Source of the DNA: Alcanivoracaceae bacterium
GTDB lineage: Bacteria > Pseudomonadota > Gammaproteobacteria > Pseudomonadales > Alcanivoracaceae
Assembly: GCA_002706085.1 (NCBI GenBank)
Contig: PAJO01000041.1
Span: forward strand, 1-64,000
Reading direction: 5' to 3'
DNA: 64,000 nucleotides
A model generated the notes under the pieces. That model was given only the letters and a program-made list of their open reading frames with translations, had not been told where the DNA came from and searched no databases. Position numbers and translations under genes: made by a program. Shown piece by piece: positions 1 to 64,000 of this stretch. Numbering within the stretch: position 1 is the stretch's first letter; every line of letters starts with the position of its first letter.

Positions 1-135
1 CCCGCACTCGTTGTTGCGCTTTTTCGATGGATGGACATACACCTTCAAAAGCGCGCCTAGATTGCGAACCAGCCTGAAAGACTGAGCACGCAAGGGGTTA
101 TTCGAAGGCTCCCACGTTCTTGCTATTTCAGGCTT

Positions 136-1164
136 TCAGCCAGCGAGCACCGTTTTGGCCACCTCACCCGGCTCTTCCCTGGACAGCCGCGGAACCAGAA
201 AGCCCGGCAAACGACCGCGCAACTGGTGATGCAGGGCCATTGCCTTATCATCTGGCACAGCAAAATGGGCCGCCCCCTGAACCTTGTCCAGAAGGTGAAG
301 GTAATACGGCATGATCCCCCCGTCGTGGAGACGCTCAGACAGTCTCACCAGCGTCTCAAGGTCGTCGTTGACCCCCGCCAGCAACACACTCTGATTCAGC
401 AGCGTGATGCCGGCCCGCTGCCATTGGCGGGTACGCTCCAGCAGCAACGGCGACAGCTCTCGGGGATGGTTGGCGTGCAGCACCAGCACCGATCGCCAGC
501 GCGGGTCGGCCAGCTGCGCCAGCAATCCGTCGTCCAGGCGCTCCGGAATCACCACCGGGGTACGACTGTGAACCCGCAACCTCACCAGATGCGGGAGTGC
601 GGCGAGCCCCTCCAGCAACTGCCCGAGGCGACGGTTATTGAGCGTCAGCGGGTCGCCGCCGCTGAGAATCACCTCGTTGATATCCGGCCGTTCTGACAAC
701 CATGCCAGAGCCTGCTCCCAGCGCTTGCCGCTCAGATGGGTCTGGTAAGGGAAATGACGGCGGAAGCAGTAGCGGCAGTGCACCGCACAGGCACCCGTCA
801 CCACCAGCAGGGCGCGACCGTGATACTTGTGCAACAGGCCTGGCACCGGGGTGTGATCGGACTCGTCCAGCGGGTCGGCGGTGTACCCCGGCTGCTCCAG
901 CAGCTCTTCCGGCACGCTCATGACCTGCCGCAACAAGGGATCATCCGGATCACCGGGCGTCATCAACGCCGCATAGGCACGGGGCACCCGCAGCGGGAAA
1001 TCCCGGGCCGCCGCCAACTGCTCGGGCAATGCATCCGCTGCCAATCCCAGCATTGACAATAGCTCCGCCGGATCCGTGATCAGATCGGCCTGCTGACGCT
1101 GCCAGTCGGGTAACTCCCAACCGGGCGCGTCCTGCGTTATCATTGCCAGCCTTTCCAATGCCAT
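136..1164 (-). CDS. epmB: EF-P (R)-beta-lysine generating aminomutase EpmB
   Basis: Radical SAM/PLP lysine 2,3-aminomutase-like enzyme that makes (R)-beta-lysine for attachment to elongation factor P. The CxxxCxxC iron-sulfur motif is at Cys126, Cys130 and Cys133, followed by RRHFPY. The PLP-binding lysine is probably Lys294 in the [11 protein letters not shown] segment. At 342 aa it matches EpmB proteins and lacks the long C-terminal tail of catabolic lysine aminomutases. The gene diverges from efp with only 24 bp between the starts, so the two share a promoter region. A second ATG at codon 8 is possible as the start. Family assignment is firm. Confidence 0.95.
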
Positions 1165-1188
1165 ACATCAACCTTTGGAACATTATTT

Positions 1189-1758
1189 ATGGCCAACTAT
1201 TCTACCAGTGAATTCAAGTCTGGCTTGAAAGTCATGCTCGACGGCGACCCCTGCGCCATCATCGAGAACGAATTTGTGAAGCCCGGCAAGGGCCAGGCCT
1301 TCAATCGCGTCAAGCTGCGCAACCTGAAATCCGGCAAGGTCTGGGAGCGCACCTTCAAGTCTGGCGACTCTCTGGAAGGTGCCGATGTCATGGACGTGTC
1401 CATGCAGTATCTGTACGCCGATGGCGAGTTCTGGCACTTCATGGACCAGACCACCTTCGAACAGAAAGCCGCCGATGAAGCCGCCGTGGGCGATGCCAAG
1501 CTGTGGCTCAAAGAAGAGGACGTGTGCGAGATCACCCTCTACAACGGCGAGCCGCTGTCCGTTTCCCCCCCCAATTTCGTGGAACTGGAAATCGTGGAGA
1601 CCGACCCCGGCCTGAAGGGCGACACCGCGGGCACTGGCGGCAAGCCTGCCACCCTGACCACCGGTGCAGTGGTCCGCGTTCCGCTGTTTGTTCAGACCGG
1701 AGAAATCGTCAAGGTCGACACCCGTACCGGTGACTACGTGGGCCGCATCAAGAGCTAG
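1189..1758 (+). CDS. efp: translation elongation factor P
   Basis: EF-P binds ribosomes stalled at polyproline and speeds peptide-bond formation. The protein is 189 aa, the normal length, with an N-terminal KOW-like domain and two OB folds. The modification-site loop VKPGKGQAF carries the target lysine at Lys34, as in E. coli. The C-terminal signature [19 protein letters not shown] is present. It lies between epmB (divergent) and epmA (2 bp downstream), so substrate and both modifying enzymes are encoded together. This supports beta-lysylation rather than rhamnosylation of EF-P here. Confidence 0.98.
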
Positions 1759-1760
1759 GC

Positions 1761-2696
1761 GTGAGCGACTGGCTCCCCACCGCCTCCCTCGAGGCCATCA
1801 AGGCGCGCGCCGAGCTGCTAGGCACGGTGCGCGCCTTTTTTGATGCCCGCAAAGTGCTGGAAGTGGACACCCCACAACTGGCGCACTACGGCGTCAGCGA
1901 CCCGCACATCCAGTGCATCCCGGTACCGGGTTACGGTTACCTGCAAAGCTCCCCGGAATACCATATGAAGCGGCTACTGGCCGCGGGCAGCGGGCCGATC
2001 TACCAGCTGTGCAAGGCGTTTCGTGACGGCGAAGCCGGTGGCCGGCACAACCCGGAATTTACCATGCTGGAGTGGTACCGGCCCGGGTATGCGCTCAAGG
2101 AGCTGATCAATGAATGCCTGGCGTTGCTGGCCGAGCTGTTTCCGGATGCCTGCAGCCAGCACTATCACTTCCGCCCCCTCTTCCAGCAGGCCACCGGCCT
2201 GGACCCCCTGACCGCCACAGACGAAGCCTTGAGAAAATGCGCCGAGCACCATGGCGCCCCGGCGGGTCTGGAAAAAACCGCGGCAGTGGATTACTTGATG
2301 GCGACACAGGTCGAAACCACCCTGCCTGTCGACCAGCTCTCGGTGGTCAGTGACTTCCCCGGCTGGGCCGCCGCGCTGGCACAAACCCATGAGGACAGTG
2401 ACGGCGCACTGGTCGCAAGACGCTTCGAGATCTATTACCGCGGGCTGGAGCTGGCCAACGGCTACCAGGAGCTCACCGACCCGCAGGAGCAATCGCGCCG
2501 CTTTCAGCAGGACAACGCCCTGCGAAAACAGCAGGGATTACCCCCCATGGCTCCGGACACTCACCTGCTCGCGGCCATGAATCACGGCCTCCCAGACTGC
2601 AGCGGCGTGGCCATGGGGGTAGAAAGATTGCTGATGGCACAACAAAAGGCCGGCCGCATCGATCAGGTCATCAGCTTCCCCATGGATCGAGCCTAA
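1761..2696 (+). CDS. epmA: EF-P--(R)-beta-lysine ligase EpmA
   Basis: Class II lysyl-tRNA-synthetase-like enzyme (GenX/PoxA) that attaches beta-lysine to Lys34 of EF-P. It is 311 aa and consists of a catalytic domain only, with no anticodon-binding domain, as expected for the paralogue. Motif 2 region (FRDGEAGGRHNPEFTMLEWY) and motif 3 (GVAMGVERLLM) are visible. The start is a GTG at 1761, two bases after the efp stop, so translation is probably coupled. It is the last gene before a 312-bp repeat-rich convergent intergenic region. Confidence 0.95.
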   Translation: MSDWLPTASLEAIKARAELLGTVRAFFDARKVLEVDTPQLAHYGVSDPHIQCIPVPGYGYLQSSPEYHMKRLLAAGSGPIYQLCKAFRDGEAGGRHNPEFTMLEWYRPGYALKELINECLALLAELFPDACSQHYHFRPLFQQATGLDPLTATDEALRKCAEHHGAPAGLEKTAAVDYLMATQVETTLPVDQLSVVSDFPGWAAALAQTHEDSDGALVARRFEIYYRGLELANGYQELTDPQEQSRRFQQDNALRKQQGLPPMAPDTHLLAAMNHGLPDCSGVAMGVERLLMAQQKAGRIDQVISFPMDRA

Positions 2697-2736
2697 GCTC
2701 CACCCCAGTAACGCACCCCCCCAAAACAAAAGGCAC

Positions 2737-2900
2737 ATCGCGGATTAACGGGAATCGCCCACAGAGAAAAGCCGTCTTTCCTCAGTACCCTTTGTGCCCT
2801 CTTTGGTGAAAATGCTTTTGATCCTGGTCCGGGATCACGCCGCCAGCGACGCTCCTACGGCAAAAGGGGATTAAATCAGGCTTTCCCGGAAATCCGCGAT
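2737..2900. repeat. MITE-like dispersed repeat, copy 1
   Basis: A 164-bp segment begins ATCGCGGATTAACGGGAA and ends with the near reverse complement, closing on AATCCGCGAT. The outer 10 bp of the two ends are perfect inverted repeats and 16 of 18 bp match overall. A second copy with the same ends and much of the same interior lies at 52305-52618. There is no ORF inside. The interior holds a degenerate REP-like piece (AGCGACGCTCCTACGG). It looks like a non-autonomous mobile element; no matching transposase is in the window. Confidence 0.75.
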
Positions 2901-2912
2901 AAGCCAAACAAA

Positions 2913-2940
2913 AGGCCGCACCCTCTGACAGGCGCGGCCT
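2913..2940 (-). terminator. Rho-independent terminator for the 3009-3926 hydrolase
   Basis: Stem AGGCCGC/GCGGCCT, followed on the minus strand by TTTTG. It sits 36 nt beyond the heptad array 2977-3004. An equivalent hairpin occupies the same relative place after pilU (52261-52292). Confidence 0.7.
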
Positions 2941-2976
2941 CATCCCTTCCAGCAAAAACAGCCCGCCACCGCGCGC

Positions 2977-3004
2977 TGTTCACTGTTAACTATTCACCGT
3001 TCAC
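2977..3004 (-). repeat. heptad array (site E1)
   Basis: Four 7-bp units on the minus strand: GTGAACG, GTGAATA, GTTAACA, GTGAACA. The array starts 4 nt after the hydrolase stop codon and leads to the terminator 2913-2940. TGA, TAG and TAA codons in the units cover all three minus-strand frames. One of at least nine heptad sites in the window. Confidence 0.85.
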
Positions 3005-3008
3005 TCTC

Positions 3009-3926
3009 TCATGCCACCGCTGGCTGCCCCACCGAATTGGCACGCCCCACGGTTTCGGCAATCAGCTCACCCATACGCTGCAGCAAGGACGGCGGGAAGT
3101 CGTGCCCCATGCCCGGCAGGATCGCCAACTTGGCGCCGCGAATATGACGGGCAGAAGCTTTGCCGCCTGCAGGGCGAATCAGCGGGTCCGCGCCACCGTG
3201 AATAACGGTGGTCGGGCAGGTGATTTTCTTCAGCCAGGGTGTCAGGGCACCGGTAGCGACAATCCCCAGGAACTGGTTGCGAATCCCCAGCGGGTTGATG
3301 CCGCGCGCCCAACACTGGCGATAAATGTCTGCCAGCTCGTCCCGCCCCTGGGGCAGGGTGCCCGCCAACTTGCCCATCATTTCAAGACCGAACGCCACAA
3401 ACTGGTCTTCTGTTTCAATCTTCACCCGCGGTGCCACCAGCGCCTTCAGGGCCTCCGGCTTCGGCGGCGGCACCAGACGGCTGTTGTTGCTCGACATGAT
3501 GGAGGTGAGTGACAACACCCGCTCGGGGTATTTACCCGCCATCAGCTGGCTGATCATGCCACCCATGGATGCCCCCACCAGATGGGCCTTGTCGATGGCA
3601 AGCGCATCCAGCAGACCCACGGTATCGTCCACCATGTCATGAAGGGTGTAGGGGGCATCGACAGACAGACCGATATAACCCCGCATGATGGCCGTGAGCG
3701 GACCATGCTTGAGACGCCGACGAATACGCGATGACTTGCCCACGTCCCGGTTATCAAAGCGGATCACCCGGTAGCCCCGCTCAACCAAACTGTCGAGCAA
3801 CGATTCCGGCCAGAACACCATCTGGGCAGACAGCCCCATAACGAACACGATCGCTTCCCCATTCTCGGGGCCGCGGCTTTCGTAGAAAAGCTCAATACCA
3901 TTGCTGGCGACTGTTCCTGACTGCAT
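3009..3926 (-). CDS. alpha/beta hydrolase
   Basis: A 305-aa alpha/beta-fold hydrolase of the haloperoxidase/esterase type. The nucleophile elbow GASMGG places the serine at about residue 120. The acid is probably in HGGADPLI and the histidine in GMGHDFP near the C-terminus. I use the ATG at 3926 (MQSGTVASNGIELFYESRG), because the family domain begins there; the ORF extends upstream to 3980 with non-conserved sequence. Substrate is unknown. It is the first of three neighbouring hydrolase genes and is divergent from the next. Confidence 0.88.
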   Translation of the reverse strand: MQSGTVASNGIELFYESRGPENGEAIVFVMGLSAQMVFWPESLLDSLVERGYRVIRFDNRDVGKSSRIRRRLKHGPLTAIMRGYIGLSVDAPYTLHDMVDDTVGLLDALAIDKAHLVGASMGGMISQLMAGKYPERVLSLTSIMSSNNSRLVPPPKPEALKALVAPRVKIETEDQFVAFGLEMMGKLAGTLPQGRDELADIYRQCWARGINPLGIRNQFLGIVATGALTPWLKKITCPTTVIHGGADPLIRPAGGKASARHIRGAKLAILPGMGHDFPPSLLQRMGELIAETVGRANSVGQPAVA

Positions 3927-4122
3927 GACCTGCCTCAATGTCGTAAAAACCACACTGCAACATAGGCAAGCCGCCCGCATACCACAAGCTCGATCAACCC
4001 GATTGGCCTGTTATGCCGCAAACCTGACCCCAGGCGACTGTTTACTGGCCTCTTCACCCCTGCCATTCAGACGGAACGGCCATTAAGGTAGATGCCCTGA
4101 ATAACAACACAGCGGATTCCCC

Positions 4123-5013
4123 ATGAGTCTTCAGGCGACCCTCGTTAAAGCCGTAACCCGGCGCACCATCAAACGTTCCGGACTGAGTGATGAGCAGGTG
4201 GTTCGCCACCTTCGCAAGGTGTTCAACAGCACCCCCAGCCTGACCCTGATGCCTTTCGGGGTAAAACTCAGCCAAGTGGATCAGCCCCAGTTTCGTGGCG
4301 AACGCCTGAGTGTGACGAACCCCGCCGTCACCGTGCTGTACCTGCATGGTGGCGCCTATGTTGGCGGCGTCACCCGCACCTACCACAACCTGGCCGGTCG
4401 TCTGGCCAAAAAACTGAAAGGCGAGGTGTATCTGGCCACCTACCCGTTTGCCCCCGAGCACCCCTACCCGGAGGCGGTCAATCGGGTCATGGAGGCCTAT
4501 GAATACCTGCTGGGCCTTGGCAAACAGCCACAGGACATTGTGATCGCTGGCGACTCCGCTGGCGGCGGGCTCACCCTGGCAACCCTGCTGCATATCCGTG
4601 ACAAGGGTCTGCCACAACCGCGCTGTGCGGTCCTGCTGTCGCCGGGCAGCAACGCCACTCCGGACGACCGCGTGCTGGATGCGCTGGATGCCAGTGACGC
4701 CATGCTGTCAGCCGACATTGTGCGCTCGGCCATCAACCTCTACATCCCCAATGAAAATGACCGCGACCATCCCTATGCATCGCCCTGCAAGGGCAACTAT
4801 GAAGGTATCTGCCCGCTGCTGATTACGGTCACCCCGGACGAAGTGCTCTATTCAGACAGCAAGCTGGTACGCCGGGCGGCCGAACAGGCGGGAGTGAAGG
4901 TGGAATGGATCGAGCGACCCGGCCTGTTCCATGTCTGGCCGATCATGGTGCCGCTGCTGCCGGAAGCCCGCCAGGATCTGAAACGCATTGTCAGCTTCAT
5001 CAAACGCGCCTGA
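4123..5013 (+). CDS. alpha/beta hydrolase, hormone-sensitive-lipase family
   Basis: A 296-aa esterase/lipase of the HSL (bacterial family IV) type. The oxyanion-hole motif HGGAYVGG is at about residues 75-82 and the nucleophile motif GDSAGGG puts the serine at about 145. The acid is probably in TPDEVLYSDS and the histidine in FHVWP. No signal peptide is seen, so it is probably cytoplasmic. These enzymes hydrolyse short- to medium-chain esters; the physiological substrate cannot be read here. The next hydrolase follows 96 bp downstream on the same strand. Confidence 0.9.
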   Translation: MSLQATLVKAVTRRTIKRSGLSDEQVVRHLRKVFNSTPSLTLMPFGVKLSQVDQPQFRGERLSVTNPAVTVLYLHGGAYVGGVTRTYHNLAGRLAKKLKGEVYLATYPFAPEHPYPEAVNRVMEAYEYLLGLGKQPQDIVIAGDSAGGGLTLATLLHIRDKGLPQPRCAVLLSPGSNATPDDRVLDALDASDAMLSADIVRSAINLYIPNENDRDHPYASPCKGNYEGICPLLITVTPDEVLYSDSKLVRRAAEQAGVKVEWIERPGLFHVWPIMVPLLPEARQDLKRIVSFIKRA

Positions 5014-5109
5014 CCATTTCGCCGTGTGCCCAACGGCAGATTCGGTCATTGCAGCCCTCCGTCCTGCGGCGTCTACTGAGACATCGCAGAATAACGACGG
5101 GAGCAGGCC

Positions 5110-6339
5110 ATGACCGAACTGCCGCGCATCCGGCCGGAGGACTATTGTGACGATGATCTTCCCCGGCTGACCCAACCCTGGTGGCAAACCCTGCCACGCG
5201 GGTTTCACGCCATGCCAGACCATTTTCTGGCCGACAACGACACGCGCTGGCGCATCGATTACACCGCCAGCGTCGACACCCTCGCTCGCACCGGGCTGGC
5301 CTGCATGGCCGGCGCCGCCGCGTTGCCCGCCAGCCTGAATGTGCGCCAGCAAAAAGAAGAGCGCGACCTGGTAGCCTTCTATCGCCAGTATCTGGACAGC
5401 GGTGACCCACAACACTTTTTCCGCCCGCCCACCGTGCGCCCCAGAATCCAGCGAGGCCCGGTGGCCCGCTACCACTTCCAGCCGGAAGACGGCCAGGCCC
5501 ACACCCTGCAGTTTCGTTCCCCGTTTGACACCGTGAACCCGGCCCTGAGCGAACGTTACCAGGCACACCGTCGCAACCGCATTGCCTGCGCCCAACACTG
5601 GAAGCACCACGGCGAACCGCGCCCGACCCTGGTCATGATTCATGGCTTTGTGGCCGATCCGTACTGGCTGAACACCCGCTGGCTGGCCCTGCCCTGGTTC
5701 TACAAACAAGGGTTTGATGTGTTGCTCTACACCCTGCCATTCCATGGCCGTCGCAAGGGCGCGCTGGCACCGTTCAGTGGCGCGCAGTTCTTCAGCCAGG
5801 GCATGGCCATGCTGAACGAAACCTTTGCCCAGGCGATTCATGACCTGCGCATTTTTCTCGACATGTTGCGCGACGAGGGCAGCCCGGCCATCGGCGCCAC
5901 CGGCATTTCGCTGGGGGGCTACACCACCGGCTTGCTGTCCTCACTGGAAAAAGACCTGGCCTTCGCCATCCCCAATGTACCGCTGGTCAGCATCATGGAC
6001 CTGATGAAAAGCTGGTTCCCGGTGAACCTGCAGTTCCCGCTGTTCCACAAAGTATACGACACGGATCTGGCCGGCTTGCGCCAACTCACGGCGCTACACT
6101 CGCCGCTCACCTGGCCCTGCCAGGTACCCCAAAAGGGCCGCATGATCATCGGCGGTGCCGGCGACCGTTTTGCGCCCCCCAAGCACAGTTTCCTGTTGAA
6201 ACAACACTGGCAGGACTGCGACATCCACTGGTTCCCGGGCAACCACATGCTGCATCTGGATCAGGGGCGTTATCTGAAAGCCATGCGGGATTTCATGCAC
6301 GATGCGCTGGCAGAGAAATCGGCGGCATTGAGTGCGTAG
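5110..6339 (+). CDS. alpha/beta hydrolase, ABHD18-like
   Basis: A 409-aa protein with an N-terminal region of about 170 residues without a clear motif, then an alpha/beta hydrolase core. The oxyanion segment is MIHGFVADPYW and the nucleophile elbow GISLGGY places the serine at 267. A GAGDRFAPP acid region and the late histidine in NHMLHLDQGRY follow. The layout resembles the ABHD18/DUF2048 family, which is inference from pattern. A GGGAG ribosome-binding site precedes the ATG. It probably forms an operon with the upstream HSL-type esterase. Confidence 0.8.
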   Translation: MTELPRIRPEDYCDDDLPRLTQPWWQTLPRGFHAMPDHFLADNDTRWRIDYTASVDTLARTGLACMAGAAALPASLNVRQQKEERDLVAFYRQYLDSGDPQHFFRPPTVRPRIQRGPVARYHFQPEDGQAHTLQFRSPFDTVNPALSERYQAHRRNRIACAQHWKHHGEPRPTLVMIHGFVADPYWLNTRWLALPWFYKQGFDVLLYTLPFHGRRKGALAPFSGAQFFSQGMAMLNETFAQAIHDLRIFLDMLRDEGSPAIGATGISLGGYTTGLLSSLEKDLAFAIPNVPLVSIMDLMKSWFPVNLQFPLFHKVYDTDLAGLRQLTALHSPLTWPCQVPQKGRMIIGGAGDRFAPPKHSFLLKQHWQDCDIHWFPGNHMLHLDQGRYLKAMRDFMHDALAEKSAALSA

Positions 6340-6511
6340 AAAATGTCGGGTGAGTTTCGAAGATCAAGACCAGGGCCTTCAAACGCCACAACCTTGTTGC
6401 CTTTCCAAACTCGCTTTTCGTGACTCGATTGTGAGGCCCTTTTAACTCTGCGCTGCCGCCGGGTTTTCCATGCAAGCATGGACTCCTGCAGCGACTTCAG
6501 CGCGGAGCACG

Positions 6512-7147
6512 TTACGGTTTTTTCGGGGAGTCTGTCTTGAACAACAATGCGGTGCCGGCGCCGCAGGCGACCACGGTTTTCATCATGCTTTCCACACCGA
6601 TTTCCGGGTGCAGTTCCACCAGCGTTTCATCCACATGATAGATAAAGCCACTGGTGGGATTGGGGCCGGTAGGCACGAACACCGTAACGTGGCCATCGGC
6701 ATGGCGGGATGTGACCAGGGCAGTGACCGACACATCCACGTTGCGGCCATACAGCCAGACCCGCGCCACCTCACCGCGGCTGAACGGGCTGTCGCTGCTG
6801 TTGCCCATCAGCTGCGCAATCACTTCCCGCACCGTGGTGTAACCGGGCAGCCGGGTCATGACATTCTCTTCCCACTGCTGCCACAACCAGCTGCCCAACC
6901 GGGTTGCCACCAGGGTGCCAACCAGAAAACACAACACCATGACCGCCAGCACCGCCAGCCAGTCGGCCACGAATTTGGGCAGACCAAAGGCATTGATAAA
7001 CACCGAGGTAAACGGGGAAATCATGTCCGTCACCGTCTGGTAGATCCAGCGGAAGAAGAACACGATGATGGAGATGGGCAACAGGATGGTCAGCCCGCCC
7101 AGCAGGGATTTCCGGATAAAAAACCAGACGCGTCGGTTGGCGCTCAT
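6512..7147 (-). CDS. DUF502 family membrane protein
   Basis: A 211-aa integral membrane protein of the DUF502 family. Two hydrophobic segments lie near residues 10-33 and 55-80, with the motif LLPISIIVFFFRW in the first. A soluble C-terminal half has FVPTGPNPTSGF, typical of the family. I choose the ATG at 7147 (MSANRRVW): the upstream part of the ORF runs into the dispersed repeat 7172-7243. Function of the family is unknown. It is downstream of greB on the same strand, separated by that repeat. Confidence 0.85.
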   Translation of the reverse strand: MSANRRVWFFIRKSLLGGLTILLPISIIVFFFRWIYQTVTDMISPFTSVFINAFGLPKFVADWLAVLAVMVLCFLVGTLVATRLGSWLWQQWEENVMTRLPGYTTVREVIAQLMGNSSDSPFSRGEVARVWLYGRNVDVSVTALVTSRHADGHVTVFVPTGPNPTSGFIYHVDETLVELHPEIGVESMMKTVVACGAGTALLFKTDSPKKP

Positions 7148-7171
7148 GGGCGAATAATTCCTCTGTTCGCA

Positions 7172-7243
7172 GGGTGGAAATTGTCTCGGCAATCTCCGCC
7201 GTCAATGGCGGAGATGGGCTCACGCCCATTTCCGCCCTACGGC
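7172..7243. repeat. REP-like imperfect inverted repeat, copy 1
   Basis: Two related halves face each other: GGGTGGAAATTGTCTCGG...AATCTCC and GGAGATGGGC...GCCCATTTCCGCCCTAC. The same two halves occur in swapped order at 57054-57129. Position between greB and the DUF502 gene suggests a transcript hairpin or REP/BIME function. Confidence 0.7.
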
Positions 7244-7245
7244 GG

Positions 7246-7749
7246 TTACGCTTCCACGTACCAAATACGATTGATGAACAGACAACGCTCCCCCGCCGGG
7301 GTTCGCACCTCCACTTCATCCTCTACCTGTTTTTTCAGCAAGGCCCGTGCCAACGGCGCATCAATACTGATATAGCCACGCTCGGCATCAGTCTCGTCCG
7401 GTCCCACCAGACGATAGGTCTCCAGGTCACCCTGCTCGTTTTCCAGCTCAACCCAGGCACCAAAAAACACCCGACTCTGGTCTTCCGGGAGCCGCTCCAC
7501 CACCGTCATGTCATCCAGTCGTTTGCTGAGAAAGCGCACTCGCCGATCGATTTCCCGCAGCTGCTTCTTGCCGTAGATATATTCCGCATTTTCCGAACGA
7601 TCCCCCTGAGCGGCAGCCTCCTGCACGGCCTGGGTCACCTCCGGGCGCTTGACCTTCCACAGATACTGCAGCTCGTCGTTCAGTTTGCGGTAGCCTTCCG
7701 CGGTAATGTACTTGGAGGCGGGCTTGCCCTTTGGTCGCCAGCGGCCCAT
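7246..7749 (-). CDS. greB: transcription elongation factor GreB
   Basis: GreB rescues backtracked RNA polymerase by stimulating transcript cleavage through the secondary channel. The 167-aa protein has the N-terminal coiled coil with the tip GDRSENAEYIYGKK, which carries the catalytic acidic pair, and a C-terminal FKBP-like domain. YIYGKKQLREIDRR and the basic N-terminus fit GreB rather than GreA. It follows the VOC gene with a 2-bp gap, so the two are co-transcribed. A dispersed repeat begins right after the stop codon. Confidence 0.95.
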   Translation of the reverse strand: MGRWRPKGKPASKYITAEGYRKLNDELQYLWKVKRPEVTQAVQEAAAQGDRSENAEYIYGKKQLREIDRRVRFLSKRLDDMTVVERLPEDQSRVFFGAWVELENEQGDLETYRLVGPDETDAERGYISIDAPLARALLKKQVEDEVEVRTPAGERCLFINRIWYVEA

Positions 7750-7751
7750 GG

Positions 7752-8174
7752 CTACACCTCAAAAATCCGTTCCAGCTCGCGCAGCCCCTTGAATTCCAGG
7801 GTATTCCCGGAGGGATCCTGCACAAAGAATGTGCCTTGCTCGGCAGGCTGCCCCATAAAACGCTCGCGAGGCTTGAGCAGAAACGGCCACTGGTGCTCAT
7901 GGATTCGCGCCACCAGGGTTTCCCAGCTCGCAAAATCCAGCACCACCCCAAAGTGAGGCATGGGAACAGGATGGCCATCCACCTCGCTGTAGCCTTGAAT
8001 CGGGGTGAGATCCTCACCCTTGTGCAACGACAACTGGTGGCCGTGCAGATCGATATCGATCCAGTTCTGGGCATCGCGACCACGGCGACCACCCAACACC
8101 CGGACATAAAAATCCGCCGCGTCTTCCAGATCATTTACCAGAAAGGCCAGATGAAAGGCCGGCTGTTTTTCCAT
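7752..8174 (-). CDS. VOC family (glyoxalase/dioxygenase-like) protein
   Basis: A 140-aa single-chain vicinal-oxygen-chelate protein with two beta-alpha-beta-beta-beta modules. It starts AFHLAFLVNDLEDAADFYVRVLGG. Metal-ligand candidates are the His in the first strand, the His in PHFGVVLDF and the Glu in GNTLEFKG. The ending DPSGNTLEFKG is typical of the superfamily. It is the first gene of a two-gene unit with greB. The substrate cannot be assigned. Confidence 0.85.
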   Translation of the reverse strand: MEKQPAFHLAFLVNDLEDAADFYVRVLGGRRGRDAQNWIDIDLHGHQLSLHKGEDLTPIQGYSEVDGHPVPMPHFGVVLDFASWETLVARIHEHQWPFLLKPRERFMGQPAEQGTFFVQDPSGNTLEFKGLRELERIFEV

Positions 8175-8254
8175 TATCTACTGCTCTTGCTAAACTCACG
8201 CGAACCAGCTTGATGCCCGGACCATCCTCAAGGAGTGGCAGGCGGTGAACAAGC

Positions 8255-8406
8255 AGTTGAAAGTTCAAAGTTTAAAGTTGAAAAGCGCGAGACAGGCAGT
8301 GCTATTTGATCCGCCTTACCCGCGCCCGAACGTCAAGCGCGGGCGCGGCGCTGGAAGCCCTCTCAACGTCATCCGCGTTTTAACTTTAAACTTTGAACTT
8401 TCAACT
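8255..8406. repeat. heptad inverted-repeat element (site E2)
   Basis: The left arm 8255-8282 is four units: AGTTGAA, AGTTCAA, AGTTTAA, AGTTGAA. The right arm 8379-8406, read on the opposite strand, is AGTTGAA, AGTTCAA, AGTTTAA, AGTTAAA. The arms therefore match at 27 of 28 bases with the unit order kept. CGCG-containing sequence follows each arm inward, and a GC-rich hairpin lies near 8320-8350. The 152-bp element fills the divergent gap between the VOC gene and hemB. Nothing else is seen in the 310-bp gap. Confidence 0.9.
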
Positions 8407-8439
8407 CACCCCCCCCCGTCGCAAACAACACTCTCATGA

Positions 8440-9489
<1,050 letters not shown>

Positions 9490-9490
9490 T

Positions 9491-9521
9491 TTGCCAACCC
9501 GGGCCGGTGCGGCCATATAAT
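9491..9521 (+). promoter_or_regulatory. candidate sigma70 promoter of the marR-type gene
   Basis: TTGCCA at 9491-9496 and a perfect TATAAT at 9516-9521 with a 19-bp spacer, just upstream of the regulator start at 9550. Confidence 0.5.
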
Positions 9522-9549
9522 GCATGCACACTTTATCCGGAGTTTTCGC

Positions 9550-10008
9550 ATGAGCCGCCAACGCCCTACCCCCGATCCCGAGCAGGTCGGCCTGCAATGC
9601 GCCGCCCTGCACTCCCGAGTGTTTTCCCGGCTGGTGACCCGGCTGTTCAATAGCAGCCTGACGGACAGCGGCCTGCGCATCACCCAGTTTTCCGTGCTTA
9701 ATGCCATCAAGGCGCGGCCGCCGGAATCCATTTTCCAGCTGGCGGAACTGCTCGGCATGGAGCGTACCTCCCTGCAGCGGACCGTGGACAAACTGATCGA
9801 CAACGGTCTGGTGCAGGCAGCCCCCACCGGCAACAAACGCGCCCTGGGCCTGAGCCTGACCGCAGACGGCGAAGCACGCTACCAACAAGCCCTGCAGGGC
9901 TGGCAGCACGCCCAGCAGCAATTCGAGTCGCTGGTCGGTGCCGCCAACTGGGCTGACATCGCCCGTGAATTGCGCGGTTTCAGTCGCCAGGTCAAGCAGA
10001 CACTCTGA
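9550..10008 (+). CDS. MarR family transcriptional regulator
   Basis: A 152-aa winged-helix regulator. The recognition region ELLGMERTSLQRTVDKLIDNGLV and the wing TGNKRALGLSLTADGEARY are typical of MarR proteins. I take the ATG at 9550 rather than 9520, because it has CCGGAG in front and begins at conserved family sequence. The 3' end overlaps the convergent hydrolase gene by 17 bp. Palindromes in the promoter of that hydrolase (10842-10926) are plausible targets; the link is inference. Confidence 0.88.
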   Translation: MSRQRPTPDPEQVGLQCAALHSRVFSRLVTRLFNSSLTDSGLRITQFSVLNAIKARPPESIFQLAELLGMERTSLQRTVDKLIDNGLVQAAPTGNKRALGLSLTADGEARYQQALQGWQHAQQQFESLVGAANWADIARELRGFSRQVKQTL

Positions 10009-10828
10009 CGGCCACCGCTGGCTGCACAAACCCCTCAATGGCGGCATGGACCTGGGACGCCTCCAGCAGCCGCCGATGCCCCAGCCCCTGGGTCTGAAAC
10101 AGGCTGGCATGGGGCAGCGCCTGATGCAGACGCAGGGCATCGCTAAACGGAACTTCCCGATCCAGCGTGTCATGGATCACCAACACCTCACTCTCGATGC
10201 CGCGCCCCCGGCGGGCAATATCCAGCACCTCATAACCGATCCCGACCCGGTCCGCCATGGCGTCCAGCAACCCCTGCCGGGCACGGGCACCGAAGCGAAG
10301 AAACCTCGCCATGCGACCGACCACCGCGCGAAAGTCCGTTGGCGCCGAGATCAGCACGGCCTGCGGAATTTCCGGGCGCTCCGCCAGCACGAAGGCCAGC
10401 GCCGACGCCCCCATGGAATGCCCTACCACCAGATCCACCGGCTCTCCCATCTGTTCCAGCGCGGCTCTAACCGTCGTGATGAACTCCCCCACACTCGATG
10501 GTCCGTCCGCCACCACTCCGTGACCAGGCATTTCCAGCACGAAACAGGTCCAATCCGACGGATCGAAGGTCTCCAAAAGCGCGTGAAACTGCGACACATC
10601 CCCTGACCAGCCATGCACAAACAGCGCCCGCCGTGGCCCGCCCGGGCGCACCCAGCATCGGGCGCGGGTCCCTACCGGCATGAACTCATCGGCATCCCGC
10701 AAGGCCTGATTGCTGTCACGACGGACCGCCGCCACCCGCGGCGTGGTCATCATCTTTAACGCCATGCGGCAGGCTCTGGCGGGGGCAATCCGGCTGAACA
10801 ACGCCATCAAAATCAGGAACGCCTTCAT
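9992..10828 (-). CDS. alpha/beta hydrolase
   Basis: A 278-aa alpha/beta hydrolase. Oxyanion segment VHGWSGD is at about 71-77 and nucleophile elbow GHSMGAS puts the serine at 138. The acid is in IHDTLDREVPF and the histidine in GLGHRRLLEA. The N-terminal 15-20 residues are hydrophobic and could be a membrane anchor or signal. It overlaps the convergent MarR gene by 17 bp, and its promoter carries two palindromes with TGTAtnnACA character, suggesting repression by a dimeric regulator. Substrate unknown. Confidence 0.85.
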   Translation of the reverse strand: MKAFLILMALFSRIAPARACRMALKMMTTPRVAAVRRDSNQALRDADEFMPVGTRARCWVRPGGPRRALFVHGWSGDVSQFHALLETFDPSDWTCFVLEMPGHGVVADGPSSVGEFITTVRAALEQMGEPVDLVVGHSMGASALAFVLAERPEIPQAVLISAPTDFRAVVGRMARFLRFGARARQGLLDAMADRVGIGYEVLDIARRGRGIESEVLVIHDTLDREVPFSDALRLHQALPHASLFQTQGLGHRRLLEASQVHAAIEGFVQPAVAVRVSA

Positions 10829-10841
10829 CGTCTTCTCCTTG

Positions 10842-10926
10842 ATGTATATACACTAAAAATACGAAAGCGCTGCCACCCTGCAGGGAGAGCGGCAAGCATG
10901 ACGCTTTATTTAGTGTATTTACACTA
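10842..10926. promoter_or_regulatory. paired palindromic operator candidates
   Basis: ATGTATATACACTA at 10842-10855 and TAGTGTATTTACACTA at 10911-10926, each nearly perfect dyads and about 70 bp centre to centre (near seven helical turns). Both share the half-site TAGTGTA. They lie directly upstream of the 10828 hydrolase start, so looping or cooperative repression is possible. The adjacent MarR protein is the first candidate ligand. Confidence 0.6.
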
Positions 10927-11087
10927 TACGATATAAATCAAGTCGCTCGTCGGGCGGGATACACCGCAACGCCCCGCCCGGCCGTGCTGCAGCCAATGGC
11001 TATCGGCGCAAAGCGGTTATGATTTCGCCGCTTTTATTCGCGCTGATACTTTTCTGAGATTGGGTCACTGACCCGAGGAGTCATGTT

Positions 11088-11216
11088 ATGCGTACCCTGA
11101 TACTGGTACTGGGACTTGCTACATCTGCTGTTGCGACTGCCGGGGCCCGCGCCCCCAGCGACGCTGAAATGCAGACACTGGATATTATTCAGCAATCCTG
11201 GATTTTCCAGGGATAA
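11088..11216 (+). CDS. secreted micro-protein candidate, 42 aa
   Basis: ATG at 11088 with GAGGAG about 7 bases upstream, reading MRTLILVLGLATSAVATAG and then about 23 further residues to a TAA at 11214. The start looks like a Sec signal peptide cleaved after ...ATA. A strong hairpin terminator follows 24 bases after the stop. No homologue is recognised. Ribosome-binding site, signal peptide and terminator together support a real gene, but length alone makes it uncertain. Confidence 0.5.
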   Translation: MRTLILVLGLATSAVATAGARAPSDAEMQTLDIIQQSWIFQG

Positions 11217-11240
11217 TCTCTGGCCTGCCAGATATAAAAA

Positions 11241-11260
11241 AGCCGGCGCATGCGCCGGCT
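11241..11260. terminator. bidirectional Rho-independent terminator
   Basis: A perfect 20-bp palindrome AGCCGGCGCATGCGCCGGCT with A-run before and T-run after. It serves the micro-ORF on the plus strand and the siderophore receptor on the minus strand. Confidence 0.9.
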
Positions 11261-11280
11261 TTTTTGTGCTTGTTCCGCTA

Positions 11281-13401
11281 TCAGAAGCTGTAACGGACAT
11301 TCCCCATGACAGTGCGGGTTTCACCGTAACCACAGTCATACACGTTGGGTCCAGCCTGGCCACGACACCAGGAGACATATTCCTCGTCGGTCAGGTTCTG
11401 GACATTCACGCTGAAGTCCCACTGATTCGCCGCGAAACCCAGCATCGCGTCGTACATGGTAACGGACGGCACATCCGGGCCTGCCCCCGTGCCATAGTCA
11501 TACCCCACGTTGTCACCAACGTAGCGGGCCCCAGCGCCGAAACGCAGGCCGTTTTCCATTTCGTACTTGGCCCAGGCCGAAGCGGTCTGGTCAGCCAGAT
11601 AGGGCAAACGCTCACCGCTCTCGTCATTGATCGCACGAATATCGGTGTAGCTGGCCTGCAGCTCCAGGTTGCCCAGATGCTTCTTCACTTCCACTTCCCA
11701 ACCTTCAGACTTGGCACCAATCTGGTCAACGGTATTAGGGCTTGCCCCCTGCACCACACGGTTGGTTTCTTCGATATAGAAGTAAGCTGCTGTGACAGAC
11801 AGATCCCCCGCATCATTCAAGTACTTGATACCCGCTTCCTGCTGTTCACCGGTTGTTGCCTCAAGGCCGACACCCGAATTGGGGTTGTTGCCAAGATTAG
11901 GCACAAACGCTTCGGAGTAACTGATGTAGGGAGAAAGACCAAAATCGAACTGGTACATCAAGCCGAGACGGCCTGTGGTTTCGCTATCATCACTCTGGTT
12001 GTTTGGACCATTCACCACATAGACGGTGTTGGTGGATTCGTCGTGACGCAGGGCGCCAGACACCACCACATTGCCCACTTCAACATGATCAATCAGGTAG
12101 ACACCCGACTGGCGAATGCCGTTATCGTTGCGATCAACCGGAGCCAGCCCTGCGTAGTTAACGAAACCATACACCGGGTTATACATGTTCAGCGTTGTAC
12201 CCACGACACCAGAGAAGTAGTTCTCTTCTTCCCAGAGAGCATCCTGATAATCCACACCCACAGCCATGATGTGGCGGGTATTCCACAGACTGAAGTCACC
12301 TTCCAGGCGCACATCGAAATTCGTCACGTCGGTGGAGCGGTCCGCCATATGCATAGAGCGGAAAATATCACCAGTGGCACTGACAGGGTAGCCAATGGCC
12401 GCCCAGTGCTCACGGGTTTCGGTCTCTGATTTGGTATGACGAGCCGTCAACGCGACAGCCCAACTATCATTGAGACGCTGATCGACGAACAGGGTCACTT
12501 CATCCTGTGCGCGGTCATAACGATCCCAGCTCGGCTCCCCCACAAAGGTATTCACCGGGATATCTCCCAGCGCGCTAGGCAACAAGGTGCCCTGCGCGGG
12601 CAGGAACTGTGCGGAGATACCGCCGTTGTTTTCCTGGGTATTGAACAGCAGGGAAATCGTGGTGCTATCGGTAGGCAGCCAGGTGAAAGACGGCGCAAAC
12701 AGGAAGCCATTGTCGTCGACATAATCTACCTGTGTGCCGCTCTCGCGCTTCAGCGCCACCATGCGATACAACAGCTTGCCATCCTCTGACATGGGGCCGG
12801 TGACATCGGCCGCCAACTGCTTGCGATCATAGGAGCCCACCTGCGCCCAGATTTCCCCCTGCTGCCGAGCTTTGGGGAGTTTGGATACGGAGTTCACGAT
12901 ACCGCCCAGCTCAGCCTGACCGTATAGCACAGAAGACGGGCCCTTCAGGACCTCTACACTCTCAAGCGCATAGACATTGGTACGCACGCTGTTATAGCTA
13001 CCATAAAGAGAGCGTAGCCCGTCTTTATAGAAAGAGGCATCGAGGCCCCGCACTTTCACCCAGTCACCGCGGGTATCGAAGCCGAAAGCGCCAGCGTAAA
13101 TGCCTGAGGAATACATCAATGCATCCTGAATATTCTTGGCACCGGTATCCTTGATGAATTTCTGGTTGACCACGGTGATCGCATAGGGCGTCTTTTCCAC
13201 CGGCACCTTCAACTTGCCGGTCGTCGCAGTGCCGCCCTCTGTGATGTACCCCTCCCCTTCCTGGGCTTCGGTACTCACTTCAACGGCAGGGATTTCATTG
13301 GCCTGGGCGGCATCGTCTGCTTGTGCAGCCACAGAAAAAAGGGAAAGCAGGGACATCCCCACCAGCGGCGCGCCCCAAATCGCGCGATATCGGCAAGTCA
13401 T
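11281..13401 (-). CDS. TonB-dependent siderophore receptor
   Basis: A 706-aa outer-membrane receptor for a ferric siderophore. The signal peptide is in MTCRYRAIWG...SVAAQADD. The TonB box/plug region follows (VEKTPYAITVVNQKFIKD, then LKGPSSVLYGQAELGGIVN at the end of the plug). The barrel ends in NVRYSF with terminal Phe, typical of outer-membrane proteins. The start is set at 13401, the ATG that gives a normal signal peptide; the ORF runs to 13419. The type resembles hydroxamate (ferrichrome/ferrioxamine) receptors, but the ligand is not certain. A Fur-box candidate lies 40 bp upstream. Confidence 0.92.
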   Translation of the reverse strand: MTCRYRAIWGAPLVGMSLLSLFSVAAQADDAAQANEIPAVEVSTEAQEGEGYITEGGTATTGKLKVPVEKTPYAITVVNQKFIKDTGAKNIQDALMYSSGIYAGAFGFDTRGDWVKVRGLDASFYKDGLRSLYGSYNSVRTNVYALESVEVLKGPSSVLYGQAELGGIVNSVSKLPKARQQGEIWAQVGSYDRKQLAADVTGPMSEDGKLLYRMVALKRESGTQVDYVDDNGFLFAPSFTWLPTDSTTISLLFNTQENNGGISAQFLPAQGTLLPSALGDIPVNTFVGEPSWDRYDRAQDEVTLFVDQRLNDSWAVALTARHTKSETETREHWAAIGYPVSATGDIFRSMHMADRSTDVTNFDVRLEGDFSLWNTRHIMAVGVDYQDALWEEENYFSGVVGTTLNMYNPVYGFVNYAGLAPVDRNDNGIRQSGVYLIDHVEVGNVVVSGALRHDESTNTVYVVNGPNNQSDDSETTGRLGLMYQFDFGLSPYISYSEAFVPNLGNNPNSGVGLEATTGEQQEAGIKYLNDAGDLSVTAAYFYIEETNRVVQGASPNTVDQIGAKSEGWEVEVKKHLGNLELQASYTDIRAINDESGERLPYLADQTASAWAKYEMENGLRFGAGARYVGDNVGYDYGTGAGPDVPSVTMYDAMLGFAANQWDFSVNVQNLTDEEYVSWCRGQAGPNVYDCGYGETRTVMGNVRYSF

Positions 13402-13440
13402 TGGCAAACTCCAAAACAAAGCAAAGAAAGACTGAAAACA

Positions 13441-13459
13441 AGAACGATTCGCATTCTAT
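13441..13459 (-). promoter_or_regulatory. candidate Fur box
   Basis: On the minus strand AATGCGAATCGTT matches 10 of 13 positions of the AATGATAATCATT Fur core. It is placed just upstream of the siderophore receptor start. Weaker than the site at 28138. Confidence 0.5.
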
Positions 13460-13581
13460 ATTGTTGTCACCCTTCTGAAAAGTAAGCTTTGTCAGCTCCC
13501 AACCATGTCTGACGAACTGGATTCACCACTTTTTCTGCAACACGACGAGGATTAAGCTGGCACAAGGAGATTTCCCCGCCC

Positions 13582-13611
13582 CTGTCATTCCCATGTCACA
13601 TTTATGTCATG
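13582..13611 (+). promoter_or_regulatory. Pho box (PhoB site) before ppk
   Basis: Three direct TGTCA repeats begin at 13583, 13594 and 13605, an exact 11-bp period (CTGTCAT, ATGTCAC, ATGTCAT). This is the known PhoB spacing. The site ends about 38 bp before the chosen ppk start, so ppk is probably induced by phosphate starvation. The upstream in-frame ATG at 13593 lies within this site and is therefore unlikely to be the start. Confidence 0.88.
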
Positions 13612-13649
13612 GAATAGAGGGCCCTTGCGGTTCCGGTCAGGACGACACC

Positions 13650-15731
13650 ATGAATGACATTGCCAGCGAACACAGCGCCATTGATCTCAACAACCCGGAC
13701 TACTACTTCAACCGGGAGCTGAGCCTGTTGCAGTTCAACCTGCGGGTGTTGGAGCAGGCCATGGACGACAACCATCCCTTGATGGAGCGACTGAATTTCC
13801 TGCTGATTTTTTCCAGCAACATGGACGAATTCTTCGAGATTCGGGTGGCCGGCCTGCGCAACAAGCTGGAAACCGGTACCGGCCAACCCGGCCCGGATGG
13901 CATGCTGCCCGCTGAACTGCTCAAGGAAATCAGCCGTATTACCCATGAAGCGGTGGACCGGCAATATCACATTCTGAACAACATCCTGTTGCCGGCCCTG
14001 CGCGAGGAAGGAGTCGACTTCCTGCGCCGCGAAGACTGGACCGACGCCCAGGCCGAATGGGTGAAAAAATACTTTCGTGAGCAAGTCTATCCGGTACTGA
14101 CCCCCATCGCGCTGGACCCCTCGCACCCCTTCCCACGGCTGGTGAACAAGAGCCTGAACTTCATTGTCCCGCTGGACGGTAAAGATGCATTCGGACGCTC
14201 TACCGGGCTGGCGATCGTGCCTGCCCCCCGCTCACTGCCGCGCCTGATTCGCATTCCGGACGAGATCAGCGGCGACGGCGACGACAATTTTGTGTTCCTG
14301 TCCTCCATGATCCACGCCCATGTATCCGACCTTTTCCCGGGCATGAAAGCGACCGGTTGCTACCAGTTCCGGGTCACCCGAAATGCGGACCTGGAAGTGG
14401 ACGAAGAAGTGGAAGATCTGGCCAGCGCCCTGAAAGGCCAGCTGCTGTCCCGTCGCTATGGTGACGAGGTGCGCCTGGAAGTGGCGGACAACTGCCCACG
14501 CCATCTGATGCACTATCTGCTGGAGCAATTTGAACTGGGCGAGGATGACCTCTATGAGGTGAATGGCCCGGTGAATCTGGCGCGGATGTTTACCAGCGTG
14601 GATCGCCCGCGCCTGCACTACCCGCCCTTTACCCCGAAAATTCACCCCACGGTGAAAAAATCAGAATCCATCTTTGATGCCATTGATCAGGAAGACCTCC
14701 TGCTGCATCACCCTTTCCAGTCATTTCAGCCGGTCATTACCCTGCTCGCAGAAGCCGCCCGTGATCCCAAGGTACTGGCGATCAAGCAGACCCTGTATCG
14801 CACCGGGACCAAGTCGGAAATTCTGGATCACCTGGAAACCGCAGCGCGTAACGGCAAGGAAGTGACCGCCATCGTGGAATTGCGAGCCCGCTTTGATGAG
14901 GAATCCAACATCGAAGGGGCGCGACGCCTGCAGGAAGCCGGCGCCATCGTGGTGTACGGGGTGGTGGGCTACAAGACACACGCAAAGATGCTGCTGGTGG
15001 TGCGTCGCGACGGGGATGGCATCAAACGTTATGTGCACCTTGGCACGGGCAATTACCACACCAAAACCACCAAGCTGTACACCGACTACGGTCTGATGAC
15101 CAGCGACAAGGCCATGGGACAGGACGTGCACAAGATCTTCCAGGAGCTGACAGGCATGGGCAAGGCCGCTCGCCTGAAACAGCTCAAACACTCGCCCTTC
15201 ACCCTGCACCCGTCACTGATCGAATGGATCGAATTTGAAACCGCCGAAGCCCAGGCCGGTCGGCCCGCACGCATCATCGCCAAATTCAATTCGCTGACTG
15301 AAGAGAACATCATCCAGGCGCTCTATCGCGCCAGCCAGGCAGGCGTGCAAATCGACCTGATCGTTCGCGGCATCTGCTGTCTGAAACCGGGTATCGCAGG
15401 GCTGTCCGACAACATTCGGGTGCGCTCCATCGTAGGACGTTTTCTGGAACACACCCGCATCTACCACTTCCACCATGCAGGCGAAGACCTGCTGTATTGC
15501 TCCAGCGCCGACTGGATGGACCGCAATCTGTTCAACCGGGTAGAAACCTGCTTCCCGATCAATCACCCGGCGTTGAAGACCCAGATGCTGGAAGAAGGCC
15601 TGCAGTATTATTTGCGCGACAACAGCCGAGCCTGGTTACTGCAGCCCGATGGCAGCTACCAACGCGCCCAGCCGGCAGAGGGAGAAGAAACGTTTATTGC
15701 GCAGCAAACGCTGCTTGATACTTTGGGGTAG
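13650..15731 (+). CDS. ppk: polyphosphate kinase 1
   Basis: PPK1 reversibly polymerises the gamma-phosphate of ATP into polyphosphate. With the ATG at 13650 the protein is 693 aa, close to the E. coli 688. The order is N domain ([20 protein letters not shown]), H domain and two PLD-like C domains. The autophosphorylated histidine is in [12 protein letters not shown]. The second conserved block [17 protein letters not shown] is present near the C-terminus. ppx lies convergent downstream, so synthesis and degradation genes are adjacent. Confidence 0.96.
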
Positions 15732-15853
15732 GGGGCCGGGAGAGACGCTATGGCGCCGGTGCCACTTGCCAGCAATCAACCGTAACCGGGTTGAGCACAC
15801 CGCCAGCAGCGATTCTCCCTCCCGCAACCCTCCACAGCAGGCAATAAGGCAAA

Positions 15854-15923
15854 GTGGGAGCGGTCGTTCGACCGCGATAGCCGGCATCACGCCGCTTATT
15901 CGCGGTGGAACCACCGCTCCCAC
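15854..15923. repeat. REP pair (BIME-like)
   Basis: GTGGGAGCGGTCGTTCGACC plus CGCGAT at 15854-15878 faces an inverted relative, ATTCGCGGTGGAACCACCGC plus TCCCAC, at 15898-15923. Each unit is an imperfect palindrome of the Pseudomonas REP type. It lies between the convergent ppk and ppx genes. The first unit is identical, in reverse, to 34184-34208. Confidence 0.85.
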
Positions 15924-15975
15924 CCCAGACACTACCGCCTCTGTCGGGCCTGCCAGCAAACGATAGAACGAATAC

Positions 15976-17466
15976 TCAGCTCAGGTTTAGCTCACAGCCT
16001 GCTTGCTGGAAGTACTCTTGCTCTTGCTCCAGGTCGGCGAGGGTGAGGGGGTGCTCTTCCAGCCAGCCTGCGGGAAACGAGAGGGTCAGCCGGTGGTCGA
16101 CCACCTTCAGGCCAATATCGGGGATCGCTTCATCGCAGCGGGCATGATGAAGCCGCGCGGCGATGCGCAGCACCAGACACAGGCGCAACAGCGGCTCGCG
16201 CTCATCTTCAGGCACATCCTCCAGCGCCGATAGCGGCACCTTGCGGCGATGGCCACGCACCAGCACCGCCACGGCCTCCTGCTCCTGACGGGAGAAACCC
16301 GGCAAATCCGAATTGGTGATCAGGTAGGCGCCATGCTTGTGGAACTGGCTATGGGACACCGCCAGCCCCAGCTCATGCAGCAGTGCCGCCCAGCGCAGGG
16401 AATCTGCCATGTCCTCACCGGCCAGCCCCCAATCGCTGGCAACCTGTTTGAGCAACGCCATAGCCGTATCGCACACCCGTTCGGCCTGACTCCGCTCCAC
16501 ATGGTGGCGATTCATCAAGGCCTGAATGCTACGGTCACGCACATCTTCATGGCCAAACCGGCCCAACAGATCGTAGAGCAAGCCTTCGCGCAAGGCTCCG
16601 GACGAGACCTCCATCTGCTCCAGCCCCAGCTGTTCGAAAATGCCATACAGAATCGCGAGCCCCGACGGAAAGATCGGCACCCGATCCTCGCGCAGCCCCT
16701 TGAGAGACAACCGCTCAAGGCTTTCCGCCTTCAGTACTTTCTTGCGGGCTTTCTTGAGCGCATCCAGCGTGATACCGCTCTCACACCAGCCATTCTCGAC
16801 GCAGACCTGGCTGATCGCCTTGATCGTCCCGGACGCGCCCACACTCTGCACCCAGCCGATCCGCCGGTAGTTGGCATGGATCGACAGCACTTCCTGCCGG
16901 GCCGCCGTGACCGCACGATCAAATGCTTTCTCGGTAAGCGCCCCTTCCGGGAAGAACCGTTTCGCAAAACTGACGCAACCCATGTGCAGGGATTCGGTTT
17001 CAGAAGGCTCAAAGCGCTCACCGATGATCAACTCGGTCGAGCCGCCGCCGATATCGACCACCAAACGTTGCCCGGCATCATCGGCCAAGGTGTGCGCCAC
17101 CCCCAGATAAATCAGCCGGGCCTCCTCGCGGCCCGCCACGATTTCGATATCGTGGCCCAATACCTCCTCGGCACGGGCAATGAACTCCCGGGCGTTGCGC
17201 GCCTGACGCAGGGTATTGGTGCCCACCACCCGAACACTGCCTCGGGGAATCCCGGTAATCCGCTGGGCGAAACGCCCCAGACACTCGAGTGCCCGCTCCT
17301 GGGTGTCGGCATCCAGTCGATTATCCTTATCCAGGCCTGCGCCCAGCTGCACTTTCTCGGACAGCCCATCCAGAATCTGGATTTCCCCGTGTACCTGACG
17401 GGCCACCACCATATGAAAACTGTTCGACCCCAGATCAATGGCGGCCAGATGTTCGCCGTGCTCCAT
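15976..17466 (-). CDS. ppx: exopolyphosphatase
   Basis: Ppx/GppA-family phosphatase that removes terminal phosphates from polyphosphate. The 496-aa protein has the ASKHA ATPase-like N-terminus AAIDLGSNSFHMVVAR, the phosphate loop DIGGGSTELIIG, and a C-terminal HD-like helical domain (ALLHELGLAVSHSQFHKHG). I choose the ATG at 17466 because GGAG is well placed upstream and the domain begins directly; the ORF extends to 17502. Length and the C-terminal domain favour Ppx over GppA, but the two are hard to separate by eye. Confidence 0.92.
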   Translation of the reverse strand: MEHGEHLAAIDLGSNSFHMVVARQVHGEIQILDGLSEKVQLGAGLDKDNRLDADTQERALECLGRFAQRITGIPRGSVRVVGTNTLRQARNAREFIARAEEVLGHDIEIVAGREEARLIYLGVAHTLADDAGQRLVVDIGGGSTELIIGERFEPSETESLHMGCVSFAKRFFPEGALTEKAFDRAVTAARQEVLSIHANYRRIGWVQSVGASGTIKAISQVCVENGWCESGITLDALKKARKKVLKAESLERLSLKGLREDRVPIFPSGLAILYGIFEQLGLEQMEVSSGALREGLLYDLLGRFGHEDVRDRSIQALMNRHHVERSQAERVCDTAMALLKQVASDWGLAGEDMADSLRWAALLHELGLAVSHSQFHKHGAYLITNSDLPGFSRQEQEAVAVLVRGHRRKVPLSALEDVPEDEREPLLRLCLVLRIAARLHHARCDEAIPDIGLKVVDHRLTLSFPAGWLEEHPLTLADLEQEQEYFQQAGCELNLS

Positions 17467-17649
17467 GCAAGCTCCTTCTTTCGTTGGGTCGATTCTAACC
17501 AAAAATCATGGCGTTACGATGTCATAGCCGCTAACTCTCGGGATTATTGACTGCGGTTGCTTGAAAATGCCCGGCCACACCCTGATATTATTCCCCAGCG
17601 CAACGGCCCTCGCCCGGGCCAGCCAATCCCTTTATAGCAGGAGAATTCA

Positions 17650-17976
17650 ATGAGCGGCGAGATTATCAATGTGACCGACGCGGACTTCGAAGCCCAGGTC
17701 ATCAATGCAGACGGCCCTGTGCTGGTCGATTACTGGGCACCGTGGTGTGGCCCCTGCAAAATGGTCGCGCCGATCCTGGAACAGCTGGCCGGCGAGTATG
17801 AAGGCAAGCTGACCATTGCCAAGATCAACATTGACGACAACCCGGAAACCCCCAAGAAATATGGGGTTCGCGGCATCCCAACCCTGAGTGTCTTCAAAAA
17901 CGGTAACGTCGAAGCCACCAAAGTGGGCGCCCTGTCCAAGAGCCAGCTGACCGCTTTCCTGGACAGCACGCTGTAA
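17650..17976 (+). CDS. trxA: thioredoxin 1
   Basis: Cytoplasmic thioredoxin of 108 aa with the active site WCGPC at Cys33-Cys36 and the cis-proline segment RGIPTLSVF. It reduces disulfides in ribonucleotide reductase, PAPS reductase and, relevant here, thioredoxin-coupled ArsC (58183-58677). CAGGAG ribosome-binding site 6 bases before the ATG. It is upstream of rho, a very common gene order. Confidence 0.97.
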
Positions 17977-18251
17977 TATCCGGGCACCCCTCTGTAACCC
18001 CCGGTCAACTGGCCGGGAGGTTACTGTCAGCCACCTATAGACAGCCCCCTGTCAGAGTGGTAGATTCCAGAACCAGCTCTAAGTCAAGCACCTCCTTTTA
18101 GTAAGTCCTTCGGAACCTCTGGTTACCTTTTTATTCCTGATGGCCCCCTAGGCTTGCCGGGCCAGATTCCGAAATAACCGGATTTTCATAACAACTGCGG
18201 CACCGCAGGTGGTGCATCCTCTCATTCATCCAAGACCAAAACAGACCGCCA
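17977..18251 (+). promoter_or_regulatory. trxA-rho intergenic leader
   Basis: 275 bp without a gene. A stem-loop at 17996-18022 (AACCCCCGG/CCGGGAGGTT) could end trxA transcription, though it has no T-run. The rest, up to the rho start, is a long leader; rho mRNA leaders are autoregulated in other bacteria, but no specific signal can be named here. Confidence 0.3.
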
Positions 18252-19511
<1,260 letters not shown>

Positions 19512-19547
19512 GAGGCGCTGGCACACAGCATGCACCTCGCAATATGC

Positions 19548-19571
19548 AAAACCCCGCCCCGGCGGGGTTTT
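19548..19571 (+). terminator. Rho-independent terminator after rho
   Basis: AAAACCCCGCC/GGCGGGGTTTT stem with TTTGTTTT after it, 37 bases after the rho stop. Confidence 0.9.
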
Positions 19572-19664
19572 TGTTTTATTGGCGCCGAACTCAACGATCT
19601 GGATGGCGTTTCCGTTCTTCTAAAAAAACCGGAACTATTTTGGGTTTACCCTTCCAACCAAGCC

Positions 19665-19741
19665 TAGCTTGTAGCTTGTAGCTTGTAGCTTGTAGCTTGT
19701 AGCTTGTAGCTTGTAGCTCACAGCTGATAGCTGAGAGCTTA
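19665..19741. repeat. long heptad array (site E3)
   Basis: Eleven 7-bp units. Seven perfect copies of TAGCTTG (19665-19713) are followed by TAGCTCA, CAGCTGA, TAGCTGA and GAGCTTA. TAG or TGA recurs every 7 bases, so all three plus-strand frames are closed. The array lies 62 bp upstream of the ubiD start, with no partner arm found between rho and ubiD. The homogeneous core suggests recent expansion and possible length variation. Confidence 0.92.
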
Positions 19742-19802
19742 CCCCCCACCCTGCTATACTCGCCACACAACCTTCCGGTGCACCCTACCAACAAGGAACG
19801 CC

Positions 19803-21278
19803 ATGAAATACCGCGATCTGCGTGACTTCATTACCCAGCTGGAACAGCGCGGGGAACTCAAACGCATCACCGTGCCGGTGGACCCGAATCTGGAAATGAC
19901 CGAAATCTGCGACCGCACCCTGCGCGCAGGTGGCCCGGCCTTGCTGTTCGAAAATCCGAAAGGGTTCGGCACCCCGGTGCTGGGCAACCTGTTCGGCACC
20001 GAACGCCGGGTGGCGCTGGGCATGGGCCGGGAGTCACTGGAAGAGCTGCGAGAGCTCGGCGAACTGCTGGCGTTTCTGAAAGAACCGGAGCCTCCCAAAG
20101 GCTTCCGCGACGCCTGGGAAAAACTGCCGGTGTTTCGCAAGGTATTGAGCATGTCGCCCAAGGTGTCCAGCAGCGGCCCCTGCCAGGAAAAGGTCCTGGA
20201 AGGCGACGAGGTGGATCTGTACCAGCTACCGATCCAGACTTGCTGGCCCGGCGATGCCGGCCCACTGGTCTCCTGGCCGCTGGTAATTACCCGTGGCCCC
20301 CACAAGGAACGCCAGAACCTGGGCATCTACCGCCAGCAACTGATCGGCCGCAACAAACTGATCATGCGCTGGCTGAGCCACCGTGGCGGCGCCCTGGATT
20401 TCCAGGAATGGCAGCAAACGCATCCCGGCGAGCCGTTCCCGGTCTCGGTTGCCCTGGGCGCCGATCCTGCCACCATTCTTGGTGCCGTCACCCCGGTTCC
20501 GGACACGCTCAGCGAGTATGCCTTCGCCGGCCTGCTGCGCGGCTCCAAAACCGAACTGGTGAAATGCATCGGCAACGACCTGCAGGTGCCTTCTAGCGCG
20601 GAATTCGTCCTCGAGGGGCATATCTACCCGGATGAAATGGCCGATGAAGGTCCATTCGGTGACCACACCGGTTACTACAATGAAGTTGAGCGGTTCCCGG
20701 TGTTCACTGTAGAGCGCATCACGCACCGTCGCGACCCGATCTATCACAGCACCTACACCGGCCGCCCACCGGACGAGCCCGCGGTGCTGGGCGTAGCCAT
20801 GAACGAAATTTTCGTGCCGATTTTGCGAAAGCAGTTCCCGGAAATCGTGGACTTCTATCTGCCCCCGGAAGGCTGCTCGTACCGCATGGCAGTCGTGACC
20901 ATGAAGAAGCAGTACCCCGGCCATGCCAAGCGCGTAATGATGGGCGTGTGGTCGTTCCTGCGCCAGTTCATGTACACCAAGTTCGTGATCGTCTGCGACG
21001 ACGACGTGAATGCCCGCGACTGGAAAGATGTGATGTGGGCCATCACCACTCGCATGGACCCGGCCCGCGATACCGTGATGGTCGAAAACACCCCCATCGA
21101 CTATCTCGATTTCGCCTCCCCGGTGGCCGGCCTGGGTTCCAAGATGGGCCTGGACGCCACCAGCAAACTCCCCGGCGAAACCACCCGCGAATGGGGCCGC
21201 GCTATCAGCATGGACAAGGCGGTCAAGGAGAAGGTGGATGCGATGTGGGAGAGTCTCGGCATCGACAGTGAACAGTGA
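19803..21278 (+). CDS. ubiD: 3-octaprenyl-4-hydroxybenzoate decarboxylase UbiD
   Basis: Prenylated-FMN-dependent decarboxylase of ubiquinone synthesis. The 491-aa protein starts with [20 protein letters not shown], identical in style to proteobacterial Ubi[21 protein letters not shown] and the E-R-E catalytic region ([12 protein letters not shown], and [14 protein letters not shown]) are present. The last codons and the stop (GAC AGT GAA CAG TGA) lie within the first units of a heptad array, so the repeat supplies the C-terminus and stop codon. Confidence 0.96.
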
Positions 21279-21448
21279 ACAGTGAACAGTGAACAGTGAA
21301 GGCTGCGCGAGCCGCATAACGTGTCACGTTTTTTCTTTGCTTTTTAACGCGTGAGGCAGCCCCAAATTCACGTCGCGGGCACTTTCATCGCAATAACAAC
21401 GACGCGCAATCGCGCCGCTGTTCACTGTTAACTATTCACTGTTAACTG
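21266..21448. repeat. heptad inverted-repeat element (site E4)
   Basis: Left arm: five perfect CAGTGAA units at 21266-21300, the first two inside the ubiD reading frame. Right arm 21421-21448, read in reverse: CAGTTAA, CAGTGAA, TAGTTAA, CAGTGAA. The 113-bp interior has GCGCGAGCCGC-type sequence next to each arm. Stops in all three frames face inward from both sides. No gene is seen between ubiD and 21491. Confidence 0.9.
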
Positions 21449-21490
21449 CCTTTGTTGTACGATCGTGCCAAATAAGAACAAGGATGGCGC

Positions 21491-22852
21491 ATGGCACTGT
21501 TTGATTCCATTGATCGACGCGGTTTTCTGAAGGCGCTGGGTAGCGCGGGTGCAGTGGGTGCGCTGGCGCCCCAGCGACTGATGGCACAAGAGTCCGAGCC
21601 CGCTGCCAAGTGGCAGAACTGGTCCGGGAACCAGACCGCCAACCCCGCTCAATTGCTGTTTCCCCGTGATGAAGCGGCATTACGCAACGCCGTCACCGCC
21701 AGTGACGCAGGCCTGCGTGCATTTGGTGGCAGCCATTCGTTCAGCGCCGTGGTGCCCACGGACGATACCCTGATTTCGCTGGAAGCCATGGCCGGACTGC
21801 GCCAGCAAGACGGCGAACGCTTTACCTGGGGCGGCGGCACCCGGCTGGCCATGGCCAGCGCCCAGGCCCACAGCCTGGGTCACAGTTTTCTCAATGAGCC
21901 CGACATCAACCTGCAGTCGCTGGCCGGCGCCATTGCCACCAGTACCCACGGTACCGGCACCGGACTCACCAGCCTGTCCGGGCAGGTGGAGGCCCTTCGC
22001 CTGATGCTGCCCAATGGCGACAGCCTGACGCTGGACCACAGTGATGGCGACCGCTTCCTTGCCGCCTGCTGCAGTGTCGGTTCCCTGGGGATTGTCACCG
22101 ACATTACCTTTCGCCATGCCCCCGCTTACCGGCTCAAGGAGCACACCTGGACCTTGCCTTTGCGTGAGGCTATGGACTTTGTGGAAAAGGAGAAGGATCG
22201 CTTTCGTCACATCGAGTTCTTTGCCTTTCCGCTCGGCGAGAAAGCCATCGTCAAGACCATGGAGATCACCGACGACCCCGAGGACAGCCCTGCCAGGGAA
22301 GATGATAACGAGCTGCTGGAGCTGGTCTCCAAACTTGCCATGCATGCCGGCTGGCTGACCCCCAGCCTGCAAAAGCTGGTCACCCTGTTTGTGGAAGACA
22401 GCACCTTCACTGGTCCCTCCCACACCGTGTTCGCCAACCGGCGCACCGTGCGGTTCAACGAGATGGAGTACACCGTCCCCGCCGAGGATGGCATCGCCTG
22501 TCTCGAAGAGGTCTGCGACACCCTGCGCCAGGAAGATATCAATGTGTTCTTCCCGATCGAGTTCCGCTACGTGGCCGAAGACGATCGTCTACTGTCCATG
22601 TACCACCAGCGCCCCGGCGCCAGCCTCTCAATCCACCAGTATTTCGCCCAGGACTACCAGAAGGTTTTTCAGCCGGTGGAACCCATTCTGCGCCGCTATC
22701 AGGGCCGGCCACACTGGGGCAAGCTGCACAGTCTGGGGCGCGACGAACTGGCCGAGCTGTACCCGGCGTTTGATCGCTTCCAACAGGTGCGCAAGGAACT
22801 GGACCCGCAAGGGCGGATGCTGAATGCACACCTGAAACGGTTGTTTGCATAA
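21491..22852 (+). CDS. Tat-exported FAD-linked aldonolactone oxidase
   Basis: A 453-aa VAO-type flavoprotein related to D-arabinono-1,4-lactone/L-gulono-lactone oxidases. The N-terminus SIDRRGFLKALGSAGAVG is a twin-arginine signal peptide, so export to the periplasm is expected. The FAD-binding PCMH region includes AFGGSHSFSAVV and ATSTHGTGTG; the ALO C-terminal domain ends HWGKLHSLG...YPAFDRFQQVRKELDP. Substrate is probably a sugar lactone or polyol; not assignable. Two related-context genes with PLP folds follow on the same strand. Confidence 0.87.
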   Translation: MALFDSIDRRGFLKALGSAGAVGALAPQRLMAQESEPAAKWQNWSGNQTANPAQLLFPRDEAALRNAVTASDAGLRAFGGSHSFSAVVPTDDTLISLEAMAGLRQQDGERFTWGGGTRLAMASAQAHSLGHSFLNEPDINLQSLAGAIATSTHGTGTGLTSLSGQVEALRLMLPNGDSLTLDHSDGDRFLAACCSVGSLGIVTDITFRHAPAYRLKEHTWTLPLREAMDFVEKEKDRFRHIEFFAFPLGEKAIVKTMEITDDPEDSPAREDDNELLELVSKLAMHAGWLTPSLQKLVTLFVEDSTFTGPSHTVFANRRTVRFNEMEYTVPAEDGIACLEEVCDTLRQEDINVFFPIEFRYVAEDDRLLSMYHQRPGASLSIHQYFAQDYQKVFQPVEPILRRYQGRPHWGKLHSLGRDELAELYPAFDRFQQVRKELDPQGRMLNAHLKRLFA

Positions 22853-22959
22853 CGCTGTGCACCAAGGCCGGGGGGAGGGTTCACGCCCATTTACCTCCTG
22901 TTCCTTTGTTCACAGCAAGGATGAACCAGGCACAAGCCTGAGCAACCCTGGGAGAACAC

Positions 22960-24240
22960 ATGAAACGTCGTGGAGTGTTGATCGGGCTGGGCGCCCTGGC
23001 GGCAGGGGGCTGGCTGCTACGGCCAGACAACCGTGGTGCCGCCCATGACCGTTACTTCCAGCAATTGAATGACACCCTGAAAAACGCGGGGCCCGGCCGT
23101 CCACTGATGCTGATCGACCGGCAACGACTCGCCGCCAACTGCCGCACGCTGATGGGCATGATCCCCAGTGGGTGCGACTTCCGGATTGTGGCCAAATCCC
23201 TGCCCAGTGTGCCCCTGATTCAGGAAGTCATGACCCACACAGGCAGCCAGCGGGTAATGCTGTTCCACCAACCGTTCATGAATGCGTTGGTCGAGGCCGA
23301 GCCGGGCTGCGACATGCTGCTGGGCAAACCCATGCCGATACAGGCTGCCCGTCAGTTTTATCAGGAACTGGGCGAAGCCCATCGCTTTGACCCGAGCCAG
23401 CAACTGCAGTGGTTGATCGACAGCCTGCCGCGTCTGGAACAATACCTGACCCTGGCACGGGAGCTCGACCAGCCCATGCGCATCAATGTGGAAATCGATG
23501 TGGGGCTGCACCGTGGCGGCCTTGGCGACCCATCACAACTGGACGCCCTGCTTGCGCTGATCCATGCCAACCCCAGGCACCTGCAGTTCAGCGGCTTCAT
23601 GGGCTATGACGCCCACGTGGGCAAGTTGCCCGGCTTTATCGAAAGTGCTGAAGAAGGCCATCGCCATACCGAGCGCCGTTATCAATCGTTCATTGATCGG
23701 CTGTACCAGCAGGCACCGCAATACCAGACGCAACCGCTGTGCTTTAATGGTGCTGGCAGCCCCACCCTCGCCTTGTACGACGACAGCACCGTGGTCAACG
23801 AACTCAGCGCCGGCTCTTGTCTGGTGAAGGCCAGCGATTTCGATCTGCCCTCCCTGGATGCCTTTGCCCCAGCGGTGTTCATTGCCACTCCCGTGATCAA
23901 GGCCATGGACGGGCTGAACCTCCCCGGACCCATTCCCCTGGGTGACGCCTGGCAGCGCTGGGATCCCAATCGTCAGCGCACCTACTTTATCTACGGGGGC
24001 TACTGGAAAGCCCAGCCAGTGTCTCCCGCTGGCATCCAGGCCAACGGTGTCTATGGCGCCAGCACCAATCAGATGATGTACAACGGCAGCCCCGAGACGG
24101 CCCTGACCCCGGACGACCAGATTTTCTTCCGCCCCACCCAAAGCGAGTTTGTCATGCTGCAATTTGGTGATCTGGCGGTCTGGGAAGATCAGGCCATTCG
24201 CCAGTGGTGGCCACCACTGCCCCAGGGCGAGGGTGCGTGA
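22960..24240 (+). CDS. DSD1-type PLP enzyme (D-threonine aldolase-like), Tat signal
   Basis: A 426-aa fold-III PLP protein with alanine-racemase-like barrel and the metal-dependent D-serine dehydratase/D-threonine aldolase C-terminal domain. The PLP lysine is probably Lys79 in FRIVAKSLPS. VEIDVGLHRGG and NGAGSPTLALYDD match the family. Metal ligands near the C-terminus are less clear than usual. The N-terminus MKRRGVLIGLGALAAGGW looks like a Tat signal or anchor, unusual for a PLP enzyme. Its stop overlaps the next start (TGATG). Confidence 0.82.
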   Translation: MKRRGVLIGLGALAAGGWLLRPDNRGAAHDRYFQQLNDTLKNAGPGRPLMLIDRQRLAANCRTLMGMIPSGCDFRIVAKSLPSVPLIQEVMTHTGSQRVMLFHQPFMNALVEAEPGCDMLLGKPMPIQAARQFYQELGEAHRFDPSQQLQWLIDSLPRLEQYLTLARELDQPMRINVEIDVGLHRGGLGDPSQLDALLALIHANPRHLQFSGFMGYDAHVGKLPGFIESAEEGHRHTERRYQSFIDRLYQQAPQYQTQPLCFNGAGSPTLALYDDSTVVNELSAGSCLVKASDFDLPSLDAFAPAVFIATPVIKAMDGLNLPGPIPLGDAWQRWDPNRQRTYFIYGGYWKAQPVSPAGIQANGVYGASTNQMMYNGSPETALTPDDQIFFRPTQSEFVMLQFGDLAVWEDQAIRQWWPPLPQGEGA

Positions 24241-25205
24241 TGCCGTGGCCACTGCTGGAGCGTTACCCGGAGCTGGCCATGCTCAACCCCAGCGCACTCT
24301 GCACGCTCCCCACTCCAGTGGACCCCCTGCCGGGTCTCGGCGCAAATTGCTGGGTCAAACGCGATGACATCAGTGCCCGTCCCTACGGTGGCAACAAGCT
24401 TCGCAAGCTGGAATGGATACTGCCGGACATTCGACGTGAAGATGCCCACACCGTCGTCACCCTGGGCGCCACCGGCACCAATGCGGGCCTGGCCACCAGC
24501 CTGCTCTGCCAGAAAGAAGGGCTGCAATGCGACATCTTCACCTTCCCGCAACCGGACTCGCCAGTGGTCAGGCAAAACCGCCTGGCCATGCAACAGGCCG
24601 GCGCCAAACTGCATGACCGGGGCAGCCTCCTGGGGGCCGCTCTGGGTTGGTATCTGCACCCCGGCCGTCTGAAGCACGGTTACTACTTTCTCTACGCAGG
24701 CTGCTCCAATCCGGTGGCTACCCTGGGTTACGTGAACGCCATACTGGAACTTAAACAGCAGATCGACGAAGGGCTCTGCCCGGCGCCTGCGGCACTGGTC
24801 GTGGCGGCCGGGTCCTGCGCCACGGCCGCCGGGTTACTGGTGGGCAGCCAGATCAGCGGACTGAATACCCGCATTCACGCCGTGCAGGTCGCCCAGGACA
24901 AACTCGGCCCCTTCTCGGTCTGCAATGCGCGCCTGACACTGAGCATGGCCCGTGCCGCCTGGCAACAACTGGACGAACCCGGTGAGCTTGACCCGCGCCT
25001 GCTGCACTGGCACGACAACTACCTGGGCCAGGGGTATGGGCAGGCTTCTGAACTGACCCGCCAGGCTAAAACACTGGCCGCCCGCGAGGGGCTCCTGGTC
25101 GAAGACACTTACAGCGGCAAGGCCTTTGCCGCCTTTTCCGCGATAAGCCAACAACAACCTGGCCCGACCCTGTTCTGGCATACCTTCAATGCCCACCCGC
25201 TGTAA
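24240..25205 (+). CDS. D-cysteine desulfhydrase / ACC deaminase family PLP enzyme
   Basis: A 321-aa fold-II PLP enzyme. The PLP lysine is Lys53 in RPYGGNKLRKLEW, a signature of the ACC deaminase/D-cysteine desulfhydrase group. PTPVDPLPGLG at the N-terminus and AAGSCATAAGLLVG (phosphate loop, modified from the usual SGGT) are visible. I place the start at 24240, where ATG overlaps the preceding TGA, instead of the upstream 24204. Translational coupling suggests a shared D-amino-acid or related pathway with the 22960 gene. Confidence 0.85.
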   Translation: MPWPLLERYPELAMLNPSALCTLPTPVDPLPGLGANCWVKRDDISARPYGGNKLRKLEWILPDIRREDAHTVVTLGATGTNAGLATSLLCQKEGLQCDIFTFPQPDSPVVRQNRLAMQQAGAKLHDRGSLLGAALGWYLHPGRLKHGYYFLYAGCSNPVATLGYVNAILELKQQIDEGLCPAPAALVVAAGSCATAAGLLVGSQISGLNTRIHAVQVAQDKLGPFSVCNARLTLSMARAAWQQLDEPGELDPRLLHWHDNYLGQGYGQASELTRQAKTLAAREGLLVEDTYSGKAFAAFSAISQQQPGPTLFWHTFNAHPL

Positions 25206-25312
25206 CCCTGTGGCCACCACAAGGACTTTAACCCGGCTTTTACAAACATCAGGAACATCACCCCACCTGTCGCCCACTAATTCCATGAGACATCAACCAA
25301 GGAGGATGACTC

Positions 25313-25678
25313 ATGAAAAAACTGATTATTGCTTCTGTACTGATGGGCGCCGCCGCCACCGTAACCGCAGGCGACATCATCGAGAGCGACAGCGCTGCCA
25401 TTAATCAGGGCATCAAGGAAGGTACCCAGGTACGCATGGAAGGCGAGATTGTTCAGTCACTGGGTGACGAACGTTATTTGCTGCGTGACCGCAAGGGCCA
25501 GATCGAAATCGAGCTGGATGACAAGCTCACCGCCGACCGTCCTCTGAAAGCCGGCACCCGGGTGAACTTCACTGGCGAAGTAGACCATGATGATGGCCGC
25601 AGCATTGTGGAAGTGGACAAGATCCATTCGCTGAAAGGTGCCGTGAACACCAGCAGCACGTCCACTATCAGCAACTGA
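25313..25678 (+). CDS. YgiW/NirD-type periplasmic OB-fold protein
   Basis: A 121-aa small exported protein with signal peptide MKKLIIASVLMGAAATVTAG, cleaved after Ala19. The mature part has the bacterial OB-fold (BOF) pattern: VRMEGEIVQSLGDERYLLRDRKGQIEIELDD and VNFTGEVDHDDGRSIVEVDKI. Relatives (YgiW, YdeI) are stress-related periplasmic proteins. AAGGAGG sits before the ATG. The 107-bp gap upstream suggests its own promoter. Confidence 0.85.
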   Translation: MKKLIIASVLMGAAATVTAGDIIESDSAAINQGIKEGTQVRMEGEIVQSLGDERYLLRDRKGQIEIELDDKLTADRPLKAGTRVNFTGEVDHDDGRSIVEVDKIHSLKGAVNTSSTSTISN

Positions 25679-25735
25679 AGCCGCGAGGCGCCATTGTGAA
25701 CCGGGCGGCGAAAAGCCGCTGTTCACCACAAAAAA

Positions 25736-25761
25736 GGCACGGCAGGTTTCCCTGTCGTGCC
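25736..25761 (-). terminator. terminator of the 25806-28091 receptor gene
   Basis: Stem GGCACGACAGG/CCTGCCGTGCC on the minus strand followed by TTTTTTG. Confidence 0.85.
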
Positions 25762-25779
25762 ATGCTGATCGCCCCAACA

Positions 25780-25797
25780 CCGCCCCTTATGGGGCGG
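25780..25797. terminator. second hairpin between the convergent genes
   Basis: CCGCCCC/GGGGCGG with a TTAT loop and a short T-run on the plus strand; could serve the YgiW-type gene. Confidence 0.55.
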
Positions 25798-25805
25798 TTT
25801 GCGGA

Positions 25806-28091
25806 TCAGAAGGTTGCTTGCAGGCCGACCCAGAAATTACGACGGGCATCCTTGTTGTTGTAGTCGTCGTAGTATTCCACGTCGTAACCACCGGAACCGT
25901 CATCCACGAAGCCCACATCGTAGGTCGTGAAGTCTTCGTCCAGCAGGTTGTTCACACGGGCGTGCAGCGTCACCGACTCGTTGAGCATCAGGCGTGCCCC
26001 CAAGTGGTAAATTTCATAATCTTTCCAGTACTCACCACCGCTGGAGTCGGTGTTCAGGCCGCTGCGGCCGAAGCCACGGAAGCGATCGTGGCGGCCTTCG
26101 ACGGTCAGGAACATGCCGAACTTCTGGGTGGTCTGCCAATCCAGTGTACCGTTGAGCATATGTCGGGCACTGCCCGTCAGCGGGTAACCTTTGGCGTCAC
26201 CACTCTTCTGCTCACTGTCGATATAGGTGTAGTTGGCACGCAGGGACCAGCGGGGTGAGATCTGATAGCGACCCGCAACCTCAACCCCCTTGATCACCGC
26301 CTTGTCCACATTCACCGGCTGCGTCACGACACCACCGATCGAGTCATAGCTGCCCAAATCCACGCAAGGCTTTTGACCTCCAGTGGCAGAACAGAGCTCG
26401 CTATCCTGACGGGAAATCTTGTCCTTGAAATCGTTCTGGAAGAAAGTGATGTTCGCGTTGTGACGATTCGGGCTTTCCCAGTACAAGGCAATTTCCGAGT
26501 TCACACTGGTTTCCGGTTCCAGATCCGGGTTACCCACCCACGGGCGAGTGCCTTGTCCGCCAAAGCCGGTAATACCGTCATACAGGTCGGTGGTCTTGGG
26601 GGTCTTATAGCCCGTGCTCACGCCGCCTTTCACTGTCCAGCCAGGGCTGACTTCATAAACACCATAGAGACGCGGACTAAGCTGATCACCAAAGGTTTCG
26701 TGGTTGTCGTAACGCACCCCCGCCGTAAGGGTTAACGGTTCAATAATCGTCCAGTTATCTTCGGCGAAGAGAGCCCAGAAATTGTTCTCTGACACTTCAC
26801 CGGGATCCCCCCCCTCCAGGCCGAACACACCATCTTCCAACTCGCCACGCAGAATCTGGGTACCGACGACAACCAGATGCTGGTCGTTAATCGGCAGATC
26901 CAGCTTGCCGTCCAGGCGTAGCTCGTTGCTTTCCAGCTTACGCTGCGGGCGCGGCAAGAAGGTGGAACCCAGCACGGCCAGACAGGCATCGCTACCCGCA
27001 TCGGCCACACAGTCCGCATTATTGGCGATGATGTCGTCATACTGGGCGCGCTCTGACGCGGTCAGCGGCATGGTACGACCTTCGTTGTTGGTGGCCAGAT
27101 AGGTGAGGGACACATTGCTAAAACCAAAACCCCACTCCCCTTCATGAGTCAGGGCCACCTGCTCACGCGTGAATTCCTGGTCTTCCGCATAACCCGCACG
27201 AGGCAGCCGTTCAGGGCTGTCATGGGTGCCCAGCTGGCTTTCCGAGTTGTCATAGGTCTGGACAGAGTTATCGTAGTCCAGAGAGATGCGCTGATTATCC
27301 GTGGGCGTCCAACGCAGGGTGAAACCCAGCGCCGTATCCTCGTTGTCAACAGTACGACCACCACCGCCGAAGCCCAGCTCACGCTCTTGCACTACCCCAT
27401 TGGGGTCCGTTACCGGTGCATATTCCGGGTTGGACGCATCCTGATCGTAAAGGCTGCCGCGAACGGCCAGACCAAACTGGTCACCCAGTGGGCCGGAGAC
27501 AGAAAAGTCCGTCGTGCTGGAATCACCGTACTCATCGTACTCCTGTATGGTGCGAGTCACATTGATGCCACCACCCCAACGGGTGTAATTCTTCTTGGTG
27601 ATGATGTTGATCACCCCGCCCATGGCGTCGGCACCGTACAAGGTGGAGGCCGGGCCTCGGATCACTTCAATGCGCTCGATAGCTTCCAGCGGCGGGATAT
27701 GGTTGAACTGGTTACCCCCAAAGTTGTTGGGGTAGATGTCACCGTGGTTGTTCTGACGACGACCGTCGATCAGGATCAGGGTGTAATCAGCGCCCATGCC
27801 ACGCATGGAGATGGTGGACTGGCCGGTCTTGTCACGGGTCTCACCCACGTCCACCCCTTCCAGCTCACGCACCGCATCAATGGCGGAAGTGAACGGCCGG
27901 CTGTGCAGCTCTTCCTGACTGATAACGGAAATACTGGCCGGTGCATCCGTCAACTTCTGCTCGTAACCGGCAGCGGATACCACCTTTACCGAGCCCAGCT
28001 CATGGGCCTGATTCTCTTCTGCCATGGCCGGCATTGCCCAGCCCCCTGCTACCAGGCCTGCCAGCAACGGCGCCCCATACCCCTTTTTCAT
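25806..28091 (-). CDS. TonB-dependent receptor, CirA/FepA-like
   Basis: A 761-aa outer-membrane receptor. Signal peptide MKKGYGAPLLAGLVAGGW...MAEE, then the plug with APASISVISQEEL, SIRGM-like STISMRGMGADYTLILIDGR and VIRGPASTLYGADAMGGVIN. The barrel ends WVGLQATF with terminal Phe. The plug style matches catecholate/colicin-I receptors. I choose ATG 28091, which has AGGTGG in front; the ORF opens with GTG at 28100. A strong Fur box upstream supports iron regulation. Confidence 0.92.
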   Translation of the reverse strand: MKKGYGAPLLAGLVAGGWAMPAMAEENQAHELGSVKVVSAAGYEQKLTDAPASISVISQEELHSRPFTSAIDAVRELEGVDVGETRDKTGQSTISMRGMGADYTLILIDGRRQNNHGDIYPNNFGGNQFNHIPPLEAIERIEVIRGPASTLYGADAMGGVINIITKKNYTRWGGGINVTRTIQEYDEYGDSSTTDFSVSGPLGDQFGLAVRGSLYDQDASNPEYAPVTDPNGVVQERELGFGGGGRTVDNEDTALGFTLRWTPTDNQRISLDYDNSVQTYDNSESQLGTHDSPERLPRAGYAEDQEFTREQVALTHEGEWGFGFSNVSLTYLATNNEGRTMPLTASERAQYDDIIANNADCVADAGSDACLAVLGSTFLPRPQRKLESNELRLDGKLDLPINDQHLVVVGTQILRGELEDGVFGLEGGDPGEVSENNFWALFAEDNWTIIEPLTLTAGVRYDNHETFGDQLSPRLYGVYEVSPGWTVKGGVSTGYKTPKTTDLYDGITGFGGQGTRPWVGNPDLEPETSVNSEIALYWESPNRHNANITFFQNDFKDKISRQDSELCSATGGQKPCVDLGSYDSIGGVVTQPVNVDKAVIKGVEVAGRYQISPRWSLRANYTYIDSEQKSGDAKGYPLTGSARHMLNGTLDWQTTQKFGMFLTVEGRHDRFRGFGRSGLNTDSSGGEYWKDYEIYHLGARLMLNESVTLHARVNNLLDEDFTTYDVGFVDDGSGGYDVEYYDDYNNKDARRNFWVGLQATF

Positions 28092-28137
28092 CTCAGCCAC
28101 CTGCGTCGTCTGATTAAAATCGCCGCGCAGTATTGTT

Positions 28138-28156
28138 GATTATGAGAATGATTTAC
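28138..28156 (-). promoter_or_regulatory. Fur box
   Basis: GATTATGAGAATGATTTAC on the plus strand is a good match to the 19-bp Fur consensus with its GAnAATGAGAATnATT core. It lies 47 bp upstream of the receptor start. The rest of 28101-28391 shows nothing further that I can name. Confidence 0.8.
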
Positions 28157-28391
28157 AAATGTGAAGAAGATTCAATACGTAAATTTTGTAAGGCTGGCAC
28201 CGACAAACGAATTTCTTTCACTTTTGCATGCATATGACCGCAACGCTCAGCCGCAGACAATCCAGGGCCAAACGATTACATTGACCAATGACACAGTTTC
28301 ATTGTAGCTTTTTAGCATGACAACCAGGCAGGGCCCCGCGCGCAGGCGCCCCGGATCACAAAGCCCTGGAAAGCACATAGAGAGCCACACC

Positions 28392-29309
28392 ATGTCCCAT
28401 ACACAGCGTCATCAAATCCTGCCCCGCAAAGTGCAGTTCGATTTTGCCAATACCCCCCTGCACTGGCTCCGGGATGATCCGTTTTCGACCCATGTGATCA
28501 ACGGCATTCATATGCTGCTGCCAGCTGGCGAGCTGTGGTTTTGCCGGGTGTATAACCAGGCATTGCCCATGGTCACGGACGATGCGTTGCGTGAAGACGT
28601 ACAGGGCTTCATCCGCCAGGAAGCCATCCATTCCCGCGCCCACAGCAAGGCACAAAGCTATCTGGAAGCCCACGGCCTGAGCGTGGAAGAGTATGTCACT
28701 CGTATCGAGTGGCTGTTCGGCACCTTCCTGGGCGAGGCCCCGTTCGGCATGAAGATGCTGCAACGGGATATGTGGAAAAAACAGTGGCTGGTGTTCCGGG
28801 TCGGGGTGATCGCGGCGATCGAACATTTCACCGGCGTGCTTGGCCAATGGGCCATGGATAACGAAAGCTGGGAGCGCAACGGCGATGCCACCATGGTCGA
28901 CCTGTTCAAGTGGCACCTGGCGGAAGAGGTGGAACATCGCACTGTCGCCTACGACCTGTTCGAGCACCTTTGCCGTACCCAGCTGGGCTTTTACGTCAGT
29001 CGTCAGGCGTTGATGGCCATTGTGTTCCCGCTGTTTGTCTACTTTATTTCCGAAGGGGCTCGCAGCCTGGCAAAACAGGACCCGGACCCGGAAACCCGCA
29101 AGATCGGCCGCAAACTGATCCCTCAGCTGTTACTGCAACTGCAGCGGGTGGGCAAGCAGACAGAAAATGTGCCCACCTTCTCCTTTCTGGTACGCGCCAC
29201 CGCCCGCTGGGTATCCCCGCGCTTCCATCCGATCCACGAAGGGGATACGGAGCAGGCGCTGGCTTATCTGGCCCGTTCTCCTGCCGCCATGGCGGCGGCA
29301 GAAGGATAA
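28392..29309 (+). CDS. predicted metal-dependent hydrolase (PF10118-type)
   Basis: A 305-aa helical protein of the PF10118 predicted metal-dependent hydrolase family. The metal-binding pattern is seen in FIRQEAIHSRAH and in the later LAEEVEHRTVAYDLFEH, a ferritin-like di-metal arrangement. I use the ATG at 28392 (MSHTQRHQILPRKVQFDF); sequence before it in the ORF is not conserved in style. Activity is unknown. An IS element was inserted 22 bp after its stop, leaving the gene intact. Confidence 0.82.
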   Translation: MSHTQRHQILPRKVQFDFANTPLHWLRDDPFSTHVINGIHMLLPAGELWFCRVYNQALPMVTDDALREDVQGFIRQEAIHSRAHSKAQSYLEAHGLSVEEYVTRIEWLFGTFLGEAPFGMKMLQRDMWKKQWLVFRVGVIAAIEHFTGVLGQWAMDNESWERNGDATMVDLFKWHLAEEVEHRTVAYDLFEHLCRTQLGFYVSRQALMAIVFPLFVYFISEGARSLAKQDPDPETRKIGRKLIPQLLLQLQRVGKQTENVPTFSFLVRATARWVSPRFHPIHEGDTEQALAYLARSPAAMAAAEG

Positions 29310-29365
29310 CGCGGCAAGGGCCGTGGCTCAGTGATCTTCCCCCGATAAAATGGACACACTTCATT

Positions 29366-30253
29366 TTACGCTGCCATTCTCTCGTATTCTGTCGGGGCAA
29401 CATACCCAATACCAGAGTGTAACCGTTTCTGATTATAAAACTGGTTGATATAGCCACGCAGAACCGCTCTCAATTCTTGCTCATCTTTAAACGACACACC
29501 ATGAATCACTTCCGCTTTCATGCTATGGAAGAAGGATTCCATATGTGCGTTGTCTGTACATTGCTTTGGCCTGTTCATGCTCGGCCGGATGCCATGCCTT
29601 CCAAGCTCGTTCTGGATCAAGTACGCGCCATATTCCACACCTCTATCTGTATGGAATATCAGCCCCGAGGCTGGCTTTCTTACCCTTAGGGCGTGACGCA
29701 AGGCCTTCAGCGTAAGCTCAGCTGTCTTCCTGCTCCCCAGCGACCAGCCAACGACCTTCCGGGAATATACATCCAGCACCACTGCGAGATACCGCCATTC
29801 CCGATTAACCTTTATATAGGTGAGGTCAGCCACCCACTGCTGATTGACCCCGCTCGGAGCAGGTGTGTTCAGGCGAAGGTTCTTGTGACGCTGGTAGAAC
29901 CGCTCTACACCAGGCACCCTTCGGTAAATTTTGGCCACTCTGCCGACCAACGACGCCTCTCGCATCAACCGTTCAACCCGCTTTCTGCCGACCCGAATGC
30001 CCTGCTGACGCAAGGCCTGATGCACTCTCGGGCTTCCATAGACCCCACGGCAATCTTCATGGACCCGGCGTACCTTTTCGAGAAGAGCGGCATCTTCTCG
30101 CGACCGCCTGGACGCCTCTCGCTTACGCCACGCATAGAAACCGCTGCGCGACACGCCCAGCCACTTACAGAGGTACCTGACGCCTAGTTGTCGTCTGTGT
30201 TCCTGGATGAATCCAAATCGCTCTGATGTCGATCCGCCAGATACCGTTGCCAC
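29366..30253 (-). CDS. IS3-family transposase, OrfB (DDE integrase core)
   Basis: A 295-aa frame without a normal start, expressed as an OrfAB fusion. HTH_21 region GVSRSGFYAWRKRE and the rve integrase core are present. DDE residues are in QWVADLTYI, FHTDRGVEYG and NAHMESFF. The frame enters at the A6G slip site at 30253-30259, where a -1 shift gives KKVATVSGG. The catalytic triad is intact. Confidence 0.93.
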   Translation of the reverse strand: MATVSGGSTSERFGFIQEHRRQLGVRYLCKWLGVSRSGFYAWRKREASRRSREDAALLEKVRRVHEDCRGVYGSPRVHQALRQQGIRVGRKRVERLMREASLVGRVAKIYRRVPGVERFYQRHKNLRLNTPAPSGVNQQWVADLTYIKVNREWRYLAVVLDVYSRKVVGWSLGSRKTAELTLKALRHALRVRKPASGLIFHTDRGVEYGAYLIQNELGRHGIRPSMNRPKQCTDNAHMESFFHSMKAEVIHGVSFKDEQELRAVLRGYINQFYNQKRLHSGIGYVAPTEYERMAA

Positions 30254-30558
30254 TTTTTTAGAAGGTCATTCTCCTTCTGCAAACGGGCATTATCGCGCCT
30301 GAGCTTATCGAGCTCTCTCAATTCCTCAGCAGTAGGCAGCTTTTTGTTTTTCATCACATCTACACGTTTGCGGCCATCAGGTTTGATCTTGCCTTCCCGG
30401 TACTCCTTTCGCCACCGCGAAAGCATCATCGGGTGAATATCCAGGCCCGCGGCCACCTGTTGAACCTGGATGCCATCTTGGTAGCTCAGCTCGACGGCCT
30501 TTACTTTGAAGTCTGCGGAGTATTGCCAGGTCTTTCGCGGGTTGTTGTATCGGGGCAC
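30184..30558 (-). CDS. IS3-family OrfA (transposase DNA-binding subunit)
   Basis: A 124-aa helix-turn-helix protein. YSADFKVKAVELSYQDG...QVAAGLDIHPMMLSRWRKEY is the HTH_Tnp_1 domain, followed by a leucine-zipper-like coiled coil (LRELDKLRRDNARLQKENDL). The slippery heptamer A AAA AAG lies in frame in LLKKW at 30253-30259. The orfA and orfB frames overlap by 70 bp, as expected for programmed -1 frameshifting in this family. Confidence 0.93.
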   Translation of the reverse strand: MPRYNNPRKTWQYSADFKVKAVELSYQDGIQVQQVAAGLDIHPMMLSRWRKEYREGKIKPDGRKRVDVMKNKKLPTAEELRELDKLRRDNARLQKENDLLKKWQRYLADRHQSDLDSSRNTDDN

Positions 30559-30640
30559 TTGCCACCTCCTCTGGTTAGGAGAAGGTGTCCACTAAAGCGG
30601 GGGAACTACAGGGTCTGTGTGCTTTGACTTGTTATGAATC

Positions 30641-31768
30641 TTATTCTGCAAGATCATTTCCTAAATAGTTAATTTTCTCTATTTTTGGCTTAGTAAGGTT
30701 ACCCGCTTGCGAAAGAACAGCGCTCCAGTGAACCTCAAATAAATCTCGGCCTGTATGATCCACTACCTTTTTTGCAGTCAGCAATGAACCAAGTCCTGCC
30801 ATCCTCGGGCTGCCTCCTTTTGACTGCGACGAAAAAATTTCAGACAGACTATCAGCTGCGGTCTTTGCATCATCTTCCATATGATAAAGGTCAAACTCCG
30901 GTTCAACCATTGACGTCCAGTTAATCTTACTCTTTACTTTTTTCATGAATATAGGAGGAGCAATCCACCACGTTTTCCCCTCTTTTGCCAAGCCTTCAAG
31001 TGGCGATTTCTTTAGCGCTTCTCCATGTTCTGAGCGAATTTGGTCACGAATGGCTTCCTTATAATATAATGACTTCTCATTATCCTTTTCGAAGAACAAA
31101 TTGGCAGCTTTATCAGCCAGATCTTTCGCCAAATCTTCTGGTATCGATGATACTAACGTATTTATCAGGCTCTCCAGCTCATCTAAACTACTTAATATCC
31201 TTACGTTGGCACTTCCGTCTGATTCTTCTGACACATACTCTCGCAACCTCGCGTCTTCACTCACCAAAACCAACCTGCATATACTTGGGGTTTTAGGCGA
31301 AACAGAGTGTAATTGTAAAAAGGTATGGGCAATCACTGCATCTCTAAAGCCTTTTTCTTTATCGCCTGGCTCGAATGGTGACTGCCTAAATATGGACTTT
31401 TGAATAATTTGACGCCAATCCACTTCTTCAACTTCCAGCTCGGCCACTTTTAAATCGTACTTATTTATGGATCCATCAATTGCTTTTTGGACGTGGAGCT
31501 CTAACGTGTCTTCGCTGATAGCAAATGAATGTCCGAGAAGACGCTCCATCTTTTGAAGTGAAGGCAGTAACTCTTTTGCTCTTTCGAGCATTTGATATTT
31601 TCTCTCCCCTACAACTACAGCTGGAAGGTGCCATTCTATTTTTAGATCTGCATGATCAGAGTTTTCTTCAATTAGCGTTCCTAGACTTGACCGAATCAAA
31701 TCTGAAGCGACTTGTGTAAAAAGCACGTTTGTATCAAATACAACCTTTAGTTCTGGTGTCTTAGCCAC
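30641..31768 (-). CDS. PIN-domain protein (DUF4935-like), foreign composition
   Basis: A 375-aa protein whose first about 190 residues form a PIN-like nuclease domain. LKVVFDTNVLF supplies the first acid (Asp12), followed by GFRDAVIAHTFLQL and LVLVSEDARLREY. This resembles the DUF4935/PIN_12 group. The C-terminal half has no recognised domain. Base composition is clearly more AT-rich than all neighbours, and an IS ends 30 bp from its stop. No antitoxin-sized partner is seen. Foreign origin is likely; an RNase or defence role is only inference. Confidence 0.7.
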   Translation of the reverse strand: MAKTPELKVVFDTNVLFTQVASDLIRSSLGTLIEENSDHADLKIEWHLPAVVVGERKYQMLERAKELLPSLQKMERLLGHSFAISEDTLELHVQKAIDGSINKYDLKVAELEVEEVDWRQIIQKSIFRQSPFEPGDKEKGFRDAVIAHTFLQLHSVSPKTPSICRLVLVSEDARLREYVSEESDGSANVRILSSLDELESLINTLVSSIPEDLAKDLADKAANLFFEKDNEKSLYYKEAIRDQIRSEHGEALKKSPLEGLAKEGKTWWIAPPIFMKKVKSKINWTSMVEPEFDLYHMEDDAKTAADSLSEIFSSQSKGGSPRMAGLGSLLTAKKVVDHTGRDLFEVHWSAVLSQAGNLTKPKIEKINYLGNDLAE

Positions 31769-32208
31769 ATCCTATCCCTCGGTACCTATATTTCATAACA
31801 GCGTATTCAGTCGAACGAATCGACTTAACTCAATTCGACATATTTATTTTCGCTTTTGCGGTTTTACCCACAAAAACTTCCCCACTAACAATTACTTAAG
31901 CCGTAGTTGAGAACTTCTTCCATCCGACAAAACTCGAATCGTTCGACATAATACCGGGACGACCGTACTGTTCCGCCGATTTACGCCTCGAATAAAAGCA
32001 CTTTATATCAATCAGTTAGCATTTTCTGTAAGCCATATCTTACACACCATACCCTGCTATCCGTTGAGCACGGCTTATGCCACTAATTAGTGGCATCATT
32101 TTTCCAGGCCGGTTTCGGCTTTTCTTCCAACGATCCGGTTGCGCCTGCAGGCAGAGTCCCACGAAAGACCGCCCCAACCAATCCGGTTTTGACTTGGACT
32201 TTCCTCAT
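31769..32208. other. AT-rich intergenic region with inverted repeats
   Basis: No gene is seen. GTCGAACGAATCGAC at 31810-31824 is mirrored by TCGAATCGTTCGAC at 31934-31947 (one mismatch). A perfect 20-bp palindrome ATGCCACTAATTAGTGGCAT is at 32077-32096, followed by CATTTTT. Composition matches the PIN gene up to about 32100, which may mark the edge of the acquired segment. Confidence 0.55.
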
Positions 32209-32236
32209 AACTCAAAGCTCAAAGCTCGTAGCTGAT
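32209..32236 (-). repeat. heptad array (site E5)
   Basis: Four units on the plus strand: AACTCAA, AGCTCAA, AGCTCGT, AGCTGAT. On the minus strand TGA recurs every 7 bases and closes all three frames. It lies beyond the terminator of the acyl-CoA dehydrogenase gene. No partner arm is seen. Confidence 0.75.
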
Positions 32237-32254
32237 TTTCCCCAGCCATAAAAA

Positions 32255-32276
32255 AACGCGACCGAAGCCGCGTTCT
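32255..32276 (-). terminator. terminator of the acyl-CoA dehydrogenase gene
   Basis: AACGCGGC, TTCG loop, GTCGCGTT on the minus strand followed by a T-run. Confidence 0.85.
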
Positions 32277-32298
32277 TGTTCGACATCTCCTGGGGGAA

Positions 32299-33438
32299 TT
32301 ACCGACCGAGAATATCCCGGGAGATAATTTCCTTCATGATCTCGCTGGTACCGCCGTAGATGCGCTGGATGCGGGCGTCCACGTAATCACGGGAGATCGG
32401 GTACTCCTGCATGTAGCCATAACCACCGAACAGTTGCAGACACTTGTCGGCGACCACGCCCTGCAACTCGGTGGTGGTGAGCTTGGCGATGGAGGCGTTG
32501 GTGGTGCTGAGTTCGCCTTTATCGTATTCGGTGGTGCACTGGCTGCAGAACGCCTTGTTGATCTGGGTCTGGGCGTGCAGGTCTGCCAGCACGTAGCGGG
32601 TGTTCTGGAACTTGCTGATCGGTTGACCGAAGGCCATGCGCTCCTGGGTGTATTCAATGGTGCGCTCGATCATGCCTTCACAGGCGGCCACAGCCCCCAG
32701 GGCGAGGATCAGACGCTCGCGGGGCAGCTCGTTCATCAGGTTGGCAAAGCCTTTGCCTTCGCCGCCCAGAATCTGGTCGGCGCCGAGCGTGACGTCTTCA
32801 AAAAACAGCTCAGAGGTATCAGCCGCGTGGTGGCCCATTTTTTCCAGGTTACGACCACGGGAAAAACCGGGCAGGGTGCAATCCACGGTGAACAGGGTCA
32901 TGCCTTTGGAGCCGGCATTGGGGTCGGTCTTGGTGGCCAGTACGATCACGTCGCAGTGCTGACCGTTGGTGATGAAGGTCTTCTGACCATTGATCACGTA
33001 GTTATCGCCGTTCTTGTCGGCACGGGTCTTCATACCCTGCAGGTCGGAACCGGCACCGGGCTCGGTCATGCCGATAGCGCCGACGGCTTCGCCGGAAACC
33101 ATTTTCGGCAGCCAGGTCTGCTTCTGCTCTTCTGAACCCAAGTGAAGAATGTAGGGGGCAACAATGTCGGAATGCACAGACAGGTTGGAGGCCAGGGCGC
33201 CGTAACCGGCACGCGAGCACTCTTCGATGATGACGGCCGACAGGGTGAAGGTGGCGCCGAAGCCGCCGTACTCTTCCGGTACGTCAACGCACAACAGGCC
33301 GTTTTCGCCCATCTTATTCCACAATTCGCGGGGGAATTTTTCGTCTTTTTCCCACTGGTTGTAGTAGGGGGCCACTTCGTTTTCGAGGAATTTCTTGACG
33401 TTGTCGCGGAACAGTTCGATTTCGTTCTGATCAAGCAT
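32299..33438 (-). CDS. acyl-CoA dehydrogenase, long-chain-like
   Basis: A 379-aa FAD enzyme that oxidises acyl-CoA to trans-2-enoyl-CoA in beta-oxidation. ACAD signatures are AIGMTEPGAGSDLQGMKT and QLFGGYGYMQEYPISRDYVDAR. The C-terminal motif is IYGGTSEIM, lacking the Glu of the MCAD-type YEGT motif. The catalytic base is therefore probably Glu241 in LPRERLIL, as in long-chain and isovaleryl-CoA enzymes. Chain specificity cannot be fixed. A single-gene unit with its own terminator. Confidence 0.93.
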   Translation of the reverse strand: MLDQNEIELFRDNVKKFLENEVAPYYNQWEKDEKFPRELWNKMGENGLLCVDVPEEYGGFGATFTLSAVIIEECSRAGYGALASNLSVHSDIVAPYILHLGSEEQKQTWLPKMVSGEAVGAIGMTEPGAGSDLQGMKTRADKNGDNYVINGQKTFITNGQHCDVIVLATKTDPNAGSKGMTLFTVDCTLPGFSRGRNLEKMGHHAADTSELFFEDVTLGADQILGGEGKGFANLMNELPRERLILALGAVAACEGMIERTIEYTQERMAFGQPISKFQNTRYVLADLHAQTQINKAFCSQCTTEYDKGELSTTNASIAKLTTTELQGVVADKCLQLFGGYGYMQEYPISRDYVDARIQRIYGGTSEIMKEIISRDILGR

Positions 33439-33588
33439 ACTGGCTAGTCCTGTTGGTCAATAACGGGCACGGGCAAGGCCCTGCCGGCAAAATATGGCCA
33501 ACATTCTAGCGACAAGCCGGGCGGCTCACATCCTCCCGGGGTGACCCTTCGGTCCGTTGTATACCCCGGCAGGATCACGCCCTGTCAT

Positions 33589-34038
33589 TTACGCCGGTTC
33601 GACGACGATATCTGCGGTGAGCGAATTGGCCACAAAACAGTTGCGGTGCGCACTGTCGTGAAGCTTGCGCAGGGCCGGGCCATCCAGATCGGTTTCGTCG
33701 AAGACCACCCGCGGCCGCAGCACAATGCGGGTGATAGCCATGCGGCCGTCGGCGTTCTTTTCCACAACGCCCGAGGGCTGATCGATGTAACTGAGGACTT
33801 TGATGCCCCGCTTGGCGGCGATGGAAAGGAACGTGAGCATGTGGCAACTGGCGGTAGCAGCGACAACCGCTTCGTCCGGGTTGACCCGATTGGTCTGGCC
33901 AAAAAAGTCTGGCGAGGCCGACGCCTGCACGACCTCCCCTCCCCCCAGGGTCCATTCGTGATCCCGGTTGAAGGATTCATAGTCGAACGGTGTGTTCGGC
34001 TTGAGATGCCAGGCTACCGTTGCACCATATTCATTCAT
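33589..34038 (-). CDS. OsmC/Ohr family peroxiredoxin-like protein
   Basis: A 149-aa protein with the two redox cysteines of the OsmC fold: Cys65 in ATASCHMLTF and Cys133 in AHRNCFVANS. The family reduces organic hydroperoxides using lipoyl or thiol donors. The HLKPNTPFDYESFNRDHEW start places it in the OsmC-like group, distinct from classical Ohr. The 150-bp gap before the acyl-CoA dehydrogenase suggests separate transcription. Confidence 0.87.
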   Translation of the reverse strand: MNEYGATVAWHLKPNTPFDYESFNRDHEWTLGGGEVVQASASPDFFGQTNRVNPDEAVVAATASCHMLTFLSIAAKRGIKVLSYIDQPSGVVEKNADGRMAITRIVLRPRVVFDETDLDGPALRKLHDSAHRNCFVANSLTADIVVEPA

Positions 34039-34183
34039 GGTCGATCTCCCTTTCTCTACACGATGACTTTCACCATGAGCCGGTTGGTGCCGAAAGGCAA
34101 CTCAACCAAGGTCGATCTTGATCACCGTCAAGGTTTGGCGGGTGGACGGCGCTTCTACCGCGAATGAAGAGCTGGGAAGGGTA

Positions 34184-34208
34184 ATCGCGGTCGAACGACC
34201 GCTCCCAC
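34184..34208. repeat. single REP
   Basis: A 25-bp imperfect palindrome, the exact reverse complement of the REP at 15854-15878. It lies in the 245-bp gap between the OsmC gene and the lipase gene. Confidence 0.85.
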
Positions 34209-34283
34209 TCTATCGCCTGACACCTGCGGGCGACTGCAAGGCAACATAGCGTCTGCCACCCTCAGCTCGCTGGGGCTTCAGTG

Positions 34284-35141
34284 TTACTCCGTGCTCGGAA
34301 CCGGTTTGAGCAGACAGCGTTCAACCTGATCCATAACCCGGGTGCTGTACAGCAACGCGCAGTGTCCCAGATAGGGCACATTGATGTTTTCTTCTGCTCC
34401 GTGCAGCACGGCGGTGGACACCGGCAGGACGAAGTTGTCCATGTTGGAGTAGATGGAAAAATAGCGGGCACTGCCGGGGCAGGGCTCCCCCGTAGCCAGC
34501 TCGCGAATGAACGGGCTTTGATAGCGCAGCTGCGCGGCGGCGCCCAGCGGCGGGAACAGGGCAGCAATACGCGAACCATAGTGTGGGCTGCCCAGCGTCA
34601 CCACGCGGTCCACTTTACCGTCCAGCCCCAGATTTTTCATGGCGTAACGGGTCAGCGGGCCGCCCATGGAATGGCAAATCAGATGGGCTTTTTCTGCGCC
34701 GGTGGCATCGAGAATACGCTGAACGTGGTCGACCACCTGCTGCGAGAGTTTACGGGCATTGATATGCGGCGGGGTGTAACTCACTGAATAGACGTTGGAC
34801 CAGCCACGCCATTTAAGTCGCCACTGCATGAACAGAAAGTTGGCACTGTTACCACCGTAGCCATGCACCAGAATCACCGGCACCTCACCATGATGGCGGG
34901 TACGCGCCGGCGAAGCATCATGGATCAGGCGCAACGGGTAACTGGCCACCAGCAGGGTCAAGGCGGCAGCTTCCTTGACGATGCCGAGCACCACCGACAG
35001 CGGGCGCAACGGCTCCTCACCTGGCAGTGCTGCCTGCTCCGGAAAACTGCGGCGGTCGTAATACCAGCACAGGTAAAACGCCAGAGTGGTCAACACCGTG
35101 CCCAATACCAGCAACGCCAGTAACATCAGGATCACGCTCAT
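34284..35141 (-). CDS. membrane-anchored lipase-like alpha/beta hydrolase
   Basis: A 285-aa hydrolase with an N-terminal transmembrane segment (about residues 3-27) and a second hydrophobic stretch near 50-70. Oxyanion region VILVHGYGGNSANF is at 89-102 and the nucleophile elbow CHSMGG puts the serine at 158. The later NMDNFVLP and GHCALLYS carry acid and histidine candidates. The type is similar to PGAP1-like/triacylglycerol lipases. It probably acts at the inner membrane on lipids or esters; the substrate is unknown. Confidence 0.83.
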   Translation of the reverse strand: MSVILMLLALLVLGTVLTTLAFYLCWYYDRRSFPEQAALPGEEPLRPLSVVLGIVKEAAALTLLVASYPLRLIHDASPARTRHHGEVPVILVHGYGGNSANFLFMQWRLKWRGWSNVYSVSYTPPHINARKLSQQVVDHVQRILDATGAEKAHLICHSMGGPLTRYAMKNLGLDGKVDRVVTLGSPHYGSRIAALFPPLGAAAQLRYQSPFIRELATGEPCPGSARYFSIYSNMDNFVLPVSTAVLHGAEENINVPYLGHCALLYSTRVMDQVERCLLKPVPSTE

Positions 35142-35243
35142 AAACAGGCCGCCTCTTTCGAATTATTTTTATCGACACTACCAGTCGGCACCGAATGCCG
35201 GCACCAGCCGGTAAGACTGTCAGACAGGATAGCGAAATGCAGC

Positions 35244-36404
35244 CTACATCAGCCCCTGGGCCTTGAGCCACTCGGTGCAGTAACCCACTGCTTCAGCCAT
35301 CTTGTCCTGCTGGCCGAAATAATAGTGGTTAGCGCCTTTCACTTCACGCAGCTCGGCCTGCCCCGGGGCAAAACTGTCATACAAACGGTGCGTGTGGCTG
35401 GGGGTACAGGCGTTGTCGGCGGTGTTGCCGATCACCAGCGCCGGTATGCGGATGCGTTTGGCGCAGGCCGGGCCATTGGCACGGGAATCATCAAAGCTCC
35501 ACTGGCTGAGCCAACCCCGCAAGGTGTTGAAACGGGCCAGCGCCACCGGGCCATTGTTGACGGTTTCCGGGTCACCGAGATAGCAGGTTCCGGGGGCGCG
35601 TTCATTGGGGTCTTGTTCCGGGTCCAGCCAGCGCACATCACACATGGTGCGATGTACCACGAAACCAAACTCTTCCGTGTTCTGGCCCTTGCTGCGGAAG
35701 TCTTCCAGCTTGCTTTTCACCCAGTCGGTAATGCGCCGGTTGCGGTCGATCTGTGCCTGGCGGAAACGGGCCACAAACGCCTCGCTGTAGGGCGGCTGAT
35801 TGGGGCAGTCCGGATGATAGATGTCCAGTTCCCGGTCTCGGTCGTCCGGGTTGTTCTCGTCCTTAACCGACGGGTCCAGCCATTCGGTCATGGTAATGGC
35901 ACGGGACACATGGGCTGCCAGCAACATGATGCCGTCGGCGGGAATCAGCTTCTGGGACACCAGGTCGTAGGGGTCGCCCGCGGGGGTCTCGGTAATCTGC
36001 GGGTCTTCCGCTTCGGCCTGGTACATCAGACTCAGGGAACCGCCGCCCGACCAACCACCCAGCACCACTTTCTCGTAACCCAGTTTTTCTTTGGCGTAGC
36101 GCACACACGCGCCCAGATCCGCTACCACTTTTTCCATCAACAGGGCACTGTCGGCACCGCGATAGCGACTGTTGCAATAAATCACCGACAACCCGGCCTT
36201 GGCCAGCGCCGACACCATCGGCAGGTAGGCGCCACCGCCCACCGGGTGCATGAACACCACCACGGTCTTGCCGGGCCCGCTTTTCGGGGTCAGCAGGTGG
36301 GCTTCCAGGGTCACCAGGTCCATAGGGCCGGCATAGGTATCCTTGAAGCTGGATTGCTCGGTAAACGCGATCAGATGCGGGGTGCGGTCGTAGTGCTTGC
36401 TCAT
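35244..36404 (-). CDS. alpha/beta hydrolase
   Basis: A 386-aa alpha/beta hydrolase. Oxyanion region FMHPVGGGAYLPM is near 51-63, the nucleophile elbow GGWSGGGSL puts the serine at 119, and the histidine is probably in KGANHYYFG. I set the start at 36404 (MSKHYDRTPH), where ATG overlaps the stop of the upstream VOC gene (ATGA). The longer ORF to 36551 is then the VOC gene read in another frame. Tight coupling with a VOC dioxygenase suggests a shared ring- or ester-cleavage pathway. Confidence 0.85.
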   Translation of the reverse strand: MSKHYDRTPHLIAFTEQSSFKDTYAGPMDLVTLEAHLLTPKSGPGKTVVVFMHPVGGGAYLPMVSALAKAGLSVIYCNSRYRGADSALLMEKVVADLGACVRYAKEKLGYEKVVLGGWSGGGSLSLMYQAEAEDPQITETPAGDPYDLVSQKLIPADGIMLLAAHVSRAITMTEWLDPSVKDENNPDDRDRELDIYHPDCPNQPPYSEAFVARFRQAQIDRNRRITDWVKSKLEDFRSKGQNTEEFGFVVHRTMCDVRWLDPEQDPNERAPGTCYLGDPETVNNGPVALARFNTLRGWLSQWSFDDSRANGPACAKRIRIPALVIGNTADNACTPSHTHRLYDSFAPGQAELREVKGANHYYFGQQDKMAEAVGYCTEWLKAQGLM

Positions 36405-37045
36405 TCTGCCTGTTCCTTGTTCTTGTCTTTCTCGCCTTTCTCGACCGCGGCTTTCACTTTGGAAAAATCGGTCTTGCTCATATCGATGCCGCGCATGTCC
36501 AGGGCGGCGCCAAACAGCGCCTCTTTCTGGGCTCGGGTTTTTTCTGTCCACGCCTTGAGCGCATCGTGGGCCTGGGCGGCATCCGCTTCCACCACCTGGT
36601 CGTAACTGGGATCACGCACCGTGATTTCCAGCGGAATGCCGTTGGGGTCGACAAAGTAGATGGAATGAATGAATTCATGGTCTACCGGGCCAAAGCAGGG
36701 GCGGCCGGCCTTGTTGATGCGACGGCGCCAGTCTTTCAGCTCTTCCATGGTGTCCACTTCGAAGGCCAGGTGGAGATCGAAGGCATGGCGCGGGCGAAAC
36801 ATCATCTCGTCGGCACTGTCCGGGGCATCAAAGAAGGCCACGAAGTTGCCATCCCCCATCTGGAAGAACAGATGCATGTAATCCACCTTGCGGCCGGTGC
36901 CGGGCTCTTCATCGAACACCATGGCCAGGGTCAGTGGCATGCCCAGCACATCCTCGTAAAACCAGCGGGTCTGTTCCGCATCGCGGCAGCGGTAGGCGCC
37001 GTGATGGACGTGTTTGAGCGTGGCACAGGGGGTCAGGCTGCTCAT
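36401..37045 (-). CDS. VOC family dioxygenase-like protein
   Basis: A 214-aa VOC protein. HVHHGAYRCRDAEQTRWFYEDVLG begins module 1; module 2 has DLHLAFEV and IHSIYFVDPNGIPLEITVRD. The His-His-Glu metal triad is likely His16-region, His in DLHLAF and the Glu in PLEITV. A charged tail of about 45 residues follows. The ATG at 37045 has AGGAG upstream; the ORF extends to 37165 without support. Its stop overlaps the start of the hydrolase downstream by 4 bases. Confidence 0.85.
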   Translation of the reverse strand: MSSLTPCATLKHVHHGAYRCRDAEQTRWFYEDVLGMPLTLAMVFDEEPGTGRKVDYMHLFFQMGDGNFVAFFDAPDSADEMMFRPRHAFDLHLAFEVDTMEELKDWRRRINKAGRPCFGPVDHEFIHSIYFVDPNGIPLEITVRDPSYDQVVEADAAQAHDALKAWTEKTRAQKEALFGAALDMRGIDMSKTDFSKVKAAVEKGEKDKNKEQAE

Positions 37046-37206
37046 GGAGTCGCTCCTGTTTGTTATCGGTATCAGTGGCCCATTGTGGTCACAGGGGCGC
37101 GCCGAACTGAAAACCGAAACCACCAAGAACTTGTCAGTTCTGGCCACTCGCGCATGCCGTTGCACAGTGGCACACTGAGCGCCCAGTTAACGGGTAGGAC
37201 AAAGGT

Positions 37207-38130
37207 ATGAGCGACCAGGCCATCATCAATGAAGTGGGGCTGCGCGACGGGCTGCAGAACCAGCCGGTAACCGTCGACACCGACACCAAGGCACAGCTGG
37301 CCCGGTTGCTGGTAGACGCGGGCATGCGCTACCTGGAGCCAGTGAGCTTCGTGAGCCCGAAAGCCATTCCGCAAATGGCCGACGCGGCGGCGCTCACCCC
37401 CCTGCTACCCCACGACGAGGGCCTGCATTACACCGCGCTGGTCCCCAACCTGAAGGGCTACCAGCTGGCGCGGGACGCAGGCTACCCCACGGTGGCGCTG
37501 GTGCTGTCCACCACCGATACCTTTAACCAGCGCAACCTGAACATGAGCCTGGAACAGGCCGCCCAAAGCTGCGAGGCGATCATTGCCGCCGCAAAAGAGG
37601 ACGGCATTGCCACCCGCACCTACATTGCCGGTTCGTTCGCCTGCCCTTACGACGGCCCCATGCCAGTCACCCTGCCGCAGAAACTGGCCGCGCGCATGTT
37701 TGCCGCCGGTAGCGACGAAGTGGCCATCGCCGACACCATTGGCGCCGGCAACCCCCAGCAGATGAAGGACATCATGGCGCCGCTGATCCGGGAATTCGGG
37801 GCGGAGAAATTCTACGTACACCTGCACGACACCCGCGGGTTGGCTGCTGCCATGGCCTGGGCCGCCGCAGATCTGGGTGTGCGCCGTTTCGATGCCTCGG
37901 TGGGCGGCCTGGGCGGCTGCCCGTTTGCCCCCGGTGCCACCGGCAACATGGCCACGGAAGATCTGGTCTACCTGCTGGAAAGTGCCGGCCTGAAGACCGG
38001 TATTGATGTGGAAAAATTGCGCGCCGCGGTGGCGCTGGCACAGCAAGCGACCCAGCGACCATTGGGTGGGCGCATCCTCAGCTGGATGGAATCCCAGGAG
38101 AACCAGGGCAAGACGCCCTGCCTGTGGTAA
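37207..38130 (+). CDS. mvaB: hydroxymethylglutaryl-CoA lyase
   Basis: Cleaves HMG-CoA to acetyl-CoA and acetoacetate, the last step of leucine and acyclic terpene catabolism. The 307-aa TIM-barrel protein starts NEVGLRDGLQNQP. The metal motif HLHDTRG is present and the signature GGLGGCPFAPGATGN carries the catalytic cysteine at 238. It is divergent from the VOC-hydrolase pair. A good terminator follows. Assignment is firm. Confidence 0.94.
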   Translation: MSDQAIINEVGLRDGLQNQPVTVDTDTKAQLARLLVDAGMRYLEPVSFVSPKAIPQMADAAALTPLLPHDEGLHYTALVPNLKGYQLARDAGYPTVALVLSTTDTFNQRNLNMSLEQAAQSCEAIIAAAKEDGIATRTYIAGSFACPYDGPMPVTLPQKLAARMFAAGSDEVAIADTIGAGNPQQMKDIMAPLIREFGAEKFYVHLHDTRGLAAAMAWAAADLGVRRFDASVGGLGGCPFAPGATGNMATEDLVYLLESAGLKTGIDVEKLRAAVALAQQATQRPLGGRILSWMESQENQGKTPCLW

Positions 38131-38165
38131 TCGGCCAACAAAGAGGCCAACCCCCACCATCAAAA

Positions 38166-38192
38166 ACGCCGGGCAACCTCACTGCCCGGCGT
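38166..38192. terminator. bidirectional terminator
   Basis: ACGCCGGGCA/TGCCCGGCGT stem with A-run before and T-rich after, between mvaB and the convergent lipoprotein gene. Confidence 0.85.
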
Positions 38193-38230
38193 TTCATTGT
38201 ATGGCGTCTTATCGCCTGTCTATCCCGTTA

Positions 38231-40765
38231 TCAGGGTGTGTAGGGATAACGGAACTCGCCAGACAAGGAAATGGCATCATCATTGTTGGGCAGGACCGGC
38301 CCCATATTCCTCGCCACCAGGGTTGCGATATACGTCCCTTCTACCACGCCATCGCTTACGCTGGTCACATTGATGGTACAGGAGGCGCCTTCAGACAGGT
38401 TTTGGGTGCCTGACTGGGTGTAGGTCGCGCTGTAGGGAATGTTGGCCGGCGTTGACAGTGACATGGTCGGCTTCAAGCCACCCACATCAGTGTTGCAGGT
38501 AAAGCTGCCCACCTGCATGGGAATGTTGGACCACACCATCCGCAGCTGATTGTTCGGCGATTCCAGATCACTGAACACCTTGGAGAAGTAACCGTTACTG
38601 CCGTTGGAGGAATACTCCGAGGCCAGCTGAAAGCGCTCCCCCTGGGTGAAATGCGTGTTGCCATCATCAATGGTCATGGAAATCCCCTGGGTTTCCTGAC
38701 CCAGGGCGCCTTCATCACCGCCGTTGTCAGCATGGAAGGTCTGCGTGGTGAAGTTACGGAACTTGCCATGCACGACCAGGGTTCGCTCGGCAGCGGGCAA
38801 TTCAATATCGCCTGTCCCCAACCCTGAGCCAAAGGCGGCACCGCCCCCATTACTCGGCCCCATCAAGGTAGCCGTATACGTGCCCACATATTTACGGCCA
38901 GCATTCTGTTCGACGGTAACCGTACAACTGCCCCCGTTGGCACTCTGGAACTTGAACAGCGGGTCACTGACCGTCACCCACCCCATCTTCAGAGTCACTT
39001 CCGTGTCACCATCCTCGCAGCTGTACTCTCCAGCTTCCGGGTTATTGTTGCTGCCGGCCTGGATCTCGAATTTCAGCTTGTGGTCAGGATGTGAGCCATC
39101 CAGCAATGGCCGGCCACCCAGAAAATGGCCAGAGCGCATTTCGCGAGTACCGCTATCAATGGTCATGTCCCAACGGATTTCATCTGCCAGCGCCGGCGCC
39201 TCACCCTCTGTGCCAGTGTGAATGAAAATACGGAACTGGCCACCGCTCAGGGTGATTTGTTCATCATCCTTGTCGTTGCTTAGCGTGGCGCTGATGATGC
39301 GGCCTTCCGTGGCGCCGTTGCTGAAGTGGTAATCCACGTACAACTCGCACTCTGTAGCCGTCCAGGTTTTCTGCACCACTGGGCTGGCAGCGTAGTCTAC
39401 CGTCAGCAGGGAGACACCCGTACTCTGGCCACACAGCTGAGTACCCAGATTGCCGTGGGCCACGTTCACCTGAGCCCAGGCCAGATCATCGCCATTAAAC
39501 GGCGTCGTATTAATGGTGTTGTAATCACTGTCATAGTTATGGGCACGAATCTGGCGCTTGGCCGTGGTGGCCATGAACGATTCGATAAACGGTTGCTCCA
39601 GGGCCCAGACCTTGCCATCGTGCACCACTGCGACACCATTGCGCATCTCCAGCAACTCCGCACCGGGCTCTGGTTCCGGGTCTGTGCTGTCTTCCTGAAT
39701 CAGGGCACGCGTGGTTGCACCAGCCCCGTCATCATGAATGATTTCCATGACCTCCAGGTCTGCGTTGAGATACACCCGTACGCGCTCGTCGCTATCAGAC
39801 TGGCCATAATTCACCGCGACACGACGGTCGGTGGCCACATTGGTGCGGTCATAAATTTCAACAATGTCGGCAACGGTAAACCCGATGTCGGTGTCAAAAT
39901 CGATATCACCCTGTGCCGAAATGATAACGGTGCCACGGGCATGGTTACGGGTGGCACTTCCACAACTCGCGCAGTAACCCGGGTCACCCTCGCCGTTACC
40001 GATCACCGTGTAAGTACCGGCGTAATTCGTGAGTACGTTGAGGTTCGCGGGTAATTCCGGGTCAACCGGTTCTTCGTCTTCCGGCGCGTCCGGGAACTGG
40101 CCCAGGTTGCCGTCTTTCACCAGATTCAGCAGTGCGTTGTAATCAGCGATAGAGGGGTCGTCATCAATGGCTTCCTGGATCGCATCCAGCACCTGGTCCC
40201 AGGCATCGCCAACCGCCAGCGCGGTGCTGAACGGGTCGCCGCCGGGCAGGGTAAAACCGGCATTGGTCATGGCCGTAAGCAGCTCGGTTTTCTTGCTGGC
40301 AATGGTGCTGGCATCGGGCCAGTTGGCCGGGGTCGCAATCCAGCTGCCGTCGGCAAGGCCGGTAGCGAGGGCCAGCACCATGTCGGTGATCGGGGTGATA
40401 TTGATCGTTCCTGCCTGGCTGGCATAGCTGCGCAAGGTTACCGAGGGCGTGCCGCCGGTTACCGTCAACACACACGGCAAGGCAGTGCTGGTGATGTCGC
40501 CACTCCAGACCCCATCGGCATTGGTGGTAACGGTGGACGTGAAGCCACTGCCATCGGCACATTCTGCGGTAACGGTGCCGGTCTGGATGGCGGCACCGAC
40601 GGCTGCAGTACCAGAAAGGCTTGACGCGGCAGGCGCAGACGGCCCGCCGCCTCCGCCATTACCGCTCGAACTATCGCGACTGCTGTCGCCGCCACAACCT
40701 GCCACGGCCAGGATGACCCCCAGCAGTCCGGCACGAAACACGAACTTCCCTATTGTTGGCTGCAT
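38231..40765 (-). CDS. large modular lipoprotein, function unknown
   Basis: An 844-aa lipoprotein with lipobox AVAGC; the acylated cysteine is Cys24. A GGDSSRDSSSGNGGGGGPS linker follows. Residues near 40-110 resemble a small beta domain. The C-terminal half shows three related modules of about 120-140 aa, each with a Cys pair, a (V/E)GtYxATL-like strand and an ending such as ITLSGGQFRIF, LVVHGKFRNF or ISLSGEFRY. The ATG at 40765 is chosen for the signal peptide. It stands next to a two-component system and has a palindrome 68-86 bp upstream. Confidence 0.75.
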   Translation of the reverse strand: MQPTIGKFVFRAGLLGVILAVAGCGGDSSRDSSSGNGGGGGPSAPAASSLSGTAAVGAAIQTGTVTAECADGSGFTSTVTTNADGVWSGDITSTALPCVLTVTGGTPSVTLRSYASQAGTINITPITDMVLALATGLADGSWIATPANWPDASTIASKKTELLTAMTNAGFTLPGGDPFSTALAVGDAWDQVLDAIQEAIDDDPSIADYNALLNLVKDGNLGQFPDAPEDEEPVDPELPANLNVLTNYAGTYTVIGNGEGDPGYCASCGSATRNHARGTVIISAQGDIDFDTDIGFTVADIVEIYDRTNVATDRRVAVNYGQSDSDERVRVYLNADLEVMEIIHDDGAGATTRALIQEDSTDPEPEPGAELLEMRNGVAVVHDGKVWALEQPFIESFMATTAKRQIRAHNYDSDYNTINTTPFNGDDLAWAQVNVAHGNLGTQLCGQSTGVSLLTVDYAASPVVQKTWTATECELYVDYHFSNGATEGRIISATLSNDKDDEQITLSGGQFRIFIHTGTEGEAPALADEIRWDMTIDSGTREMRSGHFLGGRPLLDGSHPDHKLKFEIQAGSNNNPEAGEYSCEDGDTEVTLKMGWVTVSDPLFKFQSANGGSCTVTVEQNAGRKYVGTYTATLMGPSNGGGAAFGSGLGTGDIELPAAERTLVVHGKFRNFTTQTFHADNGGDEGALGQETQGISMTIDDGNTHFTQGERFQLASEYSSNGSNGYFSKVFSDLESPNNQLRMVWSNIPMQVGSFTCNTDVGGLKPTMSLSTPANIPYSATYTQSGTQNLSEGASCTINVTSVSDGVVEGTYIATLVARNMGPVLPNNDDAISLSGEFRYPYTP

Positions 40766-40832
40766 ACCCGATCCCCACGCTGCCTGATTAAAATGGATAC
40801 TGGCAGCATAGGAGTGGTGGGGAAATTTCAGC

Positions 40833-40851
40833 ACCCCTTAAACAGGGGGGA
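40833..40851. promoter_or_regulatory. C-run/G-run palindrome, site 1
   Basis: ACCCC, TTAAACA, GGGGGGA. It lies 68 bp upstream of the lipoprotein start and resembles 41649-41667 and 45292-45311. Candidate binding site of the adjacent response regulator. Confidence 0.5.
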
Positions 40852-40877
40852 GGAAACCGGTAAGCACGGGGGCTCGT

Positions 40878-41522
40878 TCAGGAAGGATTCACCAGCCCCA
40901 TATGGATCGCTTTCAGGGTCGCTTCCGCACGGGTATTGACCTGCAGCTTGGCGTAGACGTCTTTCATGTAACCGGCCGCCGTATAGTGGGAAATACCCAG
41001 CTTCTGGGCTGCATGCTTCACGCTCAATCCCTTGGCGATCAAGGTCAGCATGTCCTTTTCTCTCCCGGTCAGGGTCGCTTCCTTTTCGCCAAAGACAGGA
41101 TGAAACTGCTCAAGTACGCACCGGGCAATGGAGGCTGACAACGGGGGGCGACCAGCAAGGATGCCGGACAACTGATTACTGAATTCGGCCTCGGTATCAT
41201 CTTTCAACAAGTATCCATCCGCCCCGGACCGCAAGGAACCAAAAAGATGCTCGGCATCATCAAAGATGGTGGTGACCACACACATCGCCTGGCGATTGGC
41301 TTCCTTGAAGGGTCGAATCAGTCCAACACCATTCCCATCGGGCAAGCCCAGATCAATCAACGCCAGATCATAGGCGTGCGCATCGATTTTATCCCGGGCT
41401 TGCGCCAGCGTTCCCGCCTGGTCTATCTGTGTCGGCAACAGCAGGCTGGCCACCTGTGCGTGCAGCCACTGAGCCACATCAGGCAGATCTTCCACAATCA
41501 ATACCTGCCTGATTGCATCCAT
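40878..41522 (-). CDS. LuxR/NarL-family response regulator
   Basis: A 214-aa regulator. The receiver domain has VLIVEDLPD, the phospho-acceptor Asp in ALIDLGLPDGNG and the conserved Lys in GYLLKDD. The C-terminal LuxR helix-turn-helix is TGREKDMLTLIAKGLSVKHAAQKLGISHYTAAGYMKDVYAKL. I use the ATG at 41522; the ORF opens further upstream in the divergent promoter. It pairs with the histidine kinase 41699-43795, which is divergent. Target genes probably include the two flanking lipoprotein genes (inference from the shared palindromes). Confidence 0.9.
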   Translation of the reverse strand: MDAIRQVLIVEDLPDVAQWLHAQVASLLLPTQIDQAGTLAQARDKIDAHAYDLALIDLGLPDGNGVGLIRPFKEANRQAMCVVTTIFDDAEHLFGSLRSGADGYLLKDDTEAEFSNQLSGILAGRPPLSASIARCVLEQFHPVFGEKEATLTGREKDMLTLIAKGLSVKHAAQKLGISHYTAAGYMKDVYAKLQVNTRAEATLKAIHMGLVNPS

Positions 41523-41648
41523 GCTTGCACTCCAAATCCGCGAAAATAAAAATGTGAACCGAATCACGCAAATAATATATTCTTCAATCGTCCAAAAACA
41601 GATTGTTCGAATCACCGTAGTAGTAATCGGTGGCAACCCCATGGATCA

Positions 41649-41667
41649 ACCCCCGAAAAACGGGGGT
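41649..41667. promoter_or_regulatory. C-run/G-run palindrome, site 2
   Basis: ACCCCCG, AAAAA, CGGGGGT: perfect 7-bp arms in the divergent promoter between regulator and kinase genes, 32 bp before the kinase start. Consistent with autoregulation. Confidence 0.6.
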
Positions 41668-41698
41668 GGGGTAATGTCATTGCACATAGGGAACATGC

Positions 41699-43795
41699 AT
41701 GCTTTCGCTGAAAACACGAATTATCGCCGGGCTTATCCTGGTCGCCATCTATGGCTTGCTAGCTATCGCCACCGCACTCTCCCTACCTTCCAGCAACATT
41801 GTTTTTCAACACAATGCTGAACAGCTTGTCGCCACCATCCCTGGCACTGGCGATATCACGGTGGTCGCGTTCAGTAACGGGCAATCCTCCCGTCCCGCCA
41901 CGCCCTCTCTGCTACTGGAAGAGCCGGATGTACTGCCTTACTACAGCGATCTCAATCGTTTTTTCGACACACATAGCAAACTGTCCCAATGGCTTACCGA
42001 GGGCACGTTGCTGCTGGTAGATGACGCTGACAACCACTACCCCGTGCAATCACAGCAACGCCAGCTGACCCAGCTTCCCGGCCTTTTCTGGTTACAGCTG
42101 GTCTGTGGGCTAGCCGGAATGGTGATTTGTATTCTTGTCTGGGTGCCCGCCAAGCGCGAGATTTCCATCCATTCATTCGCGTTAACAGGACTGAGTTACG
42201 TCTTGTTCTCTTCGGCCGCGGCAATCTACAGCACTCGTGATTTTTTTATTTCCGGCTCACTGTTTACCTGGCTGTCCGGTCTGAATCATTTTGGCGCCTT
42301 GCTGTTTTCCGCATCGCTCGCCGCTTTCCTGTGGAACTACCCGCGCCGCTTCCCGTATCGCTGGCTTACCGCAGGGTTTTACCTCACGTTTGCCGTGGCC
42401 ATCGTTATTGATCAAGGACAATGGGTTGCAAGCCCGATTGACGGCTTTCATTCCTGGGTGATGGGGATTTTTCTGGCGGGGTTATTAGGTTCAGTCTGGC
42501 AGTGGCGGCAAACGCGACAGCAGCAGGGCGACCGATCCGCGTTACGCTGGGTCGTCATTTCCATTGTTGCGGGCACCGCCTTTTTCGCCGGCGGCATGAT
42601 TCTTCCTGCCATGCTACAGGTCGCTCAACCGGCTTCTCAGGGTTTGCTTTTTACCACCTTCCTGCTGATGTATCTGGGCATGGCATTAGGCGTGGTAAGG
42701 CATCGCCTTTTCGCACTGGAGCCGTGGTGGTTTTCGTTATGGTCCTGGTTGTTGGGCGGCCTCTTTATCATGCTCACGGATCTGTTGCTGGCCATGATGC
42801 TCAGCCTGTCCGGGCCGGTCACGCTGACCCTGTCCGTCGCCCTGATTGGCTGGCTTTACTTCCCCTTACGCCAGTATCTGTGGAAGAAAATGTTCCTGCG
42901 CCATCGGCAGGAACTGGATGAATGGTTAGCACAGGCATTGCCCGCCATGCTCAAAGCCCAACAGGATACGCAGACCAACGCCGGCATGGAGCAAGCCTTG
43001 AACGCGGTATTCCAGCCTCTTGCCATTGAAGCTATTGCCACAGTTGCCCCGCATATTCACATCCCTGATCAGGGAACCACCCTGATTGTTCCAGACCCTC
43101 TGGAACAACGCAGCTGGAGACTGCAACACGCTCAACAAGGGGCGCGCGTTTTCAATCGGCAAGATAGTCGTATTGCCGGTCTGGTACTGTCACTGCACCA
43201 ACTGGTAAGCGAGGCCAGGATTGCACACGCCAAAGGCGTCAAAGAGGAGCGGCTTCGCATACGCCGGGATATGCACGATGACCTCGGAGCCAAACTGCTG
43301 CAGTTACTGCACCGTTCCTCCGACACCACCAAACCCCTGGTTCGCGAAGCCATTCACGACTTGCGAGATCTTCTCAAGGACATGGAAGGCGAATCACTCT
43401 CCCTGGAAGCCGCGACCCTCCAGTGGCAGGAAGAAACCCTGCAGCGCTGCAAAGATCATGGCGCAGAACTGGTTTGGCAAGCCCGCGCCAGCACAACGGT
43501 TCTTGGCGCCAGCGAGTTCAGTGAACTAACACGTATGTTGAGGGAAGCAGTGACCAATGCCCTCAAGCATGCCTCAACCACCGTTTTGTCTGTCACCGTG
43601 GAGCAACCTGGCGCTGTTTTGACACTGCTAATCGAAAATGATGGTGTGCACGCGGATCATGCTCAAGGATCGGTACGAGGCCTGGAGATCATGGATAGTC
43701 GGGCCCGTAAACTGGGTGGATGCTGTCAATACCACAAGGTTGAGGGTCGCTGGCAAGTCACGCTGGAGATTCCGCTCTCTAACACCATCGTCTGA
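41699..43795 (+). CDS. membrane sensor histidine kinase (HisKA_3 type)
   Basis: A 698-aa kinase, partner of the adjacent LuxR-type regulator. A transmembrane helix near residues 8-30 and a periplasmic part to about 130 are followed by seven or so hydrophobic segments (about 135-400). The HisKA_3 dimerisation domain holds His526 in RRDMHDDLGAKLLQLLHR, and HATPase_c follows with EAVTNALKHA (N box) and GSVRGLEIMDSRA. The plan resembles ComP-like sensors. The signal is unknown. AGGGA precedes the ATG. Confidence 0.88.
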   Translation: MLSLKTRIIAGLILVAIYGLLAIATALSLPSSNIVFQHNAEQLVATIPGTGDITVVAFSNGQSSRPATPSLLLEEPDVLPYYSDLNRFFDTHSKLSQWLTEGTLLLVDDADNHYPVQSQQRQLTQLPGLFWLQLVCGLAGMVICILVWVPAKREISIHSFALTGLSYVLFSSAAAIYSTRDFFISGSLFTWLSGLNHFGALLFSASLAAFLWNYPRRFPYRWLTAGFYLTFAVAIVIDQGQWVASPIDGFHSWVMGIFLAGLLGSVWQWRQTRQQQGDRSALRWVVISIVAGTAFFAGGMILPAMLQVAQPASQGLLFTTFLLMYLGMALGVVRHRLFALEPWWFSLWSWLLGGLFIMLTDLLLAMMLSLSGPVTLTLSVALIGWLYFPLRQYLWKKMFLRHRQELDEWLAQALPAMLKAQQDTQTNAGMEQALNAVFQPLAIEAIATVAPHIHIPDQGTTLIVPDPLEQRSWRLQHAQQGARVFNRQDSRIAGLVLSLHQLVSEARIAHAKGVKEERLRIRRDMHDDLGAKLLQLLHRSSDTTKPLVREAIHDLRDLLKDMEGESLSLEAATLQWQEETLQRCKDHGAELVWQARASTTVLGASEFSELTRMLREAVTNALKHASTTVLSVTVEQPGAVLTLLIENDGVHADHAQGSVRGLEIMDSRARKLGGCCQYHKVEGRWQVTLEIPLSNTIV

Positions 43796-43810
43796 TGCCA
43801 ACCACAAAAA

Positions 43811-43831
43811 ACGGGCCGCAATGCGGCCCGT
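43811..43831. terminator. bidirectional terminator
   Basis: ACGGGCCGCA/TGCGGCCCGT stem, A-run before and CTTTTTT after, between the kinase and the convergent lipoprotein gene. Confidence 0.92.
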
Positions 43832-43850
43832 CTTTTTTATGCCTTCACAA

Positions 43851-44987
43851 TCAGCGCGATGATGAGGCTTTCACGGCAACCATACCAACCAACCCCTGCG
43901 CCAGGCTCTGTGATTCTGCCTCATAGGAAGCCGGAATCAGGTTTACCTGATAACGGGTAATATCCCTGGCCGTCGAATTGGAGGTTCCTCCCATAGCGCT
44001 CAAGAAACCAAGCGTCTTGGTCAATCCGGAGGTCAGCTTGTCGGTTGTCGTGGTGACATCCTCGATGCTGCTGTAGAACGCGTTGGGTGTAGCCAGTGCA
44101 TTGCTGGTGCTGAATACCGGCATATGATTTGTCTTGATCATGCACTCTTCCTTGCCAAAACGACTCCAGCATTTTTGCTGTGCCACCGGCTGGAAGCGAA
44201 CATCTCCACGAGCGGTTAGCTGAATCGTGGCATCCACCTTGGCGGAGTCCTTGTTGGAAAGCCCGGCAAAACTTTTATGGCCATCCGACTCCAGCTTGGC
44301 AAAGTCGATCAGGATATTAATGTTCACACCAGTGAGTCCAAGATCCTTGATCAGGCGACCTTCATGTTGCTGGGCGGAACTGCCCGCTGCAGCCTTGAAC
44401 GCTTGCCCAAAACCGCTTGCCGTGCCGATGTAACGAGGATCAGAAATAGTCTCTCCCTCACGACCCATCACCAGATAACGCGTGCCCCCTGTTCCCTTGT
44501 ACTCAAAGGGGCTTTCCCGGCCTTCAGCATGCATGGCCTGGTAATGCGGGTTCGCCTTGAGGGTCTGATGCGGCACCACCTCAAACCCCGCGTTGGCCAG
44601 CTGCTGCTCAGCGTTATCACAGGCCTTGTTGGCAAGACGCTGCATCTCGGCTTCTTCCACCCCTTTGGCCGCATACGTTACGGTCACTTTGACATCGGAA
44701 CGGCGGGTTGTACCCGTGGCGCGCGTGGCATCGGAACGGAAGCCGCCGCTGGTAGAGGCAGACGCTGCACTGTTGACACCAAACATGACGTTGCAGGACA
44801 ACACCCCGATCTTGTCGACCCCTTCCATGTACTTTTCGTTTTCCGCTGCAATAAAGGTGTCCGCCTGGCTGGCGGCAGAACCCTTCGCATCATAGGTCGG
44901 TGCTTCGCTTGCGGTGGTTGCACAACCGGACACCAGTGCGGTTAGCGCCATGGCTGGAACAGCCTTGTTCCCGAATATCATTTTCAT
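43851..44987 (-). CDS. lipoprotein of unknown function
   Basis: A 378-aa lipoprotein with signal MKMIFGNKAVPAMALTALVSGC; acylated Cys22. The mature protein is mostly alpha/beta with several short segments (VKVTVTYAAKGVEEAEMQRLANKACDNAE split around residue 110; GTRYLVMGREGETI; VNINILIDFAKLES). Two cysteines in CWSRFGKEEC may pair. No family is recognised, although the 'sensing' of unstable protein levels is not implied. The start at 44987 is chosen for the lipobox; the ORF extends to 45140. Palindrome site 3 lies about 305 bp upstream. Confidence 0.72.
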   Translation of the reverse strand: MKMIFGNKAVPAMALTALVSGCATTASEAPTYDAKGSAASQADTFIAAENEKYMEGVDKIGVLSCNVMFGVNSAASASTSGGFRSDATRATGTTRRSDVKVTVTYAAKGVEEAEMQRLANKACDNAEQQLANAGFEVVPHQTLKANPHYQAMHAEGRESPFEYKGTGGTRYLVMGREGETISDPRYIGTASGFGQAFKAAAGSSAQQHEGRLIKDLGLTGVNINILIDFAKLESDGHKSFAGLSNKDSAKVDATIQLTARGDVRFQPVAQQKCWSRFGKEECMIKTNHMPVFSTSNALATPNAFYSSIEDVTTTTDKLTSGLTKTLGFLSAMGGTSNSTARDITRYQVNLIPASYEAESQSLAQGLVGMVAVKASSSR

Positions 44988-45331
44988 TGGTTTTCCCCGT
45001 GGATTTTTTTGATTTTTTCCCTGTTGGCAGCATACGGATTCATGACGCAAGTTCAGGCCATCGACCCAGCCGTATGCATCCAATCCTGACAACGGAATCA
45101 GGTGTTCACGGTGAGAAAAGCTGGTCAGAAATCCCGGCAAAGCTGGAGGGGTGAAAATGGAAAGTCATGTGTACGACTGGCAGAACGGGCATCCTTGCCG
45201 GCCAGGTACACGACCAACACATCCTTTGCCATGACCAACTTCCCTGCCATGAGAAGTTGGTCACATCCTACGGTGCTGCCGGAGAAGCGTGACCCCCCTG
45301 AACAGGGGGGTGCGGTGAAGGGGCCGTACGC
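44988..45331. other. intergenic region with two palindromes
   Basis: 344 bp with no supported gene. It holds TGACCAACTT (45232-45241) mirrored by AAGTTGGTCA (45254-45263), a perfect 10-bp inverted repeat, and the 20-bp palindrome at 45292-45311. Confidence 0.6.
45292..45311. promoter_or_regulatory. C-run/G-run palindrome, site 3
   Basis: ACCCCCCTGAACAGGGGGGT, a perfect 20-bp dyad. It lacks a T-run on either side, so it is unlikely to be a terminator. It lies between the thioesterase stop and the lipoprotein gene 43851-44987. Confidence 0.6.
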
Positions 45332-45769
45332 TTAGCGCGGCGCGATAATCATGCAGGTGCAGGTGGCATGGGCGTAGAGTTTGCCTTCGTCATCGACAAT
45401 GCGGCCTTCCGATATCACCAGGTTACGACCCCGATTGATGACTTTGCCTTCGGCTTTCAGTGGAGTGTTGAACGGAACCGGACGGCACATTTTGATGTTC
45501 AGGTCGGTGGTGCCGTAACTCTCACCAGCGCCAAGCACGGTATGCGTGGCACAGCCGGTCACCGAATCCAGAACGGTGGCGGCAAAACCGCCATGCACCC
45601 CGCCAAGCGGGTTGGTGTGCCGCTCATCTGCGGTGGCAATGAACACCACTCGGCCTTCTTCTACCGTGTCGGGATCCATGGGGATCGTTTCGGAAATCGG
45701 GGCGCGGGGAATCTTGCCCGCCGCGAAAGCCTGCATGATTTGCAGGCCGGTCATGGACGCAGGGTTCAT
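45332..45769 (-). CDS. PaaI-type hotdog thioesterase
   Basis: A 145-aa single hotdog-fold acyl-CoA thioesterase. The family segment HTNPLGGVHGGFAATVLDSVTGCAT contains the HGG motif and active-site Asp. C-terminal strands GRNLVISEGRIVDDEGKLYAHATCT complete the fold. It releases CoA from acyl- or aryl-acyl-CoA; substrate not assignable. It stands alone between two intergenic gaps. Confidence 0.88.
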   Translation of the reverse strand: MNPASMTGLQIMQAFAAGKIPRAPISETIPMDPDTVEEGRVVFIATADERHTNPLGGVHGGFAATVLDSVTGCATHTVLGAGESYGTTDLNIKMCRPVPFNTPLKAEGKVINRGRNLVISEGRIVDDEGKLYAHATCTCMIIAPR

Positions 45770-45857
45770 GATGGAATCCTCTTGAAATGATGGACTCCAT
45801 TCTAGGTTCCTTTTTGGAACTTACAATCCCATACAGGCCGTTTACCTGCGCGCCCTG

Positions 45858-47318
45858 CTACAGTGCCACTGCACGAACACAGTTACGCCCCTGCTCCTTG
45901 GCGGCATAGAGCGCCTGGTCTGCAGCACTGAGCAAGGCATCAGCGGTTGGTGTCTCTTCCGGGTCATTAGGCACCAACGTAGCCACCCCCACACTAAGAT
46001 GAACCTCGCGGGGCAACCCTTCGATACCCGATACCGCGGTGCGGAACCGGTCTGCCACGGCCTGGGCCTGGTTGATGCCGGCGCCAGGCAACAGCGCCAC
46101 GAATTCTTCGCCACCGTAGCGGGCCAACATGTCGCTCCCCCGGGTCACGCCCTGCAGCGCCTCAGCCACGGCCTGGAGAGCAGTATCCCCCTCGCCATGG
46201 CCATATTGATCGTTGAATTCCTTGAAAAAATCCACGTCCATAAAGACCGCGGAAAGAGGTTCCCGGGTTCGCAAACTGCTGGCATGGGCCTGACGGAGAA
46301 ACTCCATCAATACCATACGATTATTGAGGCCGGTAAGCGGGTCGGTTCGGGCCAGATCCGCCAGCTCCTGATTCAGTTGTGCCAGCTCATCGCGCTGTTC
46401 CAGCAGCGCCGTCTCTGCCAACACCCGAGCGGTGATATCTTCGATCTGGGACAGGAAATAGCGCGGTGTCCCATCACGGTGACGCACAATCGATACCGCC
46501 AGCAACACCCAGACAATATGCCCATCGCTGTGGAAATAACGCTTCTTCATCCAGTAGCTGTTCTTCTTCCCGTCCAGCAGGGCCTGGACATGGTCCATGT
46601 CGGTGTCCAGATCTTCCGGGTGGGTAATGGTCTGAAAATCGATTTTCAGCAGCGCCTCTTCGCTGTAGCCCACCAGCCGACACAGGGCCTTGTTTACCCG
46701 TAACCAGCGCCCTTCAGGCGACACAATCGCCATGCCAATCGCCGCAAACCGAAAGGCCCCTTCAAACAGCGCCACGCTTTGCTCCATCTCGTGGACGGCT
46801 TTTTCTCGCTGACGACGCAGGCTGGCTCGTTCTACCGCAAGCCCTATCGACTGAGCCATCAGTTCAAGGAACTCGATTTCTTCGATAGTGAACGGAAAAG
46901 GGCGAATCGCCGGGTCGCTAAAATTGAGGGTGCCAAATACCTTGCCGGCCACATGGATTGGCGCGGCAATATAGGATTCCAGCGCCATGCCCACATAGAC
47001 CGGGTGGCTGCGCATATCTTCCAACGCGCCCACATGATGCAGGGCAACAGTCCCCTGCTTGTGAATCACTGTTGAGCAGTAGGTATCACCCAGCGAGAAG
47101 ACATCGCCCACCTGGATTCCACCCGCCTCGGCATCTACGGCCAGCACCGTATACTGCTGATTCTGGATCCGGCTGACGATACCGACAGACAACCCGAGCA
47201 GGTCACAGCCGGCCTTCAGGTAAGCCTGGTACAGGCTGCCCAGATCCTGATGATCCTCCAGTGCCAACCGGTGTAATTCCCGAAGACTGGTGACACTGAA
47301 GTCGCGACGGTCATCCAT
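45858..47318 (-). CDS. GAF-PAS-GGDEF diguanylate cyclase
   Basis: A 486-aa cytoplasmic enzyme predicted to make cyclic di-GMP. A GAF domain is at about 15-150, PAS/PAC at about 165-290 and GGDEF at about 320-480. The active site is GGEEF near residue 401, and an inhibitory RxxD site (RGSD) lies five residues before the RYGGEEF segment. The catalytic signature residues are intact. The ATG at 47318 has AGGAG upstream; an in-frame ATG at 47339 is an alternative. Nearby pilT/pilU make a surface-motility link plausible but unproven. Confidence 0.9.
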   Translation of the reverse strand: MDDRRDFSVTSLRELHRLALEDHQDLGSLYQAYLKAGCDLLGLSVGIVSRIQNQQYTVLAVDAEAGGIQVGDVFSLGDTYCSTVIHKQGTVALHHVGALEDMRSHPVYVGMALESYIAAPIHVAGKVFGTLNFSDPAIRPFPFTIEEIEFLELMAQSIGLAVERASLRRQREKAVHEMEQSVALFEGAFRFAAIGMAIVSPEGRWLRVNKALCRLVGYSEEALLKIDFQTITHPEDLDTDMDHVQALLDGKKNSYWMKKRYFHSDGHIVWVLLAVSIVRHRDGTPRYFLSQIEDITARVLAETALLEQRDELAQLNQELADLARTDPLTGLNNRMVLMEFLRQAHASSLRTREPLSAVFMDVDFFKEFNDQYGHGEGDTALQAVAEALQGVTRGSDMLARYGGEEFVALLPGAGINQAQAVADRFRTAVSGIEGLPREVHLSVGVATLVPNDPEETPTADALLSAADQALYAAKEQGRNCVRAVAL

Positions 47319-47440
47319 GCCTCGCCTCTCCTGTTGCATTACGCTTCCCTGATAGTTATCCCATTGACGGGGGCGCAAGTAAAAAGGAGTTATGAAAAAG
47401 ATGCATATCACTGGTCCGCATTTTCAGGCCACTGAAACAA

Positions 47441-47463
47441 AAAAGGCGCCATCGGCGCCTTTT
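47441..47463. terminator. bidirectional terminator
   Basis: Perfect AAAAGGCGCC/GGCGCCTTTT stem with an ATC loop, after yggT. It ends the yggS-proC-yggT unit. Confidence 0.92.
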
Positions 47464-47483
47464 CTGCAACTTTTTCCGGAAAA

Positions 47484-48032
47484 TCAGTGCAATCGGAACA
47501 GGATCTGCAGCAATTGAATCCCCAGCAGCACCACCAGCGGGCTCAGATCAAAGCCCCCCATGGGCGGCAGCAACTTGCGCACGGGAGCCATCACCGGCTC
47601 CGTAATCTGAACAATGATCCGCACCACCGGGTTGTAGGGGTCAGGCGCTACCCAGCTAAGGATGACCCGGATCAGCACCGCCCAGAACACGTAGTTGAGA
47701 ATCACGCTGGCCAGCTCTCGCAGGGCATAGAGCACCAACTGCCCCCCGATACCGCTGGGGAATCCGCCCACCTGGATGCCAAGAATGACCAGTGCCTTGA
47801 GAATAATGAGTGCCACCACCAGCACCAGCGAAGCCACGTCCAGACCACCATACCCCGGGATAATCCGGCGCAGGGGTTTGAGCAACGGGTTGGTCGCCTT
47901 GAGCACGAACTGGGAAATCGGGTTATAGAAATCGGCACGCGCCAACTGCAGCACAAACCGGGTCAGCACAATAAAAATGTAGGCGCTGAAGGCAAAGTCC
48001 AGCAGATAAATCAGGGCACCCTGGGGGTTCAT
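47484..48032 (-). CDS. yggT: YggT family membrane protein
   Basis: A 182-aa protein with two tandem YggT repeats, each with two transmembrane segments. Each repeat carries the family pattern RxxxPxxG: PLLKPLRRIIPGYGGLDVASL and PVMAPVRKLLPPMGGFDLSPL, read in two parts. The family is linked to osmotic adaptation and to division/cell-shape genes in other bacteria. It is the third gene of the classic yggS-proC-yggT order, 223 bp after proC, with heptad element E6 between. Confidence 0.92.
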   Translation of the reverse strand: MNPQGALIYLLDFAFSAYIFIVLTRFVLQLARADFYNPISQFVLKATNPLLKPLRRIIPGYGGLDVASLVLVVALIILKALVILGIQVGGFPSGIGGQLVLYALRELASVILNYVFWAVLIRVILSWVAPDPYNPVVRIIVQITEPVMAPVRKLLPPMGGFDLSPLVVLLGIQLLQILFRLH

Positions 48033-48089
48033 GGATCACTCCGTTGGTCGCAACAGGGGGTAGAGTTTGGGGCAAGACGGGGGAAAATC

Positions 48090-48250
48090 AAGCTGTCAGC
48101 TGTGAGCTATGAGCTGCGAGAAAAAGACGCGCCACAGCCATCCTTTAACCCAATGCCATTCCCGCACTCAAACGATAAGGCGCGGGCACAGAGGTCGAAA
48201 ATTGACACCTCTTCCCGCGCCTCGTAGCTGGTAGCTCACAGCTCGTAGCT
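48090..48250. repeat. heptad inverted-repeat element (site E6)
   Basis: Left arm 48090-48117: AAGCTGT, CAGCTGT, GAGCTAT, GAGCTGC. Right arm 48223-48250: CGTAGCT, GGTAGCT, CACAGCT, CGTAGCT. All units share AGCT. Between them is a large hairpin (48178-48222) with stem AGGCGCGGG/CCCGCGCCT and an inner AGAGGT/ACCTCT stem. The right arm starts 3 bases after the proC stop. It divides proC from yggT. Confidence 0.88.
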
Positions 48251-48255
48251 GCTTT

Positions 48256-49065
48256 TTACCCGGCCAACTCTTCTGACCGCTCCCGCGCGGCGGCGACGGC
48301 GGCCTGAACCTGCTCGCGGAAACCCGCTTCCTCAAATACGTTCAGCGCAGCGGCCGTGGTCCCGCCCGGGCTGGTGACCTGTTGGCGCAGGGCATCCGGG
48401 CCGACTTCACTGGTAATGGCCAGCTGAGCGGCCCCCCAGGCGGTCTGCAGCACCATCTGGCGAGCGGTGGCGGCATCCAGCCCCTGGGCTTTGCCCGCTT
48501 CGATCAGCGATTCCATCAGCAAGAAGAAATAAGCCGGGCCAGACCCGGACACGGCCGTCACCGCATCCAGCTCTTTTTCTTCGTCGAACCAGAAGGTCAG
48601 ACCCACAGAGCCCAGGATTTCCTTGGCCATGGCTTTTTGTTCATCGCTGACACCGGCTGCCGCAAACAGCCCGGTGGCCCCTGCCTGTACCAGTGAGGGC
48701 GTGTTGGGCATGGAACGCACCACCGGGGTCTCGCCTAGCCAGCTTTTCAGGTTGGCCACGGTGATACCGGCAGCGATGGAGATCACCAGCGGCTGGCGAT
48801 CGGCGATCAGATCACGCAGGTTCTCACACACCTCCTGCATCATCTGCGGTTTCACAGCCAGCACCAGCACATCCACACGGCTGAGCACATCCCGGTTGTC
48901 GGCGCTCACGTGTACCCGGTGTAGCTGGGCCACTTCGTCGAGGCGATCCTTTGACGGGTCGCTCATCCAGATTCGGGCCGGGCGAATTCCTTTCGCCACC
49001 ATGCCACCGGCCAGGCTGGTTGCCATGTTGCCGGCACCGATAAAACCGATCAGTTGCTGTGCCAT
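48256..49065 (-). CDS. proC: pyrroline-5-carboxylate reductase
   Basis: NAD(P)H-dependent last step of proline synthesis. The 269-aa protein has the Rossmann motif IGFIGAGNMATSLAGG and the C-terminal signature VSGSGPAYFFLLMESLIEAG...TSPGGTTAAAL. I place the start at 49065 (MAQQLIGFIGAGN), because the ORF upstream to 49194 overlaps yggS. The gene lies 43 bp after yggS on the same strand. Assignment is firm. Confidence 0.96.
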   Translation of the reverse strand: MAQQLIGFIGAGNMATSLAGGMVAKGIRPARIWMSDPSKDRLDEVAQLHRVHVSADNRDVLSRVDVLVLAVKPQMMQEVCENLRDLIADRQPLVISIAAGITVANLKSWLGETPVVRSMPNTPSLVQAGATGLFAAAGVSDEQKAMAKEILGSVGLTFWFDEEKELDAVTAVSGSGPAYFFLLMESLIEAGKAQGLDAATARQMVLQTAWGAAQLAITSEVGPDALRQQVTSPGGTTAAALNVFEEAGFREQVQAAVAAARERSEELAG

Positions 49066-49108
49066 AACTGCGTTGTCCTGTAGTTGTCGCGCAAGCGACA
49101 CGCCAAAG

Positions 49109-49792
49109 CTAGCGGGCCGGGCGGGGGCCAAACAGGGCCGTACCCAGGCGAACCAGGGTGGCGCCTTCTTCGATGGCCACCCCAAAATCCGCACTCATGC
49201 CCATGGAGAGCGTGTCGAGGGCCGGCATTGTATTGCGCAATTGTGACAGTGTCATGGCGAGCTGTCGGAAAGCCGCCCGGTTGTTGTCATCACTGTCCGC
49301 CCGGGGGATCGCCATCAGGCCGCGCAGCGTCAGGTTCGGCAGGTCTACAATGGCCTTCGCGAGCTCGGCCACGCCCTCCAGGGGCACCCCGCTTTTGCTG
49401 GCTTCGTCGTCCACATTCACCTGTATACAGACCTGCAGGGGGGGCAACGTCTGCGGGCGCTGCTCGCTCAAACGGCGCGCCACCTTGAGGCGGTCGACGG
49501 AGTGCACCCAGTCAAAGCGGGCGGCGATATCACGGGTCTTGTTGGACTGGATCGGGCCGATGAAGTGCCACACCAACCCTCGCTCCGCCAGGGCATCCAT
49601 CTTGTCGAGCGCCTCCTGGAGGTAGTTTTCACCGAAATGGCGCAGCCCCTGGTCCGCCAGCACCGCCAGCTCATCAGCACTGCGGGTCTTGCTGACTGCC
49701 AGCAGCTGTACCTGCTCCCGGGGTCGCCCGGCCTGTTCACAGGCGTCCTGCAGGGCGTGTTCAATCTCTTGCAGTGGGGTCTGTTCCGTCAT
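49109..49792 (-). CDS. yggS: PLP homeostasis protein YggS/PLPBP
   Basis: A 227-aa single-domain PLP-binding protein with the alanine-racemase-like barrel but no racemase domain. The PLP lysine is Lys35 in LAVSKTRSAD. HFGENYLQEALDKMD and WHFIGPIQSNKTRDIA are family signatures. It buffers PLP and affects amino-acid and keto-acid balance. First gene of the yggS-proC-yggT unit and divergent from pilT, a common arrangement in gammaproteobacteria. Confidence 0.95.
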   Translation of the reverse strand: MTEQTPLQEIEHALQDACEQAGRPREQVQLLAVSKTRSADELAVLADQGLRHFGENYLQEALDKMDALAERGLVWHFIGPIQSNKTRDIAARFDWVHSVDRLKVARRLSEQRPQTLPPLQVCIQVNVDDEASKSGVPLEGVAELAKAIVDLPNLTLRGLMAIPRADSDDNNRAAFRQLAMTLSQLRNTMPALDTLSMGMSADFGVAIEEGATLVRLGTALFGPRPAR

Positions 49793-50021
49793 GTTCGCTC
49801 GGTCAGTTGGGGCAAAAAGGGCCAGCGGCAGCGGTTGAGCCGTCTGGCGGCAGGCAGGTACCAGCCGACAATTCACCACACGGTTTCTTGAACGCCTCAA
49901 AAGGTCGGGTTACTTTAGGCATGCGACGATTTTCTGAGGCTCCCGGCCAATCGGGAGCCAACATAATAACAAAGGGCCGCCCAAGGCACCCTTTACAACG
50001 CCATAACAGCAAGTACACACC

Positions 50022-51056
50022 ATGGATATTACCGAGCTGCTCGCCTTCAGCGCCAAGAACGGCGCCTCTGATCTTCACCTGTCCGCAGGTCTGCCACCCA
50101 TGATCCGCGTTGACGGCGATGTTCGCCGCATCAACCTGCCGGCCATGGAGCACAAGGAAGTCCACGCGCTGATCTACGACATCATGAACGACAAGCAGCG
50201 CAAGGACTTCGAGGAATTCTTCGAGACCGACTTTTCCTTCGAGGTTCCCGGTGTAGCCCGTTTCCGGGTCAACGCCTTTAACCACAACCGGGGTGCCGGT
50301 GCGGTATTCCGGACCATTCCTTCCAAGGTACTGACCATGGAAGACCTGGGGATGGGCAAGGTGTTCCAGAAGATCTCGGAAATGCCGCGAGGCATTGTGC
50401 TGGTCACCGGCCCCACTGGCTCCGGTAAGTCCACCACGCTGGCGGCGATGATCGATTACATCAATAACACCCGTTACGAGCACATCCTCACCATCGAAGA
50501 CCCCATCGAATTCGTACACGAATCCAAGAAATGCCTGGTGAACCAGCGGGAAGTCCACCGTGACACCCTGGGCTTCGCCGAAGCCCTGCGCTCGGCCCTG
50601 CGGGAAGATCCGGACATTATCCTGGTGGGGGAAATGCGGGACCTGGAAACCATTCGCCTCGCGCTGACTGCGGCGGAAACCGGGCACCTGGTGTTCGGCA
50701 CCCTGCACACCACCTCAGCCGCCAAGACCATTGACCGGGTTGTCGATGTTTTCCCCGCCGAGGAAAAGTCGATGGTGCGCTCCATGCTGTCCGAATCCCT
50801 TCAGGCGGTGGTGTCACAAACCCTGATGAAGAAGAACGGTGGCGGCCGGGTGGCCGCCCACGAAATCATGATCGGTACCCCGGCGATCCGTAACCTGATT
50901 CGCGAAGACAAGGTGGCGCAGATGTACTCCGCTATCCAGACCGGTGGCGCCCTGGGTATGCAAACCCTGGATCAGTGCCTGCAGGGGCTGGTGCAGAAGG
51001 GCCTGGTGGCCCGGGAAGTGGCCCGCGAAAAAGCCAAGAGCCCGGACTCGATCTAA
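50022..51056 (+). CDS. pilT: type IV pilus retraction ATPase PilT
   Basis: Hexameric secretion-ATPase-superfamily motor that depolymerises type IV pili for twitching and DNA uptake. The 344-aa protein starts MDITELLAFSAKNGASDLHLSAG. Walker A GPTGSGKST is near residues 129-137, the Asp box TIEDPIEFVH and His box TGHLVFGTLHT follow, and the AIRNLIRE motif characteristic of PilT is present. pilU follows 15 bp downstream. Confidence 0.97.
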   Translation: MDITELLAFSAKNGASDLHLSAGLPPMIRVDGDVRRINLPAMEHKEVHALIYDIMNDKQRKDFEEFFETDFSFEVPGVARFRVNAFNHNRGAGAVFRTIPSKVLTMEDLGMGKVFQKISEMPRGIVLVTGPTGSGKSTTLAAMIDYINNTRYEHILTIEDPIEFVHESKKCLVNQREVHRDTLGFAEALRSALREDPDIILVGEMRDLETIRLALTAAETGHLVFGTLHTTSAAKTIDRVVDVFPAEEKSMVRSMLSESLQAVVSQTLMKKNGGGRVAAHEIMIGTPAIRNLIREDKVAQMYSAIQTGGALGMQTLDQCLQGLVQKGLVAREVAREKAKSPDSI

Positions 51057-51071
51057 CGAGGAGATGTCATC

Positions 51072-52193
51072 ATGGAATTCGAAGAGCTCCTCAAACTGAT
51101 GGTCCAGAAAGGCGGTTCCGACCTATTCATTACCGCCGGCGTACCTCCCAGCATGAAAGTCCACGGCAAGATTCTGCCGGTGACCAAGAACGCCCTCACC
51201 CCCGACATGACCCGGGATATCGTTTTCGGTGTGATGACCGAAAAACAGCGTAAGGATTTCGTCCAACAGCACGAGTGTAACTTCGCCATCTCCGCCCGCG
51301 GCATTGGCCGTTTCCGGGTCTCGGCCTTTTACCAGCGCAACCTGGTCGGCATGGTGCTGCGACGTATTGAAACCAAGATTCCCAATGTGGATGACCTACG
51401 TTTACCGCCGGTGATCAAGGAACTGGCCATGACAAAGCGTGGCCTGGTGATTTTCGTGGGTGCCACCGGTACCGGTAAATCCACCTCGCTGGCGTCCATG
51501 ATTGGCCACCGCAACAAGAATTCCAAGGGTCACATCATCACCATCGAGGACCCCATCGAATTCATTCACCAGCATCAGGGCTGCATCGTGACCCAGCGCG
51601 AAGTGGGCATCGACACCGACAGCTTTGAAGTGGCGTTGAAGAATACCCTGCGTCAGGCGCCTGATGTGATTCTGATTGGTGAGATCCGCACCCGGGAAAC
51701 CATGGACAAGGCCATCGCCTTCGCCGAAACCGGTCACCTGTGTCTGGCCACCCTGCACGCCAACAACGCCAACCAGGCGCTGGACCGGATCATTCACTTC
51801 TTCCCGGCCGATATGCACGACCAGCTGTGGATGGACCTGTCACTGAACATGAAAGGCATTGTTGCCCAGCAGCTGATCCCCACCCCCGACGGCAAGGGTC
51901 GCCGCGCGGCCATTGAAGTTCTGCTCGGCACGCCGCTGGTGCAGGATCACATCCGCAAGGGTGAAGTGCACATGCTCAAGGAGCTGATGAGCAAATCCCG
52001 CGAACAAGGCATGCAGACCTTCGACCAAGCCCTGTATGACCTCTATTCCGCCGGCGAAATCACCTACGAAGACGCCATGCTCCACGCCGACTCGCCCAAC
52101 GATCTGCGCCTGATGATCAAGCTTGGCAACGAAACCGATGCCTCAAGCCTGGATATCGCCACACGCGGGTTGAGCATCGAGGACACGGAATAA
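51072..52193 (+). CDS. pilU: type IV pilus ATPase PilU
   Basis: PilT paralogue (373 aa) that assists pilus retraction in a PilT-dependent way. Walker A is GATGTGKSTS near residue 130; the Asp box is TIEDPIEFIHQHQGCIVTQREVG, split here for reading. PilU has its longer C-terminus (DSPNDLRLMIKLGNE). AGGAG sits between the pilT stop and this ATG, so the pair is an operon. A heptad array starts 3 bases after the stop codon. Confidence 0.96.
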   Translation: MEFEELLKLMVQKGGSDLFITAGVPPSMKVHGKILPVTKNALTPDMTRDIVFGVMTEKQRKDFVQQHECNFAISARGIGRFRVSAFYQRNLVGMVLRRIETKIPNVDDLRLPPVIKELAMTKRGLVIFVGATGTGKSTSLASMIGHRNKNSKGHIITIEDPIEFIHQHQGCIVTQREVGIDTDSFEVALKNTLRQAPDVILIGEIRTRETMDKAIAFAETGHLCLATLHANNANQALDRIIHFFPADMHDQLWMDLSLNMKGIVAQQLIPTPDGKGRRAAIEVLLGTPLVQDHIRKGEVHMLKELMSKSREQGMQTFDQALYDLYSAGEITYEDAMLHADSPNDLRLMIKLGNETDASSLDIATRGLSIEDTE

Positions 52194-52196
52194 AAG

Positions 52197-52224
52197 TAGT
52201 TAACAATTAACAGTGAAGAGTGAA
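52197..52224 (+). repeat. heptad array (site E7)
   Basis: Units TAGTTAA, CAATTAA, CAGTGAA, GAGTGAA directly after the pilU stop; next TAGCTAC. TAG, TAA and TGA codons cover all three frames. The next features are a CGCGGGG stretch and the terminator at 52261. Confidence 0.88.
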
Positions 52225-52260
52225 TAGCTACGCGGGGAAGCCCGTGCTGGCGGAAACGAC

Positions 52261-52292
52261 AAGGCCGCGCCCGAATGATTGGGCGCGGCCTT
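52261..52292 (+). terminator. terminator of the pilTU operon
   Basis: Perfect 12-bp stem AAGGCCGCGCCC/GGGCGCGGCCTT, loop GAATGATT, then GTCTTTT. Confidence 0.88.
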
Positions 52293-52304
52293 GTCTTTTG
52301 GTTC

Positions 52305-52618
52305 ATCGCGGATTAACGGGAATCGTCCACAGAAAAGTCCCTTCCGTAGGAGCGTCGCTGGCGGCGCGATAACCCACGTCGTAAAAGACTGATTTCCCAC
52401 AGAGGGCACAGGGTTCACAGAGGAAAACCGTCTTCCTCAGTGAACCCTGTGCCCCCTGTGATGAAAATGCTTTTGATCCTGGTCTGGGATCGCGCCGCCA
52501 CCGAGCGCAGCGAAGGAACGCCCGCAGGGCGGCCCCGAAGGGGTGAGCGGAGCGAATAACCGACGCTCACTACGGCAAGTGAGGGGGTTAAATCAGGCCT
52601 TTACCGGAAATCCGCGAT
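52305..52618. repeat. MITE-like dispersed repeat, copy 2
   Basis: A 314-bp element with ends ATCGCGGATTAACGGGAA and ...CCGGAAATCCGCGAT, as at 2737-2900. Shared interior includes CCGTCTT(C)CTCAG and GATGAAAATGCTTTTGATCC. It is longer because a REP-like piece (CCGTAGGAGCGTCGCTGG), CACAGAG-rich sequence and a further insert are present. No coding frame is evident. It sits 13 bases after the pilU terminator. Confidence 0.75.
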
Positions 52619-52636
52619 GGCCGGGCCCGGCCCTTT

Positions 52637-52702
52637 ATTCGCGGTGGAACCACCGCTCTCACAGTTTGGGTGGTCTGTGGTGGGAGCTTGCCTGCAAGCG
52701 AT
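52637..52702. repeat. REP pair (BIME-like)
   Basis: ATTCGCGGTGGAACCACCGC plus TCTCAC at 52637-52662 and GTGGGAGCTTGCCTGCAAGC plus GAT at 52680-52702, inverted relative to each other. Same family as 15854-15923. Downstream of slyX. Confidence 0.82.
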
Positions 52703-52733
52703 TAGCCCACCGGTCAGCGTCCCTTGAGGGCCC

Positions 52734-52940
52734 TCAGTAATGCGGTGGCGGGGCGTCTTCCACCTGGGTGGCAGCAAACGCTTCGCTCAAGTCCACCAGC
52801 CGATCGACCATCTTGCGACAGGCAGTTTCCAGCTCACGGATCTGGCGCTGTTGATCACTGACGATTTGGTTGAGGGATTCGATCAGGTCTTCCTGATAGG
52901 CCAGTTTGGTTTCGATATCAATCAAGCGGTCTTCGCTCAT
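52734..52940 (-). CDS. slyX: SlyX family protein
   Basis: A 68-aa coiled-coil protein. IDIETKLAYQEDLIESLNQI and VSDQQRQIRELETACRKM form a continuous heptad-pattern helix, and the end is ...EDAPPPHY, the SlyX hallmark. Role is unknown, although slyX often lies beside slyD or ion-related genes. The long ORF open to 53303 is not supported upstream of 52940. AGAGAG-type ribosome-binding sequence precedes this ATG. Confidence 0.9.
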   Translation of the reverse strand: MSEDRLIDIETKLAYQEDLIESLNQIVSDQQRQIRELETACRKMVDRLVDLSEAFAATQVEDAPPPHY

Positions 52941-53074
52941 GGGAATCTCTCTATTGAGCTCCTGCGGAAATGGCTGGGGCAAGCAGCAAGACATCCCACC
53001 TGATCGCCTTGTCGCTTGCAGCGGTTCCCACCATTGTACTGGCCCTTTACCCACATTTCCGCTATGGTTTATTC

Positions 53075-53302
53075 CGTCTTGGGGGAGTAGTCGCTCGATC
53101 GCTTTCCACTGCCGTTTCACGGCACAAGCCTCAAGGTGGCCGTCAACATAGTTGCGCCTCATGCGCATGGCGTCCACGCCCGCACTGCCCTTCGGGCCAC
53201 GCGGACTGACGAGACCTGAGACACGACTTGCATTCCGCTGGGGCGGGATTGGCAGGTGGTGTCTCATGTCAACGTTAATCCCGCCCCTCTGGAATAGCCT
53301 CA
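53075..53302 (+). promoter_or_regulatory. yybP-ykoY manganese riboswitch with SD-sequestering hairpin
   Basis: The aptamer core is visible: CTTGGGGGAGTAG at 53079-53091, CCGTCAACATAGTTGCGCC in the middle and CTGACGAGACCTGAGACACG at the 3' side. P1 is CGTCTTGG against CCTGAGAC-ACG (about 53075-53225). The expression platform is a hairpin: ATTCC (53232-53236) and GGGGCGGGATT (53240-53250) pair with AATCCCGCCCC (53277-53287) and GGAAT (53291-53295). The last contains the Shine-Dalgarno before the ATG at 53303. Mn-binding is expected to free it. The family is known to control TMEM165-type exporters. Confidence 0.85.
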
Positions 53303-53857
53303 ATGGAAGCCCTGTTCAGTTCCCTGTTGCTGGTTGCCCTTGGCGAAATCGGTGACAAGACTCAGCTACTGTCGCTGGCACTGATCCTTAAATTCCGCAA
53401 GCCCTGGCCCATTCTGGCCGGCGTAGTCGTCGCCACCCTGTTGAATCACGGCGCCTCGGTCTGGTTTGGCGACTGGTTGGCGGACACCGTCCCGATGGAC
53501 TGGATGCGCTGGATTCTCGGCATCAGCTTTATGGCCCTGGGCCTGTGGATGCTGATTCCCGATGACGATGAAGAGATCAAGGAAGAGCCGAAATACGGGC
53601 CTTTCCTCACCGCTCTCGTGCTGTTCTTCATTGCCGAGATCGGCGACAAGACCCAGCTGGCGACGATTGCCCTGGCGGTGCAGTTCAAGGACCAGTTCTG
53701 GCCGGTACTCAGTGGCTCGACCCTGGGCATGATCGCCGCCAACCTGCCAGTCATCTGGCTGGCCCACCAGTTTGGTGGCAAACAGTTCGAGCGCCGCGCA
53801 CACCGGATTAGCGCCGCCCTGTTTTTCGGCTTCGGTATTCTCGCGCTGGTGACCTGA
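53303..53857 (+). CDS. TMEM165/UPF0016 family Mn2+ exporter
   Basis: A 184-aa inner-membrane protein with six or so hydrophobic segments in two homologous halves. Both halves carry the family motif ExGDKTQ: Glu15-Ile-Gly-Asp18 and Glu112-Ile-Gly-Asp115. Bacterial members (MneA) export manganese. The yybP-ykoY riboswitch directly upstream supports this function here. A central acidic loop (DDDEEIKEE) joins the halves. Confidence 0.92.
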   Translation: MEALFSSLLLVALGEIGDKTQLLSLALILKFRKPWPILAGVVVATLLNHGASVWFGDWLADTVPMDWMRWILGISFMALGLWMLIPDDDEEIKEEPKYGPFLTALVLFFIAEIGDKTQLATIALAVQFKDQFWPVLSGSTLGMIAANLPVIWLAHQFGGKQFERRAHRISAALFFGFGILALVT

Positions 53858-53931
53858 CGGCCCCCCAGGCCTGCTACAATCCAACTTTGCGTATGTGCGT
53901 ATTGCCAGCGCCCCTGTTTGCGAGTGAAACC

Positions 53932-54483
53932 ATGGCCCTGACTGCCACCATCTACAAAGCCGAGCTGACCATCTCGGATATGGACCGGGACTACTACGCC
54001 ACCCATAATCTGACGGTGGCGCTACACCCTTCGGAAACCGAATCGCGGATGATGCTACGCCTGATGGCGTTTGCGCTCAGCGCCCACGAAGACCTGACCT
54101 TCACCAAAGGGCTGTCGAGCACCGATGAACCGGATCTGTGGCAACGCAACCCCGATGACACTCTGGAGCACTGGATCGAACTGGGCATGCCCGACGAAAA
54201 ACGCCTTCGCAAAGCCTGCGGCCTGGCGCGTCAGGTCACCCTCTACTGCTATGGCCCCCGTGCTCCGCAGGTATGGTGGGACAGCATCAAGAACAAGGTT
54301 ACCCGGTTCGATAACCTGCGCGTTATCCATGTGAGCGCAGACAGTGAAGCCGCCCTCGCCGAGAGCACCCAGCGCAGCATGCAGCTGCAGGCCATGATCC
54401 AGGATGGCCAGGTGTGGTTCGGCAGCGCAGAGCACTCCGTAGAAATGGGGCTGGACCAGTGGTACCCGGCCAACCCGCACTGA
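53932..54483 (+). CDS. yaeQ: YaeQ family protein
   Basis: A 183-aa protein of the YaeQ family, with a restriction-endonuclease-like (PD-(D/E)XK) fold. ALTATIYKAELTISDMDRDYY and HPSETESRMMLRLMAFAL are typical; DEPDLWQRNPDDTLEHWIELG and the Lys in RLRKACGLARQV complete the degenerate active-site pattern. It was once proposed as an RfaH-like suppressor, but the function is unsettled. I use the ATG at 53932 instead of 53887. Confidence 0.92.
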   Translation: MALTATIYKAELTISDMDRDYYATHNLTVALHPSETESRMMLRLMAFALSAHEDLTFTKGLSSTDEPDLWQRNPDDTLEHWIELGMPDEKRLRKACGLARQVTLYCYGPRAPQVWWDSIKNKVTRFDNLRVIHVSADSEAALAESTQRSMQLQAMIQDGQVWFGSAEHSVEMGLDQWYPANPH

Positions 54484-54544
54484 CCAACACTCTCGTGAAG
54501 GCTGTGCTACAGTCGGGATTCGCTGTCAGATACGGAGCATCGAC

Positions 54545-55102
54545 ATGCCTGCCACACCCCCGCCCTTGCTGGAAAATCTGGCCCGCCACTGGAAAGGCGT
54601 TCTCGTCACCGGCCTGATTTTTCTCCTGCTGGGGACCGGCGGCCTGGTCGCCACCGGAGTCTTCACACTGGTCGGGGTGTACTGGGTCGGCTGCTTGTTC
54701 CTGCTCGCTGGCGGGGTACAGATCGTTCATGCCTTTCGCACCCCCACCCTCAGTCGCAGCCTGCCCTTTCTGGTGATGGGTCTGCTGTATGCGCTGCTTG
54801 GTGCCTACATGATCGCCCATCCGATGATCGCTGCCGATGCCCTGACCCTGATCCTGGGCGCCGGTATCGCTCTGCTTTCAGCGGTACGACTGGCCATGGC
54901 CTGGCACCTGCGGCACGGCACCAACATCGCCCTGCCCTTGCTCAGCGGTGTCGTCGGGCTTGCCCTTGCCTGGATGATCTTCGCCCAGTGGCCGGAATCC
55001 GGTCAGTGGGTGATCGGCCTGTTCCTCGCCATTGAACTGATCATGAACGGCTGGACACTGATCATGGTGTCACTGGCCGCACGCCACTATCACGCAGAAT
55101 AA
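54545..55102 (+). CDS. HdeD/DUF308 family membrane protein
   Basis: A 185-aa protein with six predicted transmembrane helices in three DUF308 repeats, including GLIFLLLGTGGLVATGVF and GLLYALLGAYMIAHPMIA. E. coli HdeD is an acid-resistance membrane protein; a similar role here is only inferred. It lies 61 bp after yaeQ and may be co-transcribed. Confidence 0.87.
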   Translation: MPATPPPLLENLARHWKGVLVTGLIFLLLGTGGLVATGVFTLVGVYWVGCLFLLAGGVQIVHAFRTPTLSRSLPFLVMGLLYALLGAYMIAHPMIAADALTLILGAGIALLSAVRLAMAWHLRHGTNIALPLLSGVVGLALAWMIFAQWPESGQWVIGLFLAIELIMNGWTLIMVSLAARHYHAE

Positions 55103-55140
55103 CAACCAGGCGCGATAACTACACAAAAACCGGGGGAAAA

Positions 55141-56355
55141 ATGAAACGCATTGTTGGCATTGGCAGCGTGTTGCTAGTGATCATCGCGCTCGCCTGGAGC
55201 ATGGATGACCGATTAAACCCGACCGCAGAAACCTGGCTTGATGACACGCCTCCGGACAGCCCGGCCTTCCGGTATTTTCTTGCGCTTGGCGCCGCCCCGG
55301 AGAAATCCGCCCAGGCCGAAGGGGAGCGACTTTATCAGGCGATGCTGGCTCAACCGGAGGTCACTTTCCCGAACCACTGGAGCGCGCTTCTTCAGCACCC
55401 ACTGCTCTGCGATTATCGTTCTGATCCATCATGCCTTGCCAAGCAGAAAGCCAGCGCGGACACACAAGCCTTGCTTGATGAGCATGCGGTATTACTTGAG
55501 CGTTACCTTCACCTCATCTCTCTTGAGGAGTTTGCCAATCAGATTCCCGGAAACCGCATGATCGGGACCTTTCCGGAGTATTCACTGCTGATCGCGGCAT
55601 CGCGACTGCAATCACTCAAGTGGTTAAAAACCGAAGACACAGCCCACTCTCTGCAAACGGAAATCCGCTACCTGCGTCAACTACTGACGGGAAGACACAG
55701 CCTGATCGGCAAGTTGATTGTGCGCGAGATACTGGTAGAAAAAATTGCACTTGCTGCACTTCTGACACAACAGGGAATGCCGATACACCTCGCCAGTTAC
55801 CAGCTGAATGACGCAGAAAAAAGCCTTGAAAGCGCCATGAAGCAGGAGCTGGCAATGATCTTCAGCCTGTTCAACAACCTGAAAAAACAGCCCCGTGAGG
55901 AACAGGAAAGCTACCCGGAATACCTGGCGCGGCGTCTTGCCCTTCGACCCAACCATTCCATCAACCATGGCTTTATGCTCTATGAGCATTACGCCGAATT
56001 ATCCCTGATGCCAGGCCACATCATTGCTGCGGATTCATTCAGTCCGCCTGGCTTCTCCACACTGGACACATTACGCAATCCGATGGGCTATTTTCTTTAT
56101 CAGACTGGCACACCCGATTTCAAACCCTACCTGATCCGCATGATCCATCTCGACGCCCGGCTGCGGCTTCTTGGCATTGTTAATGGCCAGCTATCCGGGA
56201 CGCCCGAGAATCCATGGGCACCTGAATCCAACCGCCCAGTCTATTCAGAACACGAGGTGTGCTTTGCCTTCGCGCCTGATACCGAACGATACCGTTCGTG
56301 TCTGCCGCTGATCACAGAGCCCCCTAAAGACTCCGCTGATTCACCCGCGCCATAA
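55141..56355 (+). CDS. hypothetical protein with N-terminal anchor
   Basis: A 404-aa protein, not recognised. A hydrophobic N-terminal segment ([16 protein letters not shown]) suggests a signal anchor or uncleaved signal with the rest in the periplasm. The remainder is mostly helical, with a [18 protein letters not shown] region and four or five cysteines. Composition is a little less GC-rich than neighbours. Its 3' end overlaps the convergent arsH by 32 bp. AAACCGGGGG precedes the ATG. Confidence 0.75.
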
Positions 56356-57034
56356 GCTGTTCCGCGCTTTCCTTGCGCTCGGAATAGCGGTCCACGAGAT
56401 AGTCGCTACGGTCGCGGGTGAGGTAGGTGAACTTCACCAGCTCTTCCATCACATCGACAATACGGTCGTAGAAACCCGAGGGCTTCATGCGATCGTTGTC
56501 ATCGAATTCCAGAAACGCTTTCGGCACCGATGACTGGTTGGGTATCGTCACCATACGCATCCAGCGACCCAGCACTCGCAATTGATTCACCGTGTTGAAC
56601 GATTGCGACCCGCCACACACCTGCATCACCGCCAAGGTTTTTCCCTGGGTGGGACGGACCGCCCCCAGCGACAAAGGGATCCAGTCGATCTGCGCTTTCA
56701 TGATGCCGGTCATGGCGCCGTGACGCTCCGGCGAACACCACACCATGCCCTCGCTCCAGCTCACCCGGTCACGCAGCTCTTTCACCTTGGGATGATCGAC
56801 CTCTTCGCTGTCGGGCAATGGCAACCCATCGGCATGAAAGATGGCCGTTTCCGCGCCCATGGCTTCCAGAATCCGGGCCGCCTCCATCACCACAAGCCGG
56901 CTGAACGACCGCGAACGCAGCGAACCATACAGCAACAAAATGCGAGGTTTGTGCGCCGACGGCGTGTCGCGAAACACGGCATCCGCGGTCGGAACCCGGA
57001 AACAGTTGTTATCAAGATTGGGGGTATCACTCAT
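56324..57034 (-). CDS. arsH: ArsH NADPH-FMN oxidoreductase
   Basis: A 236-aa flavodoxin-like enzyme that oxidises trivalent organoarsenicals and reduces azo dyes. FMN loop is [12 protein letters not shown], and [20 protein letters not shown] and [20 protein letters not shown] are ArsH signatures. I use the ATG at 57034; the ORF opens with GTG at 57052. It is the distal gene of the ars cluster, separated from acr3 by repeats, so it may have its own promoter or reduced read-through. Confidence 0.94.
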
Positions 57035-57053
57035 TGAAATTGAACACTCCACA

Positions 57054-57129
57054 CAATGGTGGAGATTGCCGAGACAATTTCCACCCTACGAAACCGTAGG
57101 GCGGAAATGGGCGCCAGCTCATCTCCGCC
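57054..57129. repeat. REP-like imperfect inverted repeat, copy 2
   Basis: Same two halves as 7172-7243, but in swapped order, giving a CCCTACG...CGTAGGG hairpin at the centre (57084-57102). Lies between acr3 and arsH. Confidence 0.7.
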
Positions 57130-57145
57130 GTTCTGGTTTTCGCTA

Positions 57146-57173
57146 TTAATTATTCACTGTTAACTATTAATTG
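57146..57173 (-). repeat. heptad array (site E8)
   Basis: Minus-strand units CAATTAA, TAGTTAA, CAGTGAA, TAATTAA. The acr3 stop codon TAA is in the first unit. All three frames are closed. Confidence 0.85.
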
Positions 57174-58183
57174 CTTTTCTCAAACCAGTGAGAGGTACGA
57201 TTAACAATCGCCACCAGTGACAACATCACCGGAACCTCTACCAGCACGCCCACGACCGTGGCCAGAGCCGCGCCGGAATGCAGACCGAACACACTGATTG
57301 CTACCGCCACCGCCAACTCGAAAAAGTTGCTGGTACCAATGAGGCAAGCGGGTCCTGCCACGTTATGTTTCAGACGCAGTTTTTTTGCCGCCCAATAGGC
57401 AATCACAAAAATGCCATAGGTCTGTATCAGCAACGGAATGGCAATCAACACAATGGCCATGGGTTTGGCCAAAATGGTCTCGGCCTGGAAGCCAAACAAC
57501 AGCACCACTGTCGCCAACAGGCCCATCACGCTTACCGGTTTCAGAGCATGAACAAACTGCGCCACCCGCTCATCGCTGCCAAGCCACTGACGAGTCAAAA
57601 AGCCGGCGATGAGCGGCAATAACACATACAACACCACAGACAGCAACAACGTATCCCAGGGCACGGTAATGTCACTGACGCCCAGCAACAAACCGGCAAT
57701 CGGCGCGAACGCAAAGACCATGATGATGTCGTTAACAGAGACCTGCACCAGGGTGTAATTGGCATCCCCGCGGGTAAGCTGGCTCCACACAAAGACCATG
57801 GCGGTACATGGCGCCACGCCCAGCAAGATCATGCCGGCGATGTATTCTGTAGCGGTTTGCGGGTCTACCCAACCGGCGAAAAACACCTTGAAAAAAAGCC
57901 ACCCCAGCGCAGCCATGGTGAACGGCTTGATCAGCCAATTGATCACCAGTGTCAGTAACAGGCCGCGGGGATTCTTACCGACCTGTTTGATGGCGGTGAA
58001 ATCAATCTGGATCATCATCGGGTAGACCATCACCCAGATAAAGACCGCTACCGCCAGGTTCACATGGGCGTATTCAAACCCGGCTACGGCTTCGAAGACA
58101 CCCGGTATGACCAAACCAAGCCCTACACCCGCCGCAATGGCCAGGGCCACCCAGAGACTCAGATAGCGTTCAAAAAACGGCAT
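57167..58183 (-). CDS. acr3: ACR3 family arsenite efflux permease
   Basis: A 338-aa inner-membrane transporter with ten predicted helices that expels As(III). The conserved cysteine is in [20 protein letters not shown], the family hallmark. It belongs to the ACR3 (BASS-fold) type, not the ArsB type. Its start overlaps the end of arsC by one base. The C-terminus runs into a heptad array that contains the stop codon. Confidence 0.95.
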
Positions 58184-58677
58184 TACTCGCTACCCATCTC
58201 ACGGTGGATTTTCTGTGCACAAGCGACAAGACCGAGCCCATTCATGCTCTCAAGGTCCAGCGATGCCAGCGCTTCAATCCGTGCGTGCAGTTCGTTATAG
58301 GTGGTCTCGAACGCAGCGCGAATGGTTTCTTCGCTACCAGTAACGTGGGCCGGGTCTGCCAGCCCCCAATGCACCTTGGGCGTATCACCCAGCCACACCG
58401 GGCAGGACTCCCCAGCGGCGGCATCACACACGGTAATCACCAGATCAATCTGCTCCCCTTCCAGAGCATCCATGGTCTTGGAGCTGGGGTTATTCACGGC
58501 GACACCGTGACGCGCCAACACAGCCAGCGCGTTTTCATTAACGGTGCCAGTGGGCATGCTACCCGCGCTCAGGCCATGAAGCCGGCCTTGACCCAGATGA
58601 TCGGCCAGCGCTTCGCCAATAATGGATCGGCAGGAATTGCCGGTGCACAAAAACAGAATTGTCAGGGGCGTATTCAT
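58183..58677 (-). CDS. arsC: arsenate reductase, thioredoxin-coupled LMW-PTP type
   Basis: A 164-aa enzyme reducing As(V) to As(III). The P-loop CTGNSCRS (Cys11, Cys16, Arg17) is at the N-terminus, and the redox pair Cys84 and Cys92 in [11 protein letters not shown] is the signature of the thioredoxin-coupled class. The trxA gene in the same window could supply the reductant. It lies 15 bp after arsR and overlaps acr3. Confidence 0.94.
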
Positions 58678-58692
58678 ATCCGTCTCTCAGCG

Positions 58693-59010
58693 TTAGCCGC
58701 AGCAAGCGGTGTTGGGAAGGGTAATGTTCAGGTCCTCACGGGCCGGAATCACCAGGGTGGCAATTACCTCGGCCGCCCATTGCGGCAATGCCGGGTTCAG
58801 CTGGTAATGCATCCAGGTGCCCTGACGGCGAGCCACTACCAGCTCGCATTGGCGCAGCTGGGCCAGATGCCGGGAAATGGTGGACTGCGGTGCCTGCAGG
58901 CTGTCTACCAGATCACACACACACACCTCACCCTGACCGTGCAGCAGGCAGATCAGGCTGAGACGGGTGTCATCACCCAGGCATTTGCACAATTGGGTCG
59001 GTGTCATCAT
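58693..59010 (-). CDS. arsR: ArsR family arsenic repressor
   Basis: A winged-helix metalloregulator of about 105 aa that releases DNA on binding As(III). The metal site CVCDL (Cys30, Cys32 from the chosen start) is in helix 3, followed by the HTH QSTISRHLAQLRQCELV. C-terminal CCG may add ligands. The start is uncertain: ATGs at 59010, 59007 and 59022 are possible; 59010 fits the family length. A dyad operator lies upstream at 59035-59054. Confidence 0.92.
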   Translation of the reverse strand: MMTPTQLCKCLGDDTRLSLICLLHGQGEVCVCDLVDSLQAPQSTISRHLAQLRQCELVVARRQGTWMHYQLNPALPQWAAEVIATLVIPAREDLNITLPNTACCG

Positions 59011-59034
59011 GGCCGCTGGCATCCCTATATCTAT

Positions 59035-59054
59035 ATATCCGGAAATACGGATAT
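59035..59054. promoter_or_regulatory. candidate ArsR operator
   Basis: ATATCCGGAAATACGGATAT, perfect 6-bp arms ATATCC/GGATAT. Just upstream of arsR, where ArsR autorepression is expected. Confidence 0.6.
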
Positions 59055-59060
59055 TAAAGG

Positions 59061-59109
59061 TGCAAGCTACAAGCTTCAAGCTGCAACGCGGGAAAGATTT
59101 ATTCCCGCG
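59061..59109. repeat. heptad array plus hairpin (site E9, left)
   Basis: Units TGCAAGC, TACAAGC, TTCAAGC, TGCAACG at 59061-59088, followed by a perfect hairpin CGCGGGAA/TTCCCGCG at 59087-59109. It lies upstream of arsR. Confidence 0.8.
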
Positions 59110-59145
59110 GGCAGGCATGTGGCCGCGCTTAGAAGCACAACCTTG

Positions 59146-59321
59146 CCGTAGGAGCGTCGCTCGCGGCGCGATTCTGGCGCTGGATCAGAAACCTTTTCAC
59201 CACAGAGGCCACAGAGCACACAGAGATAACCCTTGTTTTAACTCAGTGATCTCTGTGGCCTCTGTGGTAAATCCGCCTTTAAAGGCGCAAGGTAATCGCG
59301 CCGCGAGCGACGCTCCTACGG
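59146..59321. repeat. 176-bp element with perfect 28-bp terminal inverted repeats
   Basis: The outer 28 bp (59146-59173 and 59294-59321) are identical in inverted orientation, starting CCGTAGGAGCGTCGCTCGCG. Within is a second perfect 18-bp inverted repeat, ACCACAGAGGCCACAGAG (59199-59216) with its complement at 59251-59268. The ends are REP-type (GTAGGAGCG...GCGCGAT). No ORF. It is MITE- or BIME-like and shares pieces with 52305-52618. Confidence 0.88.
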
Positions 59322-59333
59322 AAATCCAAACAA

Positions 59334-59361
59334 AAAACCCGACCTTGTCGGGCCGGGTTTT
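59334..59361 (-). terminator. terminator of the pst-phoU operon
   Basis: Stem AAAACCCG/CGGGTTTT, with GTCGGGTTTTTTG at its minus-strand end. Confidence 0.85.
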
Positions 59362-59363
59362 CC

Positions 59364-59391
59364 TTGTAGCTTGTAGTTTGTAGCTTGTAGC
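59364..59391. repeat. heptad array (site E9, right)
   Basis: Units TTGTAGC, TTGTAGT, TTGTAGC, TTGTAGC. Its complement matches the style of the left arm at 59061. The array lies 11 bases from the phoU stop and just before the terminator. Confidence 0.85.
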
Positions 59392-59402
59392 TTAAGGCTG
59401 CT

Positions 59403-60116
59403 CTACTTTTTCAACTTCGCTTCAATCTCGTCCACGCTGATGTGGCGCACATCCTTGCCTTCCACCAGATAGATCACCTGCTCGCCAATATTGCGGGCGT
59501 GATCACCAATGCGCTCCAGCGCGCGCAGCGACCAGATGATGTTCAGTACCCGGGAAATGGAACGGGGATCTTCCATCATGAAAGTGACCAGCGAGCGCAT
59601 GGCACTGCGGTATTCCAGGTCCACTTCCTTGTCTTCGGCAGCCACTTCCAGCGCTTTTTTGGCATCAAAGCGTGCAAAGGCATCCAGCGTATCGCGCAAC
59701 ATGTTACGCACGTGGTTACCGATATGACGAACCTCCACATAGCCTCGCGGAGACTCACCCTCTTCCGCCAGCTGCTGCCCCATACGGGCAATCTTGGCGG
59801 ATTCGTCACCGATGCGCTCCAGGTCTGACACCGCTTTGGTAACCGCGATAATCAACCGCAGATCCGACGCCGCCGGCTGGCGCAGCGCCAGCACCTTGGT
59901 GCACTCCTCGTCGATCAGCATTTCCAGCTTGTCGACCTTGTCCTCGGTTTCCATCACCTTTTCCGCCAGGGCGGAATCGGCCTGCAGCAATGCCTGCAAG
60001 GCATCCACCACCTGCTTTTCTACCAGGCCACCCATCTCCATCAGGTTGTTGCGGATGGATTCCAGGGCTTCGTTGAACTGGGATGAGCTGTGCTCACCAA
60101 AATGCATGCGATCCAT
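59403..60116 (-). CDS. phoU: phosphate signalling protein PhoU
   Basis: A 237-aa protein of two three-helix bundles, each with the metal-binding acidic motif (DLRLIIAVTKAVSDLERIGDES and ALERIGDHARNIGEQ). It links the PstSCAB transporter to the PhoR sensor kinase and keeps the Pho regulon off in high phosphate. Last gene of the operon, followed by a heptad array and terminator. Context supports regulation of ppk by the same circuit. Confidence 0.96.
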   Translation of the reverse strand: MDRMHFGEHSSSQFNEALESIRNNLMEMGGLVEKQVVDALQALLQADSALAEKVMETEDKVDKLEMLIDEECTKVLALRQPAASDLRLIIAVTKAVSDLERIGDESAKIARMGQQLAEEGESPRGYVEVRHIGNHVRNMLRDTLDAFARFDAKKALEVAAEDKEVDLEYRSAMRSLVTFMMEDPRSISRVLNIIWSLRALERIGDHARNIGEQVIYLVEGKDVRHISVDEIEAKLKK

Positions 60117-60136
60117 GATCCTGCTCTCCTTGTGCC

Positions 60137-61024
60137 TTAACCGAAGCGGCCGGTGATATAGGCTTCTGTCAGATCGTGTTCCGGCTTGGTGAACACGGTA
60201 TCGGTATCATTCATTTCCACCAGACGCCCCAGATGGAAGTAGGCGGTACGGTTGGAGACACGGGCCGCCTGCTGCATGGAGTGGGTCACGATGGCAATGG
60301 TGTAAGACTGGCTGAGCTCAGCAATCAACTCTTCGATCTTGGCGGTGGCAATGGGATCCAGCGCAGAACAGGGCTCATCCATCAGCACCACTTCCGGGCT
60401 CACGGCAATGGTACGGGCGATACACAGACGCTGCTGCTGACCACCGGACAGGCCAGTGCCAGGCGAATGCAGACGGTCCTTCACTTCATTCCACAAACCC
60501 GCCTTTTGCAGGCTGGTTTCCACGATTTCGTCCAGGTCATATTTCTTGTTGGCCAGGCCGTGGATACGCGGGCCATAGGCCACGTTATCGTAAATGGACT
60601 TGGGGAACGGGTTCGGCTTCTGGAACACCATACCCACCCGCGCACGCAGCTCCACCACATCCAGCTTGGGATCGTAAAGATCCTGATCTTCCAGATGCAG
60701 GTTGCCCTTTACCTGACAGATATCAATGGTGTCGTTCATGCGATTCAGGCAGCGCAGGAAAGTGGATTTACCACAACCGGAAGGACCGATCAGTGCCACC
60801 ACTTCGTTCTTGCCGATGTCCAGGCTGACGCCATGGATGGCCTGCTTCTCGCCGTAGAACACCTCCACGTCACGCATGCGCATCTTCGGGTTGTCCACGT
60901 AAGGGGTCCCGACCGTCTGGTCCGGATAGCGGATTGTCTCGTCCATTGCCTGTTCACCTTCAATCTGGTCAGCCAGCTTCGCGTTACCTGGCGCTTTGTC
61001 ATCAAACTTTTCTGCAGTATCCAT
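60137..61024 (-). CDS. pstB: phosphate ABC transporter ATP-binding protein
   Basis: A 295-aa ATPase for PstCA. Walker [10 protein letters not shown] is at residues 80-88, the signature LSGGQQQRL and Walker [14 protein letters not shown] follow. It has an N-terminal extension of about 45 residues beyond the usual 250-260 aa protein. [20 protein letters not shown] is typical of PstB. Fourth gene of the operon, 20 bp upstream of phoU. Confidence 0.97.
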
Positions 61025-61037
61025 GATTCTTACCTCG

Positions 61038-62306
61038 TTACCAGCGCCGCTCGAGGCGCTTGCGCAGGAACACCGCCAACGTATTCATGGCGATCAGGAA
61101 AGACAGCAGCACCATGATGGCTGCCGAGGTCAGGGCCACGAAGGATTGCTCCGGGCTATCGGCCCACAGGTAAATCTGTACCGGCAGCACGGTGGAGGGA
61201 TCCAGCGGGCCACCCGGGACGTCCACAATAAACGCCACCATACCGATCATCAGCAGCGGAGCCGTTTCACCCAGCGCCTGGGCCATACCGATAATGGCAC
61301 CGGTGAGCATGCCAGGCAGGGCCAGTGGCAGCACATGGTGCAACACCACCTGCATTTTCGAGGCACCCAGGCCCATGGCCGCTTCGCGGATGCTCGGCGG
61401 CACCGCCTTGATGGCGGCACGGCTGGAAATAATGATGGTCGGCAGCGTCATCAGGGTCAGCACAATCCCCCCTACGACCGGCACCGAACGGGGCAAACCG
61501 AACAGACCAATAATCACTGCCAGCCCCAGCAAACCGAAAATGATGGAAGGCACTGCGGCAAGGTTATTGATGTTCACTTCAATGAAATCGGTGAACTTGT
61601 TCTTCGGGGCGAATTCTTCCAGATAGATCGCCGCTGCCACGCCGATGGGGAAGCTCAGCAACAAGGTCACCAGCATCGTGAAGAACGAACCGGTCACCGC
61701 GCCCCAGATACCCGCCAGCTCAGGCTCGCGGGAATCCCCGTGGGTAAACAGGGACTGGTTCCACTGCAACTCCACCCGGTCCTGCGCTTCCAGACTCTCG
61801 ATCCAGCTCTTCTGGTTATCACTGAGACGGGATTCCAGGCGGTCATCCTGGGCGGACTTCACGTACACATCCACATCGTCATCCGCCAGCAGCCACAGAG
61901 TGACGCTCTGGCCCATCAAGGAAGGATCTTCCTTGAGCATGTCCCGCAGTTCATAGCCCGCCCCGGTGCTGATCAGGCTGTACAGCTCACGTCTTTCCTG
62001 ACGGCCGCTGGCAGACGGAAATTCTTCACGCAGGGCATTGCGAATCACGCCATCGTAGTTGGCAAAATTGAGCTGCTCTTCGTCGCGGAAATCGCTGATG
62101 TCCAGCGTGTCCTGATCGAAGATCACCTCCATTTTCACGTAGGTTTCGAAAAAGGCGCTGTGCCCTTTGCCGATGATATCCGTGAACAGCAGCACCAGGG
62201 CCAGCAGGCCAAAACCGATAGCCGAAACGCCATAGGCCTTGAAGCGTTTTTCGGCACGGTAGCGCTTGCCCAGTGACTTGCGAACCTGTTCGGTCGTCTT
62301 GCTCAT
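61038..62306 (-). CDS. pstA: phosphate ABC transporter permease PstA
   Basis: A 422-aa permease, longer than the E. coli protein (296 aa). After the first transmembrane helix (about 25-45) there is a periplasmic insert of about 150 residues (DUF3333-type), then the BPD_transp_1 domain with the EAA loop in [20 protein letters not shown]. The long form occurs in Pseudomonas and Alcanivorax relatives. It lies 10 bp after pstC. Confidence 0.95.
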
Positions 62307-62316
62307 GTCAGATCCC

Positions 62317-63705
62317 CTAGTCGTACTGTTCGCGATATTTCTTCACGATGTGAAGCGCAATCACGTTGAGTAGCAGCGTGGTAATGAAAAGCATCAGGCC
62401 CAGCGCAAACGCCGCCAGCGTTTTGGCGCTGTCGAATTCCTGATCGCCTGTAAGCAGCGTCACGATCTGCACCGTGACCGTGGTCACCGCCTCCAGCGGA
62501 TTGACGGTCATATTGGCTGCCAGCCCTGCGGCCATCACCACGATCATGGTTTCACCAATGGCACGCGACGCGGCCAGCAGAATACCGCCCATGATGCCCG
62601 GCAACGCTGCCGGGAAAATGACCTTCTTGATGGTTTCGGAACTGGTGGCACCCAGCCCCAGCGATGCGTCGCGCAGGGCTTGCGGTACCGCCGTGATCAC
62701 GTCATCCGCCAGCGACGACACAAACGGGATGATCATCACGCCCATCACCAGGCCTGCCGCCAGTGCCGACTCGGAGGCCACATCGAGACCAATCGATTCA
62801 CCGAGCTGACGAATTACCGGGGCCACCGTGAGGGCAGCAAAAAAGCCGTACACCACCGTGGGCACCCCGGCCAGGACTTCCAGGGCAGGCTTGGCAAACG
62901 CGCGCACTTTGGCAGGCGCGTATTCAGCCAGATAGATAGCAGACATCAGCCCCACCGGCACCGCCACCAGCAAGGCGATGGCAGAAATCAGCAAGGTCCC
63001 CACAAACAGGGGAATGGCGCCGAAAGACCCTTCAGAGGCAACCTGATCGGCACGCAGTGCGGTCTGCGGGCTCCAGTGCAGGCCAAACAGGAAGTCCGTG
63101 GCCGGCACCTTGCCGAAGAAACGAATGGACTCGAACAGCACCGACATGAGGATGCCAACCGTGGTGAGGATGGCGATAGTGGCACTGAGCATAAACAGAG
63201 TTTGAAGAACTTTTTCTACCTGCTGCCGCGCACGCATTTGCGGCGAAATCTTCACCCAGCCCCAGGCAGTGCCCAGCATCGCCACCACAATCACAACGAC
63301 CGTGACTGCCATGGTATTGAGCTGACGCAGGCTATTCAGTTTCTCCGCTGCCGCCGCGACCTCCGGCGATACCGAGGCCGGAGAAAGCGCGCCACTGGCC
63401 ACATTGCTGATCTGATTGAGCATCAGGTTCGCAGCGGAGCCGTCCACCGGCTGGCTGGCCGCCGGCAGGCTTCCCATCACCATGTTGCGAATCAGGGTGT
63501 CATCAAACGCCAGCCAGGCGCCCAGCACCACCAGTGCCGGGATAGCACACCAGATTGCCGTACGCATGGCGTAGTAGAACGGCAATGAATGCAGGTGGCG
63601 GATGCCGCCCAGCGGTCGTGCCAGGGCAAAGGAACGGCGGTGGCCCATGTAATAGGCCCCGGCGATCATTACCACCAGCAGCAACAGCAGATTACCGGTT
63701 TGCAT
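62317..63705 (-). CDS. pstC: phosphate ABC transporter permease PstC
   Basis: A 462-aa permease, also a long form, with extra N-terminal helices and a periplasmic region (about 75-135) before the BPD_transp_1 domain. The cytoplasmic EAA-like loop is ITAVPQALRDASLGLGATSS. PALEVLAGVPTVVYGFFAAL is typical of PstC. First of the permease genes, separated from pstS by a hairpin, which commonly lowers expression relative to the binding protein. Confidence 0.95.
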   Translation of the reverse strand: MQTGNLLLLLVVMIAGAYYMGHRRSFALARPLGGIRHLHSLPFYYAMRTAIWCAIPALVVLGAWLAFDDTLIRNMVMGSLPAASQPVDGSAANLMLNQISNVASGALSPASVSPEVAAAAEKLNSLRQLNTMAVTVVVIVVAMLGTAWGWVKISPQMRARQQVEKVLQTLFMLSATIAILTTVGILMSVLFESIRFFGKVPATDFLFGLHWSPQTALRADQVASEGSFGAIPLFVGTLLISAIALLVAVPVGLMSAIYLAEYAPAKVRAFAKPALEVLAGVPTVVYGFFAALTVAPVIRQLGESIGLDVASESALAAGLVMGVMIIPFVSSLADDVITAVPQALRDASLGLGATSSETIKKVIFPAALPGIMGGILLAASRAIGETMIVVMAAGLAANMTVNPLEAVTTVTVQIVTLLTGDQEFDSAKTLAAFALGLMLFITTLLLNVIALHIVKKYREQYD

Positions 63706-63731
63706 GGTGTTCTCCGTTTAGGTTTTTTCTC

Positions 63732-63766
63732 CAGTCAACGCAGCAATAATGACGCACCGTTGACTG
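63732..63766. other. inverted repeat upstream of pstC
   Basis: CAGTCAACG and CGTTGACTG, perfect 9-bp arms 17 bp apart, with an A-run after it on the plus strand. It may be an mRNA hairpin between pstS and pstC; the role is unclear. Confidence 0.5.
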
Positions 63767-63802
63767 CAAAAAAAATGTCATAAATTCGATCGCTGGTTAA
63801 AA

Positions 63803-63829
63803 AGCCCGGTGACGAATCGCCACCGGGCT
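63803..63829 (-). terminator. pstS-pstC attenuating hairpin
   Basis: AGCCCGGTG/CACCGGGCT, 9-bp perfect stem followed by TTTTTA on the minus strand; expected to end part of the transcripts after pstS. Confidence 0.8.
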
Positions 63830-63870
63830 GAAAGCATCCTTGCTTTTTCTTCTCTTCCAGAACTCAGCGC

Positions 63871-64000
63871 TTAGTGCAGCTCGGCATCGGTCATGGATAC
63901 CAGGCCACGAGCCTGTTTCTGCATGTCGCCGCGCAGATCGTCGCTCAGCGGGATCATGCCTTTCTCGGCCAGGTAACCCTCACCGCCCCAGGCTTTCTCG
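63871..64000 (-). CDS. pstS: phosphate-binding protein PstS (C-terminal part)
   Basis: Only the last 42 codons are in the window, cut by the right edge. They read ...EKAWGGEGYLAEKGMIPL SDDLRGDMQKQARGLVSMTD ending AELH and TAA. The operon position upstream of pstC and the end sequence support the periplasmic phosphate-binding lipoprotein/secreted PstS. N-terminus and signal lie outside. Confidence 0.85.
   Translation of the reverse strand, partial: EKAWGGEGYLAEKGMIPLSDDLRGDMQKQARGLVSMTDAELH

Follow-up and report, generated by a model that had tools for sequence, protein, structure and literature searches.

Dispersed palindromes with arms of four 7-bp units near gene 3′ ends in Alcanivoracaceae and their likeness to REP sequences

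The tetranucleotides GTAG and CGTC are markers of two super-families of REP sequences. REPs are found mostly between convergent or co-directional open reading frames, adjoin 3′ ends and can provide the stop codon (PMC3733652). REPINs are inverted REP doublets that form hairpins and are tied to RAYTs (PMC3116915). REPs located at most 15 nt from a stop codon in E. coli have been reported to stall ribosomes (PMC12306157, citing Liang 2015). Repeats with 7-bp units are also described. The GGGANTN heptads of Xanthomonas have variable positions, mostly number four and are mostly intergenic; two nearby sites are often inverted, sites are rare between divergent open reading frames, and the distance is 28 nt to the upstream frame vs 160 nt to the downstream one. 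These heptads are G-rich and have been studied as G-quadruplex formers (PMC4692102). The TAACTGA heptamers of Beggiatoaceae are intergenic direct repeats, with one indirect case, and mostly lie just before start codons (PMC4679880). Two further systems have a similar form. A chloroplast spacer holds a short segment that is bounded by inverted repeats of about 18 bp and frequently inverts, even inside one species (PMC2903610), and intrastrand triplex repeats likewise make inverted pairs, with a different motif (PMC4666352).

The window analyzed here is a stretch of 64,000 nucleotides from an Alcanivoracaceae bacterium (contig PAJO01000041.1) with a G+C content of 58%. An earlier note, made from the letters of this stretch, described intergenic arrays with a strict 7-bp period, often arranged as inverted pairs around a hairpin, and recognized no named family. 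The class does have relatives: both REP/BIME sequences and the Xanthomonas heptads have a like placement and a partly like layout. The positions of the arrays are given in Table 1. All nine sites named earlier hold period-7 arrays, eight by the main scan and the site at 57146 by a more permissive scan only.

Table 1. Heptad arrays and element parts in the window
Feature	Position	Strand	Basis or context
First element (hemB spacer), 5′ arm, four AGTTNAA, N = G,C,T,G	8255..8282	+	sequence, period 7, arm identity 27/28
First element, core between arms, CGCG at 8286-8289 and 8374-8377	8283..8378	.	same orientation in G008, inverted in G009
First element, central GC hairpin, CCCGCGC / GCGCGGG	8319..8343	.	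read from sequence; paired in RNA fold
First element, 3′ arm, four AGTTNAA on minus strand, N = G,C,T,A	8379..8406	-	sequence, inverted repeat, 27/28
Second element, 5′ arm, five CAGTGAA units	21266..21300	+	overlaps stop codon of gene ending 21278
Second element, 3′ arm, AGTKAAY units	21421..21448	-	period-7 scan, arm comparison
Third paired element, 5′ arm, AGCTNNN units	48090..48120	+	period-7 scan, arm pairing
Third element, 3′ arm	48222..48250	-	5 bp from stop of minus-strand gene ending 48256
Fourth pair, 5′ arm, AAGCTNC units	59061..59088	+	period-7 scan, sequence
Fourth pair, 3′ arm	59364..59391	-	11 bp from stop of phoU-like gene ending 59403
Single array AGTKAAY	2977..3004	-	4 bp from stop of gene ending 3009
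Single long array, TAGCTTG and variants	19665..19741	+	downstream of rho
Single array CTCAAAG	32209..32236	-	62 bp from stop of gene ending 32299
Single array AGTKAAY	52197..52224	+	3 bp past stop at 52193
Single array, AGTTAAT type	57146..57173	-	overlaps stop of gene ending 57167

The element in the hemB spacer is an imperfect palindrome of 152 bp, and each arm consists of four AGTTNAA heptads. A recount of the arms confirms the identity of 27 of 28 bases claimed before. The inverted-repeat search reports a 33-nt repeat here, 94% complementary, with a spacing of 86 nt, and the RNA fold of this copy has a predicted energy of -73.9 kcal/mol. Congener G008 has the same element at this spot, in G009 the core is turned around between the arms, G012 carries an AGTNNCG element instead, and G015 and G004 have none. 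The spacer upstream of hemB (8175–8484, with orthologues L178–L194) also shows a GATGCC..GGCATC hairpin that is kept in several congeners; the heptad element occupies its loop.

Two parts of the earlier description, pairing and CGCG, suit the main type but overreach when applied to every site. Inverted pairs are present at four of the nine sites and the other five are single arrays. The CGCG sequence said to follow usually inward is no more than about 12 bases away from the inner end in 9 of 13 arrays tested. The inward GC hairpin is present in the first element; the interior of 59061–59391 displays nested inverted repeats and not one GC hairpin. At 59054–59400 a CCGTAGGAGCG..CGCTCCTACGG pair, which is presumably REP-like, encloses a CCACAGAGGCCACAGAG pair, all between the heptad arms, so that these are palindromes one inside another. 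Units of the AGCTNNN and CGTCNGA families (e.g. at 19665–19741 and at L018 8258–8292) contain GTAG or CGTC, which may be due to chance.

The 7-bp period stands out against other periods in each sample analyzed. Arrays were detected by a lag-7 identity scan, with the same scan at other periods as control. The window has 11 period-7 arrays vs four at period 4 and none or one at periods 5, 6 and 8–14. A sample of 459,559 bases of the same genome (G000), consisting of stretches picked from contigs with BLAST matches, has 73, and the remaining periods between 4 and 21 yield six at most. In G008, an even 10% sample (20 stretches of 20 kb) has 58 arrays. The earlier note proposed a comparison of inverted arrays with shuffled sequence; with single arrays counted, ten order-2 Markov shuffles of this 400-kb sample give 0–3 each. 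Its other periods give none at 4, 5, 8, 10–13 and 15–20 and 1, 6 and 16 at periods 3, 6 and 9, while the multiples of 7 give seven (period 14) and four (period 21). Two stretches of G008, L218 14222–14814 and L219 428–1020, display identical array pairs with equal spacing 186 kb apart; they are a repeated stretch, thus two of the 58 arrays are counted twice. Extrapolation gives several hundred arrays per genome. Except for the even G008 sample, stretches were picked by contig matches, around known elements or by synteny, and totals of arrays and elements in the whole set of 1.82 Mb are therefore not genome-wide rates.

The units were sorted by eye into AGTTNAA, AGTKAAY (with a variant, AGTTGAY) and AGCTNNN, and further into GCGTGNN, CGTCNGA, AGTNNCG and GCRTCNG. 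In the pairs inspected each site has one unit family that is common to both arms. Very long, near-pure arrays with no fixed number of units (e.g. of ACGCCTG or AGCTACG) occur at L198 16971–17108, L219 19727–19890, L231 272–464 and L221 10633–10730. Contigs of the own assembly terminate at or near long AGCTATC arrays (L015 16383–16468 and L026 1–78), thus such arrays seem to break assembly.

The AGTTNAA type has a fixed architecture, and this bears out the earlier claim of a defined element class: arms of four units, a core of about 100 bp and many dispersed copies. It is a palindrome of 150–165 bp that reads four heptads, CGCG, a GC-rich core of about 100 bp, CGCG, and four heptads. A scan of the stretches and loci analyzed that demanded at least four units per arm gave 67 unique elements. 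Of these, 66 have exactly four and four units, with an inner length of 96–100 in 52 of them, and one has five and four. A looser rule of at least three units still gives 42 four-and-four elements among 50 in G008. The core is common to the elements and is itself partly palindromic (alignment of 15, two or three of them incomplete). Across 61 aligned copies the fixed paired heptad positions are kept in 58–61, much of the core is 40%–70% conserved, and the RNAalifold consensus pairs only the arms and the adjoining CGCG. Among the consensus pairs one exceeds the shuffles in double changes: the N column of unit 3, the only one of the four N columns that was paired and tested, displays 19 vs a shuffle mean of 8 and a maximum of 16 in 200 shuffles. 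A search of the own genome with a 251-bp site gave 32 matches, several of which are one element found on the opposite strand. G008 has 45 complete AGTTNAA sites (67 matches collapsed by hand).

Arrays are concentrated behind genes. Gene calls from a purpose-written codon-usage script place 392 of the 425 arrays in 1.82 Mb of six genomes between genes; 33 lie inside called genes or at the ends of stretches. The intergenic arrays are found in 117 convergent, 244 co-directional and 31 divergent cases, and the comparison set of gaps no shorter than 100 bp between genes comprises 181, 439 and 226 respectively. Stop-facing array ends (n = 501) lie at most 15 bp from the stop in 41% of cases, vs 11% on random placement in the same regions; for start-facing ends (n = 311) and start codons the values are 7% vs 9%. 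Called neighbors are available for 137 of 138 inverted pairs, and these are 38 convergent, 87 co-directional and 12 divergent. Among the convergent pairs, both arms are within 15 bp of both stops in 23, one arm in 11 and none in four. An arm lies within 15 bp of the upstream stop in 63 of the 87 co-directional pairs. If array-free gaps were hit uniformly, 15% would be expected for both stops of convergent pairs and 33% for the upstream stop of co-directional ones; weighting the gaps by length gives 0.5% and 9%. The element at hemB is an exception in placement, as it lies between the starts of a glyoxalase-like gene (80 bp) and of hemB (78 bp) and has no neighboring stop.

AGTTNAA arms that lie within 25 bp of a stop number 51, and 20 of these overlap the stop codon itself (offsets -1, -2 and -6). 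The shared form is TG[A]GTT in 12, T[AG]TT in three, and in five the stop is inside the first unit. The 7-bp step was also considered as a device that supplies stop codons in all three frames. The test gave no support for this: stops in all frames are present in 54 of 208 stop-near arrays on the gene strand and 25 of 208 on the other strand, vs 108 of 208 in the letter-reversed control.

Comparison between species shows both turnover and inversion. In 130 orthologous site-by-species comparisons of fetched stretches (core 70–160 bp), 86 have no recognizable common core, 35 have the core in the same orientation and nine have it inverted, at eight unique sites; the 86 point to a high turnover, and the inversion counts thus come from few sites. 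Nine of the 44 comparisons with a shared core are therefore inverted. Where both species have good arms (at least 22 bp with 90% identity) five of 11 are inverted, and otherwise four of 33 (Fisher P = 0.03, which is only a guide since comparisons share sites and the hemB site is counted twice). The cleanest case is G008 s273:2365 compared with G012, where the innermost unit has travelled with the core and the outer flanks are unmoved. Arm families at inverted sites include AGTTNAA, AGTTGAY and AGCTNCA. Inverted cores are 88%–94% identical to the orthologue over the aligned part (seven of eight sites), while paralogous cores of G008 have means of 0.41–0.67 by distance class, in a measure that differs from the orthologue identity; independent insertion in opposite orientation is thus unlikely.

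One family can also stand in the place of another. C54:2845 carries AGTTNAA in G000 and AGCTNNN in G015, and C41:48087, which is the third element of the window, carries AGCTNNN in G000 and AGTNNCG in G015; the flanks are closely similar in both cases. Such swaps were seen at additional spots. No target-site duplication was recognized by eye at spots with swapped families.

The arms of a site were said earlier to agree and to be kept alike by pairing or gene conversion. The first part stands for the unit family, which is one per inspected pair, and is moderate at the variable base. The two arms of AGTTNAA elements agree at the variable base in 59% of cases vs 46% after random reassignment of the 3′ arms to other elements (s.d. 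2.8%, and 54% in the highest of 2000 shuffles). By a stricter measure, i.e. all four variable bases equal, 24% of elements in the 67-element set qualify vs a shuffle mean of 11%, and the highest shuffle (26%) is not exceeded. Agreement is therefore real yet partial and weaker than it looked, and the shared family motif accounts for most of the arm identity at a site. The second part has in its favor the core inversion at eight sites, since flipping of the core means that the arms of one site do exchange or recombine, and one case of concerted change: G-C-T-G is present in both arms at G000 C31:28221, and G-A-T-G in both arms of the G008 orthologue. Against it stands the merely partial agreement of the arms. 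Some arms do change independently, which is in part what the earlier note said would refute its reading. The element at 21266–21448 is present in all six genomes, and its 5′ arm of pure CAGTGAA has 5 units in G000, 15 in G015, 9 in G012 and 8 in G009, whereas the 3′ arm has about four. At a second spot with a pure array of this kind the numbers are 11, 16, 3, 12 and 12 in G008, G012, G009, G015 and G004.

A three-unit AGTTNAA pattern is present in all 17 genomes of the genus, with 1 to 408 matches each. Elsewhere in the family it occurs in three of 19 genomes, which belong to one further genus, and other families of the order have it in none of 21, a total of 20 of 57. The backward pattern used as control also matches in some of these genomes; counted by genome and strand, it gives 0–10 matches within the genus and as many as 12 within the further one. 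Core similarity in G008 drops with distance, from 0.665 under 5 kb to 0.408 above 1 Mb. Cores less than 50 kb apart have a mean similarity of 0.565 vs 0.439 when permuted (maximum 0.547 of 1000), and the region 3.25–3.75 Mb, an eighth of the chromosome, holds 21 of the 45 complete elements.

Four-unit AGTTNAA arrays are found in at least 119 stretches across many phyla, but a sample of the class gives matches in only four of 274 genomes, and one of the four is the own genome. Paired arms of this form occur in named records of Alcanivorax and Alloalcanivorax, among others; together with the G+C content of 58%, this suggests that the window probably comes from Alcanivorax. For 73 loci outside the Alcanivoracaceae, among the 80 matches listed, stop-facing ends are within 15 bp in 45% vs 25% on random placement and start-facing ends in 37% vs 29%, where gene calls are the naive longest open reading frame. 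Stop anchoring is thus weaker outside the family than in the home genus. Loci L065, L066, L100, L101 and L105 (cyanobacteria and Bacteroidota) display additional arrays of GGCAGAG, AACGAGA, CTATCGT and GGTTAGT, some as inverted pairs.

The genus also has RAYT (Y1) genes, seven of them in the own genome. The AGTTNAA core was looked for in 19 RAYT neighborhoods of four genomes (all seven matches of G000, five of six in G008, three of four in G009 and four of five in G012) and was found in none, and mobilization of this type by an adjoining RAYT gene was therefore rejected. The numbers of RAYT genes and AGTTNAA matches are correlated in the 17 congeners (rho 0.55, P 0.02), thus action of RAYT in trans may be possible. 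One of the 19 neighborhoods, L320 (G009 C11:116400–119800), has a RAYT gene flanked on both sides by AGTNNCG arrays, each within GTAGGAGCGCCACTTGAGGCGCGAA repeats; on either side the arrays sit in GTAGGAGCG repeats. This suggests a possible link of one heptad family to REPINs.

The favored explanation, held with slightly more belief than doubt, is that these elements are dispersed, REP/BIME-like extragenic palindromes at gene 3′ ends with arms of four 7-bp units. It builds on what is directly seen in layout, in the constant number of units in AGTTNAA elements, in placement at stops, in core inversion at eight sites, in family swaps and in the one-sided expansion of pure arrays. The two arms would pair, by a single-stranded-DNA hairpin, homologous recombination or template switching, and in so doing flip the core; homology alone would suffice for flipping, since three arm families flip. 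Pairing may also partly copy one arm onto the other and so even them out. When transcribed, the element would form a strong hairpin just past the stop, at the mRNA 3′ end of one or both neighbors, and by analogy with E. coli REPs it might hold up ribosomes at termination and influence mRNA decay. Copies would spread, mainly nearby, and also disappear, being for the most part selfish or tolerated sequence. The heptad repeat itself may first arise through slippage, as proposed for heptanucleotide repeats generally. Several observations stand against this explanation: the 19 RAYT neighborhoods lacking the core, the absence of a GTAG or CGTC foot from AGTTNAA elements, the partial agreement of arms, the 86 of 130 comparisons with no common core, and the location of the hemB element between gene starts.

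Other explanations account for part of the same evidence. A dedicated mobile or site-specific system, in which a transposase or recombinase reads the four-heptad arms, inserts at stops and flips the core, would explain the fixed four units (66 of 67), the arms that start at or share stop codon bases (20 of the 51), the range of copy number from 1 to 408 and the family swaps at a single spot. It is unlikely, however: flipping by several unrelated arm families favors plain homology, a site-specific system would be expected to act on one defined site, no target-site duplication was recognized by eye, and no candidate enzyme was found in a search that covered RAYT. Still less probable is that the elements are bidirectional intrinsic terminators under selection, with arm likeness required for pairing. 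The convergent and co-directional placement with few divergent cases agrees with this, as do the GAGGCCGCGCCC..GGGCGCGGCCTCTTT centers of some AGTKAAY elements and the excess of double changes at unit 3, but the latter comes from one of four N columns tested. The terminator scan found 16 sites in the region vs 13.6 in shuffles, with no terminator-like site in 8255–8406 or 21266–21448, only short T runs follow the AGTTNAA core, and arms change independently in places.

Plain heptanucleotide microsatellites, formed by polymerase slippage and paired by chance or one-off copying, are a very improbable account of the whole. Heptanucleotides are reported as the commonest class of long repeats in many prokaryotes (PMC4679880, citing Mrazek 2007), and the length of pure arrays differs between species. 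Unit number varies in the pure arrays (3–16 units) and not in AGTTNAA arms. The fixed four-unit arms, the anchoring at stops and the inverted orthologous cores count against this account; the shared AGTTNAA core already speaks against it. The least probable explanation considered is that of operator-like heptads that bind a protein with a 7-bp step. Six of seven AGTTNAA positions are near-invariant in the 61 copies and most of the core is variable, as binding sites would predict, but one genome has several unit families and the arrays are located behind stops and not in promoters.

How far the dispersed, REP/BIME-like palindromes of the favored explanation agree with the described systems can be set out as follows. 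Rfam has no match to the window at the gathering score, nor does the one viral sequence collection scanned. No report of such elements in Alcanivorax, or of heptad-armed palindromes with an inverting core, was found in a literature search that covered few subscription papers. The likeness to REP/BIME is one of abundance and placement: the heptad elements are high-copy dispersed extragenic palindromes (45 complete sites in G008; an intergenic position for 392 of the 425 arrays) that lie near 3′ ends, between convergent or co-directional genes and rarely between divergent ones. They differ in their arms of four tandem heptads and in their several unit families. The AGTTNAA type is unlike REPs in two diagnostic traits, i.e. 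it begins and ends with heptads and has no GTAG/CGTC foot (alignments, by eye), and it has no RAYT neighbor, unlike REPINs. In addition its cores invert between species, which was not found described for REPs in the literature searched.

The Xanthomonas heptads share the four 7-bp units, the inverted pairs and the location behind the upstream open reading frame (PMC4692102). The units in Alcanivoracaceae have no G runs or G-tracts, thus a quadruplex cannot explain them, and the section of PMC4692102 on these heptads mentions neither a shared core nor an inversion. A search for GGGAATC gave no match in 274 genomes of the class, and the link to Xanthomonas is thus drawn from that paper. The Beggiatoaceae heptamers are alike in being 7-bp intergenic units and differ as direct repeats at a pre-start position. 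The chloroplast case (PMC2903610) likewise has a short segment that flips, but in one spacer, whereas here the heptad-armed families are dispersed in bacteria. Site-specific invertible elements differ in turn, as three arm families flip here.

A wider proposal is doubtful although conceivable. It would place Alcanivorax AGTTNAA, Xanthomonas GGGANTN and the heptad pairs of other phyla in one general prokaryotic class of four-heptad-armed, stop-anchored, flipping palindromes, with dispersal and homogenizing machinery of its own that keeps the four-unit, 7-bp arm while unit sequence changes, the 7-bp step being that of a copying or pairing enzyme. The over-representation of heptanucleotides in bacteria was noted earlier and its cause is unsettled; as unit families here have no G runs, the quadruplex is not the common cause of heptad repeats. 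The 17 congeners with 1 to 408 AGTTNAA matches make spread, flipping and 3′-end function directly testable. The closest known kinds are REP/BIME for placement and the Xanthomonas GGGANTN repeats as nearest heptad precedent, and in the Alcanivoracaceae elements heptads are organized as the four-unit arms of REP-like palindromes that are sited at stops and flip.
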